Shown here: positions 1 to 42,299 of the stretch, in pieces
How positions within the stretch are numbered: the stretch's first letter is position 1
Layout: each line of letters starts with the position of its first letter
From: a virus
Virus record (IMG/VR): IMGVR_UViG_3300031952_000041
Location: 1 to 42,299 of that record
Length of the DNA stretch: 42,299 nt
Strand: one strand, 5' to 3'
Position numbers and translations under genes: made by a program
The notes under the pieces: generated by a model
Seen by the model: only the letters and a program-made list of their open reading frames with translations
What the model was told of the DNA's origin: nothing
Databases searched by the model: none

Positions 1-269
1 TCATCAAGTTTAATAGCAAGTAAGCTACACAAATTAGATGAATAAATAATTATATCTCCAATAGCATCACTTATCATTTCTAGGTGATCTTCATTTTTCC
101 TTATTCCTTGCTCTTTCTTTAAAATTGAATGCGCCAACTCACCTATCTCTTCTATCATTCCTACAACTTGTTGATTGATAAGTTTTGGAATTGGAATATT
201 ATTATTATCTTTATCTTTTGTAAAGTTATTTATAAACCATTCAAAAAGTTCTCTTTGTAATTCATTCAT
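1..269 (-). CDS. MazG-like nucleotide pyrophosphohydrolase, 3' end outside window
   Basis: The first 89 codons of an all-alpha NTP pyrophosphohydrolase run off the left edge. The read includes MIEEIGELAHSI (about residues 38-49) and, about 20 residues later, SDAIGDIIIYSSNL. This is the EExGEL...DAIGD metal-binding pattern of MazG-type enzymes, which hydrolyse (d)NTPs to (d)NMPs and pyrophosphate. The start is the ATG at 267-269, preceded by AAAGGATT on the minus strand. It lies downstream of dCMP deaminase in the same leftward operon, which fits control of the dNTP pool or removal of non-canonical nucleotides. The ORF is intact as far as it is visible. Family is clear, substrate is unknown. 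Confidence 0.85.
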   Translation of the reverse strand, partial: MNELQRELFEWFINNFTKDKDNNNIPIPKLINQQVVGMIEEIGELAHSILKKEQGIRKNEDHLEMISDAIGDIIIYSSNLCSLLAIKLD

Positions 270-318
270 CTTTTTTTAATCCTTTCAATTAATCATTTTA
301 ATTTATTCAATTTATATT

Positions 319-789
319 TTAAAAATTTCTATAAAAAATAATATTATCCTTACAAATATATCCAGATTGATTAATTAACTCATTAACTAAATCATCATTA
401 TATGTTTCTAAAAATTTAATTGTTTTAATTCCAGTATTAACAATCATTTTAAAACAAATAGAACAAGGAGAACAAGAAACATACATTGTTGAATTATTAC
501 ATTCTACACCATATTTAGCACATTGAATAATAGCGTTCTGTTCGGCGTGAACACCTTTACATAATTCAGCATTTTTTCCTGATTCAATTTTTAATTCTTT
601 TCTTTTACATATATCAATGTCAATACAATGTTCAGAACCTATAACAGCACCATTATAACCAGTAGCAAGTATTCTTTTATCCTTAACAATAATAGCACCT
701 ACTTTGCGAGATAAACAAGTAGAACGTAAAGAAATATCTTTAACAATATTAAAAAAATAATTATCCCAATTAATTCTTTCATTTTTCAT
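319..789 (-). CDS. dCMP deaminase (ComEB-like, zinc-dependent)
   Basis: A 156-aa cytidine/deoxycytidylate deaminase-fold protein. The catalytic zinc motif HAE is at residues 81-83 and the second half, SPCSIC, at 107-112 (Cys109 and Cys112). Further cysteines between the N-terminal strand and HAE (55, 61, 77) resemble the extra zinc site of phage dCMP deaminases. The N-terminus (LSRKVGAIIVKDKRILATGYNG) matches the family core. The enzyme converts dCMP to dUMP and so feeds dTMP synthesis. Its start overlaps the end of the upstream ORF by 11 bp, indicating co-translation, and a MazG-like gene follows. No thymidylate synthase is visible in the window. Length is normal for the family. Confidence 0.93.
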   Translation of the reverse strand: MKNERINWDNYFFNIVKDISLRSTCLSRKVGAIIVKDKRILATGYNGAVIGSEHCIDIDICKRKELKIESGKNAELCKGVHAEQNAIIQCAKYGVECNNSTMYVSCSPCSICFKMIVNTGIKTIKFLETYNDDLVNELINQSGYICKDNIIFYRNF

Positions 790-1117
790 TTAAATCATCC
801 TCATTTATAATTCCTTTTTCAATTAATATTGTTAAAAGTATAAGAGGATAGTTTACTAAATCAACTATAGTTTCAATGATTGATTCTTTTAATTTAATTC
901 TTTTTGAAACAAAATTTTTCATTCTATTATAATGTTTACTATAAAATATAAACCAAACATCAACATCATCAACTTTATCATTAATAATAGCTTCTTTAAA
1001 ATTTTTATTAGCATCATTACTACCACCACTAGAATCTTCACCCTTACCTTTCAATACATCAAGGCAATAAGTTTGAAAAAATTTACAAATAATCTCGTTC
1101 CTTTTTTGTAATTCCAT
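779..1117 (-). CDS. putative all-alpha NTP-PPase-like protein (Nmad1/DUF1599-like)
   Basis: A 112-aa protein with a strong ribosome site (AAGGAGA) before the ATG at 1115-1117. The pattern is a short KGKGEDSS stretch, an aromatic helix with FIFYSKHYNRMKN, then ESIIETIVDLVNYPLILL near the C-terminus. The same order (K...DS, RxxDK.NR, ES.EDT..D.ANY.IL) is typical of small all-alpha phage nucleotide pyrophosphohydrolases. The gene at 31763-32179 in this window shows that pattern more clearly. It sits directly upstream of dCMP deaminase and overlaps it by 11 bp. The family call rests on pattern reading only; the aspartate and arginine positions are less canonical here, so an unrelated helical protein is possible. 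Confidence 0.5.
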   Translation of the reverse strand: MELQKRNEIICKFFQTYCLDVLKGKGEDSSGGSNDANKNFKEAIINDKVDDVDVWFIFYSKHYNRMKNFVSKRIKLKESIIETIVDLVNYPLILLTILIEKGIINEDDLNEK

Positions 1118-1445
1118 TTCTAAAATCTCCTTTTTGTTTATTTATCAACTCTTCAATATCTTTAAAGAAATTTTCTCCAACCTTCTTTAAATTTTGAAAT
1201 CCAATTAATAATTTAAAATGATGAAAGAATATTTCATAACCATTACAATACATTGAATTATATCTTTTATATGATAAAAGGTATGCGCTTGATTTAAATT
1301 CTGTTTCAATTAATTGAAAAATATATATTATATCATGATTTTTTAAACTAATAGAAAAATCAATAAAAATCAATTTCTTTTTACAATTATAGCAAGATTT
1401 ATTCCTTACTATCTCTATAAATATATATTCATTTTGATATTTCAT
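1083..1445 (-). CDS. hypothetical protein, 120 aa
   Basis: Not recognised. Lys/Ile/Phe-rich 120-aa protein with one CxxC pair near the N-terminus (CYNCKKK) and a further isolated Cys, so it could bind a metal. It ends 35 bp inside the next gene of the leftward operon, and that gene's ribosome site lies within its final codons, which suggests translational coupling. No membrane segment or enzyme motif is visible. It lies between a short Cys-containing ORF and the putative NTP-PPase in an early operon. Confidence 0.6.
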   Translation of the reverse strand: MKYQNEYIFIEIVRNKSCYNCKKKLIFIDFSISLKNHDIIYIFQLIETEFKSSAYLLSYKRYNSMYCNGYEIFFHHFKLLIGFQNLKKVGENFFKDIEELINKQKGDFRNGITKKERDYL

Positions 1446-1459
1446 TTAATTTTTATCCA

Positions 1460-1648
1460 TTATTTTAACAATTCAAACTTGTCTAATAATTTATTATAAA
1501 ATATATGTTTATAACAAGTTGTTGAAAATTCACATTTTTTACAAGTATTAACTAACCCAATTTCATTTAACCAAGCTAATCCGCATTCTGTATGTAAAAA
1601 TATAAGAATTTCATTAAATATTTCATTTTGTTGTTTTAATTCATTCAT
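1460..1648 (-). CDS. small Cys-rich hypothetical protein, 62 aa
   Basis: Not recognised. A 62-aa ORF with AAAGGAT before the ATG and a compact cysteine cluster, CKKCEFSTTCYKH, near its middle. That cluster could bind zinc or an Fe-S group; a further Cys lies about 14 residues upstream. It sits immediately downstream of the tRNA-Leu gene in the leftward operon. The ribosome site and position between real genes support it as coding. The function is unknown. Confidence 0.6.
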   Translation of the reverse strand: MNELKQQNEIFNEILIFLHTECGLAWLNEIGLVNTCKKCEFSTTCYKHIFYNKLLDKFELLK

Positions 1649-1677
1649 TTTGTAATCCTTTTAATAAAAAAATATTA

Positions 1678-1762
1678 TGGGGAATATCGGACTTGAACCG
1701 ATACGCGCAAAAAGCGCAACAGATTTTAAGTCTGCTATGTCTACCTATTCCATCAATTCCCC
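1678..1762 (-). tRNA. tRNA-Leu (UAA anticodon)
   Basis: Read on the minus strand, it starts GGGGAAT at 1762. It shows a D-arm with GGTAGAC, an anticodon loop CTTAAAA giving anticodon TAA, and a long class II variable arm with stem TGCGC/GCGC. The T-arm is CGG-TTCAAGT-CCG and the acceptor 3' strand is ATTCCCC plus discriminator A at 1678. CCA is not encoded. It decodes UUA, evidently the dominant Leu codon in this A+T-rich genome. Its first 10 bases also encode the last codons (Met-Gly-Asn-stop) of the upstream spoVG-like gene, so the tRNA must be cut out of the operon mRNA. Confidence 0.93.
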
Positions 1763-2073
1763 ATGTTTTTATTTTGAATTAAATCATTATCATTTAATAA
1801 ACTGTTATATTCAATAATTATTTGTTTCTTCATTTCTAATCTAAATTTAGAATTAACACAATGGAAAATATCTTTATAAGAACCATCTTTGACGCGGTGT
1901 TTTGGCATTTCAATATAAATAATTCCGTTTTCATCTTCTAATAATCTTATTCCGTGAACCATGAATAGGTTGTCAAAACAAATAGAAACAAATCCAAGAA
2001 TGAAATCATCTGGTTTTCTATATGCTTTTAGTTTTACTTTTAATTTTGTTATTTTAATATCTGTAATTTGCAT
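1753..2073 (-). CDS. spoVG: SpoVG family RNA/DNA-binding regulator
   Basis: A 106-aa SpoVG homologue. It begins MQITDIKITKLKVK, has the conserved strand VSICFDNLFMVHGIRLLE, then IYIEMPKHRVKDGSYKDIFH and NSKFR, in SpoVG order. Host SpoVG proteins are about 85-100 aa site-specific nucleic-acid-binding regulators of division, virulence and sporulation genes in Bacillota. The TGA stop lies inside the first bases of the tRNA-Leu gene, so the C-terminal NMGN is encoded by tRNA sequence. The copy lies in an early operon and may redirect host or phage gene expression; that role is inference. The family call is strong. Confidence 0.88.
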   Translation of the reverse strand: MQITDIKITKLKVKLKAYRKPDDFILGFVSICFDNLFMVHGIRLLEDENGIIYIEMPKHRVKDGSYKDIFHCVNSKFRLEMKKQIIIEYNSLLNDNDLIQNKNMGN

Positions 2074-2079
2074 TTTGTT

Positions 2080-2271
2080 TTAATCTCTAGTTTTTTCAAA
2101 TTCTTTAATCATATTATCTAACATTTGTCTTTCATGTGTAATTTTTTCTGTTTGAATTTGATTGTATTGATTGTCAGCTATCATATATCTTAATGATTTT
2201 AAGAGTAAATTAATTTCTGTTTCATTACAAGTTAATTTATAATATATTTTGGTATCAATTGTTAATTCCAT
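2080..2271 (-). CDS. hypothetical protein, 63 aa
   Basis: Not recognised. A 63-aa, mostly helical protein with a middle region like LLLKSLRYMI and a charged C-terminus. I choose the ATG at 2269-2271 because AAGGAG lies a normal distance upstream; a longer reading from a TTG at 2286 would consume that ribosome site. Its 5' end overlaps the 3' end of the zinc-ribbon gene by 17 bp, and spoVG follows after 6 bp. No motif gives a function. Confidence 0.6.
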   Translation of the reverse strand: MELTIDTKIYYKLTCNETEINLLLKSLRYMIADNQYNQIQTEKITHERQMLDNMIKEFEKTRD

Positions 2272-2491
2272 TTTTTTCTCCTTCAAATCTAATATTATTT
2301 ATGACATCTTCAAATTTCTTAATATCATCAACAATATTAAAGAATGATCTTTTACCTCTTTTTCCACAATCATTGCATTTAATATCTTCTTTTGAATAAT
2401 ATTCAAAAAAAAATTCTTTATCCTTTTTAGTTACTGTAAACCTTTTTTTACATTTATTACATTTAACAATTGATTTAATTAGTTTAATCAT
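2255..2491 (-). CDS. small zinc-ribbon protein, 78 aa
   Basis: The N-terminal half has two CxxC knuckles, CNKCKKRF (about residues 11-18) and CNDCGKRG (about 39-46), spaced as in small zinc ribbons. A charged helical C-terminus follows. Such phage proteins usually bind nucleic acid or act as adaptors, but no specific partner can be named. It is the next gene after a 110-aa unknown in the leftward operon and overlaps the following ORF by 17 bp. Confidence 0.65.
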   Translation of the reverse strand: MIKLIKSIVKCNKCKKRFTVTKKDKEFFFEYYSKEDIKCNDCGKRGKRSFFNIVDDIKKFEDVINNIRFEGEKNGINN

Positions 2492-2514
2492 ATATTATTC
2501 CTAATTTCATTTTT

Positions 2515-2847
2515 TTATTCCCAATAAAAATTTAACGTATCACTACGATACATTAAATTACACCTAAAAAGATATCTCTTTGTGTTTCTATCATAAAGAG
2601 AAAAGCAAACCAATGAGAAATTATTTTTAATTATTATTTCAGCAACCAAAAATTTATTTTGCATATTTGCTTGTATAATACAATCAATTTCTTCACTTTC
2701 TTTGTGTGAAACAGCGTAACAAGATATATTTTCATTTGGTTTGAATTTATCAAAAGTTAAAATTATATCACCAGAATCAGTTATAATTCCTTTTTGTCTT
2801 TTCCCATAATTACCTATTAGAACACCGAAAATTTTTAATTCTTCCAT
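2515..2847 (-). CDS. hypothetical protein, 110 aa
   Basis: Not recognised. Predicted mostly beta, with alternating hydrophobic strands (IFGVLIGNYGK, DIILTFDKF, FLVAEIIIKNNFSLVCFSLYD). The ATG at 2845-2847 is preferred because the purine-rich GGGTGGGGG lies about 7-15 bases upstream. The upstream in-frame ATG (2865) overlaps that run and has no ribosome site of its own. It follows a two-helix membrane protein in the leftward operon. Function unknown. Confidence 0.6.
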   Translation of the reverse strand: MEELKIFGVLIGNYGKRQKGIITDSGDIILTFDKFKPNENISCYAVSHKESEEIDCIIQANMQNKFLVAEIIIKNNFSLVCFSLYDRNTKRYLFRCNLMYRSDTLNFYWE

Positions 2848-2865
2848 AAAAAAGCCCCCACCCAT

Positions 2866-3147
2866 TTATTTATTCAATATATTATATATTAACTGTTGTT
2901 TCTTTGCGTCTATTAGAATATTATCATAATTTAAAACAACACAAAAAATGGAAAACAATAAGCACATTGTTGTTATTATTACTATATCATATCTTTTTAG
3001 TTTTCCAAAAAAAATTAAATAGTATTCATTTATTTCTCTTCCGTTTAGATAAATGAAAAAGGAAATGGAAAGGAAAAACAAGAGGAATCCAATGGCAATT
3101 CCAATTAAAATATATTTCAATGCTTGACTTATTATAAATATGTCCAT
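2866..3147 (-). CDS. small membrane protein with two TM segments, 93 aa
   Basis: The protein has two hydrophobic stretches long enough to span a membrane, about residues 12-34 (ILIGIAIGFLLFFLSISFF) and 55-73 (IVIITTMCLLFSIFCVVL). A polar, Lys-containing loop separates them. AAAGGT precedes the start. There is no lysis module nearby, so a holin is unlikely. Membrane proteins in early phage operons often interfere with superinfection or host membrane functions, but nothing here shows that. Confidence 0.6.
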   Translation of the reverse strand: MDIFIISQALKYILIGIAIGFLLFFLSISFFIYLNGREINEYYLIFFGKLKRYDIVIITTMCLLFSIFCVVLNYDNILIDAKKQQLIYNILNK

Positions 3148-3179
3148 ATTTATATAACCTTTTTTGTTTTTATTTTTAT

Positions 3180-3284
3180 TTAATGTTTAATTTTGCATTT
3201 AATATTATTATTTTGTTTAAGATATTCAATATGTTTCATTTGTTCTTCAGTGGTATCTTTTAATTCTTTTACAATCTCTTCTAA
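3180..3284 (-). pseudogene. coding-like remnant without a start codon
   Basis: After the stop of the 3290-3838 gene, one minus-strand frame stays open for about 34 codons. It reads like a short amphipathic helix (LEEIVKELKDTTEEQMKHI) and ends at TAA 3180-3182. The frame opens right after a TGA and offers only ATA or ATT as initiators, with no ribosome site. It could be the tail of a broken gene, a rare non-AUG gene, or chance. Low confidence. Confidence 0.25.
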
Positions 3285-3289
3285 TTGGT

Positions 3290-3838
3290 TTATATTTCAT
3301 TAATTTCAAGTGATGAATTGAAGCAATAAAATAAGTCATTATGAATACCATGATTTTGTTTGTTTTGAAAATCAATATTAGCAATAAACATAATTAGACC
3401 TTCTATGATGTTATAATTTATAATATCTTTTGTTAATCTAATTATAATAATCCAATCAAAAAGCATATCTTCTTTATTTTCATTTTCACTTTCACCATCA
3501 ACATCAACATTAATAGGTATAGATTTACTTATACCTTGTTTAATATTATCAATAACATTTTGTGGGAGATGTTTTAGTGAATCACATTTTGTGTTTATGT
3601 TTAATTGTTTGTGTGTGTTTAATCGTTTCTTTTTTAATCTTAAATTGAATAGTTCTTTAAAACTTTCTTCCTTACTTTGTGATTTAATATCAACAGCAAA
3701 ATTAAAATTAGTAAATCCTTTTTGTTTAAGTAACAGCAAGAGATTGGGATTATCAAATCCAATAAATTGTAAAACAAGTTGTGTTGGCATATATTCTTGC
3801 ATATCACTTGATATACTTAATGCAATCATGATTTTCAT
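3290..3838 (-). CDS. hypothetical protein, 182 aa
   Basis: Not recognised. A 182-aa protein with an alternating hydrophobic N-terminal half (TQLVLQFIGFDNPNLLLLL), a basic Lys/Arg patch around residues 65-80 (LRLKKKRLNTHKQ) and a mixed C-terminus (DWIIIIRLTKDIINYNIIEG). No catalytic motif or membrane signature is clear. It sits in the leftward early operon after the 73-aa ORF. Confidence 0.6.
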   Translation of the reverse strand: MKIMIALSISSDMQEYMPTQLVLQFIGFDNPNLLLLLKQKGFTNFNFAVDIKSQSKEESFKELFNLRLKKKRLNTHKQLNINTKCDSLKHLPQNVIDNIKQGISKSIPINVDVDGESENENKEDMLFDWIIIIRLTKDIINYNIIEGLIMFIANIDFQNKQNHGIHNDLFYCFNSSLEINEI

Positions 3839-3857
3839 AATAACTTATCCTTTAGTT

Positions 3858-4079
3858 TTATTCAATTTTGGGTAGAATAATAGGGCAGTAAAAAGAAATA
3901 AATTCAAATGGAAGGATTGTAAACCTAAGAAATTTTCCATTTTCGTCTAGTTCTAAATCAATTGTAATATTGTCCTTGTCATAGATTCTTTCAATACTTG
4001 TAGCTTCTTTGTATAAATTGAGAGAATCATCAACCACAACAACAGATTCATTTGATAACCTAAAATATGGATCAAACAT
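3858..4079 (-). CDS. hypothetical protein, 73 aa
   Basis: Not recognised with certainty. The segment ITIDLELDENGKFLRFTIL recalls DUF2283-type small beta proteins, in which an acidic DEDG turn precedes a closing strand, but the rest does not help. AAAGGAGA precedes the start. It lies between the acidic 105-aa protein and the 182-aa unknown in the leftward operon. Confidence 0.55.
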   Translation of the reverse strand: MFDPYFRLSNESVVVVDDSLNLYKEATSIERIYDKDNITIDLELDENGKFLRFTILPFEFISFYCPIILPKIE

Positions 4080-4098
4080 TTTCTTTAATCTCCTTTTT

Positions 4099-4416
4099 TT
4101 AAATTTCTTCTTTTTCTATATTGTTATTATCATCTTCGCAATCATCATCTTCTGTAATGTTATCATCTTCATCAAGCAATGCTTCCTCATCATCTTTATT
4201 AAGTAATTCCTCTTCGTTAATTTCAATATCTCCTTTTTCATTATAAAAAATATGTTCTTTTAATTCATCTGAAGATGAAATACTAAAAATTGAATCCGAT
4301 GAAATAGTAACAACAGTTAAAACCCCGTCTTCGATTAATCTATTATCACAATCATTTGGTGATCGTCTTGAAAATGTTATATCATTATTTTCGTCTATAA
4401 ATAGATATCTTTTCAT
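4099..4416 (-). CDS. hypothetical protein with a long acidic C-terminal tail, 105 aa
   Basis: Not recognised. The first half is ordinary (MKRYLFIDENNDITFSRRSP, then a Ser/Ile stretch). From about residue 65 to the end almost every residue is Asp, Glu or Asn, with runs such as EEALLDEDDNITEDDDCEDD. A perfect GGAGG lies just upstream of the ATG. Highly acidic early phage proteins sometimes mimic DNA to block restriction or nucleases; here that is only a possibility. Its start overlaps the end of the previous gene by 32 bp. Confidence 0.6.
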   Translation of the reverse strand: MKRYLFIDENNDITFSRRSPNDCDNRLIEDGVLTVVTISSDSIFSISSSDELKEHIFYNEKGDIEINEEELLNKDDEEALLDEDDNITEDDDCEDDNNNIEKEEI

Positions 4417-4657
4417 TTTCCTTGAACCTCCGTTTGGTTAGTTTGTTTACTGAAACAAATACTTTTTGAATCATATTATAATGATTGTGTAAAAGATATA
4501 TCAACTTAAATTTTAAAAGAAAATTATTACCGAAATTATTTTTTATAATTTGTTTTTCACTCTCACTTAAATCATTTGGATTTAATCCATTCAAAAGGTT
4601 AATCAAAAGTATAGTTGCTTTGTCTTGAAAATCAATATTATTATTGTTGTCATCCAT
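4385..4657 (-). CDS. hypothetical protein, 90 aa; first gene of the left operon
   Basis: Not recognised. The chosen ATG at 4655-4657 follows AAAGGATT. A longer ORF reading to 4717 lacks a ribosome site and would run through the leader hairpin. The protein has an Asn/Asp-rich start, a helical region (KATILLINLLNGLNPNDLSESE) and a basic C-terminus (KRRFKENEKISIYRRK). It is the first gene after the promoter at 4971-4999, with a leader of about 300 nt. Confidence 0.6.
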   Translation of the reverse strand: MDDNNNNIDFQDKATILLINLLNGLNPNDLSESEKQIIKNNFGNNFLLKFKLIYLLHNHYNMIQKVFVSVNKLTKRRFKENEKISIYRRK

Positions 4658-4694
4658 TTTATTTAAAATCCTTTTGTTTTCGTCTAGAAATAGA

Positions 4695-4728
4695 AATAGG
4701 GAAGGATAAAAAATCATCCCTCCCTATT
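4695..4728 (-). terminator. leader hairpin, possible attenuator
   Basis: AATAGGGA (4695-4702) pairs with TCCCTATT (4721-4728), and the inner GGAT (4704-4707) pairs with ATCC (4716-4719) across one mismatch. It lies in the 5' leader, about 40 nt before the first gene's start. The bases after it on the minus strand are T-rich but interrupted. Attenuation or translational control is possible. Confidence 0.35.
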
Positions 4729-4754
4729 CCATTTTGGAGAAAATAGAAAATGGC

Positions 4755-4783
4755 AAAAAGAAGAAAGCGGAAAACTTCTTTTT
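4755..4783 (-). terminator. A-stem-T hairpin in the left operon leader
   Basis: AAAAAGAAG (4755-4763) is complementary to CTTCTTTTT (4775-4783) with an 11-nt loop. Either strand would give a stem whose 3' arm is a T run, so it could act as a weak terminator in both directions. It lies downstream of the predicted transcription start, which would make it an attenuator for the left operon. No experimental-style certainty is possible. Confidence 0.35.
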
Positions 4784-4899
4784 ACATTAGCATTTGTTTT
4801 GTTTTTGTTTGAATACATCTTTTAAAAACCAGTCTATTTATTTTTTTTTGGTTTTACTGTTACTGTTATTTCTTTATTTTCTCTTTATTTTTTTCTGTT

Positions 4900-4964
4900 T
4901 AATGGGATAAATCCAATAACAAAAATCAACTTCATCACTTTTTTGTTGTTGTTCTATCCCATTA
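4900..4964 (-). other. 5'-terminal stem-loop of the left operon mRNA
   Basis: TAATGGGATA (4900-4909) is the exact complement of TATCCCATTA (4955-4964). The predicted start of transcription, seven bases past the -10 box, falls at about 4964, so the RNA would begin with one arm of this 10-bp stem. Inside, an ACAAAAA/TTTTTGT pairing can extend it. Such 5' hairpins stabilise mRNAs. The loop also contains a 16-codon ATG reading frame without a ribosome site. Confidence 0.5.
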
Positions 4965-4970
4965 GTTGGC

Positions 4971-4999
4971 ATTATACCACATGAATAGTCTTTTGTCAA
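4971..4999 (-). promoter_or_regulatory. sigma70/sigmaA-type promoter for the leftward left operon
   Basis: Minus strand: TTGACA (4999-4994), a 17-bp spacer ending in TGTGG, and TATAAT (4976-4971). Both boxes match consensus. It points at the early operon whose first gene starts at 4657. Two copies of an AACTTTAAAGTT palindrome lie directly upstream. Confidence 0.9.
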
Positions 5000-5014
5000 G
5001 TAAAAAATTCTGCT

Positions 5015-5078
5015 TTAACTTTAAAGTTAAATATATTTTTTTAATCATAAACTTTAAAGTTAAATATATTTTTTAATA
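5015..5078. promoter_or_regulatory. tandem palindromic operators upstream of the left promoter
   Basis: TTAACTTTAAAGTTAA is at 5015-5030 and AACTTTAAAGTT at 5050-5061. Each is followed by AAATATATTTTTT, giving a direct repeat with a 33-bp period (about three helical turns). Their centres are near -58 and -91 relative to the predicted start at 4964, typical of activator or UP-type positions. The same palindrome recurs upstream of the 40989-41017 promoter. Confidence 0.65.
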
Positions 5079-5284
5079 AAAGAAATCAACTATAATTAAA
5101 ATGATTGTTTTAAAAAAATTTTATAAAAAGACAATCAATAATTGTTGTTATGGTTCATTTAATACAAAATATCAGTACAAATTAGCAAAAACAATAAATT
5201 TAAAAGTTGCAAAAAGTACCCTATTCGGACTTAGTATATGTTACTTTACACCCATAAATTTAGGGAAGGATATTTTTAAAATAG

Positions 5285-5299
5285 GATAACGTCGTTATC
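5285..5299. promoter_or_regulatory. odd palindrome GATAACG-T-CGTTATC
   Basis: Perfect 7-bp arms around one central T, in the intergenic region between the divergent promoters. Size and symmetry fit a dimeric repressor site, but it is a single copy and not adjacent to a recognised promoter. Confidence 0.35.
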
Positions 5300-5325
5300 A
5301 AAAAAAGCTAATAAAATCAATGGTC

Positions 5326-5504
5326 AAAAAAAAAAAAAAAAACGGCAGGAATGCTGGCTCTGTGAGATATTGGTGTTTCGCCTTTGTTAAACTTGTTTTT
5401 GCTCGCAAGTGTCAGTTAGTGACAATAATTGTCTTGCGTCTATTACAATTGATCGAACCTTAAAAATCAGCAAGCGTAAAAAACTGTTGTTTTTTTTTTT
5501 TTTT
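5326..5504. other. G+C-richer island between poly-A and poly-T tracts; candidate ncRNA or origin element
   Basis: An A17 run (5326-5342) and a T15 run (5490-5504) bracket about 147 bp that is clearly richer in G+C than its surroundings (by eye about 40% versus about 20%). Inside are nested inverted repeats: CGCAAG (5394-5399) with CTTGCG, enclosing TGTCA-GTTAG-TGACA and GACAAT-A-ATTGTC. Composition contrast and structure suggest an RNA gene on either strand or a replication or recognition element. No known RNA family is recognised. Confidence 0.4.
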
Positions 5505-5685
5505 AGGGTGTTTCTATTGTTTGTTTAATTTTTATTTATAAGTGATTGATATTGTTTGTTTTTCTAATTCTAGTTGATATTAGGTTTTAAGTCTGATTAT
5601 ATATATTAATTTGTATTACTAACAATAATCGGTAGTTGGCATATTGGCAAAAAAAAAACACCATTTTTTTTTATTTTTTTTTTCC

Positions 5686-5745
5686 TATACCATCCAGGCG
5701 ATCCCCTTATATTTTTTTTTATATACCATCTGGGCAATCCCCCTT
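5686..5745. repeat. two imperfect direct repeats of about 23 bp
   Basis: TATACCATCcaGGCgATCCCCtt at 5686-5708 recurs with three changes at 5722-5745 (TATACCATCtgGGCaATCCCCCtt), each followed by a T-rich run. The 36-bp spacing is a fixed distance. They lie about 200 bp upstream of the late promoter. Purpose unknown; possibly protein-binding sites. Confidence 0.5.
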
Positions 5746-5949
5746 GTTGTTTTTTTTAAGTTTAAAAAAAATACTGATTAGAATAATGGGTATACCAAAT
5801 TACCAATCTGTTATTTGATATATCACATATTTTTATTTTGTTTTATAACAAATTAATTATTTAGTAATTACAATAAAAATTTCCAATTAACTACAAGTTT
5901 AAACAGATATACTACATTATAAAAATCTAAATCTTTTTTATTTTTTTAG

Positions 5950-5978
5950 TTGACAAATGGGTTGTCTTGTGTTATAAT
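5950..5978 (+). promoter_or_regulatory. rightward promoter for the late/structural operon
   Basis: TTGACA at 5950-5955, a 17-bp spacer, and TATAAT at 5973-5978: a perfect consensus promoter. Transcription would start near 5985 and reach the TTG start of the putative small terminase at 6096 after a leader of about 110 nt. Unlike the two leftward promoters, it has no AACTTTAAAGTT palindromes upstream. Confidence 0.9.
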
Positions 5979-6095
5979 GATAGCTGGCAGGCTTTTACAT
6001 AAAGAGAGATTTTTTAGTTTATCAAAAGAGCTATAATACATTTTTAAATATTAACAATATAATATTTAACCTTAAAGCAATAGGAATAACAAGGA

Positions 6096-6770
6096 TTGCA
6101 GGAAAACAATTTAGCATTATTACCAGATAATATATTAGCAATAAAACATAAAGATGTTAATGTTAATATTGATGGTGATATTGTTTCCCTTTCAGATTTA
6201 GAAAAGATATTTTTTCTAACTAAACTTAACCCTGATCCATCTTTTATTGCTAACATTTTAAAAATTGATGTTATTAAAATTGAAAGGATTATTAGATCAT
6301 CAAACTTTCAACAGACAATTAATAATTATTTATCTGAATACATTAATAAGAATGTTGGTGAAGGAACAAATGAATTAACATTAAGATATTCTGATTTACT
6401 TAAAGAATGTTTTATTAGCATAAGAACATCTATAGGATTAAGAATAAGGAAGGCGATCGAAGAAGATAAATTATTAGATGTTAAATATCTTAATATTCCT
6501 ATTGTAGAAAAGTTAATGAAATTAGAATTTGCTTTACATGGATTACCAATTGATTTAAAAGGTGTTGTAGTGGGTCATAAGAAGAGCGGTGATAAATCTA
6601 ATGATGAACTAGCAGATAGTTTAAAAGATATCCAAGATACATTATCAAACTTTAAAGATAAGACTTTTGAACCAAAGAGATTTGTTGTTAAGGAAGATGG
6701 TGATAATGGTGGTGTTGATATTAATGGTGTTGATGGTGCTGTTGATGATATTGTTAATGGCGTTGATTAA
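6096..6770 (+). CDS. putative terminase small subunit
   Basis: A 224-aa protein and the first gene of the late operon. An N-terminal helical segment (SDLEKIFFLTKLNPDPSFIANILKIDVIKIERII) resembles the HTH-like DNA-binding module of small terminases. The middle is helical and the C-terminus is a flexible Gly/Asp/Val-rich tail. The large terminase begins 532 bp downstream. The start is the TTG at 6096: a TAA lies three codons upstream, no ATG occurs before the middle of the protein, and AGGA lies 10 bases upstream. It would recognise packaging sites and recruit the large subunit. The call depends more on position than on sequence. Confidence 0.55.
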   Translation: MQENNLALLPDNILAIKHKDVNVNIDGDIVSLSDLEKIFFLTKLNPDPSFIANILKIDVIKIERIIRSSNFQQTINNYLSEYINKNVGEGTNELTLRYSDLLKECFISIRTSIGLRIRKAIEEDKLLDVKYLNIPIVEKLMKLEFALHGLPIDLKGVVVGHKKSGDKSNDELADSLKDIQDTLSNFKDKTFEPKRFVVKEDGDNGGVDINGVDGAVDDIVNGVD

Positions 6771-7302
6771 TCCTTGTAATCCTTTTCTATAATTAAATAT
6801 AACTAAACACAATTAAAACAATTAAATATTATTATATATAATTAAGTATTGTTATATATAATTAAGTATTATTATATATAATTAAATATAATTAAATTAA
6901 ATTAAAAACAATTAAATATAATTAAATTAAATTTTAAATAATTAAATTGAATTAAATAAAATTAAAAACAATTAAAAACAATTAAATATTATTATATATA
7001 ATTAAATAAAATTTTAAATAATTAAATTAAATTAAATAAAATTTTAAATAATTAAATTAAATTAAATAAAATTTTAAATAATTAAATTAAATTAAATAAA
7101 ATTTTAAATAATTAAATTAAATTAAATAAAATTAAAAACAATTAAATATTATTATATATAATTATATATAATTAAATAAAATTAAATAAAATTAAATTTA
7201 ATTAAATCAAATTGAGTATAATCGCTGGCTCTTTTTGCGAGTTTTTGTAACGCTAACCCACATATATATATGGCCTATATGGGTATAGCATAATAACAAA
7301 AA
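6771..7302. repeat. terminase intergenic block of phased A/T repeats
   Basis: From about 6793 to 7210 the DNA is almost pure A and T (only about eight G or C bases in 6841-7200), built from ATTAA-led decamers kept in a 10-bp register. A 20-bp unit containing ATTAAGTATT is repeated three times at 6821-6880. A 30-bp unit (ATTAAATTAA, ATTAAATAAA, ATTTTAAATA) occurs three times exactly at 7021-7110, with diverged copies on both sides. The last 90 bp turn mixed, with GCTGGCTCTTTTTGCGAG and a CATATATATATG palindrome. No ORF is present. A packaging or bent-DNA site is plausible. Confidence 0.8.
7021..7110. repeat. 30-bp tandem repeat, three exact copies
   Basis: Three identical back-to-back 30-bp units at 7021-7050, 7051-7080 and 7081-7110. 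A partial copy precedes them (from about 7001) and a variant ending ATTAAAAACA follows (7111-7140). The unit consists of three 10-bp blocks, so A-tracts recur once per helical turn. Replication slippage could change the copy number. Confidence 0.9.
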
Positions 7303-8100
7303 ATGAATTTAGAAACAACAGAAAAACTAAACCAAGCTAATGAAGATGGTTTAGAATTATTAAGAAGAAAAATCATTAACGAAGATGATATAAATTTATT
7401 TATAGAATATGTAATTAAAGACGAAAAACATGGAGCAAAGATAAAACAAGATATAATTCATCTTGCCATGCAAGAACATATTGATTATTGTTTTTCTCAT
7501 AATATACTTTGCGGAATTTTAGCTCCTTGGGGTCATGGAAAAACTGGACAAATAATCGCTCGTGCATTACATATTTTAGGAAAAAATACTAATACAAGAA
7601 TTAAAATTTTATGTAATAATGATTCAACAGCAAAAGCACGTTTAAAGGTTATTGGTCAATATGTAGAAAAAGACAAAGATTTTCACCGTATTTTTCCTTT
7701 ATGCGTTCCTGAAAATAGGGAAAGATGGAATGCTCACGAATTAATAGTTAAGAGAGAAACAATTTCAAAAGATGCTTCCGTCCAATCGTATGGAGTTTTA
7801 TCTAGTGGTATAGGTGGCCGCACAGACCTTTTACTAGCAGATGATGTAATGGATATGAGAAATTGTATCTTACAACCAAAGCTAAAAGGACAAATAATAG
7901 ATACTTTTTTCAACACTTGGCTTAGTAGGGCTGATGGTATTGATTTTAAAGTTATATACATTGCTACTATATGGACTGAGGATGATTTAAGTTCACAATT
8001 AATTAAAAATCCTGCTTTTTCATTCCTTGTCATGGGAATTAATAATAATCTGAACGGAATTACTTGTCGTTATTATAATCGTTCAATTAGTTTAAATTAA
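7303..8100 (+). CDS. terminase large subunit, ATPase half (split gene)
   Basis: A 265-aa protein holding only the packaging-motor ATPase. Walker A is APWGHGKT (residues 74-81), Walker B with the catalytic acid is DLLLADD (175-181), and the coupling motif IATIWTEDD is at 220-228. A full TerL has about 430-550 aa with a C-terminal RNase H-like nuclease. Here the frame diverges after NPAFSFLVMGINNN and stops 15-20 residues later (YYNRSISLN). The missing nuclease is encoded separately at 9832-10569. The two chains presumably assemble into one motor. I see no intron core at the junction. Confidence 0.9.
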   Translation: MNLETTEKLNQANEDGLELLRRKIINEDDINLFIEYVIKDEKHGAKIKQDIIHLAMQEHIDYCFSHNILCGILAPWGHGKTGQIIARALHILGKNTNTRIKILCNNDSTAKARLKVIGQYVEKDKDFHRIFPLCVPENRERWNAHELIVKRETISKDASVQSYGVLSSGIGGRTDLLLADDVMDMRNCILQPKLKGQIIDTFFNTWLSRADGIDFKVIYIATIWTEDDLSSQLIKNPAFSFLVMGINNNLNGITCRYYNRSISLN

Positions 8101-8124
8101 AACAGAAAAAGGTAAATTAAAAAA

Positions 8125-8514
8125 ATGATTGATATTTTAACATCAGTAGACGAAATAAAATATTTTACTATAGCAGATAAAATACTAATTGAATCAGCAA
8201 ATTTAAAATTGGTAAATGATATTATTGCTGATGATGAAAATTATTATTCTATTTCTGTTATAGTTGATAAAGATAGTGATGGTGAAAAAGAGATAATTAA
8301 TATTGTCCTTAATGAAAATATTAATATAAATGAAAGAGAACATGATAATTCAATTATTGATTTTGATTTAACAAGTTTTTATGATGAATCTTATCCTTTT
8401 ATGCAATGCTATGTAAATTTATATTTTAATATAACCAAAACAGGAACTACATCTGGATTAGAAAATTCTATTTTTTATTTTAAACAATTTACAAAATGTA
8501 TTCCAGAAGTATAA
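8125..8514 (+). CDS. hypothetical protein inside the split terminase, 129 aa
   Basis: Not recognised. Predicted beta-rich, acidic, no membrane segment. The stretch SISVIVDKDSDGEKE resembles LSVIDKGADGLGN in the protein at 8974-9360, and both have about 130 aa with a similar distribution of strands, suggesting two diverged paralogues. AAAAAGG precedes the start. It is the first of four genes between the terminase halves. A small virion decoration or fibre protein is one possibility, from its late-operon position only. Confidence 0.65.
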   Translation: MIDILTSVDEIKYFTIADKILIESANLKLVNDIIADDENYYSISVIVDKDSDGEKEIINIVLNENININEREHDNSIIDFDLTSFYDESYPFMQCYVNLYFNITKTGTTSGLENSIFYFKQFTKCIPEV

Positions 8515-8545
8515 TAGAAATTAAAAAAAGATTGGATTTTTAAAA

Positions 8546-8953
8546 ATGTCATTAAAAAAAATAATTGATAATATACATGGAATTGAACTTGATTTCGGAC
8601 CAGGAAATTATTTAGAATTTAAATATATGTTTTATTCTGAATCTTGTAGAATTTTAAATATGTTTGTTATTCCAACAAAAGATGTAGGATTAAGTAATGA
8701 TGATTATTTTGTTGCTGAAATTTATAATATTGGTTTTAATAATGAAAAACAAATTTTAGTAGCAAGATTTACAAATAAAACAAATGATGTTAATGGATTA
8801 GCCTTAAATAAGTTTAAAGCAAATTTAATTAATATTTTCCATAATATTATTGGTAAAGGAGAATTTATTAAATTGGTTATTAAAAGTTATGCTCCAATTA
8901 ATAATATTAATCTTGGATATTTAAATCATATCAGCGAAATTGAATCACTATAA
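8546..8953 (+). CDS. hypothetical protein inside the split terminase, 135 aa
   Basis: Not recognised. Starts MSLKKIIDNIHGIELDFGPG, then beta-like strands (RILNMFVIPTKDVGLSNDDYFVAEI) and a hydrophobic C-terminal half with NIFHNIIGKGEFIKLVIKSYAP. Length and strand layout match its two neighbours, but sequence similarity is weak. The ribosome site is poor. It is the second gene of the insertion; no function is suggested. Confidence 0.62.
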   Translation: MSLKKIIDNIHGIELDFGPGNYLEFKYMFYSESCRILNMFVIPTKDVGLSNDDYFVAEIYNIGFNNEKQILVARFTNKTNDVNGLALNKFKANLINIFHNIIGKGEFIKLVIKSYAPINNINLGYLNHISEIESL

Positions 8954-8973
8954 AAAAAAGGAGTTTAAATAAA

Positions 8974-9360
8974 ATGTCATTATTAAGAGCATTTGATTAT
9001 GCTGTAATAGCATTATCTGGTAATATTGAATTACCAATTTATTTATGTATCGAAAATGCAATTATAGAAAAATTGATTTTTTCCCATGAAAAAGATGTTC
9101 CTGATTCTAATGTATTATATACGTGTTTAAGCGTTATTGATAAAGGCGCTGATGGTCTTGGGAATACTGAATTAGATTATATAACCAATAATCCAGATGA
9201 TGAAGAACATTATTTAGCATTTACTCCATATACTATTCATGAAATTTTACTTAACGTTCCTGTTGTAAAAAATCATGTTTACTCATTTAAAAAAGTTGAT
9301 ACTGGTGGTAATGTTGATTTAGGTTTTTCTGCTTGTGTTGTTAATGAAAGGAGATATTAA
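8974..9360 (+). CDS. hypothetical protein inside the split terminase, 128 aa
   Basis: Not recognised. AAAAGGAG precedes the start. Beta-rich; LSVIDKGADGLGN aligns by eye with the 8125-8514 protein, and IHEILLNVPVVKNHVYSFKKV occupies the same place as that protein's C-terminal strands. A compact virion surface protein or an assembly factor would fit this location, but this is inference. Confidence 0.65.
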   Translation: MSLLRAFDYAVIALSGNIELPIYLCIENAIIEKLIFSHEKDVPDSNVLYTCLSVIDKGADGLGNTELDYITNNPDDEEHYLAFTPYTIHEILLNVPVVKNHVYSFKKVDTGGNVDLGFSACVVNERRY

Positions 9361-9365
9361 ATAAA

Positions 9366-9827
9366 ATGGGAGAACCTATTTTAAATAGTAAAGAAAAAGA
9401 AGAATTAATTGAAATAATTCAAAATAAAATATTACCTTTAATAGAAGATTCTGTATTTAATAGTTTTACAAAAAACTTTACATTATATGGTAAAGATTTA
9501 TCATGTAAACTTAGAATGATTGCTTGTCAAAAAGTAATTCAATTTAATAATTTAAATGATTATGATTGTAAATTATGCTGGTTTAATTGGTTTATTAATG
9601 AATATAAAATTATAAATGATGATGAAGGAAAAAATGTTGCATCAAATATAAATTTTAATATAAAAAATGATGATATTAAATTATTATTTAATAATAAAAA
9701 TGTTAATGAAATAAAAAAACGCGATAGTTATAAATGTTATACATTACTATTTAAATCAATAAATGATAAAAATAAAAAACAATTTATTAATACATTTAAT
9801 GCTATGATAGATTATTTGAAGAAATAA
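9366..9827 (+). CDS. hypothetical protein inside the split terminase, 153 aa
   Basis: Not recognised. Helical and highly charged (SKEKEELIEIIQNKILPLIED at the start) with an aromatic/Cys stretch YDCKLCWFNWF near the middle and a Lys/Asn-rich C-terminal half. It differs from the three preceding beta-rich proteins. GAAAGGAGA provides a strong ribosome site. Its stop is only 4 bp before the terminase nuclease gene, which has a weak site of its own, so the two are probably translationally coupled. Confidence 0.62.
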   Translation: MGEPILNSKEKEELIEIIQNKILPLIEDSVFNSFTKNFTLYGKDLSCKLRMIACQKVIQFNNLNDYDCKLCWFNWFINEYKIINDDEGKNVASNINFNIKNDDIKLLFNNKNVNEIKKRDSYKCYTLLFKSINDKNKKQFINTFNAMIDYLKK

Positions 9828-9831
9828 AAAA

Positions 9832-10569
9832 ATGCAAATAAATGTAATAGAAATCCCTTTGTGGAGACCAAAATGGGACGAAGAAGCATTAATAAAACAT
9901 TTAGAAAGAGTAGGGAATATAGCATTTAATAGGGGATTAAGAAATATTGCATTGTCAAGTAAGGATAGTACATTTCCATCATTCGATAAATGTATTCAAA
10001 TCAAAACAAAATTTGAAGATGTAATTAATTCTGATTGTATATATTATTCTGGAGTAGATTTAAGCACGAAAAAAAGACCAGGAACTTGTATTTTTACATT
10101 AGCATTAGATAGAAAAAATAAAATATATATACCAGTAGATATTAGATATGGAAAATGGACTGGACCAAAATTGCTTGAGCAGATTTATTTAGTTCAAGAA
10201 GCATATTCACCTAAATCTTTTCTTGTCGAAAATAATGCTTTACAAGATATGGTAATTGATTTTTTAAAAGATGATGCAAAGAAAAAAAATCATTTATCAA
10301 CACCATTTATAAAAGGATTTTTTACTGGATCAAACAAACTTGATTTAGATAATGGTGTTAATGCTTTGGAAGTTGATTTTTATAATGAAAGATGGATAAT
10401 AGCAATGGGAAATAGAGAGCATAAATTAAATTGTAAATGCGGTTTTTGTAAATTCAAAGACGAAATTAATGGTCATCCTTTTTTTGAAACAACCGATACA
10501 ATAATGGCTTGCTGGTTAGCTAAAGAAAATGCAAGAAAATCTGTTTCTGGAAGAATAAGAGTATTATAA
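9832..10569 (+). CDS. terminase large subunit, nuclease half (split gene)
   Basis: A 245-aa protein corresponding to the C-terminal half of TerL. The N-terminus (EIPLWRPKWDEEALIKHLER) reads like the linker after the ATPase domain. The RNase H-like nuclease follows with acids at D76 (YYSGVDLS), E133 (SFLVENN) and D222 (ETTDTIMACW), which bind the two metals that cut concatemeric DNA. An unusual Cys cluster CKCGFC (201-206) lies between E133 and D222 and might bind zinc. The start follows the previous stop by 4 bp with only a weak GAAG site. The pieces at 7303 and here together give a normal TerL length. Confidence 0.88.
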   Translation: MQINVIEIPLWRPKWDEEALIKHLERVGNIAFNRGLRNIALSSKDSTFPSFDKCIQIKTKFEDVINSDCIYYSGVDLSTKKRPGTCIFTLALDRKNKIYIPVDIRYGKWTGPKLLEQIYLVQEAYSPKSFLVENNALQDMVIDFLKDDAKKKNHLSTPFIKGFFTGSNKLDLDNGVNALEVDFYNERWIIAMGNREHKLNCKCGFCKFKDEINGHPFFETTDTIMACWLAKENARKSVSGRIRVL

Positions 10570-10570
10570 A

Positions 10571-10810
10571 ATGAATATTTTCTTAACAATATTAATTTTA
10601 GTTTTATTTTTTATATACTCTTCTTTTTGTTCTATCTTAACTTTAAAGATAGGAAATTTAACAGTTAATGAAAAAGAAAAACCATCATTTATATTTTTAT
10701 TCATTTATCTTTATGGTAAAATATTTATTATTATTTTTCCTATTTTATGTATTGTATATTTTATTATTAATATTTTATCATTCATTATTCAATTAATTAA
10801 AATCCAATAA
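10571..10810 (+). CDS. small two-TM membrane protein, 79 aa
   Basis: Not recognised. Two long hydrophobic segments (about residues 3-25 and 42-75) are separated by a short polar loop (GNLTVNEKEKPS). The ATG follows the terminase stop after one base, implying coupled translation. Small membrane proteins at this place in a structural operon are unusual; it is not near the lysis genes. No specific role can be given. Confidence 0.6.
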   Translation: MNIFLTILILVLFFIYSSFCSILTLKIGNLTVNEKEKPSFIFLFIYLYGKIFIIIFPILCIVYFIINILSFIIQLIKIQ

Positions 10811-10826
10811 ACAGGATTGAAATAAA

Positions 10827-13103
10827 ATGCCCACAATTTTAGATGAAATTATAAATAAAAATTTTCCACAAAATAAAGATAGTTTTATTCAATCTAGTGG
10901 TAAATCTAAAAATGCAAACATGGCATTATTAGAAAAAGATTCTATAGCATTTGCTAGTGGTGATTTTTTTAAAAATGCCTCTCCTGTTGAAGATAAAACT
11001 TTATTAGATTCTATTGAAGCTAATGCTTGGGTATATGCTGGTATTTATAAACTTGCAACTTCTGTAGCTAGTGTTCCTTTTCGCATATATTATCTTTTAG
11101 AAGATGGTTCATTGAATGAAATTACATATGAACCTGAATTTAAAGTTTTTATAAATCCTAATCAATGGTTTACAAGGTTTGATTTTTGGGAAGCTACAAC
11201 TATTTATCTTGAAGCTACCGGTAAATGTTTTTGGGAATTAGTAAAAAATGATCAAGGTTTAGTTTATGAAATGTATGCTTTAAATCCTTCAAGAATGGAA
11301 CCAATTAAAGACCGTAAAAAATTTATTATAGGATGGAAATATACTTTAGATAGTGGAAAAACAATTACTTATAATGTTGAAGATATAGTTTTTTTAAGAT
11401 ATTTTCATCCAACTAATCCTTATTCTGGATTATCTGCTCTAAAAGTAGGTTCAACATCTGTTACAATTGATATATATTCACAACAATATTCTCTAGGATT
11501 TTTTAAAAATTCTGGTCGTCCAGATGGATTATTAATTTATGATTCTGAATTATCTGATGAAGATTATGATAGAATAAGAAGAAATTGGAATAAAACACAT
11601 GAAGGAATAAGTAAAGCACATAGAATAGCAATTATTGAGCAAGGAATGGATTATAAACAAATTAGCATTCCACAAAAAGATATGGAATTTATTAATCAAA
11701 GAAAATACACTAGGGATGAAATTTTAGCTTGTTTCGGTGTTCCTCCTGCTTGTGTCGGAGTATTTGAAAGCGCAATTAAGGCTAATGCTGAAACGCAGGA
11801 AAGAATGTTCTGGACAGAAACAATGATTCCTAAATTAATAAAAATGTCTGAATCTGTTCAATTAGCAATTATGCCGATGATTTTGTCATCTTCCGAAACA
11901 AGAAGTAAATATGATATTAATAAAATATATACAATGTTTGATATTTCTAAAGTTCATGTATTAAGTGAAATTTGGCGCGCAAGGGAAGCATATCTTGTTG
12001 AACATGTTAAAAATGGAACAATGAGCAGAAATGAAGCAAGAATTATTTTAAATTATATTTATGGTGATATTATTAAATTCCTTCCATTTGAAGGTGGTAA
12101 TGATATTTATGTTCCATCTAATGTTACTCAAAAATTGGGAACAATAGAACCTACACAATCAGAAGAAGCAAAAATATTTAAAAGTATTGATAGTGTTAAA
12201 CTCGAACAAAAAATAAAAGAATTAAAAGCATTACCAGAAAAAGAAAGAAAACCTTTAAAGTTAATTAAACAAATTGAAGAAAATATAGGTGGAAATATTA
12301 ATTTTGATATGAATAATCCAATTGCTATACAAGTATTAAATACTAAACCAATGTTAATTGTAGCAAGTCAAATGAATAATGAGATAATAAGAAATATTAT
12401 TACTTATGGATTAGCTAAAGGATTAGGAACAAAAGAAATTCAAGCGGAAATATGGGATAGGTTTTCAAGTTCTTCTGAATTTTCACTTAATAGAACAAAT
12501 ACAATTGGAAGAACAGAAATAACACAAATTGCCAACTCATCAACTTTAGATTCATATAAACAATCAAATGTAATATCAAAAAAAATATGGTTAACAAGCA
12601 GAGATAAAAAAGTTAGACCAGCAACTAAATTTGATAAAGGTGATCATAAAAAACTTGATGGGGAAGAAAAAAATTTAAATGAAAAATTTTCTAATGGTTT
12701 AATGTATCCAGGAGAACAAACAAGTAGGCCGGAAGAAAATATTAATTGTAGATGTACTATGCTTTCCAAAATAAAAGAAGGTGTTGGATTTAAAGGAAAG
12801 ATAAATAAATTATTATCTGATGATAATGAAATTATGAAAACTATTTTATGGAAAAAATATATTGGAAAGATTAGCAACAATGAAATTATAATTAAAAATT
12901 TATTTTTACAAATGTTTGAAGAAATAGGAAGTAAATCAATAGAAAAATTAAAGAAGTTTACTCCAAATAAAAATAATGTTGATTTATTTTTAATTGATCA
13001 AACAGAACAAGTTGAAGAAATGGAAAAACTTTATAAACCATTAAAAGAAAGTTTATATAAAGATTTAGGTAGTTATGAATTAAAACAAATTATAGGAGAT
13101 TAA
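10827..13103 (+). CDS. portal protein fused to a MuF-type minor head protein
   Basis: A 758-aa two-part protein. Residues about 60-400 are an HK97-family portal, recognisable from ANAWVYAGIYKLATSVASVP, ATGKCFWELVKN, GGWKY-type strands and YTRDEILACFGVPPACVGV. It forms the dodecameric ring through which DNA enters the head. Residues about 500-650 match the MuF (phage Mu gpF/SPP1 gp7) domain: IGRTEITQIANSS, WLTSRDKKVRP, then MYPGEQTSRPEENINCRCTM. In many phages these are adjacent separate genes; here one reading frame without internal stop joins them. A charged helical C-terminus follows. Confidence 0.92.
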   Translation: MPTILDEIINKNFPQNKDSFIQSSGKSKNANMALLEKDSIAFASGDFFKNASPVEDKTLLDSIEANAWVYAGIYKLATSVASVPFRIYYLLEDGSLNEITYEPEFKVFINPNQWFTRFDFWEATTIYLEATGKCFWELVKNDQGLVYEMYALNPSRMEPIKDRKKFIIGWKYTLDSGKTITYNVEDIVFLRYFHPTNPYSGLSALKVGSTSVTIDIYSQQYSLGFFKNSGRPDGLLIYDSELSDEDYDRIRRNWNKTHEGISKAHRIAIIEQGMDYKQISIPQKDMEFINQRKYTRDEILACFGVPPACVGVFESAIKANAETQERMFWTETMIPKLIKMSESVQLAIMPMILSSSETRSKYDINKIYTMFDISKVHVLSEIWRAREAYLVEHVKNGTMSRNEARIILNYIYGDIIKFLPFEGGNDIYVPSNVTQKLGTIEPTQSEEAKIFKSIDSVKLEQKIKELKALPEKERKPLKLIKQIEENIGGNINFDMNNPIAIQVLNTKPMLIVASQMNNEIIRNIITYGLAKGLGTKEIQAEIWDRFSSSSEFSLNRTNTIGRTEITQIANSSTLDSYKQSNVISKKIWLTSRDKKVRPATKFDKGDHKKLDGEEKNLNEKFSNGLMYPGEQTSRPEENINCRCTMLSKIKEGVGFKGKINKLLSDDNEIMKTILWKKYIGKISNNEIIIKNLFLQMFEEIGSKSIEKLKKFTPNKNNVDLFLIDQTEQVEEMEKLYKPLKESLYKDLGSYELKQIIGD

Positions 13104-13109
13104 AAAATT

Positions 13110-14048
13110 ATGCCTAAAATTAATGAACCATCAACAACTAAAAAGCCAAGTGAAATACAATCTGTTATTTTTGATATAAAATTATGGGATGAATCGAAAG
13201 CTAAAAAATGGTTAAATGATAATGATTTTTCTGGATTAATTGCAGATACCGAAAGTAATGGTGATTATATTAGATTTAGACAACACAATCCAAATAGATA
13301 TAAAAATTTTAAAACTATTGAAAGCGGAAAAGATGGAATTAAATTTATATTAGGATTTACAAAATTTAAAAAACAAATTAATGATATTATTAATGAAAAT
13401 GAAAATAAAACAAATGATTATAATGTTGATTTTGATGCTATTAGATTATATTGTGAAAAACAATTAATAGAAAATGATATAACAGAAACAATTATTTTCT
13501 TAATTGAAAATTATGATAAACATGAATGGATACAAATATCACAATTATTAAGCAGAGTATTTCATGATGTTGATTATAAATTACAAGATGAATTAAGTAA
13601 AATTAGATTTGCTAAAAAAGCAAAAGAAAAAGCAAAAGAAACAAAACAAGAAAATATTAAAGATAATAGGTCTGTTAGTTTATTAAAAAATTCTATGGAT
13701 AATGAAAAAAGATTAGTTTATGGAGTAGTTATTGAACCTAAATTAATTGATACTGATAATGATTGGACAGATGAAAAAGAGATAGAAAATGCTTGTCATA
13801 TGTTTATGAAATATTTTCAAGAATCTGGTATAGATCATGAATTTGTTGTTGAAAAAGGTTTAAAAATTGTAGAAAATTATATAGCACAATCTAATTTTAA
13901 TATTAATGGAGTAGTTATAAAAAAAGGTAGTTGGATAATGGTTCATTATGTTGAAAATGATGAAATATGGGAAAGAATAAAAAATGGTGATTTAAATGGT
14001 TATTCTTTTGAAGGTTTAGGAATGTATGTAAATCAAAAACCTAATTAA
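13110..14048 (+). CDS. XkdF-type prohead protease
   Basis: A 312-aa protein. Residues about 15-85 form the N-terminal module often attached to XkdF proteins (IQSVIFDIKLWDESKAKKWL, YIRFRQHNP, GIKFILGF). Residues about 200-312 are the XkdF-like domain: RLVYGVVIEPKLIDTDNDW, EIENACHMFMKYF, DHEF, IKKGSWIMVHYV, GYSFEGLGMY. The family is a presumed serine protease that trims scaffold and capsid during head maturation. A Lys-rich linker joins the parts. Position between portal and scaffold/capsid is the expected one. The catalytic triad cannot be assigned by eye. Confidence 0.82.
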   Translation: MPKINEPSTTKKPSEIQSVIFDIKLWDESKAKKWLNDNDFSGLIADTESNGDYIRFRQHNPNRYKNFKTIESGKDGIKFILGFTKFKKQINDIINENENKTNDYNVDFDAIRLYCEKQLIENDITETIIFLIENYDKHEWIQISQLLSRVFHDVDYKLQDELSKIRFAKKAKEKAKETKQENIKDNRSVSLLKNSMDNEKRLVYGVVIEPKLIDTDNDWTDEKEIENACHMFMKYFQESGIDHEFVVEKGLKIVENYIAQSNFNINGVVIKKGSWIMVHYVENDEIWERIKNGDLNGYSFEGLGMYVNQKPN

Positions 14049-14087
14049 TAAAAAAACTAATTAATTTAAACAAGGAGATTAAATAAA

Positions 14088-14687
14088 ATGGGAACTTCAA
14101 TTTTACATAATGATATTATGAAAGTTGAAAAATTATTAATTAATGCTGTTCATCTGGTAAAATCACCAGCAAATAAAAAAATGTTTTTTTTAGTGAAAGG
14201 GGAACAAATGAAAAAAGAAGATTTAGAAAAAAAGTTAAAGGAACAAGGTTTAACTGATGATGAAATTAAATATACTATTGAAAATGAAGAATTAACTAAA
14301 ATTTTACTTGATGATAAAAATGATAAAAATGCTTTAGATGTTATTAAAGATGGTATTAAGAATAGTGTTGATGGTATTAATAATGCTATTAAATATGCAA
14401 ATAGTATTTCTGAATTAACATCTAAATTAATTGATCCATTAGAAAAATTAACTAATTTTTTATCTATTGGAACAGATAAAAATAAGCATGATGATAAAGA
14501 CAAACAAGACGATAAAGATAAACAGAATGATAAAGACAAACAAGACGATAAAGATAAACAGAATGATAAAAATAATAATGATTCAGAAAAAGAGTTTGAT
14601 AATTCTGTATCAGAATTAGCAAGTGAAATTTCCGGATTGGCTAATGATACTGTTGAATTAGTTGAAGGTGTTATTAATTCTAGTTAA
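14088..14687 (+). CDS. probable capsid scaffolding protein, 199 aa
   Basis: A strongly helical, charged protein immediately before the major capsid gene, the usual scaffold position. The N-terminus contains HLVKSPANKKMFFLVKG, similar to the LVDxPAN...K segment found near phage protease/scaffold boundaries, so it may be a processing site. A helical core (residues about 45-125) is followed by a tandem DKDKQD/DKDKQN repeat and a helical C-terminus that could bind capsid. AAGGAGA precedes the start. Functional assignment rests on context and composition. Confidence 0.6.
   Translation: MGTSILHNDIMKVEKLLINAVHLVKSPANKKMFFLVKGEQMKKEDLEKKLKEQGLTDDEIKYTIENEELTKILLDDKNDKNALDVIKDGIKNSVDGINNAIKYANSISELTSKLIDPLEKLTNFLSIGTDKNKHDDKDKQDDKDKQNDKDKQDDKDKQNDKNNNDSEKEFDNSVSELASEISGLANDTVELVEGVINSS
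14493..14564 (+). repeat. 36-bp tandem repeat inside the scaffold gene (x2)
   Basis: Two exact 36-bp copies (14493-14528 and 14529-14564), each made of two 18-bp halves encoding DKDKQD and DKDKQN. The repeat lengthens an unstructured acidic/basic linker and keeps the reading frame, so copy number can vary without damaging the protein. Confidence 0.9.
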
Positions 14688-14750
14688 TAGAATTAAGAGA
14701 ACAAAAAACAATCAATCAAACAAAAAAAACAAAAAAGGGAGAAAATTATT

Positions 14751-16142
14751 ATGAATAAGGAAACAATGGATAATTTAATCAAAACTTTAAAAGATGCAAG
14801 GGAAGCAATCCAATTAGCAAAGTCAAAAAAGAATACTAATTTGGTTACTGTAGAAAATTTAAAAACCATTCTTGCCGATACTTTAGCTAATTACAAGGGC
14901 GCTGGTTTAAGAAAAGGCGAATTTGATTTTGATGGTTATTCTGTTGATGATAAAAATAATCTTGATTCTTATAGATTTACTATGCTTCAAAAATCAGATA
15001 ACTCAAGTATGCTTGAATTGCAAAAGATTAACGATGATTTGTTAATCTTAGGTAGCGTTTTATCTGTTATGAATAAAACATCAAATAAAGATGCTATTAT
15101 GGGCAGTAAATTATATCAAAAATTTATTAATCATAAGGCTGTTTCTGAATTAAGAAAAGCAATTGATGGTACTTCTGGTAAAGGCGCTGAATGGATTCCA
15201 ACTATGTTTAGTGCTGATTTAATCGAAAAGGTAAAAGTTGAATTAAAAGTAGCAGCATTATTTGGAAGGATTATTATGCCAAGTAATCCCTATACTTTAC
15301 CAGTAGAAGGAAATGATGCTGTAGGTTATTTAGTTTCAAATACTACTTCTGATGATATTAGAGATAGTAATGCAATGCCTTTAGCTTCTACTCCAGGAAC
15401 TACAAAAACTACTTTTGATGCCTCTAAATTGGGTGCAAGAACAGTTTTTAATGAAGAAACAAATGAAGATAGTATTATTGGTATTATGGATTATTGTAAA
15501 ATGAAAGTAGTAGAAGCAATTGCAAGGGCAATTGAAAATGCAACATGTAATGGTTCTAGAGCAGGAACACATCCTGATAATGATATTCAAACTGATGCAA
15601 ATTCGGCAAAATTATCTGATAGGGCATGGGATGGTTTTAGGCAATGTGTGCAAGATGCTAGTTCATGGTCTGATGGTGCTACTTTTGATATTGCATTATT
15701 TAGGAAAGTAAGAAAATCTATGGGAAAATATGGCATTTATCCACAAGATTTAGCTTGCGTTTGTTCTATTAATGTAATGTATAAGATGTTATCTTCTATT
15801 GCTGATATTCAAACATTAGATAAGTATGGACCAAATGCTATTATTCTCAATGGCGAGGTTGGGAAAATTGATGGTGTTCCAATTGTTGTTTCTGAATTTA
15901 TGCGAGATAATTTGTCTGCTACTGGTTTTAATACTGCTGGTGGTCCTAATACTAAAGCAGCTTATGTTATTGTTAATAGAAAAAGATTTTTATATGGTGA
16001 TAGGAGAGAAATTACTACTGATAGTGAAAAAAGTATTGAAACAGATAAGGTTGTAGTTGTTTCTAAAATTAGACAAGATTTTAGAAGGTTGCAAGCAAAT
16101 GCTGAAACAGCAATTGGTGGAGCATATAATATTACACCATAA
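14751..16142 (+). CDS. major capsid protein, HK97 fold
   Basis: A 463-aa HK97-type major capsid protein. Residues 1-about 140 are helical and probably form the delta/scaffolding region. The main fold follows, with GAEWIPTMFSADLIEKVK, AALFGRIIMPSNPYTLPV, ARTVFNEETNEDSI, RAIENATCNGSRAGTHPDND, LFRKVRKSMGKYGIYPQDL, KIDGVPIVVSEFM and IVNRKRFLYGDRREI near the C-terminus. GGGAGA precedes the start. Its codons contain more G and C than its neighbours, as expected for the most abundant late product. A large hairpin follows the stop. Confidence 0.95.
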   Translation: MNKETMDNLIKTLKDAREAIQLAKSKKNTNLVTVENLKTILADTLANYKGAGLRKGEFDFDGYSVDDKNNLDSYRFTMLQKSDNSSMLELQKINDDLLILGSVLSVMNKTSNKDAIMGSKLYQKFINHKAVSELRKAIDGTSGKGAEWIPTMFSADLIEKVKVELKVAALFGRIIMPSNPYTLPVEGNDAVGYLVSNTTSDDIRDSNAMPLASTPGTTKTTFDASKLGARTVFNEETNEDSIIGIMDYCKMKVVEAIARAIENATCNGSRAGTHPDNDIQTDANSAKLSDRAWDGFRQCVQDASSWSDGATFDIALFRKVRKSMGKYGIYPQDLACVCSINVMYKMLSSIADIQTLDKYGPNAIILNGEVGKIDGVPIVVSEFMRDNLSATGFNTAGGPNTKAAYVIVNRKRFLYGDRREITTDSEKSIETDKVVVVSKIRQDFRRLQANAETAIGGAYNITP

Positions 16143-16217
16143 TTTTTTTTGATTTAATATTGCGCTTGCATTAAACAATTATTTGTTTAATGCAAGCTTA
16201 TATGAAATCAAAAAAAA
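16143..16217 (+). terminator. long hairpin downstream of the capsid gene
   Basis: GCTTGCATTAAACA (16164-16177) pairs perfectly with TGTTTAATGCAAGC (16184-16197) across a 6-nt loop. The flanking TTTTTTTTGATTT and AAATCAAAAAAAA can extend pairing to 16143-16217. There is no T run right after the stem on the plus strand, so it may protect the capsid mRNA 3' end or reduce downstream transcription rather than fully terminate. Confidence 0.55.
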
Positions 16218-16232
16218 GAAAGGAGAATAAAA

Positions 16233-16469
16233 ATGAAATGTTTTGTATGGGAAGCAAATTATAATTATTCAAGTTCTAAATTAAATTTAAATTCTAATAT
16301 TGAATATGAAATAGGAAAAGATATTACAGAAGAAGAAGCAAAAAGAATTTGCAATGATTTTCCTAAACTTGCTAAAATTATTGATAAAGATAATAAAAAT
16401 AATAAAGATAATAAAAATGATGTTAAAGATGATATTAAAAATGATATCAAAAAAATTAATATACTTTAA
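16233..16469 (+). CDS. small hypothetical protein between two hairpins, 78 aa
   Basis: Not recognised. The first 50 residues look folded (MKCFVWEANYNYSSSKLNLN, ITEEEAKRICNDFPKLAKII); the rest is a low-complexity Lys/Asp/Asn tail (KDNKNNKDNKNDVKDDIKND). AGAAAGGAGA is a good ribosome site. Small proteins after the capsid gene are often decoration, head-completion or assembly factors; nothing here chooses among them. Confidence 0.6.
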   Translation: MKCFVWEANYNYSSSKLNLNSNIEYEIGKDITEEEAKRICNDFPKLAKIIDKDNKNNKDNKNDVKDDIKNDIKKINIL

Positions 16470-16482
16470 ATTTTAAATATAC

Positions 16483-16510
16483 TTGCATTAATCTTTAAAG
16501 ATTAATGCAA
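16483..16510. promoter_or_regulatory. 28-bp perfect palindrome overlapping a start codon
   Basis: TTGCATTAATCTTT and its exact complement AAAGATTAATGCAA abut without a loop. Its last base is the A of the ATG at 16510. It shares CTTGCATTAA with the 16164-16197 hairpin. In RNA it would form a stem with a small loop just before the next gene; as DNA it could be a protein-binding site. Confidence 0.6.
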
Positions 16511-16905
16511 TGAATTTAGAATTTAAAGTTAAAAAAGGAATAAAGAAATTGGAAAATGACTTTAACATTATTGGATTTATTATAAATGGTTTATTTACAT
16601 TAATTTTATTATTAGGTGGAATTTATTTAAAATCATTAATTAATGATAATAAGAAAATTAAAGAAGATATTGAAGATAAATTAAAAAATTTACAATCAAA
16701 AGAACTTTGTGAAAGTAGACATATAGGAATGAATATATTAAATAAAAATATGCAAGATGATATAAAAGAAATAAAACAAGAAATAAAAGAAGGTTTTAAT
16801 AATGTATATAATAAAATTGATAGTAAAATTTCAGATATAACAATATTAAATTCATCAATACAAGAATTAACCAAAACAATAACTGGATTAATTAAAAAAG
16901 GATAA
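16510..16905 (+). CDS. membrane-anchored coiled-coil protein, 131 aa
   Basis: Not recognised. One hydrophobic segment (about residues 20-45, IIGFIINGLFTLILLLGGIY) is followed by a long charged heptad-like region (KIKEDIEDKLKNLQ, IKEIKQEIKEGFNNVYNKI) that reads as a coiled coil. The ATG at 16510 has no ribosome site and sits at the edge of a palindrome. A TTG at 16549 (codon 14) has AAAAAAGGA eight bases upstream and may be the real start. Its location before the head-tail connector is unusual for a membrane protein. Confidence 0.6.
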   Translation: MNLEFKVKKGIKKLENDFNIIGFIINGLFTLILLLGGIYLKSLINDNKKIKEDIEDKLKNLQSKELCESRHIGMNILNKNMQDDIKEIKQEIKEGFNNVYNKIDSKISDITILNSSIQELTKTITGLIKKG

Positions 16906-16911
16906 ACTAAA

Positions 16912-17454
16912 ATGGCATTATTAACTTTAAATGAATATAAAGTTTTTGCTAATATAACTGGAATTTTAGCAGATGCAAGATTAACTGCTATTATTAATAG
17001 TGCTAATCAATGGTTTTTAACTAAATTAAAAAGAAACATTGAAGAAAAATCACAAGAAGAATATTATGATGGAGATAATACATCTGAATTATTATTAAGA
17101 GATTATCCAATTACTGAATTAACTGAATTAAAAATTGATGATACTTTAATTACTGCTACTGATTATGCTACATACTATTCTAGTGGAATAATTAAAATGC
17201 TTTATGGAATTTTTTCTGGTGGAATACAAAATGTTTATGTTAAATATAAATCTGGATTTAATCCTGTTCCTAATGATATTAAAATGGCTATATCAGAATT
17301 GGTTTCTAAAAAATATGAATCATTTGATAAAAAAGGAAATTCATTTTCAAGTGAAGCATTTATGGGTGGTTCTTTGGTTTTTAAAGATTCTGATATTACT
17401 GAATTTATGAAAATGGTTTTAGATAATTATAGAAAAAAGGGAAAACCTAATTAA
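16912..17454 (+). CDS. head-tail connector protein (gp6-like)
   Basis: A 180-aa protein with the gp6/DUF3199-type pattern: an N-terminal helical half (LTAIINSANQWFLTKLKRNI), then EEYYDGDNTSELLLRDYPITELTELKID, a beta stretch ending VYVKYKSGFNPVPNDIKMAI and a C-terminal helix. These proteins form the adaptor ring under the portal. The TAA stop overlaps the next gene's ATG (TAATG), a sign of tight coupling. Gene order (capsid, connector, completion, tail) supports the call. Confidence 0.82.
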   Translation: MALLTLNEYKVFANITGILADARLTAIINSANQWFLTKLKRNIEEKSQEEYYDGDNTSELLLRDYPITELTELKIDDTLITATDYATYYSSGIIKMLYGIFSGGIQNVYVKYKSGFNPVPNDIKMAISELVSKKYESFDKKGNSFSSEAFMGGSLVFKDSDITEFMKMVLDNYRKKGKPN

Positions 17455-18026
17455 TGGAGATAAAAATAACAACTAAAAATATTCCAATATTTACAAGTAA
17501 AGAATATGGAGAATATAGAAAATGTATTAAAGATATTTGTGAAGCATGGTCTTTTAGAACAATTAATAATATTAAAATTGATTTATCTGGAAATAGATTA
17601 AAAGTTAAAACTGGAAGATTAAGAAATTCCATTCAACATAAAATAAATCAAACAGCGACAAAAACAAAAATTCAAATAGGTTCATGGTCTGTTCCATATG
17701 CTGAAATTCATGATAAAAAATCCGATACAATTATACAACCTAAAAATGTTAATTTTCTTACTGTTCCAGTTAATGAAACAATAAAAGGAAGAGCAAGACA
17801 ATACAGTAATACAAAAGTTATAAAATCTTTTAATAAATTATTTCTTGTTCAAGTAAATAAAGGTGGATGGGTAAAACCATTATTTAGTTTAAAAAAACAA
17901 GTAAAAATAAGGGGAACAGGATATTTAACTGACAATATAAATAATATGGTCCCAATGCTTAAATTGCAATTAAGCATGGGTACAGAGAAAGAATTAAATA
18001 TTAAATTAAATAAAAAAAGGTTTTAA
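17454..18026 (+). CDS. head closure/tail completion protein (HK97 gp10-like)
   Basis: A 190-aa basic protein. KVKTGRLRNSIQHKI (about residues 49-63) is the T-G-x-L-R-xS motif of the HK97 gp10/virion morphogenesis family, and VPYAEIHDKK with NFLTVPVNETIKGRARQYSN are also typical of this group, as is GTGYLTDNI near the C-terminus. The protein acts in joining heads to tails or finishing the tail. It overlaps the connector gene by one base. Confidence 0.75.
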   Translation: MEIKITTKNIPIFTSKEYGEYRKCIKDICEAWSFRTINNIKIDLSGNRLKVKTGRLRNSIQHKINQTATKTKIQIGSWSVPYAEIHDKKSDTIIQPKNVNFLTVPVNETIKGRARQYSNTKVIKSFNKLFLVQVNKGGWVKPLFSLKKQVKIRGTGYLTDNINNMVPMLKLQLSMGTEKELNIKLNKKRF

Positions 18027-18030
18027 AAAA

Positions 18031-18543
18031 ATGCCTTATACATCAAGCAAAAGATTAGAAATTTTAAATAGAATAAAATCATTACTTAACAATATAAAAA
18101 TTATTAATGGTTTTCCCATTAATATTATAACTGTTAGTGAAAGAATATTAGATATTGATAATATACATTGTGAAGAAACACCAGCAATAGGAATTTCAAT
18201 TTCTTCTGGTGGTTCTAATTCATTAATTACAACAGGAACAAATATTGATACTGTTTTAAATATAATTTTAAATTTTTTTATTTATACGCAACCAGAAGAA
18301 AATCCTATAACTGAATTAGATAAATTATTATGGTCTACTGAATTTGCTTTATTGAATGGAACACCAAATACTCCTTGGAATAATAAATTTAAAACTGCTT
18401 CATTAAATAGTTTAGGTAATGTTTATTATGTTTCATTTGATGAACAATTTAATACTGATGAAGGTATTTTATCAATGTATAAAAAAGCATTTGCTAGATG
18501 GTCATTAACTGTTAAATATTTGAAATCAACAACTAATCCATAA
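18031..18543 (+). CDS. putative tail terminator/neck protein
   Basis: A 170-aa protein at the position of the tail terminator, between the gp10-like protein and the tail-tube genes. It begins with a helix (RLEILNRIKSLLNNI), then strands including PAIGISISSGG, VLNIILNFFIYTQ and YYVSFDEQFNTDEG with a closing RWSLTVKYL. This alpha-plus-beta layout fits tail-completion proteins that cap the tail tube. Sequence identity is too low to name the family firmly. Confidence 0.55.
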   Translation: MPYTSSKRLEILNRIKSLLNNIKIINGFPINIITVSERILDIDNIHCEETPAIGISISSGGSNSLITTGTNIDTVLNIILNFFIYTQPEENPITELDKLLWSTEFALLNGTPNTPWNNKFKTASLNSLGNVYYVSFDEQFNTDEGILSMYKKAFARWSLTVKYLKSTTNP

Positions 18544-18547
18544 AAAA

Positions 18548-19567
18548 ATGTTTACAAATTATCAAACAACTTTAGTATTTAAAAAAGCTAATACTTGGGG
18601 AACACCAGTAATAGTTGATAAATATTTATTAATATTAAATGAAGATATATTAAAAGAAAGAATAAATGTTAATGATTTATCATTAAATCAAGATTTTATT
18701 GAATGTTTATCTTTAGGAAATATTGAATGTAAAGGGACTTTTGAAACTTATTTACATTATTTTCCGGGAGATATTAATAATAGTTTATTACATTTATTAT
18801 TTTTTTCTATGGGAAAAACAGATTTAACTATTTTACCATTAGGAACAAAAAGAACTTTTGAATTAACTAAAAATCTTAATGGTTTATTTTCAACTTTAGT
18901 AATTGATAAAATAACATCAATACATGAAATGCCAACAGTAAAATTTATTGGATTTAGGATATATGGTAATATAGGTGAATTATTAAAAATTCAATTTCTT
19001 ATAGTTACAAATAATAGAAATATTAATGAATTAATTAATACAAGATTAATTGTAAATTCATTAGCATTAAAACAAATAAATGAATCAGAAAATTTAAATC
19101 CATTATCTTTAAATTTTGCATCATTTTTAGTTACACCTTATGGTTCTTCTGTTTTTACTGAATATGGAATTTCTTCAATTGATTTAATATTTAAAAGAAA
19201 TTATGATTTAGATTTTGTAGCAGGAAATAATAATGAAACATTAGAACCATTAGTTTATAATGAAGATTTAATTGAGCTTGATATTATAATGAATTATTAT
19301 GATTCAAAAAAGTTTATTGAAGATTTTGATTTAGAAAATATATTAACTGCTAAATTAGAAATTATAGCAAAAGAATTAATTGTTAATTTACGTTATTCTT
19401 TTAAAATTAATTTTAATAAGATGGTATTAATTAATGAATCAGATATAATTAACAATTCAGGATTACAACCATTAACTTTAAAGTTTGCATTATTAGATGA
19501 TGATCAAAACGGGAAACAACCATTTGATATAGAAATTATTTCAAATAGTATTGAAATAATAAATTAA
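18548..19567 (+). CDS. tail tube-like protein, first of two paralogues
   Basis: A 339-aa protein that aligns by eye along its length with the next gene product. Shared landmarks are ECLSLGNIE/ECVDLGNIA, NGLFSTLVIDKI/DGLFATYAVDKI, HEMPTVKFIGFRI/HENPSVKIAGFTI, FKRNYDLDFVAGNNNE/FNRNIEGDYVASGNNE. The fold class is the Phage_tube_2-like tail tube protein. Codons are more A+T-rich than the second copy and the ribosome site is weak, suggesting lower expression. It may be a minor or tip-specific tube subunit. Confidence 0.7.
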   Translation: MFTNYQTTLVFKKANTWGTPVIVDKYLLILNEDILKERINVNDLSLNQDFIECLSLGNIECKGTFETYLHYFPGDINNSLLHLLFFSMGKTDLTILPLGTKRTFELTKNLNGLFSTLVIDKITSIHEMPTVKFIGFRIYGNIGELLKIQFLIVTNNRNINELINTRLIVNSLALKQINESENLNPLSLNFASFLVTPYGSSVFTEYGISSIDLIFKRNYDLDFVAGNNNETLEPLVYNEDLIELDIIMNYYDSKKFIEDFDLENILTAKLEIIAKELIVNLRYSFKINFNKMVLINESDIINNSGLQPLTLKFALLDDDQNGKQPFDIEIISNSIEIIN

Positions 19568-19582
19568 AAAAGGAGAAACAAA

Positions 19583-20617
19583 ATGGGAAAATCAGTAACA
19601 GGAACAGAAGTTATCGCTGGTATGAAAAAAGGAGCAGTTTGGGGAACAGCAGTAGCTTTAGGAGCAGGAAATGGAATTTATATATTAACAGATGGTATTG
19701 AATCAGCACCAGAAATTTTACAAGATGAAAGTTTAGGAAATGCTTTTACTGAATGTGTTGATTTAGGAAATATTGCAAGTGAAGGTGATATTGAAGCTAT
19801 GTTAAAATATGAAGGTTTATTATTACCATTTGCATTATGTTTAGGAGTAGCAGGATTACCTACATTACTTACTAATGGTTATGAGCATATTCTAAAATGT
19901 TCTAATAATATTGATGGTTTATTTGCTACATATGCTGTTGATAAAATTTTAAAAGTTCATGAGAATCCTAGCGTTAAAATAGCAGGATTTACTATTAGTG
20001 GTGAATCTGGAGATTATGTTAAAGTTACTTTTAATATTATTGGAAATACTTTAAAAGATAATTCTGTTGTTAATACTCCCGTTACAATGGCTACTGTAAC
20101 TTATTTAATGAAATGCGGGAATATTGTTTTCAATAATGGTAAATTTTTATTAAAAGATTATGATGGTTCTGCTCCTACTGGTGGAGATAGAATTTTAATT
20201 AGTTCTTTTGAAATAGAATTTAATAGAAATATTGAAGGTGATTATGTTGCTAGTGGCAATAATGAAATTATCGAACCTACGCAAAATGGACAACCAGAAT
20301 TAAATGTGTCTATCGAATTTCCAAGATATACTGATTCAAGATTTATTTCTGATTTATTTGCAAAACAAGAACATGAAATGATTATTGTTTTTGAAGGCAA
20401 TTTAATTGGTGTTGGACCAGATAAATATACTTGTAGAATTGAATTACCGAGATTAGTTATTGTAGATGCAAATGTTCCTGTTGATGGTTTGGGAAAATTT
20501 CCAACACCAATTACTTACAAAGGATTAATAGCACATACTGTTCCAGCTGGTTTTGATAATGTAGGACCAATAACATTAATTTTTATTAATTCAATTGACG
20601 ATGATCCATTAGCATAA
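19583..20617 (+). CDS. major tail tube protein
   Basis: A 344-aa protein, AAAAAGGAGA upstream. The N-terminal Gly/Ala-rich VTGTEVIAGMKKGAVWGTAV and the later EFNRNIEGDYVASGNNEIIEP, ELNVSIEFPRYTD and YTCRIELPRLVIVDAN segments are typical of the tail tube family with a VWGTAV-type start. It would polymerise into the tube of the long non-contractile tail. It is the more G+C-rich, better-initiated copy of a tandem pair, so probably the main subunit. Confidence 0.82.
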   Translation: MGKSVTGTEVIAGMKKGAVWGTAVALGAGNGIYILTDGIESAPEILQDESLGNAFTECVDLGNIASEGDIEAMLKYEGLLLPFALCLGVAGLPTLLTNGYEHILKCSNNIDGLFATYAVDKILKVHENPSVKIAGFTISGESGDYVKVTFNIIGNTLKDNSVVNTPVTMATVTYLMKCGNIVFNNGKFLLKDYDGSAPTGGDRILISSFEIEFNRNIEGDYVASGNNEIIEPTQNGQPELNVSIEFPRYTDSRFISDLFAKQEHEMIIVFEGNLIGVGPDKYTCRIELPRLVIVDANVPVDGLGKFPTPITYKGLIAHTVPAGFDNVGPITLIFINSIDDDPLA

Positions 20618-20676
20618 ATTAAAAATTTTTTTACTATACCATAAAATATTAACAAAAAATAAAGGGGAACAAAAAA

Positions 20677-21075
20677 ATGGGAATTAATTTAAAAAAGGTA
20701 AAGGATAAATTTAATGAGAATAAAGGTTATTGGTTTGAATTTCCTGATGATAAAGATATTAAAATAAAAGTTAGGCCATTATTTCCAGAAAAAGCAAATG
20801 AATTAACAAGAAAATCAACTAGAATTAATTCTTTAACTGGAAATAAAGAGATTGATGGTGAAAAATTAGCAAAACTTACTAGAGAATATATGATAGAAGA
20901 TTGGAAAGGAATTAGTATTGATGATAATACAGATTGTAATAATGAAGCAAAAGAATTATTAGCATTATATTGTGATAATATTATTAAATTTATTATGACA
21001 AAATCAAGCGAATTGGCAAATATTATAGTTAATGAAAATGATGAATTATTAAAAAACTTAGAAAATGTACTATAG
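20677..21075 (+). CDS. tail assembly chaperone, short form (gpG-like)
   Basis: A 132-aa protein between the tail tube and tape measure genes. Residues about 25-85 (IKIKVRPLFPEKANELTRKS, REYMIEDWKGISIDD) match the tail assembly chaperone pattern of IRPL...A....R....LL...I.DWKG. Such proteins coat the tape measure protein and recruit tube subunits, and are absent from virions. AAAGGGGAAC precedes the ATG. Near its 3' end it crosses an A-AAA-AAC slippery heptamer, so a fraction of ribosomes continue into the 21057-21440 frame. Confidence 0.82.
   Translation: MGINLKKVKDKFNENKGYWFEFPDDKDIKIKVRPLFPEKANELTRKSTRINSLTGNKEIDGEKLAKLTREYMIEDWKGISIDDNTDCNNEAKELLALYCDNIIKFIMTKSSELANIIVNENDELLKNLENVL
21051..21057 (+). 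promoter_or_regulatory. programmed -1 ribosomal frameshift site A-AAA-AAC
   Basis: In the chaperone frame the bases read TTA-AAA-AAC-TTA, placing the X-XXY-YYZ heptamer A-AAA-AAC at 21051-21057. The -1 frame is open from 21045 to 21440, while the zero frame stops at 21073-21075. An 11-bp perfect stem (TTAATTGTTCT 21097-21107, AGAACAATTAA 21116-21126) lies about 39 nt downstream, farther than typical stimulators. Confidence 0.85.
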
Positions 21076-21440
21076 ATATTGTAAATAATCCTAGTGTTAA
21101 TTGTTCTGATTGTAAAGAACAATTAAATAAAGATGAAATTACTATTAATAATTTAGAAAATGCTTGTTCTATTTGTCCATTAGGTATTTATAATAATAAT
21201 GTTTTGCAAATATATTTTTTGTATTGTTCAGTATTTAATGGTTTAATTCCTTTTGATATTTCTTTACAAACATATTTTCCTGATTTTTATGAAAAAGATG
21301 AACATGAAAAAAAAATTATTTTATCATCTTTTTTAATTATACATAATACTATACTCGAACAAATGAAAATTAAAGAAGAAATGAAAAGAAAAGCAATGGA
21401 AAGAAAAAATAAAAATAAAGGAAAAATAAAAAGGAGATAA
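21057..21440 (+). CDS. T extension of the tail assembly chaperone (made by -1 frameshift)
   Basis: A 127-aa extension in the -1 frame, giving a fusion of about 254 aa with the upstream chaperone. It carries CSDCKEQLNKDEI and CSICPLGIYNNN, two CxxC pairs that could bind zinc, then an aromatic stretch (FNGLIPFDISLQTYFPDFYEK) and a very basic Lys/Arg/Met C-terminus that suits tape-measure contact. No ribosome site precedes internal starts; a TTG at 21204 has none. The gpG/gpGT arrangement of phage lambda is the precedent. The frame ends just before the tape measure gene. Confidence 0.85.
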   Translation, partial: LRKCTIDIVNNPSVNCSDCKEQLNKDEITINNLENACSICPLGIYNNNVLQIYFLYCSVFNGLIPFDISLQTYFPDFYEKDEHEKKIILSSFLIIHNTILEQMKIKEEMKRKAMERKNKNKGKIKRR

Positions 21441-21445
21441 ATAAT

Positions 21446-23752
21446 TTGTCAATAGTAATTACATTAGAAGTTGATGATAAAGGCTCTGCTAAAATAAAAG
21501 ATTTTTCTAATAATGCTCAAAAAGATTTAGATTCTGTTTCTAAATCTGGAAATATGCTAACTTCTAATATGTCAAGTGGATTTAATAGAATAGGTGATTC
21601 TGTATATAGTGCTAGTATGGCTATTACTAAATTCGCTATTGCATTTTCTACTGGTGCTTTAGTTGCTGGTGCTGCTGGAATTGCATTAGTTACAGAAAAA
21701 GCCGGAGCATTAGAACAACAAATGTCATACTTAGGTGCTATATTAGAAGCAAGTAAACCACAAATGGATACTTTAAAAGAATCTATTTTAGGTTTATCAA
21801 CGTCCTCACAATTTATGTCAAAAGATATAGGAAATGCTGCTACAACTTTAGCGCAAGCGGGATTTACAGCAACCGAAGTAACATCTGCTTTACCTGGTGT
21901 TTTGTCTTTAGCTACTGCTGGTGCTGTTGATTTATCAACAGCAAGCGATGTAGCATCAGCATCATTAAGGAGTTTTGGATTTGCTACAAGTGAAACAGGA
22001 AAAATAGCAGATGTATTGGCGCAAGCTTCAAATAAAACTAATACAAATGTAGCTAATTTAGGTGAAGCATTAAAATATGTTGGACCAGTAGCAAGAACAG
22101 CAGGAATATCATTTCAAGAAGTATCAGCAGCAATTGGCCTTTTGGGAAATGTTGGTATTCAAGGAAGCATGGCAGGAACAACATTAAGAGCAGCGATTGC
22201 ATCTTTATTAGCGCCCACAACACAACAAACAGAAATATTAAATCAATTAGGAGTACAAGTAACAGATTCATCGGGAAAAATGTTAAGTTTTACAAATATA
22301 ATTCAACAATTACAAGGAGCAGGAATACAAACCGGACAAGTATTAGAGTTATTTGGTTTACGTGGTGGTCCGGGAATGGCTGCATTAATTAGTATGGGAT
22401 CAGAAAGTTTAAAAAATTTAACAATTGATTTAGAAAATGCTGGTGGTAAAGCAGATGAAGTTGGAAAAGAAAAAATGAATAATTTTTCTGGACAAATGCA
22501 AATTGCTAAAGCTAATATTGAAGCATTTATGATATCATTAGGTGATCCAATGTTACCTATATTTAAAGATTTTATTATGAATAGTATAATTCCAACATTA
22601 CAAAGTATGATAGAATGGGCAAAAGCCAACAAAAATGAAATTGCAAATTTTGCACAAGAAATTGTTACATTTGTAAAATATACAGGTACTGCTTTACAAG
22701 AATTTTTAAAATTTACTCAAAGTATTCTTGTTCCAGTTTTAGCAACTTGTTTTCAAACAATAGGTGATAGTATAGGTTTTGCTGGAGCAGCAATTGTAAC
22801 TTTAATTGATGGTATATCCCAAATAGGCGAATGGTTGAATAAAATACCATTAGCAGTAAGATTAGTTGTTCCAGGTTTAGAATCATTTGCTTTAATGGCT
22901 AATGCTGTTAAAAATTCAAATACTGGTTTTAGGGATAGTATAGAAGAATTATCAGTATCGTCTATGACATTAGGTAGTAAATTAACAGATTTAACTATGG
23001 ATGCTGGAGATATGTTAAACAGTTTTAATTCTTTAGGATTAAATATGGATACTACAAAAGTTAAAACAGATAATTTAACTACATCAACTACAACATTACA
23101 AAATGCTGTTAGTGGTGGTTTGGTTCCATCAATAATTGATGCTGAATGGGAATATGGTAAAATGCAAGAACAACAAAGATTAACAGAAGCAAATCAAAAC
23201 AATTTATCAAATTCAACAATTGAATCTGTTGATTATATGAATACTGCTTTAAGTTCTTTAGATGGTTCATGGAGTGATATTACATCATCTATTGATAATG
23301 CAACACAATCTGCTAATTCTTTTGGTTCTTCAGCATCTAGTTTTAATCAACAAACTAGAACAGGAGCAGGAGCAGGAGCGGGAAATACTACTTATCAAGC
23401 TAAAATGTCAAATAATGATATTATTGAATGGTATAGAAGAATGGGATGGGGAAATCCTACTGATCAATATGGAAGACCTTTACAATGGGATTTTTCCGGT
23501 GGTAGAAATACTGCTAATATGAAAGAAGGTGGTTTTATTAATGCTAATCCAAATCAAGCAGTCCCTGCTATTTTACATGGTGGTGAAACAGTTATTCCAA
23601 ATGGTGCTAATATAATTGTTCAATTAATATTAAATGAGAAAGTATTAGCAGAAGAAGTTATAAATATTAATGATAGAAATGTTAGTGGTTTTGGAAATAA
23701 ATTTACTCCTACAAAAAAGAATATAAAAAACTTTCAACAGATGGGAGTTTAA
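21446..23752 (+). CDS. tail tape measure protein (TP901 type)
   Basis: A 768-aa tape measure protein starting at TTG 21446, with AAAAAGGAGA seven to eight bases upstream. Residues about 60-330 are the PhageMin_Tail core (ITKFAIAFSTGALVAGAAGI, ATTLAQAGFTATEV, ALKYVGPVARTAGISFQEV, IGLLGNVGIQGSMAGTTLR, LFGLRGGPGMAAL). Several helical and hydrophobic segments follow, and GGFINANPNQAVPAILHGGE near the C-terminus is a recurring tape-measure ending. At about 0.15 nm per residue the tail would be near 115 nm. Codon choice is richer in G and C than in neighbouring unknowns. Confidence 0.92.
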   Translation: MSIVITLEVDDKGSAKIKDFSNNAQKDLDSVSKSGNMLTSNMSSGFNRIGDSVYSASMAITKFAIAFSTGALVAGAAGIALVTEKAGALEQQMSYLGAILEASKPQMDTLKESILGLSTSSQFMSKDIGNAATTLAQAGFTATEVTSALPGVLSLATAGAVDLSTASDVASASLRSFGFATSETGKIADVLAQASNKTNTNVANLGEALKYVGPVARTAGISFQEVSAAIGLLGNVGIQGSMAGTTLRAAIASLLAPTTQQTEILNQLGVQVTDSSGKMLSFTNIIQQLQGAGIQTGQVLELFGLRGGPGMAALISMGSESLKNLTIDLENAGGKADEVGKEKMNNFSGQMQIAKANIEAFMISLGDPMLPIFKDFIMNSIIPTLQSMIEWAKANKNEIANFAQEIVTFVKYTGTALQEFLKFTQSILVPVLATCFQTIGDSIGFAGAAIVTLIDGISQIGEWLNKIPLAVRLVVPGLESFALMANAVKNSNTGFRDSIEELSVSSMTLGSKLTDLTMDAGDMLNSFNSLGLNMDTTKVKTDNLTTSTTTLQNAVSGGLVPSIIDAEWEYGKMQEQQRLTEANQNNLSNSTIESVDYMNTALSSLDGSWSDITSSIDNATQSANSFGSSASSFNQQTRTGAGAGAGNTTYQAKMSNNDIIEWYRRMGWGNPTDQYGRPLQWDFSGGRNTANMKEGGFINANPNQAVPAILHGGETVIPNGANIIVQLILNEKVLAEEVININDRNVSGFGNKFTPTKKNIKNFQQMGV

Positions 23753-23762
23753 AAATTAAATC

Positions 23763-26700
23763 ATGAATCATTTAATTTTATCTGAAAAAGAATTATCAAG
23801 AAATCAATTTTTAGATTCTACATCTAAAACAGGATTATATTTATTAAATCCAATTATTGATGAAAATAATTTAGGTGATACAATAGCATTTTTACAAGAC
23901 AATGGATTAGTAAATGATCATAATATTATTATTGAATGTCAAAATCACTATACATCATTAAAACAATATATGAGATATACTATATTAAATGAAAAATTAG
24001 AACATATTGTTAATGGTCCTTCTAATTATCCACTAGTTAGATTTAAAGATTCTGAAGGATTAAATATTTGGGAAAATTTTAAATCACAAAATAAATATGG
24101 TGGATATTTTAGTATATCAAATACAATGAATGTTGATAATGGAATTATTATTATTATTAATAATTTAAAAATTATTAATGGTGGTGATTTAGATTCTGAT
24201 AAAATATGTTTAAGATATATAGGAACAACTGGAACAAATATAGATTTTAGTATTAGATTTTCTAAAACAGGAATTAAAGTTATTAATAATTATAATAATT
24301 CTCAAATAGGTTCTACTGTATTACATGATTTTTCTGAAGAACATTCATTTTTAATAGCAATTAAATTTGATGCTGGTGCTTTAAAAATGGGCTTTCATTA
24401 TTATGGAAATAATGAAACAACATATACTTTAGGATTTTATGATGCTTCTTTATTTTTAGGTAGTGGTGGTATCCCCATAATAAAATTTATTAATGGCCAA
24501 ACATCATCAAATCATTCATGTTCTATATCTGGAATAGATTTTTATATTTCTACTGGTTTAAATTTTGTAACTTTTGCTCCTTCACCACAAAATATTTATA
24601 AACTTTGTTTAAATTATACATTATATGATTCAATTATTGATACAAAAATAAATACAGGATTATATACTAATTTTTATGATACTATATATACAAAAAAATA
24701 TGATAATGATAAATTAATTATTTGTTATTTATTATTCAAATCATCATTTACTCAATTACCTAAAATTTATTTTATGGTTTATGATAAATTGACAGATTCA
24801 TTTATTAATAAAAAAGATACAATAGCTAATATGTATATGCAATATACATCATTAACAAGAACACCATATTCTAATATATCAAATAATTATATTTTAAAAA
24901 TAAATGTAATTGGAACAAGAATATTTTTATCTATACATCTTGTAGGTTCAAGTAATAATTATGCTATCAATAATGTATCACATATGTATTCTGATGATTT
25001 AGGTTTAACATGGTTTAATTGTTGTAAAGATAGTGGTTTTCCTTTTAATGATTTTAATACTTCTGCTTTTCAAATTAATCTTGAAAATCCTTTTGAAAAT
25101 GGTTTTGTTATTGATTCAGATTTTATTATAGCAAATGATAATAAAGCATTATTAGAAGCTACAAGTTATTGTTTACCATATATAGAACCATATGATATTA
25201 AAATTGATGGTTCTGGTAACTATTGGTTGATAGGTGGTAACTATTGGCATAGTGGAACAAAATTAGCTAAATTTGATTCAAGCGGTAATATACTTGGAGT
25301 ATGGGAACATTGTACTTTAAAATATTGTAGAACAATACAAATAATAGGGAATTATATTTATGCTTTTGGTTTTGTTTTTGATAGTTGTATAGTTAAAATT
25401 GATATAAATAATCCAATGAATATTGTAAAAAAAGAAAACTTTAATATTTCGCTTTTTGGAATAATAGGAAATGTTACTTTTAATGGTTCTGTTACTGATG
25501 ATGGTACTTATTTTTATGTTGGAATTATTGAAGGATATTTAATTAAAATTGATTTAAATTTAAATTATATTTCAAGTTATCTTGTTACATTGCCTATAAG
25601 TAAAAGTTTCACCGGAATAGATCATAATTCTAATGATAATTCTTTATGGTTTACAACACAAACTCCAGGATATATTTATAAAATTTCTAGTACATTTACT
25701 GGTGAAACACAATATGTTTTAACGGGATATTCCGGACAAAATTATGGTGGACAATCAATAAAAGTATGGGAAACAGGAAATTATGTTTTTATTTGTGATA
25801 ATAATAATACATCAGGAAAAGTTTTAAGAATTTCTACCGCTGGTACTGTTCCAATTTCTGCAGCTTTATCTGTTAATAACAATAATATTTTAGATAAAAT
25901 TTACGTTGATGGTAGTTATATTTTTTGTATTACTGTAAATGGTTTTGATCGTTTTAGTTATCCACAATTAGTTGCTATATCTAGTTATACAAAACCAGTT
26001 AACACAAATACTTTAACTATGTTTTATAATACATCTATTAATAGGATGTTTGTAGGATTAGAAAATACTGTCCCATTAACTGTTTCAAATTTTAATTTTT
26101 CAAATATAGTCAAAGTTATAACAACATCATTACCACCATCATTAGAAGCAAGTTATAAAATTTACAAACAATACAGAATAACAATTAAATCACATACTGA
26201 TATAAACCAAAATTTAAAAGATTTTGATAAGATATATTTAAAGTATAATAATGGTGTTCCGCTTCAAAATGATATTAGATATGGAAAATTTGTTGCATCA
26301 ATAGATATATATAATTTATTTACTGATAATATGTTATTAACAATAGGTGGATTATGTATTTTACCAATACCATCATCTAATAATTTTGCTTTAATTTATC
26401 ATGCTTATTCTGGTACTCAATGGAATATATACGGACAACAAATAGATTTTGATGGTACTAATTTTACTTTAAATGGTGCTCCAATTGTATTAATTAGTAA
26501 TGTTGGACAAGATGAAAGGTATTCATCCTTTCATAAAATAATTGATACTGATGCAAATTATCTTTATATTTTTATGAGTAAAAATAGAACAACATCACAA
26601 AAAAATTATGACACATATGTTATGTCTAATACTTCATTATCACCATTAGGAACATGGACAAATATAACAACTATTATCAATAAACCAGCATATTTAAATT

Positions 26701-28037
26701 CTTTATTTGTTGCATTTAAATCAATTGAATATTTTAACAATGATTTAATTAGATCATTTATTTTTGTAAATCCTAATGGATATTCTGAACCATTACCATA
26801 TAATTTTGCTATATTGCAATCAAATATTAAATATAAAAAACCAAGTAGATATTTAGTATTTGTTAATGATACTTCTTATGTATTTTCTGTAAAAGATGTT
26901 AATTCGTTGTTTACTGGTGATAATACATTTAGGATGTTTAAATCATATTCACCTAAAACAATTCTTGATAGTAATTCAATTAATAAAACTGTTGATAATA
27001 TTTTTTCTGAAATGATTGATAATATATTAGTTAAATTTGGTGGTTCAAAAATGTATGATTTAGATAAAATTCAAATTTTATCTGATTATCAAATTAAAGG
27101 CGATGAAATAGCAAGTATATCTCCTTCTGAAATATGGAAATCAGAAGATGATAATGTTATACATAGAATTATTTTTGATGCTACATTAAATGGAAATAAC
27201 AGTTTAAAGTTTGTATTCAATTCATTTGCTTTATTAAATACTAATTTTGAACATGCTAAAATTTTAGCTTGTGATGATGGAGATTTTAATACTCCAGATT
27301 TTTCTTTTGATTTATATTCATATATTCCAAATGCTGGATTAATAACTTGTGGAACAGTAACAAAAAATTATATAAAAATATCATCATTAACATATCCATC
27401 ATTATATAAATATATTGGAAATTATATATTAATTAAATCTGGTATTGCATCAGGAAATGTTTATAAAATTATTAATTCAGATGGTTTTGGAATATATTTA
27501 AATAATGATGTTCAATCAGATGGTTTAATTGTTTCCGATACTTTTGTTATTTTTAGTGATAGAATGTTTAATGTAAATACTAATTTTAATTCAGAATCAA
27601 GTATAGTAAAATATAGATATATAGCAGTAGAAATTCCTGCTCAAAAAACATATGAAGGATATTATATTATAGGAAAATTATTAATTGGTTTAGCTTTAAA
27701 GTTAAAATATGCTAGATCAATCCCATATTCAGATTCATTTTCTAGTGGAATAGAAATTAATAAATCTATAGGAAAACAGGCATATCCTATTATTAATCAT
27801 AATGAAATATTTTCTACTGAAATTGTATGGAATAAATTAAAAAAAGATGGTGTTAACGAACTAATATTATTTATGAAATATATTCAAATAAATAAACATA
27901 ATTTTGCATTCGCTAATGATATGTCAAAATTAAATGATTTTAAACTTGTTAGATTATCTGATGATTTTGAATATTCACATGAATTAGGTGATGATTCAAT
28001 ATTTACTTCCAGTCTTTCTTTAATTGAAGAACTTTAA
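23763..28037 (+). CDS. giant tail tip protein: lectin/propeller N-region with a Dit-like C-terminus
   Basis: A 1424-aa protein right after the tape measure gene. Residues about 100-290 read like a concanavalin-type lectin sandwich. SDDLGLTW (about residue 417) is a sialidase Asp-box. Residues about 475-780 contain repeated WLIGGNYW, YAFGFVFD and YLIKIDLNLNY strands like an NHL/vgb beta-propeller. Residues about 1280-1424 (YRYIAVEIPAQKTYEGYYIIGKLLIG, NKSIGKQAYP, FKLVRLSDDFEYSHEL) resemble the C-terminal module of distal-tail (Dit) proteins. It probably joins the tail tip and binds the host surface. Domain borders are by eye. Confidence 0.65.
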   Translation: MNHLILSEKELSRNQFLDSTSKTGLYLLNPIIDENNLGDTIAFLQDNGLVNDHNIIIECQNHYTSLKQYMRYTILNEKLEHIVNGPSNYPLVRFKDSEGLNIWENFKSQNKYGGYFSISNTMNVDNGIIIIINNLKIINGGDLDSDKICLRYIGTTGTNIDFSIRFSKTGIKVINNYNNSQIGSTVLHDFSEEHSFLIAIKFDAGALKMGFHYYGNNETTYTLGFYDASLFLGSGGIPIIKFINGQTSSNHSCSISGIDFYISTGLNFVTFAPSPQNIYKLCLNYTLYDSIIDTKINTGLYTNFYDTIYTKKYDNDKLIICYLLFKSSFTQLPKIYFMVYDKLTDSFINKKDTIANMYMQYTSLTRTPYSNISNNYILKINVIGTRIFLSIHLVGSSNNYAINNVSHMYSDDLGLTWFNCCKDSGFPFNDFNTSAFQINLENPFENGFVIDSDFIIANDNKALLEATSYCLPYIEPYDIKIDGSGNYWLIGGNYWHSGTKLAKFDSSGNILGVWEHCTLKYCRTIQIIGNYIYAFGFVFDSCIVKIDINNPMNIVKKENFNISLFGIIGNVTFNGSVTDDGTYFYVGIIEGYLIKIDLNLNYISSYLVTLPISKSFTGIDHNSNDNSLWFTTQTPGYIYKISSTFTGETQYVLTGYSGQNYGGQSIKVWETGNYVFICDNNNTSGKVLRISTAGTVPISAALSVNNNNILDKIYVDGSYIFCITVNGFDRFSYPQLVAISSYTKPVNTNTLTMFYNTSINRMFVGLENTVPLTVSNFNFSNIVKVITTSLPPSLEASYKIYKQYRITIKSHTDINQNLKDFDKIYLKYNNGVPLQNDIRYGKFVASIDIYNLFTDNMLLTIGGLCILPIPSSNNFALIYHAYSGTQWNIYGQQIDFDGTNFTLNGAPIVLISNVGQDERYSSFHKIIDTDANYLYIFMSKNRTTSQKNYDTYVMSNTSLSPLGTWTNITTIINKPAYLNSLFVAFKSIEYFNNDLIRSFIFVNPNGYSEPLPYNFAILQSNIKYKKPSRYLVFVNDTSYVFSVKDVNSLFTGDNTFRMFKSYSPKTILDSNSINKTVDNIFSEMIDNILVKFGGSKMYDLDKIQILSDYQIKGDEIASISPSEIWKSEDDNVIHRIIFDATLNGNNSLKFVFNSFALLNTNFEHAKILACDDGDFNTPDFSFDLYSYIPNAGLITCGTVTKNYIKISSLTYPSLYKYIGNYILIKSGIASGNVYKIINSDGFGIYLNNDVQSDGLIVSDTFVIFSDRMFNVNTNFNSESSIVKYRYIAVEIPAQKTYEGYYIIGKLLIGLALKLKYARSIPYSDSFSSGIEINKSIGKQAYPIINHNEIFSTEIVWNKLKKDGVNELILFMKYIQINKHNFAFANDMSKLNDFKLVRLSDDFEYSHELGDDSIFTSSLSLIEEL

Positions 28038-28064
28038 AGAACAAAAAAAAGAAATTAAAAAATT

Positions 28065-29612
28065 ATGCTTATTTTACCAGAAAAAACTAAAGATTCATTT
28101 AATAATGAGAATATTGGAAAATATTTTTTAATTATTATAAAATTTCCAAATAAATATAAATTTTATTCTCATAATAATATTATTATTTATAATCCAATTA
28201 AAGATACATGGTATAATTTTTTAGGTTCATTAACTAGTGAAATTCAATTTTCTACTGGTTTTAAATCTAAAGATAATTCTGTTAGAATCCCATCAATTAA
28301 TATTTCAATTGTTGATAATATTGATTTATTTGATATGACAAAACTATATGAAATAAATTTTTCTGAAATAAGTTTATATTTATCAACAGAAGATTTAAAT
28401 TTAAATGAAGCATTACCTTTATTTAAAGGTGTTATTGGAATTAATGAAATTGATTTAGTTGGAAATCCATTTAGTGTTTCATTTACTAATATTGATTATA
28501 AGTATGACAAAATTTTTCCACCATTAGTTTTAGAAAAAACAAATCCAATTTTTTATTTATATAATGATGCTGAAAAATATATAGGTGAATATATTCCAAT
28601 TATATTTGGTAAGATAGAATATCCAGGATGTCCTATTCCTATGATTTTTGATAATACAACAATAAGACAATATGCTATTTGTAATCATTATCCAATAACT
28701 TCTGTTTCTATTTATTCTGATGGTATTCTTGTTCCTGTAATAGCATATTCTTTAGGTCAAACATGGAGCGAAAAATATGGTTATATTTCACTTATTAGTA
28801 TTGTAAATAATTCTTATTATATATCATATTTTAAAAATAAAAAAATTACTGCTACTTGTGATGGTTTACTTTATAATTCACCTAATAATCCATCTATAGG
28901 TGATATTATTTTATATATGTTACAAAATTATTCAAATTTATCTTCTGATTTAATTGATTTACAAGGAATATATATAAACAAGGCTTATCTTTCATCTTTT
29001 AAAGTATCAAGATTTTTTAATTCATCTTCAACTATTTTTGATACAATAAAAGAATTAACTTCTGAATTTCCTTTTTTTATTAATACAAGAGGTTTTACTA
29101 AATCTATTGTTTGTACTGATCCATTAAATATTCCTTATACTTTTGTAATGCAAAAATATAAACATTATTTAGAAAGAGTAAAAGGAATAGCAATTACTAA
29201 ACATACTGAATTATATAATAAATTTTCTGTAAGATATAAATATGACGCTTTAAATAATAGATGGTTAGGTTATGATTATTTAGATTCATCTAATAATAAT
29301 GATTGTTTAGTTTTGCAAGTGAAATTAGGTGGTTTGATAAAAGAAAAAGAACCATTGGATTTATACTCTGTTTCTGATGCAACTACAGCAAGAAACATTT
29401 TAAATTATTTAACTAAAATCTACTGTTTTAATAGATATAGCATAACTTATAAATGTAAACATAATACAATTTTCCTTGAAATAGGTGATGGGATTTTATT
29501 AATTGATGAAGAATTAAATTTTAATAGGGAAAAATTTGTTGTTGTTGATAAAACAATAGGAAGGGATTTTATTTATTTTACTTTAGAAAATACTGAAAGA
29601 ATAGGTATTTAA
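28065..29612 (+). CDS. putative tail hub/baseplate protein
   Basis: A 515-aa beta-rich protein following the giant tip protein. Landmarks: ISFSTG-like strands, PLFKGVIGINEIDLVGNPFSV, PIIFGKIEYPGCPIPMIFD, GDIILYMLQNYSNLSSDLID, IKELTSEFPFFINTRGF, and EIGDGILLIDEELNF. Gene order after tape measure and Dit suggests the tail hub (Tal-like) that plugs the tube. There is no peptidase motif. Ribosome site is weak. No close family match is claimed. Confidence 0.6.
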   Translation: MLILPEKTKDSFNNENIGKYFLIIIKFPNKYKFYSHNNIIIYNPIKDTWYNFLGSLTSEIQFSTGFKSKDNSVRIPSINISIVDNIDLFDMTKLYEINFSEISLYLSTEDLNLNEALPLFKGVIGINEIDLVGNPFSVSFTNIDYKYDKIFPPLVLEKTNPIFYLYNDAEKYIGEYIPIIFGKIEYPGCPIPMIFDNTTIRQYAICNHYPITSVSIYSDGILVPVIAYSLGQTWSEKYGYISLISIVNNSYYISYFKNKKITATCDGLLYNSPNNPSIGDIILYMLQNYSNLSSDLIDLQGIYINKAYLSSFKVSRFFNSSSTIFDTIKELTSEFPFFINTRGFTKSIVCTDPLNIPYTFVMQKYKHYLERVKGIAITKHTELYNKFSVRYKYDALNNRWLGYDYLDSSNNNDCLVLQVKLGGLIKEKEPLDLYSVSDATTARNILNYLTKIYCFNRYSITYKCKHNTIFLEIGDGILLIDEELNFNREKFVVVDKTIGRDFIYFTLENTERIGI

Positions 29613-29640
29613 ATTAATTTCAAAAAGGAGAAATAAACAA

Positions 29641-30390
29641 ATGGAAGAAAAGGAATTATTAAAAAATATTACTTATAAAGATTTTATTAAAATTTTACCT
29701 TGGAATAAATACGGTTTAAAATGGAAAAAAAGAAAATTAAGTAATATAAATAAAATTGTTATTCATCAATCATTAAGTGATGGAAAGATAGGAAGTATAA
29801 ATAATTACTTAATTTCAGCGGGAAATCATATTTCACCATCAAAAGGTTGTCCGCATATTTGTTATCATATAGCAATTGATTTAAATGGTGATATTTTATT
29901 ATGTAATAATTTTGATGATATTACTTGGCATGTTAAACAATATAATTCTACCGCTATTGGTATTTGTGTTTTAGGTAATTTCAATGGGACAGGATGGAAT
30001 AAAGGTCATGAACCATCACAAAAACAAATAGATTCTATTAACAATTTATTAAAACAATTAATAATTAATTTTAACTTTAAATGTAATCAAATTTATGGTC
30101 ATTATCATTTTGGAAAACCAGCATGTCCAGGAAAAACTTTATCAAATATTGTTGAAAATTTTAGAAAAGGAATTGTGATTGATTTTAATCGCTTAGATTC
30201 TATTAAAGATATTCAAAAAGCATTACTTAAATTATATCCTAATTGTTTGCCTAAATATGGAAGTGATGGAATTTATGGAAATGAAACAAAATTAGCTATT
30301 GTTAAATTTCAAAAAGATAATAAACTTAATATTACTGGTTATCCTGATGAACAAACACGTTACAATTTATTTTTAAAGTTGTCTGTTTAA
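29641..30390 (+). CDS. N-acetylmuramoyl-L-alanine amidase (endolysin) with peptidoglycan-binding domain
   Basis: A 249-aa type 2 amidase. Zinc ligands are readable as H42 (VIHQS), H154 (GHYH) and C162 (ACPG), with eight residues between the last two as in T7 lysozyme. YHIAIDLNGDI and TWHVKQYNSTAIGICVLGNF are core strands. Residues about 186-245 form a PG_binding_1 domain (IQKALLKLY, DGIYGNETKLAIVKFQ). It cleaves the amide bond between MurNAc and L-Ala. It has no signal peptide, so the holin must release it. AAAAGGAGA precedes the start. A holin-like gene follows. Confidence 0.93.
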   Translation: MEEKELLKNITYKDFIKILPWNKYGLKWKKRKLSNINKIVIHQSLSDGKIGSINNYLISAGNHISPSKGCPHICYHIAIDLNGDILLCNNFDDITWHVKQYNSTAIGICVLGNFNGTGWNKGHEPSQKQIDSINNLLKQLIINFNFKCNQIYGHYHFGKPACPGKTLSNIVENFRKGIVIDFNRLDSIKDIQKALLKLYPNCLPKYGSDGIYGNETKLAIVKFQKDNKLNITGYPDEQTRYNLFLKLSV

Positions 30391-30435
30391 ATATAATTTA
30401 ATCCAATTCAATCAAATCTAAATTGGTGTTTAATT

Positions 30436-30783
30436 ATGAATCAAAAAGATACAATTGATATCATTTTATGTTGGCAGGTACTAGCAACATCAATAGCTAT
30501 TTATTCTATTATTCTTTGTATAAAACGTATTGCAATAATTTATAATATAAAAATGAAAGATAATAAAGATTTTAAAATTATACTTACTTTTCTAAATACA
30601 TTTATTGGAATTATTTTTGCTTTTATTCCTGATTTTTTACCTGGATCAAACTTTAAAGAGAGGGCTGTTATAGGAATAGTTTGTGGTTTTTTATCTAATT
30701 ATTCTTATGTATTTATTAAAAAATTTATAAACAATAAAGAAATTTATAATGATAAAGATAAAGATAAAGAAATACAAACATAA
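30436..30783 (+). CDS. putative holin, three TM segments
   Basis: A 115-aa membrane protein right after the amidase. Hydrophobic segments lie at about residues 8-30, 46-66 and 76-95 (CWQVLATSIAIYSIILCI, ILTFLNTFIGIIFAFIPDFL, AVIGIVCGFLSNYSYVFI), and the C-terminus is highly charged (NKEIYNDKDKDKEIQ). Position and topology match a class I holin that permeabilises the membrane for the endolysin. The short PDFLPGSNFKERAVIG loop occurs in similar phage holin-like proteins. Family match is from memory of patterns, not certain. Confidence 0.65.
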   Translation: MNQKDTIDIILCWQVLATSIAIYSIILCIKRIAIIYNIKMKDNKDFKIILTFLNTFIGIIFAFIPDFLPGSNFKERAVIGIVCGFLSNYSYVFIKKFINNKEIYNDKDKDKEIQT

Positions 30784-30805
30784 TCAAAAAAAGGAGATTT
30801 TTAAA

Positions 30806-31270
30806 ATGCAAGAAGAAAAAGAAAAACATGAATTAAGTATTATTGAATCATGGGAAAGTATTAAAAATATTATTAAAGATGGTAAAATTACATTTAAAGA
30901 ATTACCAGAATTATTAAGAAATTATTTATCAATGTTTAAATTTATTTCAAAATTTCTTGTATTCTTTAAAACTGATCCTAAAATTGCTTTTGCTATTAAT
31001 TCAATTAATATTGTAATTGAAAATTTAGTTAATAATATTGATGAAAATAAAGATAACATTGCTATTATTTGGGAACAAATTAATAAAATTCTTGAAGATG
31101 ATAAAGTTAGCGAAGAAGAAATAAAAGGATTATTAATTTGTATTTCAGAATTATTTAGTATTTTATCTACAATCGGTAATACTTTTATTAATAATAAAGT
31201 TATTTATGATTTTGATAAATTAAAAAATAAGATTTTAAATTATGTAGAAATAATTAAAATTTCTAAATAA
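30806..31270 (+). CDS. hypothetical helical protein, last gene of the late operon, 154 aa
   Basis: Not recognised. The chosen ATG at 30806 follows AAGGAGA; a longer frame from 30749 would overlap the holin gene and has no site. The protein is almost all-helical with amphipathic stretches (ESIKNIIKDGKITFKELPEL, FAINSINIVIENLVNNI, ISELFSILSTIGNTFI). It ends eight bases before the terminator region. An antiholin, spanin-like or other lysis accessory role is conceivable, but no sequence sign supports one. Confidence 0.6.
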   Translation: MQEEKEKHELSIIESWESIKNIIKDGKITFKELPELLRNYLSMFKFISKFLVFFKTDPKIAFAINSINIVIENLVNNIDENKDNIAIIWEQINKILEDDKVSEEEIKGLLICISELFSILSTIGNTFINNKVIYDFDKLKNKILNYVEIIKISK

Positions 31271-31277
31271 AAAAAAT

Positions 31278-31296
31278 AGGCTAATAGATATAGCCT
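31278..31296 (-). terminator. minus-strand intrinsic terminator of the replication operon
   Basis: Minus strand: AGGCTA-TATCTAT-TAGCCT followed by ATTTTTTTT (the A run at 31269-31277 on the plus strand). It lies after the end of the leftward gene at 31373 and faces the rightward operon's terminator. Confidence 0.75.
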
Positions 31297-31310
31297 TATG
31301 TTCCCCTAAA

Positions 31311-31353
31311 GGGAAGGTGGTTTTTAATTTAAAAATCACCTTCCCTTGTTTTT
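31311..31353 (+). terminator. plus-strand intrinsic terminator of the late operon
   Basis: GGGAAGGTGGTTTTTAA (31311-31327) pairs with TTAAAAATCACCTTCCC (31329-31345) with a single G-U pair, followed by TTGTTTTTTTTTATT. It ends the rightward late transcript 40 bases after the last stop codon and 20 bases before the converging operon's last stop codon. Confidence 0.88.
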
Positions 31354-31372
31354 TTTTATTTTTTTATATATT

Positions 31373-31759
31373 TTAGTTTAATTCATCTTCCATTGTTTGT
31401 TCATTTTCATTTTTTAATTTATTATATTTATGAAAATATTTAATACCATTAAAAGGTTTAATTAAAAACGGTTCTTCTTCTGAATTATTATTTAATTCTA
31501 ATTTTTTAAAATAAATTCTAATACTATTAGGTGGAATAATTTTTAATTGAATCATTGAAATTTTTGCATAATATTTTATATGTCCATAAAGATAAAAATA
31601 AACTGTATCATTTACTCTTAACATACTTAATTTTCTTGGAATATCATAATAATATAATCCTTCATATTCATCAAAATATTTAAAATCAATTTTATTTGTT
31701 TTGGAATGATGAATAAATTTATCATATTCATAGTGTTTAACTGATATAACAATATCCAT
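31373..31759 (-). CDS. hypothetical protein, 128 aa, possibly ASCH/EVE-like
   Basis: Not firmly recognised. The middle reads MLRVNDTVYFYLYGHIKYYAKISMIQLKII, which recalls the beta-barrel core of PUA-related ASCH/EVE domains (a GD.VYFY..G..YAKA-type strand pair) that bind RNA or modified bases. The match is faint. The C-terminus is charged. It is the last gene of the leftward replication/nucleotide operon, after the Nmad1-like gene, just before the terminators. Confidence 0.55.
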   Translation of the reverse strand: MDIVISVKHYEYDKFIHHSKTNKIDFKYFDEYEGLYYYDIPRKLSMLRVNDTVYFYLYGHIKYYAKISMIQLKIIPPNSIRIYFKKLELNNNSEEEPFLIKPFNGIKYFHKYNKLKNENEQTMEDELN

Positions 31760-31762
31760 ATT

Positions 31763-32179
31763 TTATTTGTTCCTTTCTTTAAGTTCCATTAGGCTTAGAA
31801 TAGAATAATTAGCAATATCATAAAATGTATCTTCTTTTGATTCATCATCTAATATAATAAAATTTTGTTTCATACCTTCCATTTCCATATTAAACAATCT
31901 ATCAATTTTATCTGAAATTCTAATTATCATTCCAAATATTCCATGTTTTTTATAGCTATCCTTATATTTCATATTTTTTAATAAGAAAATTTTAAGGCAA
32001 TTCATTTGTATTTCCATAAATTTTTTTATTTTATTTTCATCTATTCCTGTTAGTGTTGATATATCTTTTACACAATCATTATAATATGATTCAAAAAGTA
32101 TTTGTTCTGGATTAGAATGAAATTTATCTATCTTTTCTTTTAATTCCTGTTCTATTGTTTTTATTATTTTCTCTTTCAT
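31763..32179 (-). CDS. all-alpha NTP-PPase, Nmad1/DUF1599-like
   Basis: A 138-aa protein. Residues about 70-135 show the nucleotide-modification-associated pattern: LLKNMKYKDSYKKHG, IIRISDKIDRLFNM, then DESKEDTFYDIANYSILSLM. The acids in DES and ED..YD, with KxxDKxxR, are the metal and triphosphate-binding positions of this MazG-like superfamily. AAAAAAGGAGA precedes the ATG. It shares an operon with a DNA methyltransferase, a deoxyribosyltransferase-like protein and a primase-helicase. The substrate, possibly a particular dNTP, is unknown. Confidence 0.8.
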   Translation of the reverse strand: MKEKIIKTIEQELKEKIDKFHSNPEQILFESYYNDCVKDISTLTGIDENKIKKFMEIQMNCLKIFLLKNMKYKDSYKKHGIFGMIIRISDKIDRLFNMEMEGMKQNFIILDDESKEDTFYDIANYSILSLMELKERNK

Positions 32180-32215
32180 TTCTTGTTTCTCCTTTTTTGT
32201 TGTTTATATTTAAAA

Positions 32216-32689
32216 TTATATTACAATATGATTTAAAATTTGTGTTAAATTTTGTATATCATCTATATATATTTCTTTAAATATATTTTTATAATAAATT
32301 TTTGGATCCATTACAATACATCTTAAATCAAGATTATTTATAAATTTAAATTTATCATAATCAGTAATAGGCCATAAATTAAAATCTATTCTAAAAAGCA
32401 TAACTTTTTTTTGAACACTAAAAAGTATCATCCCATATGCTTTATTTAATCCTTTTTCAATATCAAACATTGTTGCAATTTGTTTTCTACCTTTTGGAAA
32501 AAGATATTGAATTGTAGCATGTTCTTTTCTACAAACTTTTAATTCTATACATACCATTTTACCTTCTACTCCTAATATTAAATCTGGTACACCAATTGCA
32601 TATCTCATTGATGTATTAAGAAGATAAATATTTATAAATTGTCCTTTTAAGTTTTCTATTACTTTTTCTTGAAATATATTTTCATTCAT
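32216..32689 (-). CDS. PD-(D/E)XK nuclease, VRR-NUC/Holliday-resolvase-like
   Basis: A 157-aa protein. GVPDLILGVEGKMVCIELKV (residues 33-52) gives the metal-binding residues P35-D36 and E49-x-K51, and KGRKQIATM (67-74) supplies the following basic/Gln motif typical of small VRR-NUC and T7 gp3-like nucleases. Such phage enzymes cut branched or recombining DNA. It sits between the unknown 192-aa gene and the Nmad1-like gene in the replication operon. Confidence 0.8.
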   Translation of the reverse strand: MNENIFQEKVIENLKGQFINIYLLNTSMRYAIGVPDLILGVEGKMVCIELKVCRKEHATIQYLFPKGRKQIATMFDIEKGLNKAYGMILFSVQKKVMLFRIDFNLWPITDYDKFKFINNLDLRCIVMDPKIYYKNIFKEIYIDDIQNLTQILNHIVI

Positions 32690-32692
32690 TTT

Positions 32693-33271
32693 TTAACTCA
32701 ATTCTCCTAATTTCCAATGTATATTTTCTAATTGTATCCCTTTAAAACCATATCCGGCGAGTCTTGAAATCTTTATAATATATTCACAAAATAAATTTTG
32801 TTCTGTAAATCCATAATAACAAATATCACAAACTGGTAAAACTCCATGCCTTATAGCTTTATATTTAAAAATAGGATATGCAATACAATATATATTTAAT
32901 TTCTCTGCTTCTTCCATGTATTTAAAATACCATTCTTTATTAATATTTTCTATTTGAACAAAAATTAAAAAAGGATTTTTTGATAAATATATATTACCTT
33001 CATCATCAATTAACCTTTCCTTTTTAGTTGGTTTATAATTATGTTCTTTTATATAAAAATTATTTGGTATTTTATTTCTATTTAAATTTCTCTTTTCATT
33101 TTCTTTCGTTTTGTCTATTTCTTTTTTAATTTCATCTATATCTTCACCTTGATCTTTTAAATAAACTTCAATATTAGATTTTTGCTTTATAGCTTTTTTA
33201 GTATTTTTATTTTCTAATTGTATTAACAATTCTTTTATTTGTTCTTTAACTTTATCTGAATCATTTGACAT
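32693..33271 (-). CDS. hypothetical protein with coiled-coil N-terminus, 192 aa
   Basis: Not recognised. Residues 1-70 are charged and heptad-like (KVKEQIKELLIQLENKNT, IDEIKKEIDKTKENEKRN). Residues about 75-192 look folded with several Cys (PVCDICYYGFTEQNLFCEYI) and aromatic strands (KNPFLIFVQIENINKEWYFKY). The two-part form, an oligomerising coil and a globular end, and its location between methyltransferase and nuclease genes suggest a DNA-linked role, but nothing more can be said. Confidence 0.58.
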   Translation of the reverse strand: MSNDSDKVKEQIKELLIQLENKNTKKAIKQKSNIEVYLKDQGEDIDEIKKEIDKTKENEKRNLNRNKIPNNFYIKEHNYKPTKKERLIDDEGNIYLSKNPFLIFVQIENINKEWYFKYMEEAEKLNIYCIAYPIFKYKAIRHGVLPVCDICYYGFTEQNLFCEYIIKISRLAGYGFKGIQLENIHWKLGELS

Positions 33272-33274
33272 TTT

Positions 33275-34051
33275 TTATTGACCTATTATTCTAAATTTAA
33301 TACCTTGCTTTGTTTCTTTTTGTTGATAATCATCCAATCTTCTAATTGATTCATTATAATATTTTTTATCTTTTTCTATACAAATAAAATTTCTTTGTGT
33401 ATTAATTGATGCTATGGCTGTTGTTCCACAACCAGAAAAACAATCTAATACTAAATCATTTTTATTAGAATATGTTTTAATCAAATGTTCAAATAATGCT
33501 ACTGGTTTTTGTGTAGGATGTAAACATATATGATCTTTTTTATAAGATAATAAATTTGTAGTATAAGTAAAATTGCTTATATATGTATAATTTAATAAAC
33601 CACATAAAGGATTTGCAATTGATTTACTAGAACAAAAACTATATTTAATTGGTTTTATTCTTTTTATTTTTTGTGCATTATATGTTATAGGTTTTCCATT
33701 ACATAAAACTATAATATCTTCTGTTTGCATCATTGGTTTATATTTTATAAGATGAAATCCATATCCTCTTAATTTATTCCATATATAATGATGTTTAAAA
33801 TAATTTATATTATTATATATTATTTTACTTGTTAATGGTTGAACACAAGTTAAAATTATACATTTATTATTTTTTATAATTCTTTTTAAATTATTAAATA
33901 ATAAATTAAAATCAATTTTATCTTTATCAAATCCGGCATCTAATATATTATATGGTGGATCAATTAAAATTAAATCAATAGATGAAGATTCTATTTTTGG
34001 TAATATATTGAAACAATCATCATTTATTATTTTATTTATAAATTGTTCCAT
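33275..34051 (-). CDS. DNA methyltransferase, N6-adenine/N4-cytosine type (beta class order)
   Basis: A 258-aa SAM-dependent methyltransferase. The catalytic motif DPPY is at residues 31-34, before the SAM-binding motif FSGCGT (205-210), which is the order of the beta class. HPTQKP (178-183) precedes motif I as in many small phage enzymes. It modifies an amino group of adenine or cytosine. No restriction partner is present, so a role in protecting phage DNA from host restriction is likely. The start overlaps the deoxyribosyltransferase-like gene by 16 bp. Target sequence cannot be read. Confidence 0.9.
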   Translation of the reverse strand: MEQFINKIINDDCFNILPKIESSSIDLILIDPPYNILDAGFDKDKIDFNLLFNNLKRIIKNNKCIILTCVQPLTSKIIYNNINYFKHHYIWNKLRGYGFHLIKYKPMMQTEDIIVLCNGKPITYNAQKIKRIKPIKYSFCSSKSIANPLCGLLNYTYISNFTYTTNLLSYKKDHICLHPTQKPVALFEHLIKTYSNKNDLVLDCFSGCGTTAIASINTQRNFICIEKDKKYYNESIRRLDDYQQKETKQGIKFRIIGQ

Positions 34052-34407
34052 GATAATCTTTTTAATGTTTCATGTAAAGAATCATAAGAATATAAAATTG
34101 AAGTTGCAAGTTGTTTAGTGAAATTATATTTAGTAATATTACTATTTAATAAATCCAATATTATAATTGTTTTGTTTTTAGCGAAACAATAACCTACCTC
34201 GAAAAGACTATTTAATTCATCTCCTGTTTCCAAAATTAATAAACATATATCACATTTATTGATTAATGTTAAATCAATTGGCACATAATATTCTGAATCT
34301 TTTTCTTCTAATCCCATGTTTGATTTATATGGTTCAATAAATTTTATACCATCTATTTCTTTAAATTTTCTTTCAATAACTTTTCCTGATACAAATACAT
34401 TAATCAT
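34036..34407 (-). CDS. nucleoside 2-deoxyribosyltransferase-like protein
   Basis: A 123-aa flavodoxin-like domain. It opens MINVFVSGKV, has YYVPIDLTLINKCDICLLIL (residues 40-59), where D45 lies in the motif P-x-DL..I..CD, and NSLFEVGYCFAKNKTIIIL (66-84) with the catalytic-type Glu70. These are the family features of nucleoside deoxyribosyltransferases, which swap bases between deoxynucleosides. At 123 aa it is short. The ATG overlaps the primase-helicase stop (ATGA). In a phage with several dNTP pyrophosphohydrolases it may produce or remove unusual nucleosides. Confidence 0.7.
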   Translation of the reverse strand: MINVFVSGKVIERKFKEIDGIKFIEPYKSNMGLEEKDSEYYVPIDLTLINKCDICLLILETGDELNSLFEVGYCFAKNKTIIILDLLNSNITKYNFTKQLATSILYSYDSLHETLKRLSWNNL

Positions 34408-37310
34408 TTCTTTTCTCCTAATTCTGTTTGTAATTTTCTTAGAATATTCCTAAATGGTTCTGTTACAATCCAATAAGAATGTTCTTTTTTTATACATCTA
34501 TTGATAAGTAAAAATTGTCTTGTTTCTCTTACTTCTTCCCTATCTCCGGTTTGTAAACTATCCATAATATCATCAAATTTTATTTTATAATTTCCTAACA
34601 TTTTATCTACAAAATATTTAGCATCATATTTATTTGTTAAATCTGGTTGTGATGAAAAACCATTTTTAATTTTATTTATTATTTGATTTTCATTATCAAC
34701 AGTAGTTTCTATTATTTTTGATTTACTATAAGATGTATATGCCAAAATAGGATTTGAATATATTTCTATTAAATAATCAACAATAAATTCAACATGGTAA
34801 TCATCAACAATAACATTTTCACCATCACTAGTCGAAAATGTTGCTATAGCTATAGCTACTGCTAATCTTGCAAATTTAATTCTTTGTTCATTAGGATGAA
34901 CAATTGGAATATCACTTGAAAACATTTTTCCGAAAATCATAGAATAATTTAATATTAATTCTTTTGCTTCTTTAGTAAATTGAATTTGTTTTTCCGTTCT
35001 ACTCCAAGCCCATAAAACAAGCTTATTACATAAATTAGATGAAAATTTATGTTCAATATTTTCTTCAATATGTTTATTGATTGTTTCTAATGTAACATCA
35101 TTTTGTGAAATTGCTATAGCAAAATCAAATCTAGCTATATCTTCTGGTTTTCCTATTAATGTTTTTACTGCTTCAATTCCTGTTGTATATTCGCTTAATG
35201 ATCTAAATCCACGTGGGTTAGAAATCCAAATAAGTCTAGTTCTTGCTAGTGTTTTTCTGGTTCCACCAGCAATGGTTCTTTCTGCTAAGCATGATGATCT
35301 TATTCCTGAAAGATTAGCAATAGTATCAGTATCAATTCCATCTGCTTCGTCAAGTATAACTAATCTTCTATCATTTCTAGGGATAATTCCCCATGTTAAA
35401 ATTTTTCTTGATCCTATGTCAAATGTCCCACCTATTAATCCTGGTATTGTTGCTTTTTCACAATTAATTATTTCACCTAATTTATAATGATTGATAAGAC
35501 GTTTAGCAGTAACACTTTTTCCTGTTCTTGTATCGCCAATAATAAGGCATTCTACATGAGATTTTTCTATTTCTACATTTTGAAATTTAAACTTTAAAGC
35601 TGAATGGTATACCAGATCAAATGCAATAAATAAATCCATTCGATCATATATTTGAATAATATTATTACTCAAATCATTATATTTCTCTAAATAAAGTTGC
35701 TTTATAGATTCTTTAGTTTTTTCTTTTGGTTGAAATATTTTTAATTGTTCAATTAAATTACTATCAATTTTAAAACTATCAATATCTGTTTCTGAGTTTG
35801 AAATTTTATTAACCATAATAATACTATGTTGGTCCCTAGGGTCTGGAGTAGTAATTCCTATAAATTCATAAGTATTGTTTAGGATTAATCCTTGTCCTAA
35901 AAAGAAAATTTTTCGGTATGTATCTTCATAATTTTCCGCTTTAAAATCTAATGCTGGACAGAGATAACATTCTTCTATATTTTGAGCATTAGTAATTGTA
36001 ATTGTAAAATTAGAACAATTTATTATTCCTATTTTTTTCTTTATAATTCCTATTTTTTGTGTTTGGCTAGAACTTACATATTCAAGTATATCTTGATCAT
36101 TTTCTTTGTATTCTATTATATATTTACCTTTCATTGCAAGTAATTTACAAAATGAACAAGTTTTATCTTTACTCATATCACATTCAATAACCATTTTTTT
36201 AGGAACAAGATATGGATTTAAATCTTTACCAGCACAAATAGCTTTAAACTTAACTATTTTATTATAATATTTATCAAGTGAAGATTCATATAATGTAACA
36301 TTATTAATATTTTCATCAATAATATTTAAAGTTTTTGTTCCTTTTTCTGTTTCTGATATTTCAAATATATTTGTATTTTTTAATAGTTCAATAAAATCTT
36401 TAATGGAATTATTATAATTTAATATATAATCTGTAAAATCTTCACCTTTTTTTTCTACTGGTAATTTAACTATTTTAATTGTTTTAGCAATATTATATAA
36501 ATTTGTTGCAATTAATATGGAACCATCTTCACCGGTTTTATCGTTATCATATACTATAACTACATTTTTATCTTTAAAATAATTATTCCATTTAATATTC
36601 CATGATTTCTCTCCACCAGTTTTTGTTACTGCTCCATCAATTCCTAAAGTATTGGCAAGCATACAATCAAATTCACCAGCAAAGATAAATATAATTTTTT
36701 CTTTTAATGCTAAAAATGGCCATAATCTAGTTTGATTATGTCCCTTTACTCCTAATACTTTTAAACCATTATCTCTATCTTTTTTGTGTTTACTGTGTTG
36801 TCTTACGTTTAATAAATTTCCATTTTCATCAAATATCGGGAAAGTAGTCCTTTTAGTTTTTATAGAATATCCTATTTTAAATTTATTTATACATTCATAA
36901 GATAATCCTCTTTGTTTTAAAACATAATTTAATGAATCATCAATATTATCAATTAAATCCTTATTACATTTCTCAATATCAACAATCATATTATTTAAAT
37001 ATTGTTGTTCTTCTGTTCCATAAGAACCAATATCAATATTAAATTCTTTTGAAATATCTATTATAGATTGTTTAAAATCACATTTTTTTAATTCCATATA
37101 ATAATCAAATATACTTCCACCCTTATTACAACTATGACAAAACCATAAACCTTTCTTTAAATTTAAAGAAAGGCTAGGTGATTTATCTTCATGAAAAATA
37201 CAAGCTACATTATATTCATCAATATATTCATGAAAAACAAAATTTTCATTATATCTTTGAAAAAATTTTGCAATATTTATTTCATTTAGAATTTTTTCCT
37301 TGATATCCAT
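34404..37310 (-). CDS. primase fused to an MCM-like AAA+ helicase
   Basis: A 968-aa replication protein. Residues 37-61 are a CHC2-type zinc ribbon (C37, H40, C58, C61). Residues about 203-290 are TOPRIM with E212 (AGEFDC) and D254/D256 (YDND). A middle region (about 345-515) with further Cys clusters (CSFC, CYLC) reads like an OB/zinc module. Residues about 580-740 are an AAA+ motor with Walker A GDTRTGKS (591-598), Walker B LVILDEAD (649-656), sensor N697 and Arg finger R726. The run LAERTIAGGTRKTLARTRLI plus ISNP parallels the MCM ISIAKAG...LNART..AANP signature. It would make primers and unwind DNA at the fork. Confidence 0.85.
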   Translation of the reverse strand: MDIKEKILNEINIAKFFQRYNENFVFHEYIDEYNVACIFHEDKSPSLSLNLKKGLWFCHSCNKGGSIFDYYMELKKCDFKQSIIDISKEFNIDIGSYGTEEQQYLNNMIVDIEKCNKDLIDNIDDSLNYVLKQRGLSYECINKFKIGYSIKTKRTTFPIFDENGNLLNVRQHSKHKKDRDNGLKVLGVKGHNQTRLWPFLALKEKIIFIFAGEFDCMLANTLGIDGAVTKTGGEKSWNIKWNNYFKDKNVVIVYDNDKTGEDGSILIATNLYNIAKTIKIVKLPVEKKGEDFTDYILNYNNSIKDFIELLKNTNIFEISETEKGTKTLNIIDENINNVTLYESSLDKYYNKIVKFKAICAGKDLNPYLVPKKMVIECDMSKDKTCSFCKLLAMKGKYIIEYKENDQDILEYVSSSQTQKIGIIKKKIGIINCSNFTITITNAQNIEECYLCPALDFKAENYEDTYRKIFFLGQGLILNNTYEFIGITTPDPRDQHSIIMVNKISNSETDIDSFKIDSNLIEQLKIFQPKEKTKESIKQLYLEKYNDLSNNIIQIYDRMDLFIAFDLVYHSALKFKFQNVEIEKSHVECLIIGDTRTGKSVTAKRLINHYKLGEIINCEKATIPGLIGGTFDIGSRKILTWGIIPRNDRRLVILDEADGIDTDTIANLSGIRSSCLAERTIAGGTRKTLARTRLIWISNPRGFRSLSEYTTGIEAVKTLIGKPEDIARFDFAIAISQNDVTLETINKHIEENIEHKFSSNLCNKLVLWAWSRTEKQIQFTKEAKELILNYSMIFGKMFSSDIPIVHPNEQRIKFARLAVAIAIATFSTSDGENVIVDDYHVEFIVDYLIEIYSNPILAYTSYSKSKIIETTVDNENQIINKIKNGFSSQPDLTNKYDAKYFVDKMLGNYKIKFDDIMDSLQTGDREEVRETRQFLLINRCIKKEHSYWIVTEPFRNILRKLQTELGEKK

Positions 37311-37373
37311 TTTTTATAAAATTGTTCCTTTTTCATTTTCTTTATTTTTAAATTAATTTATTAAGAACAATTT

Positions 37374-38186
37374 TTAAAATGGGATATCATTTGTTTCATT
37401 TTCTTCGTTTGGTGTTATATTAATTTGTTCATTATCATTTGTATCTATAATAAACTTTTTAGCTTTAATCATTGTTTTCATAAATTGTAACCAATATTTA
37501 GACCTTTCTAAATCTTGTTCATTTATATTATCACATTCATTTACCTTTAAAGTATAAAATCTTCCCTTGTCATTTCTTGTTTCTACTGTTTCAACCAATC
37601 TTGAAATAGTATATAATTCTTGTCTTTTTCTAAAAACAAGATTAATAATATTCTTTGCTGTTTGGGCATTTGTTCTTTGGAAAGGAATAATAAATGGGAA
37701 ATCTTTTTCAGAACCTACATTAACATTTGATTGAATACAAGCAAAATTAAATGTTCTATTACATAAACCATATTTACTTTTCCCTTTTTCAATTTTATCT
37801 GCTGGTTTAATATTTTCATAACAGTTAATACAATCAGAATTAATTGGATTTGGTGCTGATGGAAATTTACCATCTTGTGAATAACATTTAAGCGGATCGC
37901 CTATATCATCACCATATAAAATTCTAGTGGTAAATGAATAAATAAAAATACATTCAATTGTTTTGTATTCTTCAAATGTAATTGAATCATACAATGAACC
38001 AGGAACAATCCCTTTATCCCTTGCCTTATTTGATTGATCTTGACAAATAAAAACAGTAGATAATTTTAAATCTTCAATACCAAAATCGGAAATTGATTCT
38101 GGTAATTGAAAATTAACTTTGTTAATCATTTTATTTTCATTATCTGATTTAACAATTGATCCATTACCATTTTCTTCTTTTGTCAT
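37374..38186 (-). CDS. putative ssDNA-binding protein with SSB-type C-terminal tip
   Basis: A 270-aa protein ending NEENETNDIPF, an acidic tail with the hydrophobic DIPF tip by which SSB proteins recruit replication and repair partners. The middle carries a Cys set (C101, C119, C122, C142, C150) that could form a zinc site as in T4 gp32-like proteins. LYTISRLVETVETRNDKGRFYTLKVN reads like OB-fold strands. AAAAAGGAGA precedes the start and the primase-helicase gene follows. Fold is inferred, the tip is clear. Confidence 0.6.
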   Translation of the reverse strand: MTKEENGNGSIVKSDNENKMINKVNFQLPESISDFGIEDLKLSTVFICQDQSNKARDKGIVPGSLYDSITFEEYKTIECIFIYSFTTRILYGDDIGDPLKCYSQDGKFPSAPNPINSDCINCYENIKPADKIEKGKSKYGLCNRTFNFACIQSNVNVGSEKDFPFIIPFQRTNAQTAKNIINLVFRKRQELYTISRLVETVETRNDKGRFYTLKVNECDNINEQDLERSKYWLQFMKTMIKAKKFIIDTNDNEQINITPNEENETNDIPF

Positions 38187-38204
38187 TTTAATTTCTCCTT
38201 TTTG

Positions 38205-38621
38205 TTATTTCTTCTTGTTTCTTTTCTTATCAACATCTTTAAACTTTAAATTTTCTTTAGCAAAAATATTTATTATATCTGGTATATCTTTATCATTATC
38301 AATCATCTTTCCTATATATCCTCTTAGTTTACTTGGGCTTTCTGTAAATACTTCTTTTACATCTTCACCTAAAAATTCTTTTAACTTGTCATAATTTTTT
38401 ACCAATACATTGGGAAATAAATCAACTTTAATTGATAATTTATTTCCTTCAAAATCTAATTCTGAAATTCCATTTAATTGCATATAGTAAATTAATCTAT
38501 CTTCTAATATCTCCCTTTCAAGTTTAGCAAATTCTAAAACATTTTCTGCTAAAATTTCAGCATCAACAGAATCTTTAAATTCTTCAAAAAGTTTTGATAC
38601 ATCAAACATATCTAAAACCAT
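38205..38621 (-). CDS. hypothetical replication-operon protein, 138 aa
   Basis: Not recognised. A helical N-terminal half (EEFKDSVDAEILAENVLEFA, EREILEDRLIYYMQL) leads into a small beta segment (GISELDFEGNKLSIKVDL), and the C-terminus is basic (KFKDVDKKRNKKK). The start at 38621 has only a weak site; an ATG at 38609 with AAGATGG upstream is an alternative. The layout resembles small phage proteins found next to SSB and recombination genes, but no family is assigned. Confidence 0.6.
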   Translation of the reverse strand: MVLDMFDVSKLFEEFKDSVDAEILAENVLEFAKLEREILEDRLIYYMQLNGISELDFEGNKLSIKVDLFPNVLVKNYDKLKEFLGEDVKEVFTESPSKLRGYIGKMIDNDKDIPDIINIFAKENLKFKDVDKKRNKKK

Positions 38622-38636
38622 CTTAATATTAATTGA

Positions 38637-38936
38637 TTATATTTCATCATTAATTTCTTTATTATCAAGTAGATTTTGAATCAATTTAATTTCAGCATCA
38701 AGAAAATTTAAATATGCTTGATTTTTTTTCTTTGTTCCTTCTTTATTTTCTTCAAGTGATTTTTTAGTAATCAAAATATCACGTTTAACAGATAACTTTT
38801 TTGCTAACTTTGATTTAAAGTTAGGAAAATGAATCAATCTTGAATATTCCGGAAGATGATATTGATTATCTCTTCTTTCAAAATTATCTTTTTCATCATC
38901 ATCATTATAATTCTTTTTGTTTTTTTCATCTACCAT
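38637..38936 (-). CDS. hypothetical protein, 99 aa
   Basis: Not recognised. A very polar protein (NKKNYNDDDEKDNFERRDNQ at the N-terminus) with a helical C-terminal half (AYLNFLDAEIKLIQNLLD). The ATG at 38934-38936 is chosen because AAAGGAG is eight bases upstream; the earlier ATG (38942) is only two bases from that site. It follows the SNF2-like helicase in the leftward operon. Confidence 0.6.
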   Translation of the reverse strand: MVDEKNKKNYNDDDEKDNFERRDNQYHLPEYSRLIHFPNFKSKLAKKLSVKRDILITKKSLEENKEGTKKKNQAYLNFLDAEIKLIQNLLDNKEINDEI

Positions 38937-38975
38937 TTTCATTACTCCTTTTATTTTTTTTACATTGTTTAAACC

Positions 38976-40979
38976 TTATTTAAGATAAGGTTTATTTGAT
39001 ATGTTGTATCCAGTTAACCCAAGAATTTTTCTTAAATTATCTTTTGTTATAATATCTGCTACATTCTTTTTCTCCTTTAAAACAACACCTAAAATATGAT
39101 AGTCAATTGTTGCTTCACCATCTGGTCCAACAGCAATGTAATCAATATATGTTACTTTATTGTGTTGTTCACTTCCTTTTCTATGTGTTCTATCTTCACT
39201 TTGTAGACGATTCAATAACGTATAGTCATTGCTAAAATAAATTACAGTATTAGCAGTATATAAATCAATTCCCAATCCACCACTTCCCTGTTGTCCTACA
39301 AACACCTTGATTCTTTTATTCAAAAAATCATCTACTGCTTTTGATCTATCAGCATCTTTTACTTTTCCATAACATAATCCATAACTAATCTTTTTCTCTT
39401 CAAGTAATTTTGCTATTGATTGAATGTCATTAACAAACCTTGCCCATATAACAAGTTGATTTCCATTATATAATATGTTATCTAAATCATCATTCAATTC
39501 TTTTAGTTTTGGATTTTCTTTAAATTTAACAATCTTTCCAAATTCATCTTTGCTGAATCCACTTGTTATTTGTGATAGTCTTAATAATTTTGTTACAATT
39601 ATTTGTGCATCAATTCTTTTCTTTTCCTTTTCTTCATTTTCAATCCAAGCTATTAACATATCTCGCATAGAACAATAGGCTTTAAATTGATCATCGGTAA
39701 GTTGAATTTCTCTTTGCTCATAAAGTTTTGGTGGTAAATCTAAACATTCTGATTTTAAAAATCTTACTCCAAGATTATAAATACAATCGCTTATTTCTTG
39801 CATTGCTTCTTTATTTTTAATTGCCCATTTCCAACTATACTGTTCTTTACTAAAATACTTTTGTAAAAATCCATCAAATGAACCACCGAATGTATTTCCA
39901 TTATCTAAAAATAAAAATTGGCTAAATATATCTTGCGCTCCTTGCGTGATTGGAGTACCATTTAATATAATTTTATACTTAACCATCCTTCCTAATTGAT
40001 GGATTGCCTTGCTTCGCTTAGCTATAGGATTTTTTATCTTACTAGATTCATCAAGAATAACCATAGTTTTATTATCGCATAATGGTAAAATCTCTTCTTT
40101 CATTACATTAAATAATTCATATCCAATAATAAAAACATCTACCTTTTGATTTAAAATAATATGCCTTTCCTTTTCTGTTCCTTCTATTACCATTGCTTTT
40201 AAATCTGAATAAATTTCTATTTGTTTTTTCCATACTGAATTAGAAATTGATTTAGGACAAATTACAAATGCCCTATTTATAGAACCATTCCTTATTCTTT
40301 CCTTTATTGCTACTATAGTAGGATAAGTTTTTCCGGTTCCCATTTCGCTTAAATTTGCAAAATATGGTAACTTAGTTGAATATTCAAGCATTATTTTTTG
40401 GTGATTGAATGGTAAAAATTGTGTATTCCAATTTTTGTTTATAGTAGGAATTAAATTAGCATCTTTATTATATACATTAATTATTTTTTTTGCTTCTTGA
40501 ATTTCAATTTTTTCTTCTATCTTGTTTTTGAATGCTTCAAGGAATGCAATAGTGAAAAAACAATCTTTAAACAACCTATTTATCAATTTAAAGTTATCTA
40601 GGGTATCTTTGATTGTTGGGTAGTAAATTTTGGTTCCTTCTAACATACATCTAAATTCATATCTTTTTTGTTTTATTAATCCTACTCTATCATCAGAAGA
40701 GTATTCAAATTTCTTTGGTATTAATTCAACACCATCAATAATTTCTGGATTGAAATTACTTCTAAGTTTATTTAACAATTCTGGATTTTTCTCTTGGATA
40801 AATTCCATTTCTTTTTTGTTATAAAATTTAGAAGGTATTAATGGGAAGGAAATTGTGATTGGATTTGCGATTGATGGTTTGTAATCAATAATAATGTCTT
40901 CATCAAAAGGAGTTATCCTGTTGCTGTTAGCATCATATTTAATTCTTAACTTACTGCTTGTAAATGAATTTAGTAGCAT
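38976..40979 (-). CDS. SNF2-family DEAD-like DNA helicase/translocase
   Basis: A 667-aa SF2 helicase. A unique N-terminal region of about 185 residues precedes the motor. FNHQKIMLEY (191-200) acts as the Q-like motif; motif I is EMGTGKT (212-218), motif II DESS (310-313) and motif III ILNGTP (338-343). The second RecA lobe has NQLVIWARFV, VFVGQQGSGGLGIDLYTA and the motif VI NRLQSEDRTHRKG. These proteins move on duplex DNA and remodel forks or protein-DNA complexes. It is the first gene of the replication operon, and its ATG lies only 3 nt past the predicted start of transcription. Confidence 0.9.
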   Translation of the reverse strand: MLLNSFTSSKLRIKYDANSNRITPFDEDIIIDYKPSIANPITISFPLIPSKFYNKKEMEFIQEKNPELLNKLRSNFNPEIIDGVELIPKKFEYSSDDRVGLIKQKRYEFRCMLEGTKIYYPTIKDTLDNFKLINRLFKDCFFTIAFLEAFKNKIEEKIEIQEAKKIINVYNKDANLIPTINKNWNTQFLPFNHQKIMLEYSTKLPYFANLSEMGTGKTYPTIVAIKERIRNGSINRAFVICPKSISNSVWKKQIEIYSDLKAMVIEGTEKERHIILNQKVDVFIIGYELFNVMKEEILPLCDNKTMVILDESSKIKNPIAKRSKAIHQLGRMVKYKIILNGTPITQGAQDIFSQFLFLDNGNTFGGSFDGFLQKYFSKEQYSWKWAIKNKEAMQEISDCIYNLGVRFLKSECLDLPPKLYEQREIQLTDDQFKAYCSMRDMLIAWIENEEKEKKRIDAQIIVTKLLRLSQITSGFSKDEFGKIVKFKENPKLKELNDDLDNILYNGNQLVIWARFVNDIQSIAKLLEEKKISYGLCYGKVKDADRSKAVDDFLNKRIKVFVGQQGSGGLGIDLYTANTVIYFSNDYTLLNRLQSEDRTHRKGSEQHNKVTYIDYIAVGPDGEATIDYHILGVVLKEKKNVADIITKDNLRKILGLTGYNISNKPYLK

Positions 40980-40988
40980 TATGAATAC

Positions 40989-41017
40989 ATTATATCATAC
41001 AAACATGATTTTGTCAA
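40989..41017 (-). promoter_or_regulatory. promoter of the leftward replication operon
   Basis: Minus strand: TTGACA (41017-41012), a 17-bp spacer ending ATGA, and TATAAT (40994-40989). Transcription is expected near 40982, about three bases before the SNF2 gene's ATG (40979), so the mRNA looks nearly leaderless. A set of AACTTTAAAGTT-like palindromes lies directly upstream. Confidence 0.88.
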
Positions 41018-41035
41018 GCAAAAAGTTAAATCTTT

Positions 41036-41105
41036 AACTTTAAAATTATAGTAAAGTTTTTTTAACTTTAAAGTTAAAGTTATGGTTAGAATAAATTTTA
41101 AAGTT
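41036..41105. promoter_or_regulatory. three palindromic operators upstream of the replication promoter
   Basis: AACTTTAAAATT (41036-41047), the perfect TTTAACTTTAAAGTTAAA (41061-41078) and AATTTTAAAGTT (41094-41105), spaced about 28 and 30 bp. Their centres are near -59, -88 and -117 from the predicted start at 40982. The first sits at the same distance as the first operator of the left promoter (near -58). Confidence 0.65.
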
Positions 41106-41117
41106 AAAAATGAATAT

Positions 41118-41151
41118 AAAAAAATGGCATGATTTTTTGTAATCATGCCAT
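41118..41151 (-). terminator. terminator after the 41177-42023 gene pair
   Basis: ATGGCATGAT (41124-41133) pairs perfectly with ATCATGCCAT (41142-41151) across an 8-nt loop. On the minus strand the stem is followed by a T run (complement of 41118-41124); on the plus strand by TTCTTTTTT. It separates the upstream pair from the replication operon promoter and can stop transcription from both sides. Confidence 0.8.
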
Positions 41152-41176
41152 TCTTTTTTGTTTGTTTTGTGATTGA

Positions 41177-41449
41177 TTAATCTTCGTCTTTGTCTTTTCC
41201 GAGATTAGTCATATCTCGAAAACAAAGATTAAGCTTCCTTCCATCATCAAGCTTGATGGTTTTAGAAATCCTTTCCCCACCATGAAGAGCAATCGCAGAA
41301 AATGTTTTTTCAATGTCTAAACTTTCAAACAATGGTTTGAAAATGTTGTTTGTCATTTCCTTTCCCTGCTCCTTCGCTTGCTTTACCTTCTGTTGAAGCT
41401 TCTTATAAAGTTCCAATTCCTCTTGGCTGATTGTGTTTTCAGTAACCAT
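41177..41449 (-). CDS. hypothetical protein, 90 aa, higher G+C
   Basis: Not recognised. Residues 1-35 form a charged helix (ISQEELELYKKLQQKVKQAK); residues about 45-85 look folded (FSAIALHGGERISKTIKLDD, GRKLNLCFRDMTNLG). AAAGGGGAAC precedes the ATG. Base composition is visibly richer in G+C than the other leftward genes. It is the second gene after the 42049-42076 promoter and ends 26 bases before a terminator. Confidence 0.65.
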   Translation of the reverse strand: MVTENTISQEELELYKKLQQKVKQAKEQGKEMTNNIFKPLFESLDIEKTFSAIALHGGERISKTIKLDDGRKLNLCFRDMTNLGKDKDED

Positions 41450-41498
41450 TTTTCTGTTCCCCTTTCGTTTTGTTAGTTGTTAATGTTTTAAATTTGAA

Positions 41499-42023
41499 TT
41501 AATCAAATTCTCTATTGCCGATTTTTTGTTCCTGCCTTACTGTTTCTCCTATTTGTTCTTCTATCTCCTTTCCTGTTTGTTCATAATCTAAAATGTTCTC
41601 TTCTTCTTCAATTTCTTTTTCTTCAATCTCTTTTGGTTTGTGAGAGATAAGATTGTCAAAATTAAAATTCAAAAATGTTTCTGCTTCCTCTGAATGTTTC
41701 AGTAACCATGTTTGTCTTTCTTTTTCGTCCATTGATCGTAGCTTTTTGATGATGTAATAAATGTTGTGTTTGACAATAATTGATGGTTTTGCTTTTAACC
41801 CAAGAATGGTTTGTAATTTTTCAGATTCAAACAAAAGCAACTTAATCTCTTTTTCATTTTTATTGTAGTTTTTTTGAATCTGATTAAGTTTTGTTTCGAT
41901 GATTTTTGAAATTTGTTTTTTCTTGTGAATAGAAAAACAAAGTTCTTTGTGTCGTTCAATGATCAAGAGAAATTTTTCTTTCTCTTCATCATCTATTAAA
42001 TATTCAACACCTTCGATTAGCAT
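41499..42023 (-). CDS. hypothetical coiled-coil protein, 174 aa, higher G+C
   Basis: Not recognised. Long charged helices dominate (LLIIERHKELCFSIHKKKQI, KLNQIQKNYNKNEKEIKLLL, YIIKKLRSMDEKERQTWLLK), and the C-terminus is acidic (IEEKEIEEEENIL). AAGGTGG precedes the ATG at 42021-42023, about 25 bases after the predicted transcription start. First gene of a two-gene unit. Its lower A+T content and more varied codons differ from the rest of the window. Confidence 0.65.
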   Translation of the reverse strand: MLIEGVEYLIDDEEKEKFLLIIERHKELCFSIHKKKQISKIIETKLNQIQKNYNKNEKEIKLLLFESEKLQTILGLKAKPSIIVKHNIYYIIKKLRSMDEKERQTWLLKHSEEAETFLNFNFDNLISHKPKEIEEKEIEEEENILDYEQTGKEIEEQIGETVRQEQKIGNREFD

Positions 42024-42048
42024 CTTAAACCACCTTAACTATGGTAAC

Positions 42049-42076
42049 ATTATACCATGATTTTTTGGATTGTCAA
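42049..42076 (-). promoter_or_regulatory. promoter for the 41177-42023 gene pair
   Basis: Minus strand: TTGACA (42076-42071), a 16-bp spacer, TATAAT (42054-42049). The same consensus type as the other leftward promoters, but without AACTTTAAAGTT palindromes upstream, so it is probably regulated differently. Confidence 0.85.
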
Positions 42077-42089
42077 GAAAAAAGTGATA

Positions 42090-42110
42090 GCCATTAAAAA
42101 AAATCATGGC
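42090..42110 (-). terminator. weak hairpin after the right-edge gene
   Basis: GCCAT (42090-42094) pairs with ATGGC (42106-42110); on the minus strand the stem is followed, after six bases, by a T6 run. Short stem, so only a possible terminator between the right-edge gene and the next promoter. Confidence 0.3.
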
Positions 42111-42111
42111 C

Positions 42112-42299
42112 CTATTCATCCACTATATCATATTCAATAGAACCTTTTTCTATATCTACCCTTACAAAAGCGGGATAGATTACCCAGCCTTCCCCTAATT
42201 CGGTTTGTCTTTCCTTTTCTGCTTGTTCCTGCCTTAATTTTAGATTCCTCTTAGAGCTTCCCCTTAAAACAACCTTACCATTTTTGGCTACATAAACAG
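42112..42299 (-). CDS. hypothetical protein, 5' end outside window
   Basis: The C-terminal 61-62 residues of a leftward gene that enters from the right edge, ending at TAG 42112-42114. The visible part has a strand pair (VYVAKNGKVVLRGSS), a charged helix (LKLRQEQAEKERQTELGEGW) and a closing beta segment (VIYPAFVRVDIEKGSIEY). G+C is higher than in the replication genes. Not recognised; too short to classify. Confidence 0.6.
   Translation of the reverse strand, partial: VYVAKNGKVVLRGSSKRNLKLRQEQAEKERQTELGEGWVIYPAFVRVDIEKGSIEYDIVDE

Follow-up and report, generated by a model that had tools for sequence, protein, structure and literature searches.

A predicted helicase-primase of tailed phages joins a DnaG-type primase to a divergent MCM

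A protein of 968 residues, encoded by a tailed phage, combines a DnaG-type primase with a divergent MCM helicase in one chain. It is very probable that it would act as the phage's own, self-contained helicase-primase at the replication fork. The same MCM half is also found joined to a primase of an unrelated superfamily.

Gene and domain layout

The gene lies on the IMG/VR virus contig IMGVR_UViG_3300031952_000041 (42,299 bases, 24% G+C), which was analysed in its whole length and is called the window here. The reading frame starts with ATG, and the domains follow each other in the order CHC2 zinc finger, TOPRIM primase core, linker and a portion that resembles a whole MCM. Within this last portion a four-cysteine N-terminal domain with OB-like strands is followed by an AAA+ motor and a C-terminal winged-helix-like domain (Table 1).

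Table 1. Features of the primase-MCM protein and of two neighbouring genes. Conservation counts refer to a 61-member family of primase-MCM relatives.
Feature	Position in window	Strand	Basis
CHC2-TOPRIM primase and MCM helicase, whole gene	34404-37310	-	ORF; same architecture in aligned relatives
CHC2 zinc finger, residues 6-94 (C37, H40, C58, C61)	37029..37295	-	PF01807 1.7e-14, above Pfam cut-off
DnaG-type catalytic core with TOPRIM, residues 105-300 (E213, D255, D257)	36411..36998	-	PF13155, TIGR01391, DnaG structure match
MCM N-terminal-type domain (Cys cluster and OB-like strands), residues 332-530	35721..36317	-	Profile alignment to MCM from residue 428; near-whole-chain fold match
Putative four-Cys zinc site (C377, C385, C388, C432)	36015..36182	-	Conservation
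MCM AAA+ core, residues 546-740	35091..35675	-	PF00493 positions 17-205 at 35106-35675; profile and fold searches
Walker A GDTRTGKS, residues 592-599	35514..35537	-	Sequence; K598 61/61
Helix-2-insert beta hairpin, residues 627-640	35391..35432	-	Modelled strands 627-632 and 635-640 between two helices
Walker B, residues 650-655 (ILDE 652-655)	35346..35363	-	E655 61/61
Pre-sensor-1 beta hairpin, residues 675-688	35247..35288	-	Modelled strands 675-680 and 683-688 preceding sensor-1 strand
Sensor-1 N698	35217..35219	-	61/61; same column as Asn in 9/10 archaeal/viral MCMs
Arg finger R727 in EDIARFDF	35130..35132	-	61/61; same column as Arg in 9/10 archaeal/viral MCMs
AAA+ lid with sensor-2-like R815, residues 741-870	34701..35090	-	Conservation
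C-terminal winged-helix-like domain, residues 880-967	34407..34673	-	Three helices, then beta hairpin 940-943/946-949 (model); within MCM profile alignment
Pam3_Gp34-like partner gene, 270 aa, candidate ssDNA-binding protein, ends NDIPF	37374..38186	-	PF23977 weak; relative 8.4e-19
SNF2-type helicase, replication cluster of primase-MCM	38976..40979	-	PF00176 4.5e-26

Role at the replication fork

The phages that encode this protein have no DnaB of their own. The DnaB_C domain (PF03796) was found in none of 28 records, the window record included and seven of them being annotated phage genomes, and the control was positive in 14 of 14 genomes. The nearest relative that has been studied is BcMCM, a prophage protein with an archaeo-eukaryotic primase (AEP) in front of its MCM, and this is a 3'-5' helicase with primase and polymerase activity (PMC4538821). 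The absence of DnaB and the activities of BcMCM together make a fork helicase-primase belonging to the phage itself appear the most likely role.

Most of the relatives also encode their own polymerase. PolA was found in 12 of the 28 records, and DnaE in 12 of the 16 records searched for it, all of which were picked from those without PolA. The window record gave no PolA, DnaE or PolB, and may be a fragment. The family A DNA polymerase of Bacillus phage BSTP12 and Weizmannia phage Youna2 is split between two ORFs (about positions 28-217 and 220-381 of PF00476). Host DnaB could be used for part of the replication.

The lack of DnaB in the 28 records would also fit an initiator or loader ATPase, which opens the origin or loads the host DnaB and is not itself the fork helicase, and AAA+ loaders are used by other phages. 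However, it is fork helicases that are typically fused covalently to a primase, the architecture appears to be that of a whole MCM, BcMCM unwinds DNA, and no origin-binding domain was recognised in the protein, which makes a role as initiator or loader unlikely.

The primase half

By its CHC2 finger and by the Glu and DxD of its TOPRIM domain, the N-terminal third belongs to the DnaG-type primases, and it is predicted to synthesise primers. The four zinc ligands are preserved in 52-59 of the 61 relatives, and the catalytic residues are intact, with E213 and D255 present in all relatives and D257 in 60. The Toprim_2 domain (PF13155) matches residues 209-296 at 2.6e-5, above the Pfam cut-off, whereas the match to the dnaG model TIGR01391 (7.6e-29) is under the equivalog cut-off of that model. 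When the PDB was searched with the family profile, the DnaG structure 2au3 was retrieved at 1.4e-26.

Exonuclease and RecA-like genes adjoin the relatives, and it could be argued that the TOPRIM half works as a nuclease or has degenerated, and that the protein is an enzyme of repair or recombination in the vicinity of the relatives' SNF2, Cas4-like and RecA-like genes. We find this very unlikely, since the CHC2 finger and the DnaG-specific core, both of them marks of primases, are preserved, and since dedicated repair genes are already present. A primase that would work at the fork remains the preferred reading of this half.

The motor half is an MCM

The preliminary description had proposed, from the reading of one sequence, a CHC2-TOPRIM primase fused to an MCM-like AAA+ helicase, and the Pfam primase domains together with the profile and fold matches to MCM agree with it. 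In single-protein scans the window protein gave no MCM match, neither to MCM_OB nor to MCM_lid, and on the Pfam MCM model (PF00493) it reaches 15.4 bits, as compared to a cut-off of 23.3. The explanation is that the protein is too divergent when taken alone, so that a family profile is needed. Three relatives pass the cut-off by themselves: those of BSTP12 (27.7 bits), Arthrobacter phage Wollypog (24.0) and contig L087 (27.2).

With a profile of seven sequences, and with E allowed up to 10, all P-loop proteins matched in the PDB are MCMs. With the profile of 61 sequences the best 60 matches are primases and MCMs only, the best MCM being at 4.3e-11. The profile alignment to a reference set of ten archaeal and archaeal-virus MCMs scored 99.1% (E 6.1e-19) over 476 columns spanning residues 428-948, at a sequence identity of about 17%. 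An AlphaFold2 model of the primase-MCM (pLDDT 89.3, pTM 0.67) was searched against the PDB, and the best 50 fold matches were all MCM chains. Several of them are covered nearly in their whole length, for instance 8x7t_A with 538 of 582 columns and a TM of 0.65 by target. In the reverse direction, an approximate MCM consensus sequence used as a probe retrieved archaeal-virus MCMs from among the phages, and then Bacillus and Microbacterium members of the primase-MCM family.

As judged by these profiles, MCM is the best match among the AAA+ families. That the motor should come from another clade (SF3/D5, RuvB, Mg-chelatase/ComM or MoxR) and only resemble MCM is hardly credible: the low Pfam score of the window sequence, the fact that bacterial YifB also scores on PF00493, and the placing of MCM, Mg-chelatase and MoxR in the same helix-2-insert group speak for it, but no such clade gave a better match, none of its proteins appears in the two sets of PDB profile matches or among the best 50 folds, and the MCM match goes beyond the AAA+ core, into the OB region on one side and the C-terminal domain on the other.

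The middle region and the C-terminal domain are thus also MCM-like, and therefore the motor half appears, from the profiles and the model, to be nearly a complete MCM protein, more than the motor alone. Compared with MCM on their own, neither the N-domain (13%) nor the C-terminal domain gave a significant match, and the two domains were assigned because of the full-length profile and fold match; the model and the full-length alignment agree on the winged-helix-like region.

The motifs of the motor are intact. The AAA+ motifs read from the sequence in the preliminary description, with the Arg finger in RFD, turned out to be invariant, as the Walker A lysine, the Walker B glutamate, N698 and R727 occur in every relative, and between Walker B and sensor 1, where it placed an MCM-like stretch, the model has the pre-sensor-1 hairpin. 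Its Cys-rich middle region is equally real, with C377, C385 and C388 each present in 61 of 61 relatives and C432 in 60. R815 is found in 53 of the 61, the remainder having Lys, and the corresponding column is Arg in 9 of the 10 archaeal/viral MCMs.

Distribution and the two primases

MCMs had been described beforehand as rare in bacterial mobile elements, and this did not hold. Relatives are encoded at 224 or more IMG/VR loci. In a phage collection, 47 records gave a match covering 80% or more of the window protein, and 51 gave one to the MCM half when an AEP-MCM served as query. The hosts include Bacillus, Weizmannia, Microbacterium, Arthrobacter and Paenibacillus. According to works cited in two papers (PMC5862659; PMC4538821), MCMs of bacterial phages have been on record since 2005.

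The relatives are annotated as 'DNA primase', as 'primase/helicase' or, in PHROGs, as unknown function (phrog_18685, 2.2e-74). The TOPRIM-MCM proteins of Microbacterium phage Krampus, Bacillus phages BSTP12 and BSP7, Weizmannia phage Youna2 and Arthrobacter phage Wollypog have the same fusion and architecture as the window protein, the aligned ones being 27-33% identical to it in full length, and there is no essential difference between them. The GenBank records of these phages leave the MCM part unnamed. Hundreds of phage proteins that now go by 'DNA primase' or 'unknown function' (phrog_18685) could be given a new name.

Bacillus phage vB_BboS-125, the B. velezensis plasmid p3 and 35 IMG/VR loci have the MCM half in common, and that of vB_BboS-125 is about 27% identical to the TOPRIM-MCM relatives over 600 residues. 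The primase of these AEP-MCM proteins is of the archaeo-eukaryotic type (PF01896, 3.9e-10), and it is present in both annotated proteins, from vB_BboS-125 and p3, and in 14 of 14 IMG/VR loci tested. A query with AEP retrieved AEP-MCM rows only, and thus no AEP at the N-terminus of any TOPRIM-MCM member, and a TOPRIM query retrieved TOPRIM-MCM rows only. Since the same MCM half occurs with either the DnaG-type primase or AEP, one phage MCM clade carries, by sequence comparison, either of two unrelated primases. Such a lineage is evidence for primases as interchangeable modules.

The phylogeny with known MCMs, proposed in the preliminary description, was run with 49 rows. The bacterial-phage MCMs fall into a single clade (100/100), set apart from the archaeal MCMs by a very long branch. 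The AEP rows nest weakly among the TOPRIM rows, but in AU tests monophyly was rejected neither for TOPRIM-MCM nor for AEP-MCM (p 0.147 and 0.177), so that either primase may have come first.

Two Candidatus contigs were also noted. At L087:2435-4363, on a Candidatus Gracilibacteria contig (code 25), an MCM of this clade has no primase in its ORF. At L088:4644-8828, on a Candidatus Fermentibacteria contig, an AEP-MCM has a LAGLIDADG insert within the Walker A of its MCM, probably an intein.

Neighbouring genes

In 22 records, the window included, a homologue of the 270-residue protein is encoded a short way upstream of the primase-MCM gene, and several members of this family end in DIPF, like bacterial SSB. 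The AlphaFold2 model is rich in beta strands, and the best match in a fold search (E 0.094) is not significant. Our guess from the C-terminal tip and the model is that the protein may be an SSB, and it would then probably coat single-stranded DNA beside the primase-MCM. Krampus gp46 was considered as a homologue of it, and this was not supported. Helicase genes likewise lie near the primase-MCM relatives, as the SNF2-type gene does in the window.

At 33275-34407 (-) a nucleoside deoxyribosyltransferase-like gene stands beside one for an N4/N6 DNA methyltransferase. At 319-789 (-) a dCMP deaminase is encoded. These three possibly make up a set for nucleotide or DNA modification. A gene for tRNA-Leu (TAA) was seen at 1677-1763 (-).

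The tailed-phage genes of the window are those for terminase, portal, head protease, major head protein, tape measure and endolysin. The large terminase is split into an ATPase part at 7303-8100 (+; phrog_38 positions 271-470) and a nuclease part at 9832-10569 (+; phrog_38 positions 485-646), with four small unknown ORFs between them (8125-9827). The gene at 10827-13103 (+) joins the portal (PF04860) and a Mu-F-like head morphogenesis domain (PF04233) in one protein.

Comparison with known systems

The window protein shares with archaeal and eukaryotic MCMs the AAA+ motor with both hairpins, the sensor-1 Asn and the Arg finger, and probably also the N-domain and the C-terminal winged helix. 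It differs from them in its low identity, its long branch and the lack of an MCM_OB or MCM_lid match, in the extra primase fused to it, and in R671 and R692, which are invariant in the primase-MCM family and absent from the archaeal set. The C-terminal two thirds would form a hexameric AAA+ ring that unwinds the phage replication fork at the expense of ATP, presumably in the 3'-5' direction measured for its AEP-MCM relative BcMCM, and the N-terminal third would make RNA primers at the same fork. The N-tier of cellular MCMs faces the fork, and a primase sitting on this tier would prime the displaced lagging strand.

The AEP-MCM fusions (BcMCM, vB_BboS-125 and plasmid p3) have the phage-specific MCM half, the Cys cluster and the C-terminal domain in common with the window protein, but their N-terminal primase is of the unrelated archaeo-eukaryotic type and not CHC2-TOPRIM. 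Such fusions in bacterial phages and plasmids have already been published (PMC5862659; PMC4538821). We found no published DnaG-type, or TOPRIM, primase on an MCM in the literature searched, and this fusion may be undescribed.

T7 gp4 and DnaG-DnaB resemble the window protein in that a CHC2-TOPRIM-type primase is joined to a ring motor, but here the motor is an AAA+ MCM. The motor of T7 gp4 and DnaG-DnaB has the RecA fold, is DnaB-like and moves 5'-3' on the lagging strand, and DnaG-type primases are known as the partners of such 5'-3' DnaB helicases. MCM, in the known cases, moves along the leading strand in the 3'-5' direction. If the phage MCM does the same, the fused primase must reach the other strand, as happens at the forks of archaea and eukaryotes. 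We lean slightly towards a broader reading, according to which a 3'-5' MCM ring with a DnaG-type primase would drive the forks of a widespread group of tailed phages, with a polarity opposite to that of the studied DnaG-DnaB systems. The primase on the MCM would there have been exchanged between two unrelated superfamilies, and for that reason priming would have to take place on the strand that the ring leaves out, as with CMG-Pol alpha. A primase and an MCM in a single chain would allow the fork geometry of archaeal/eukaryotic type to be studied directly.
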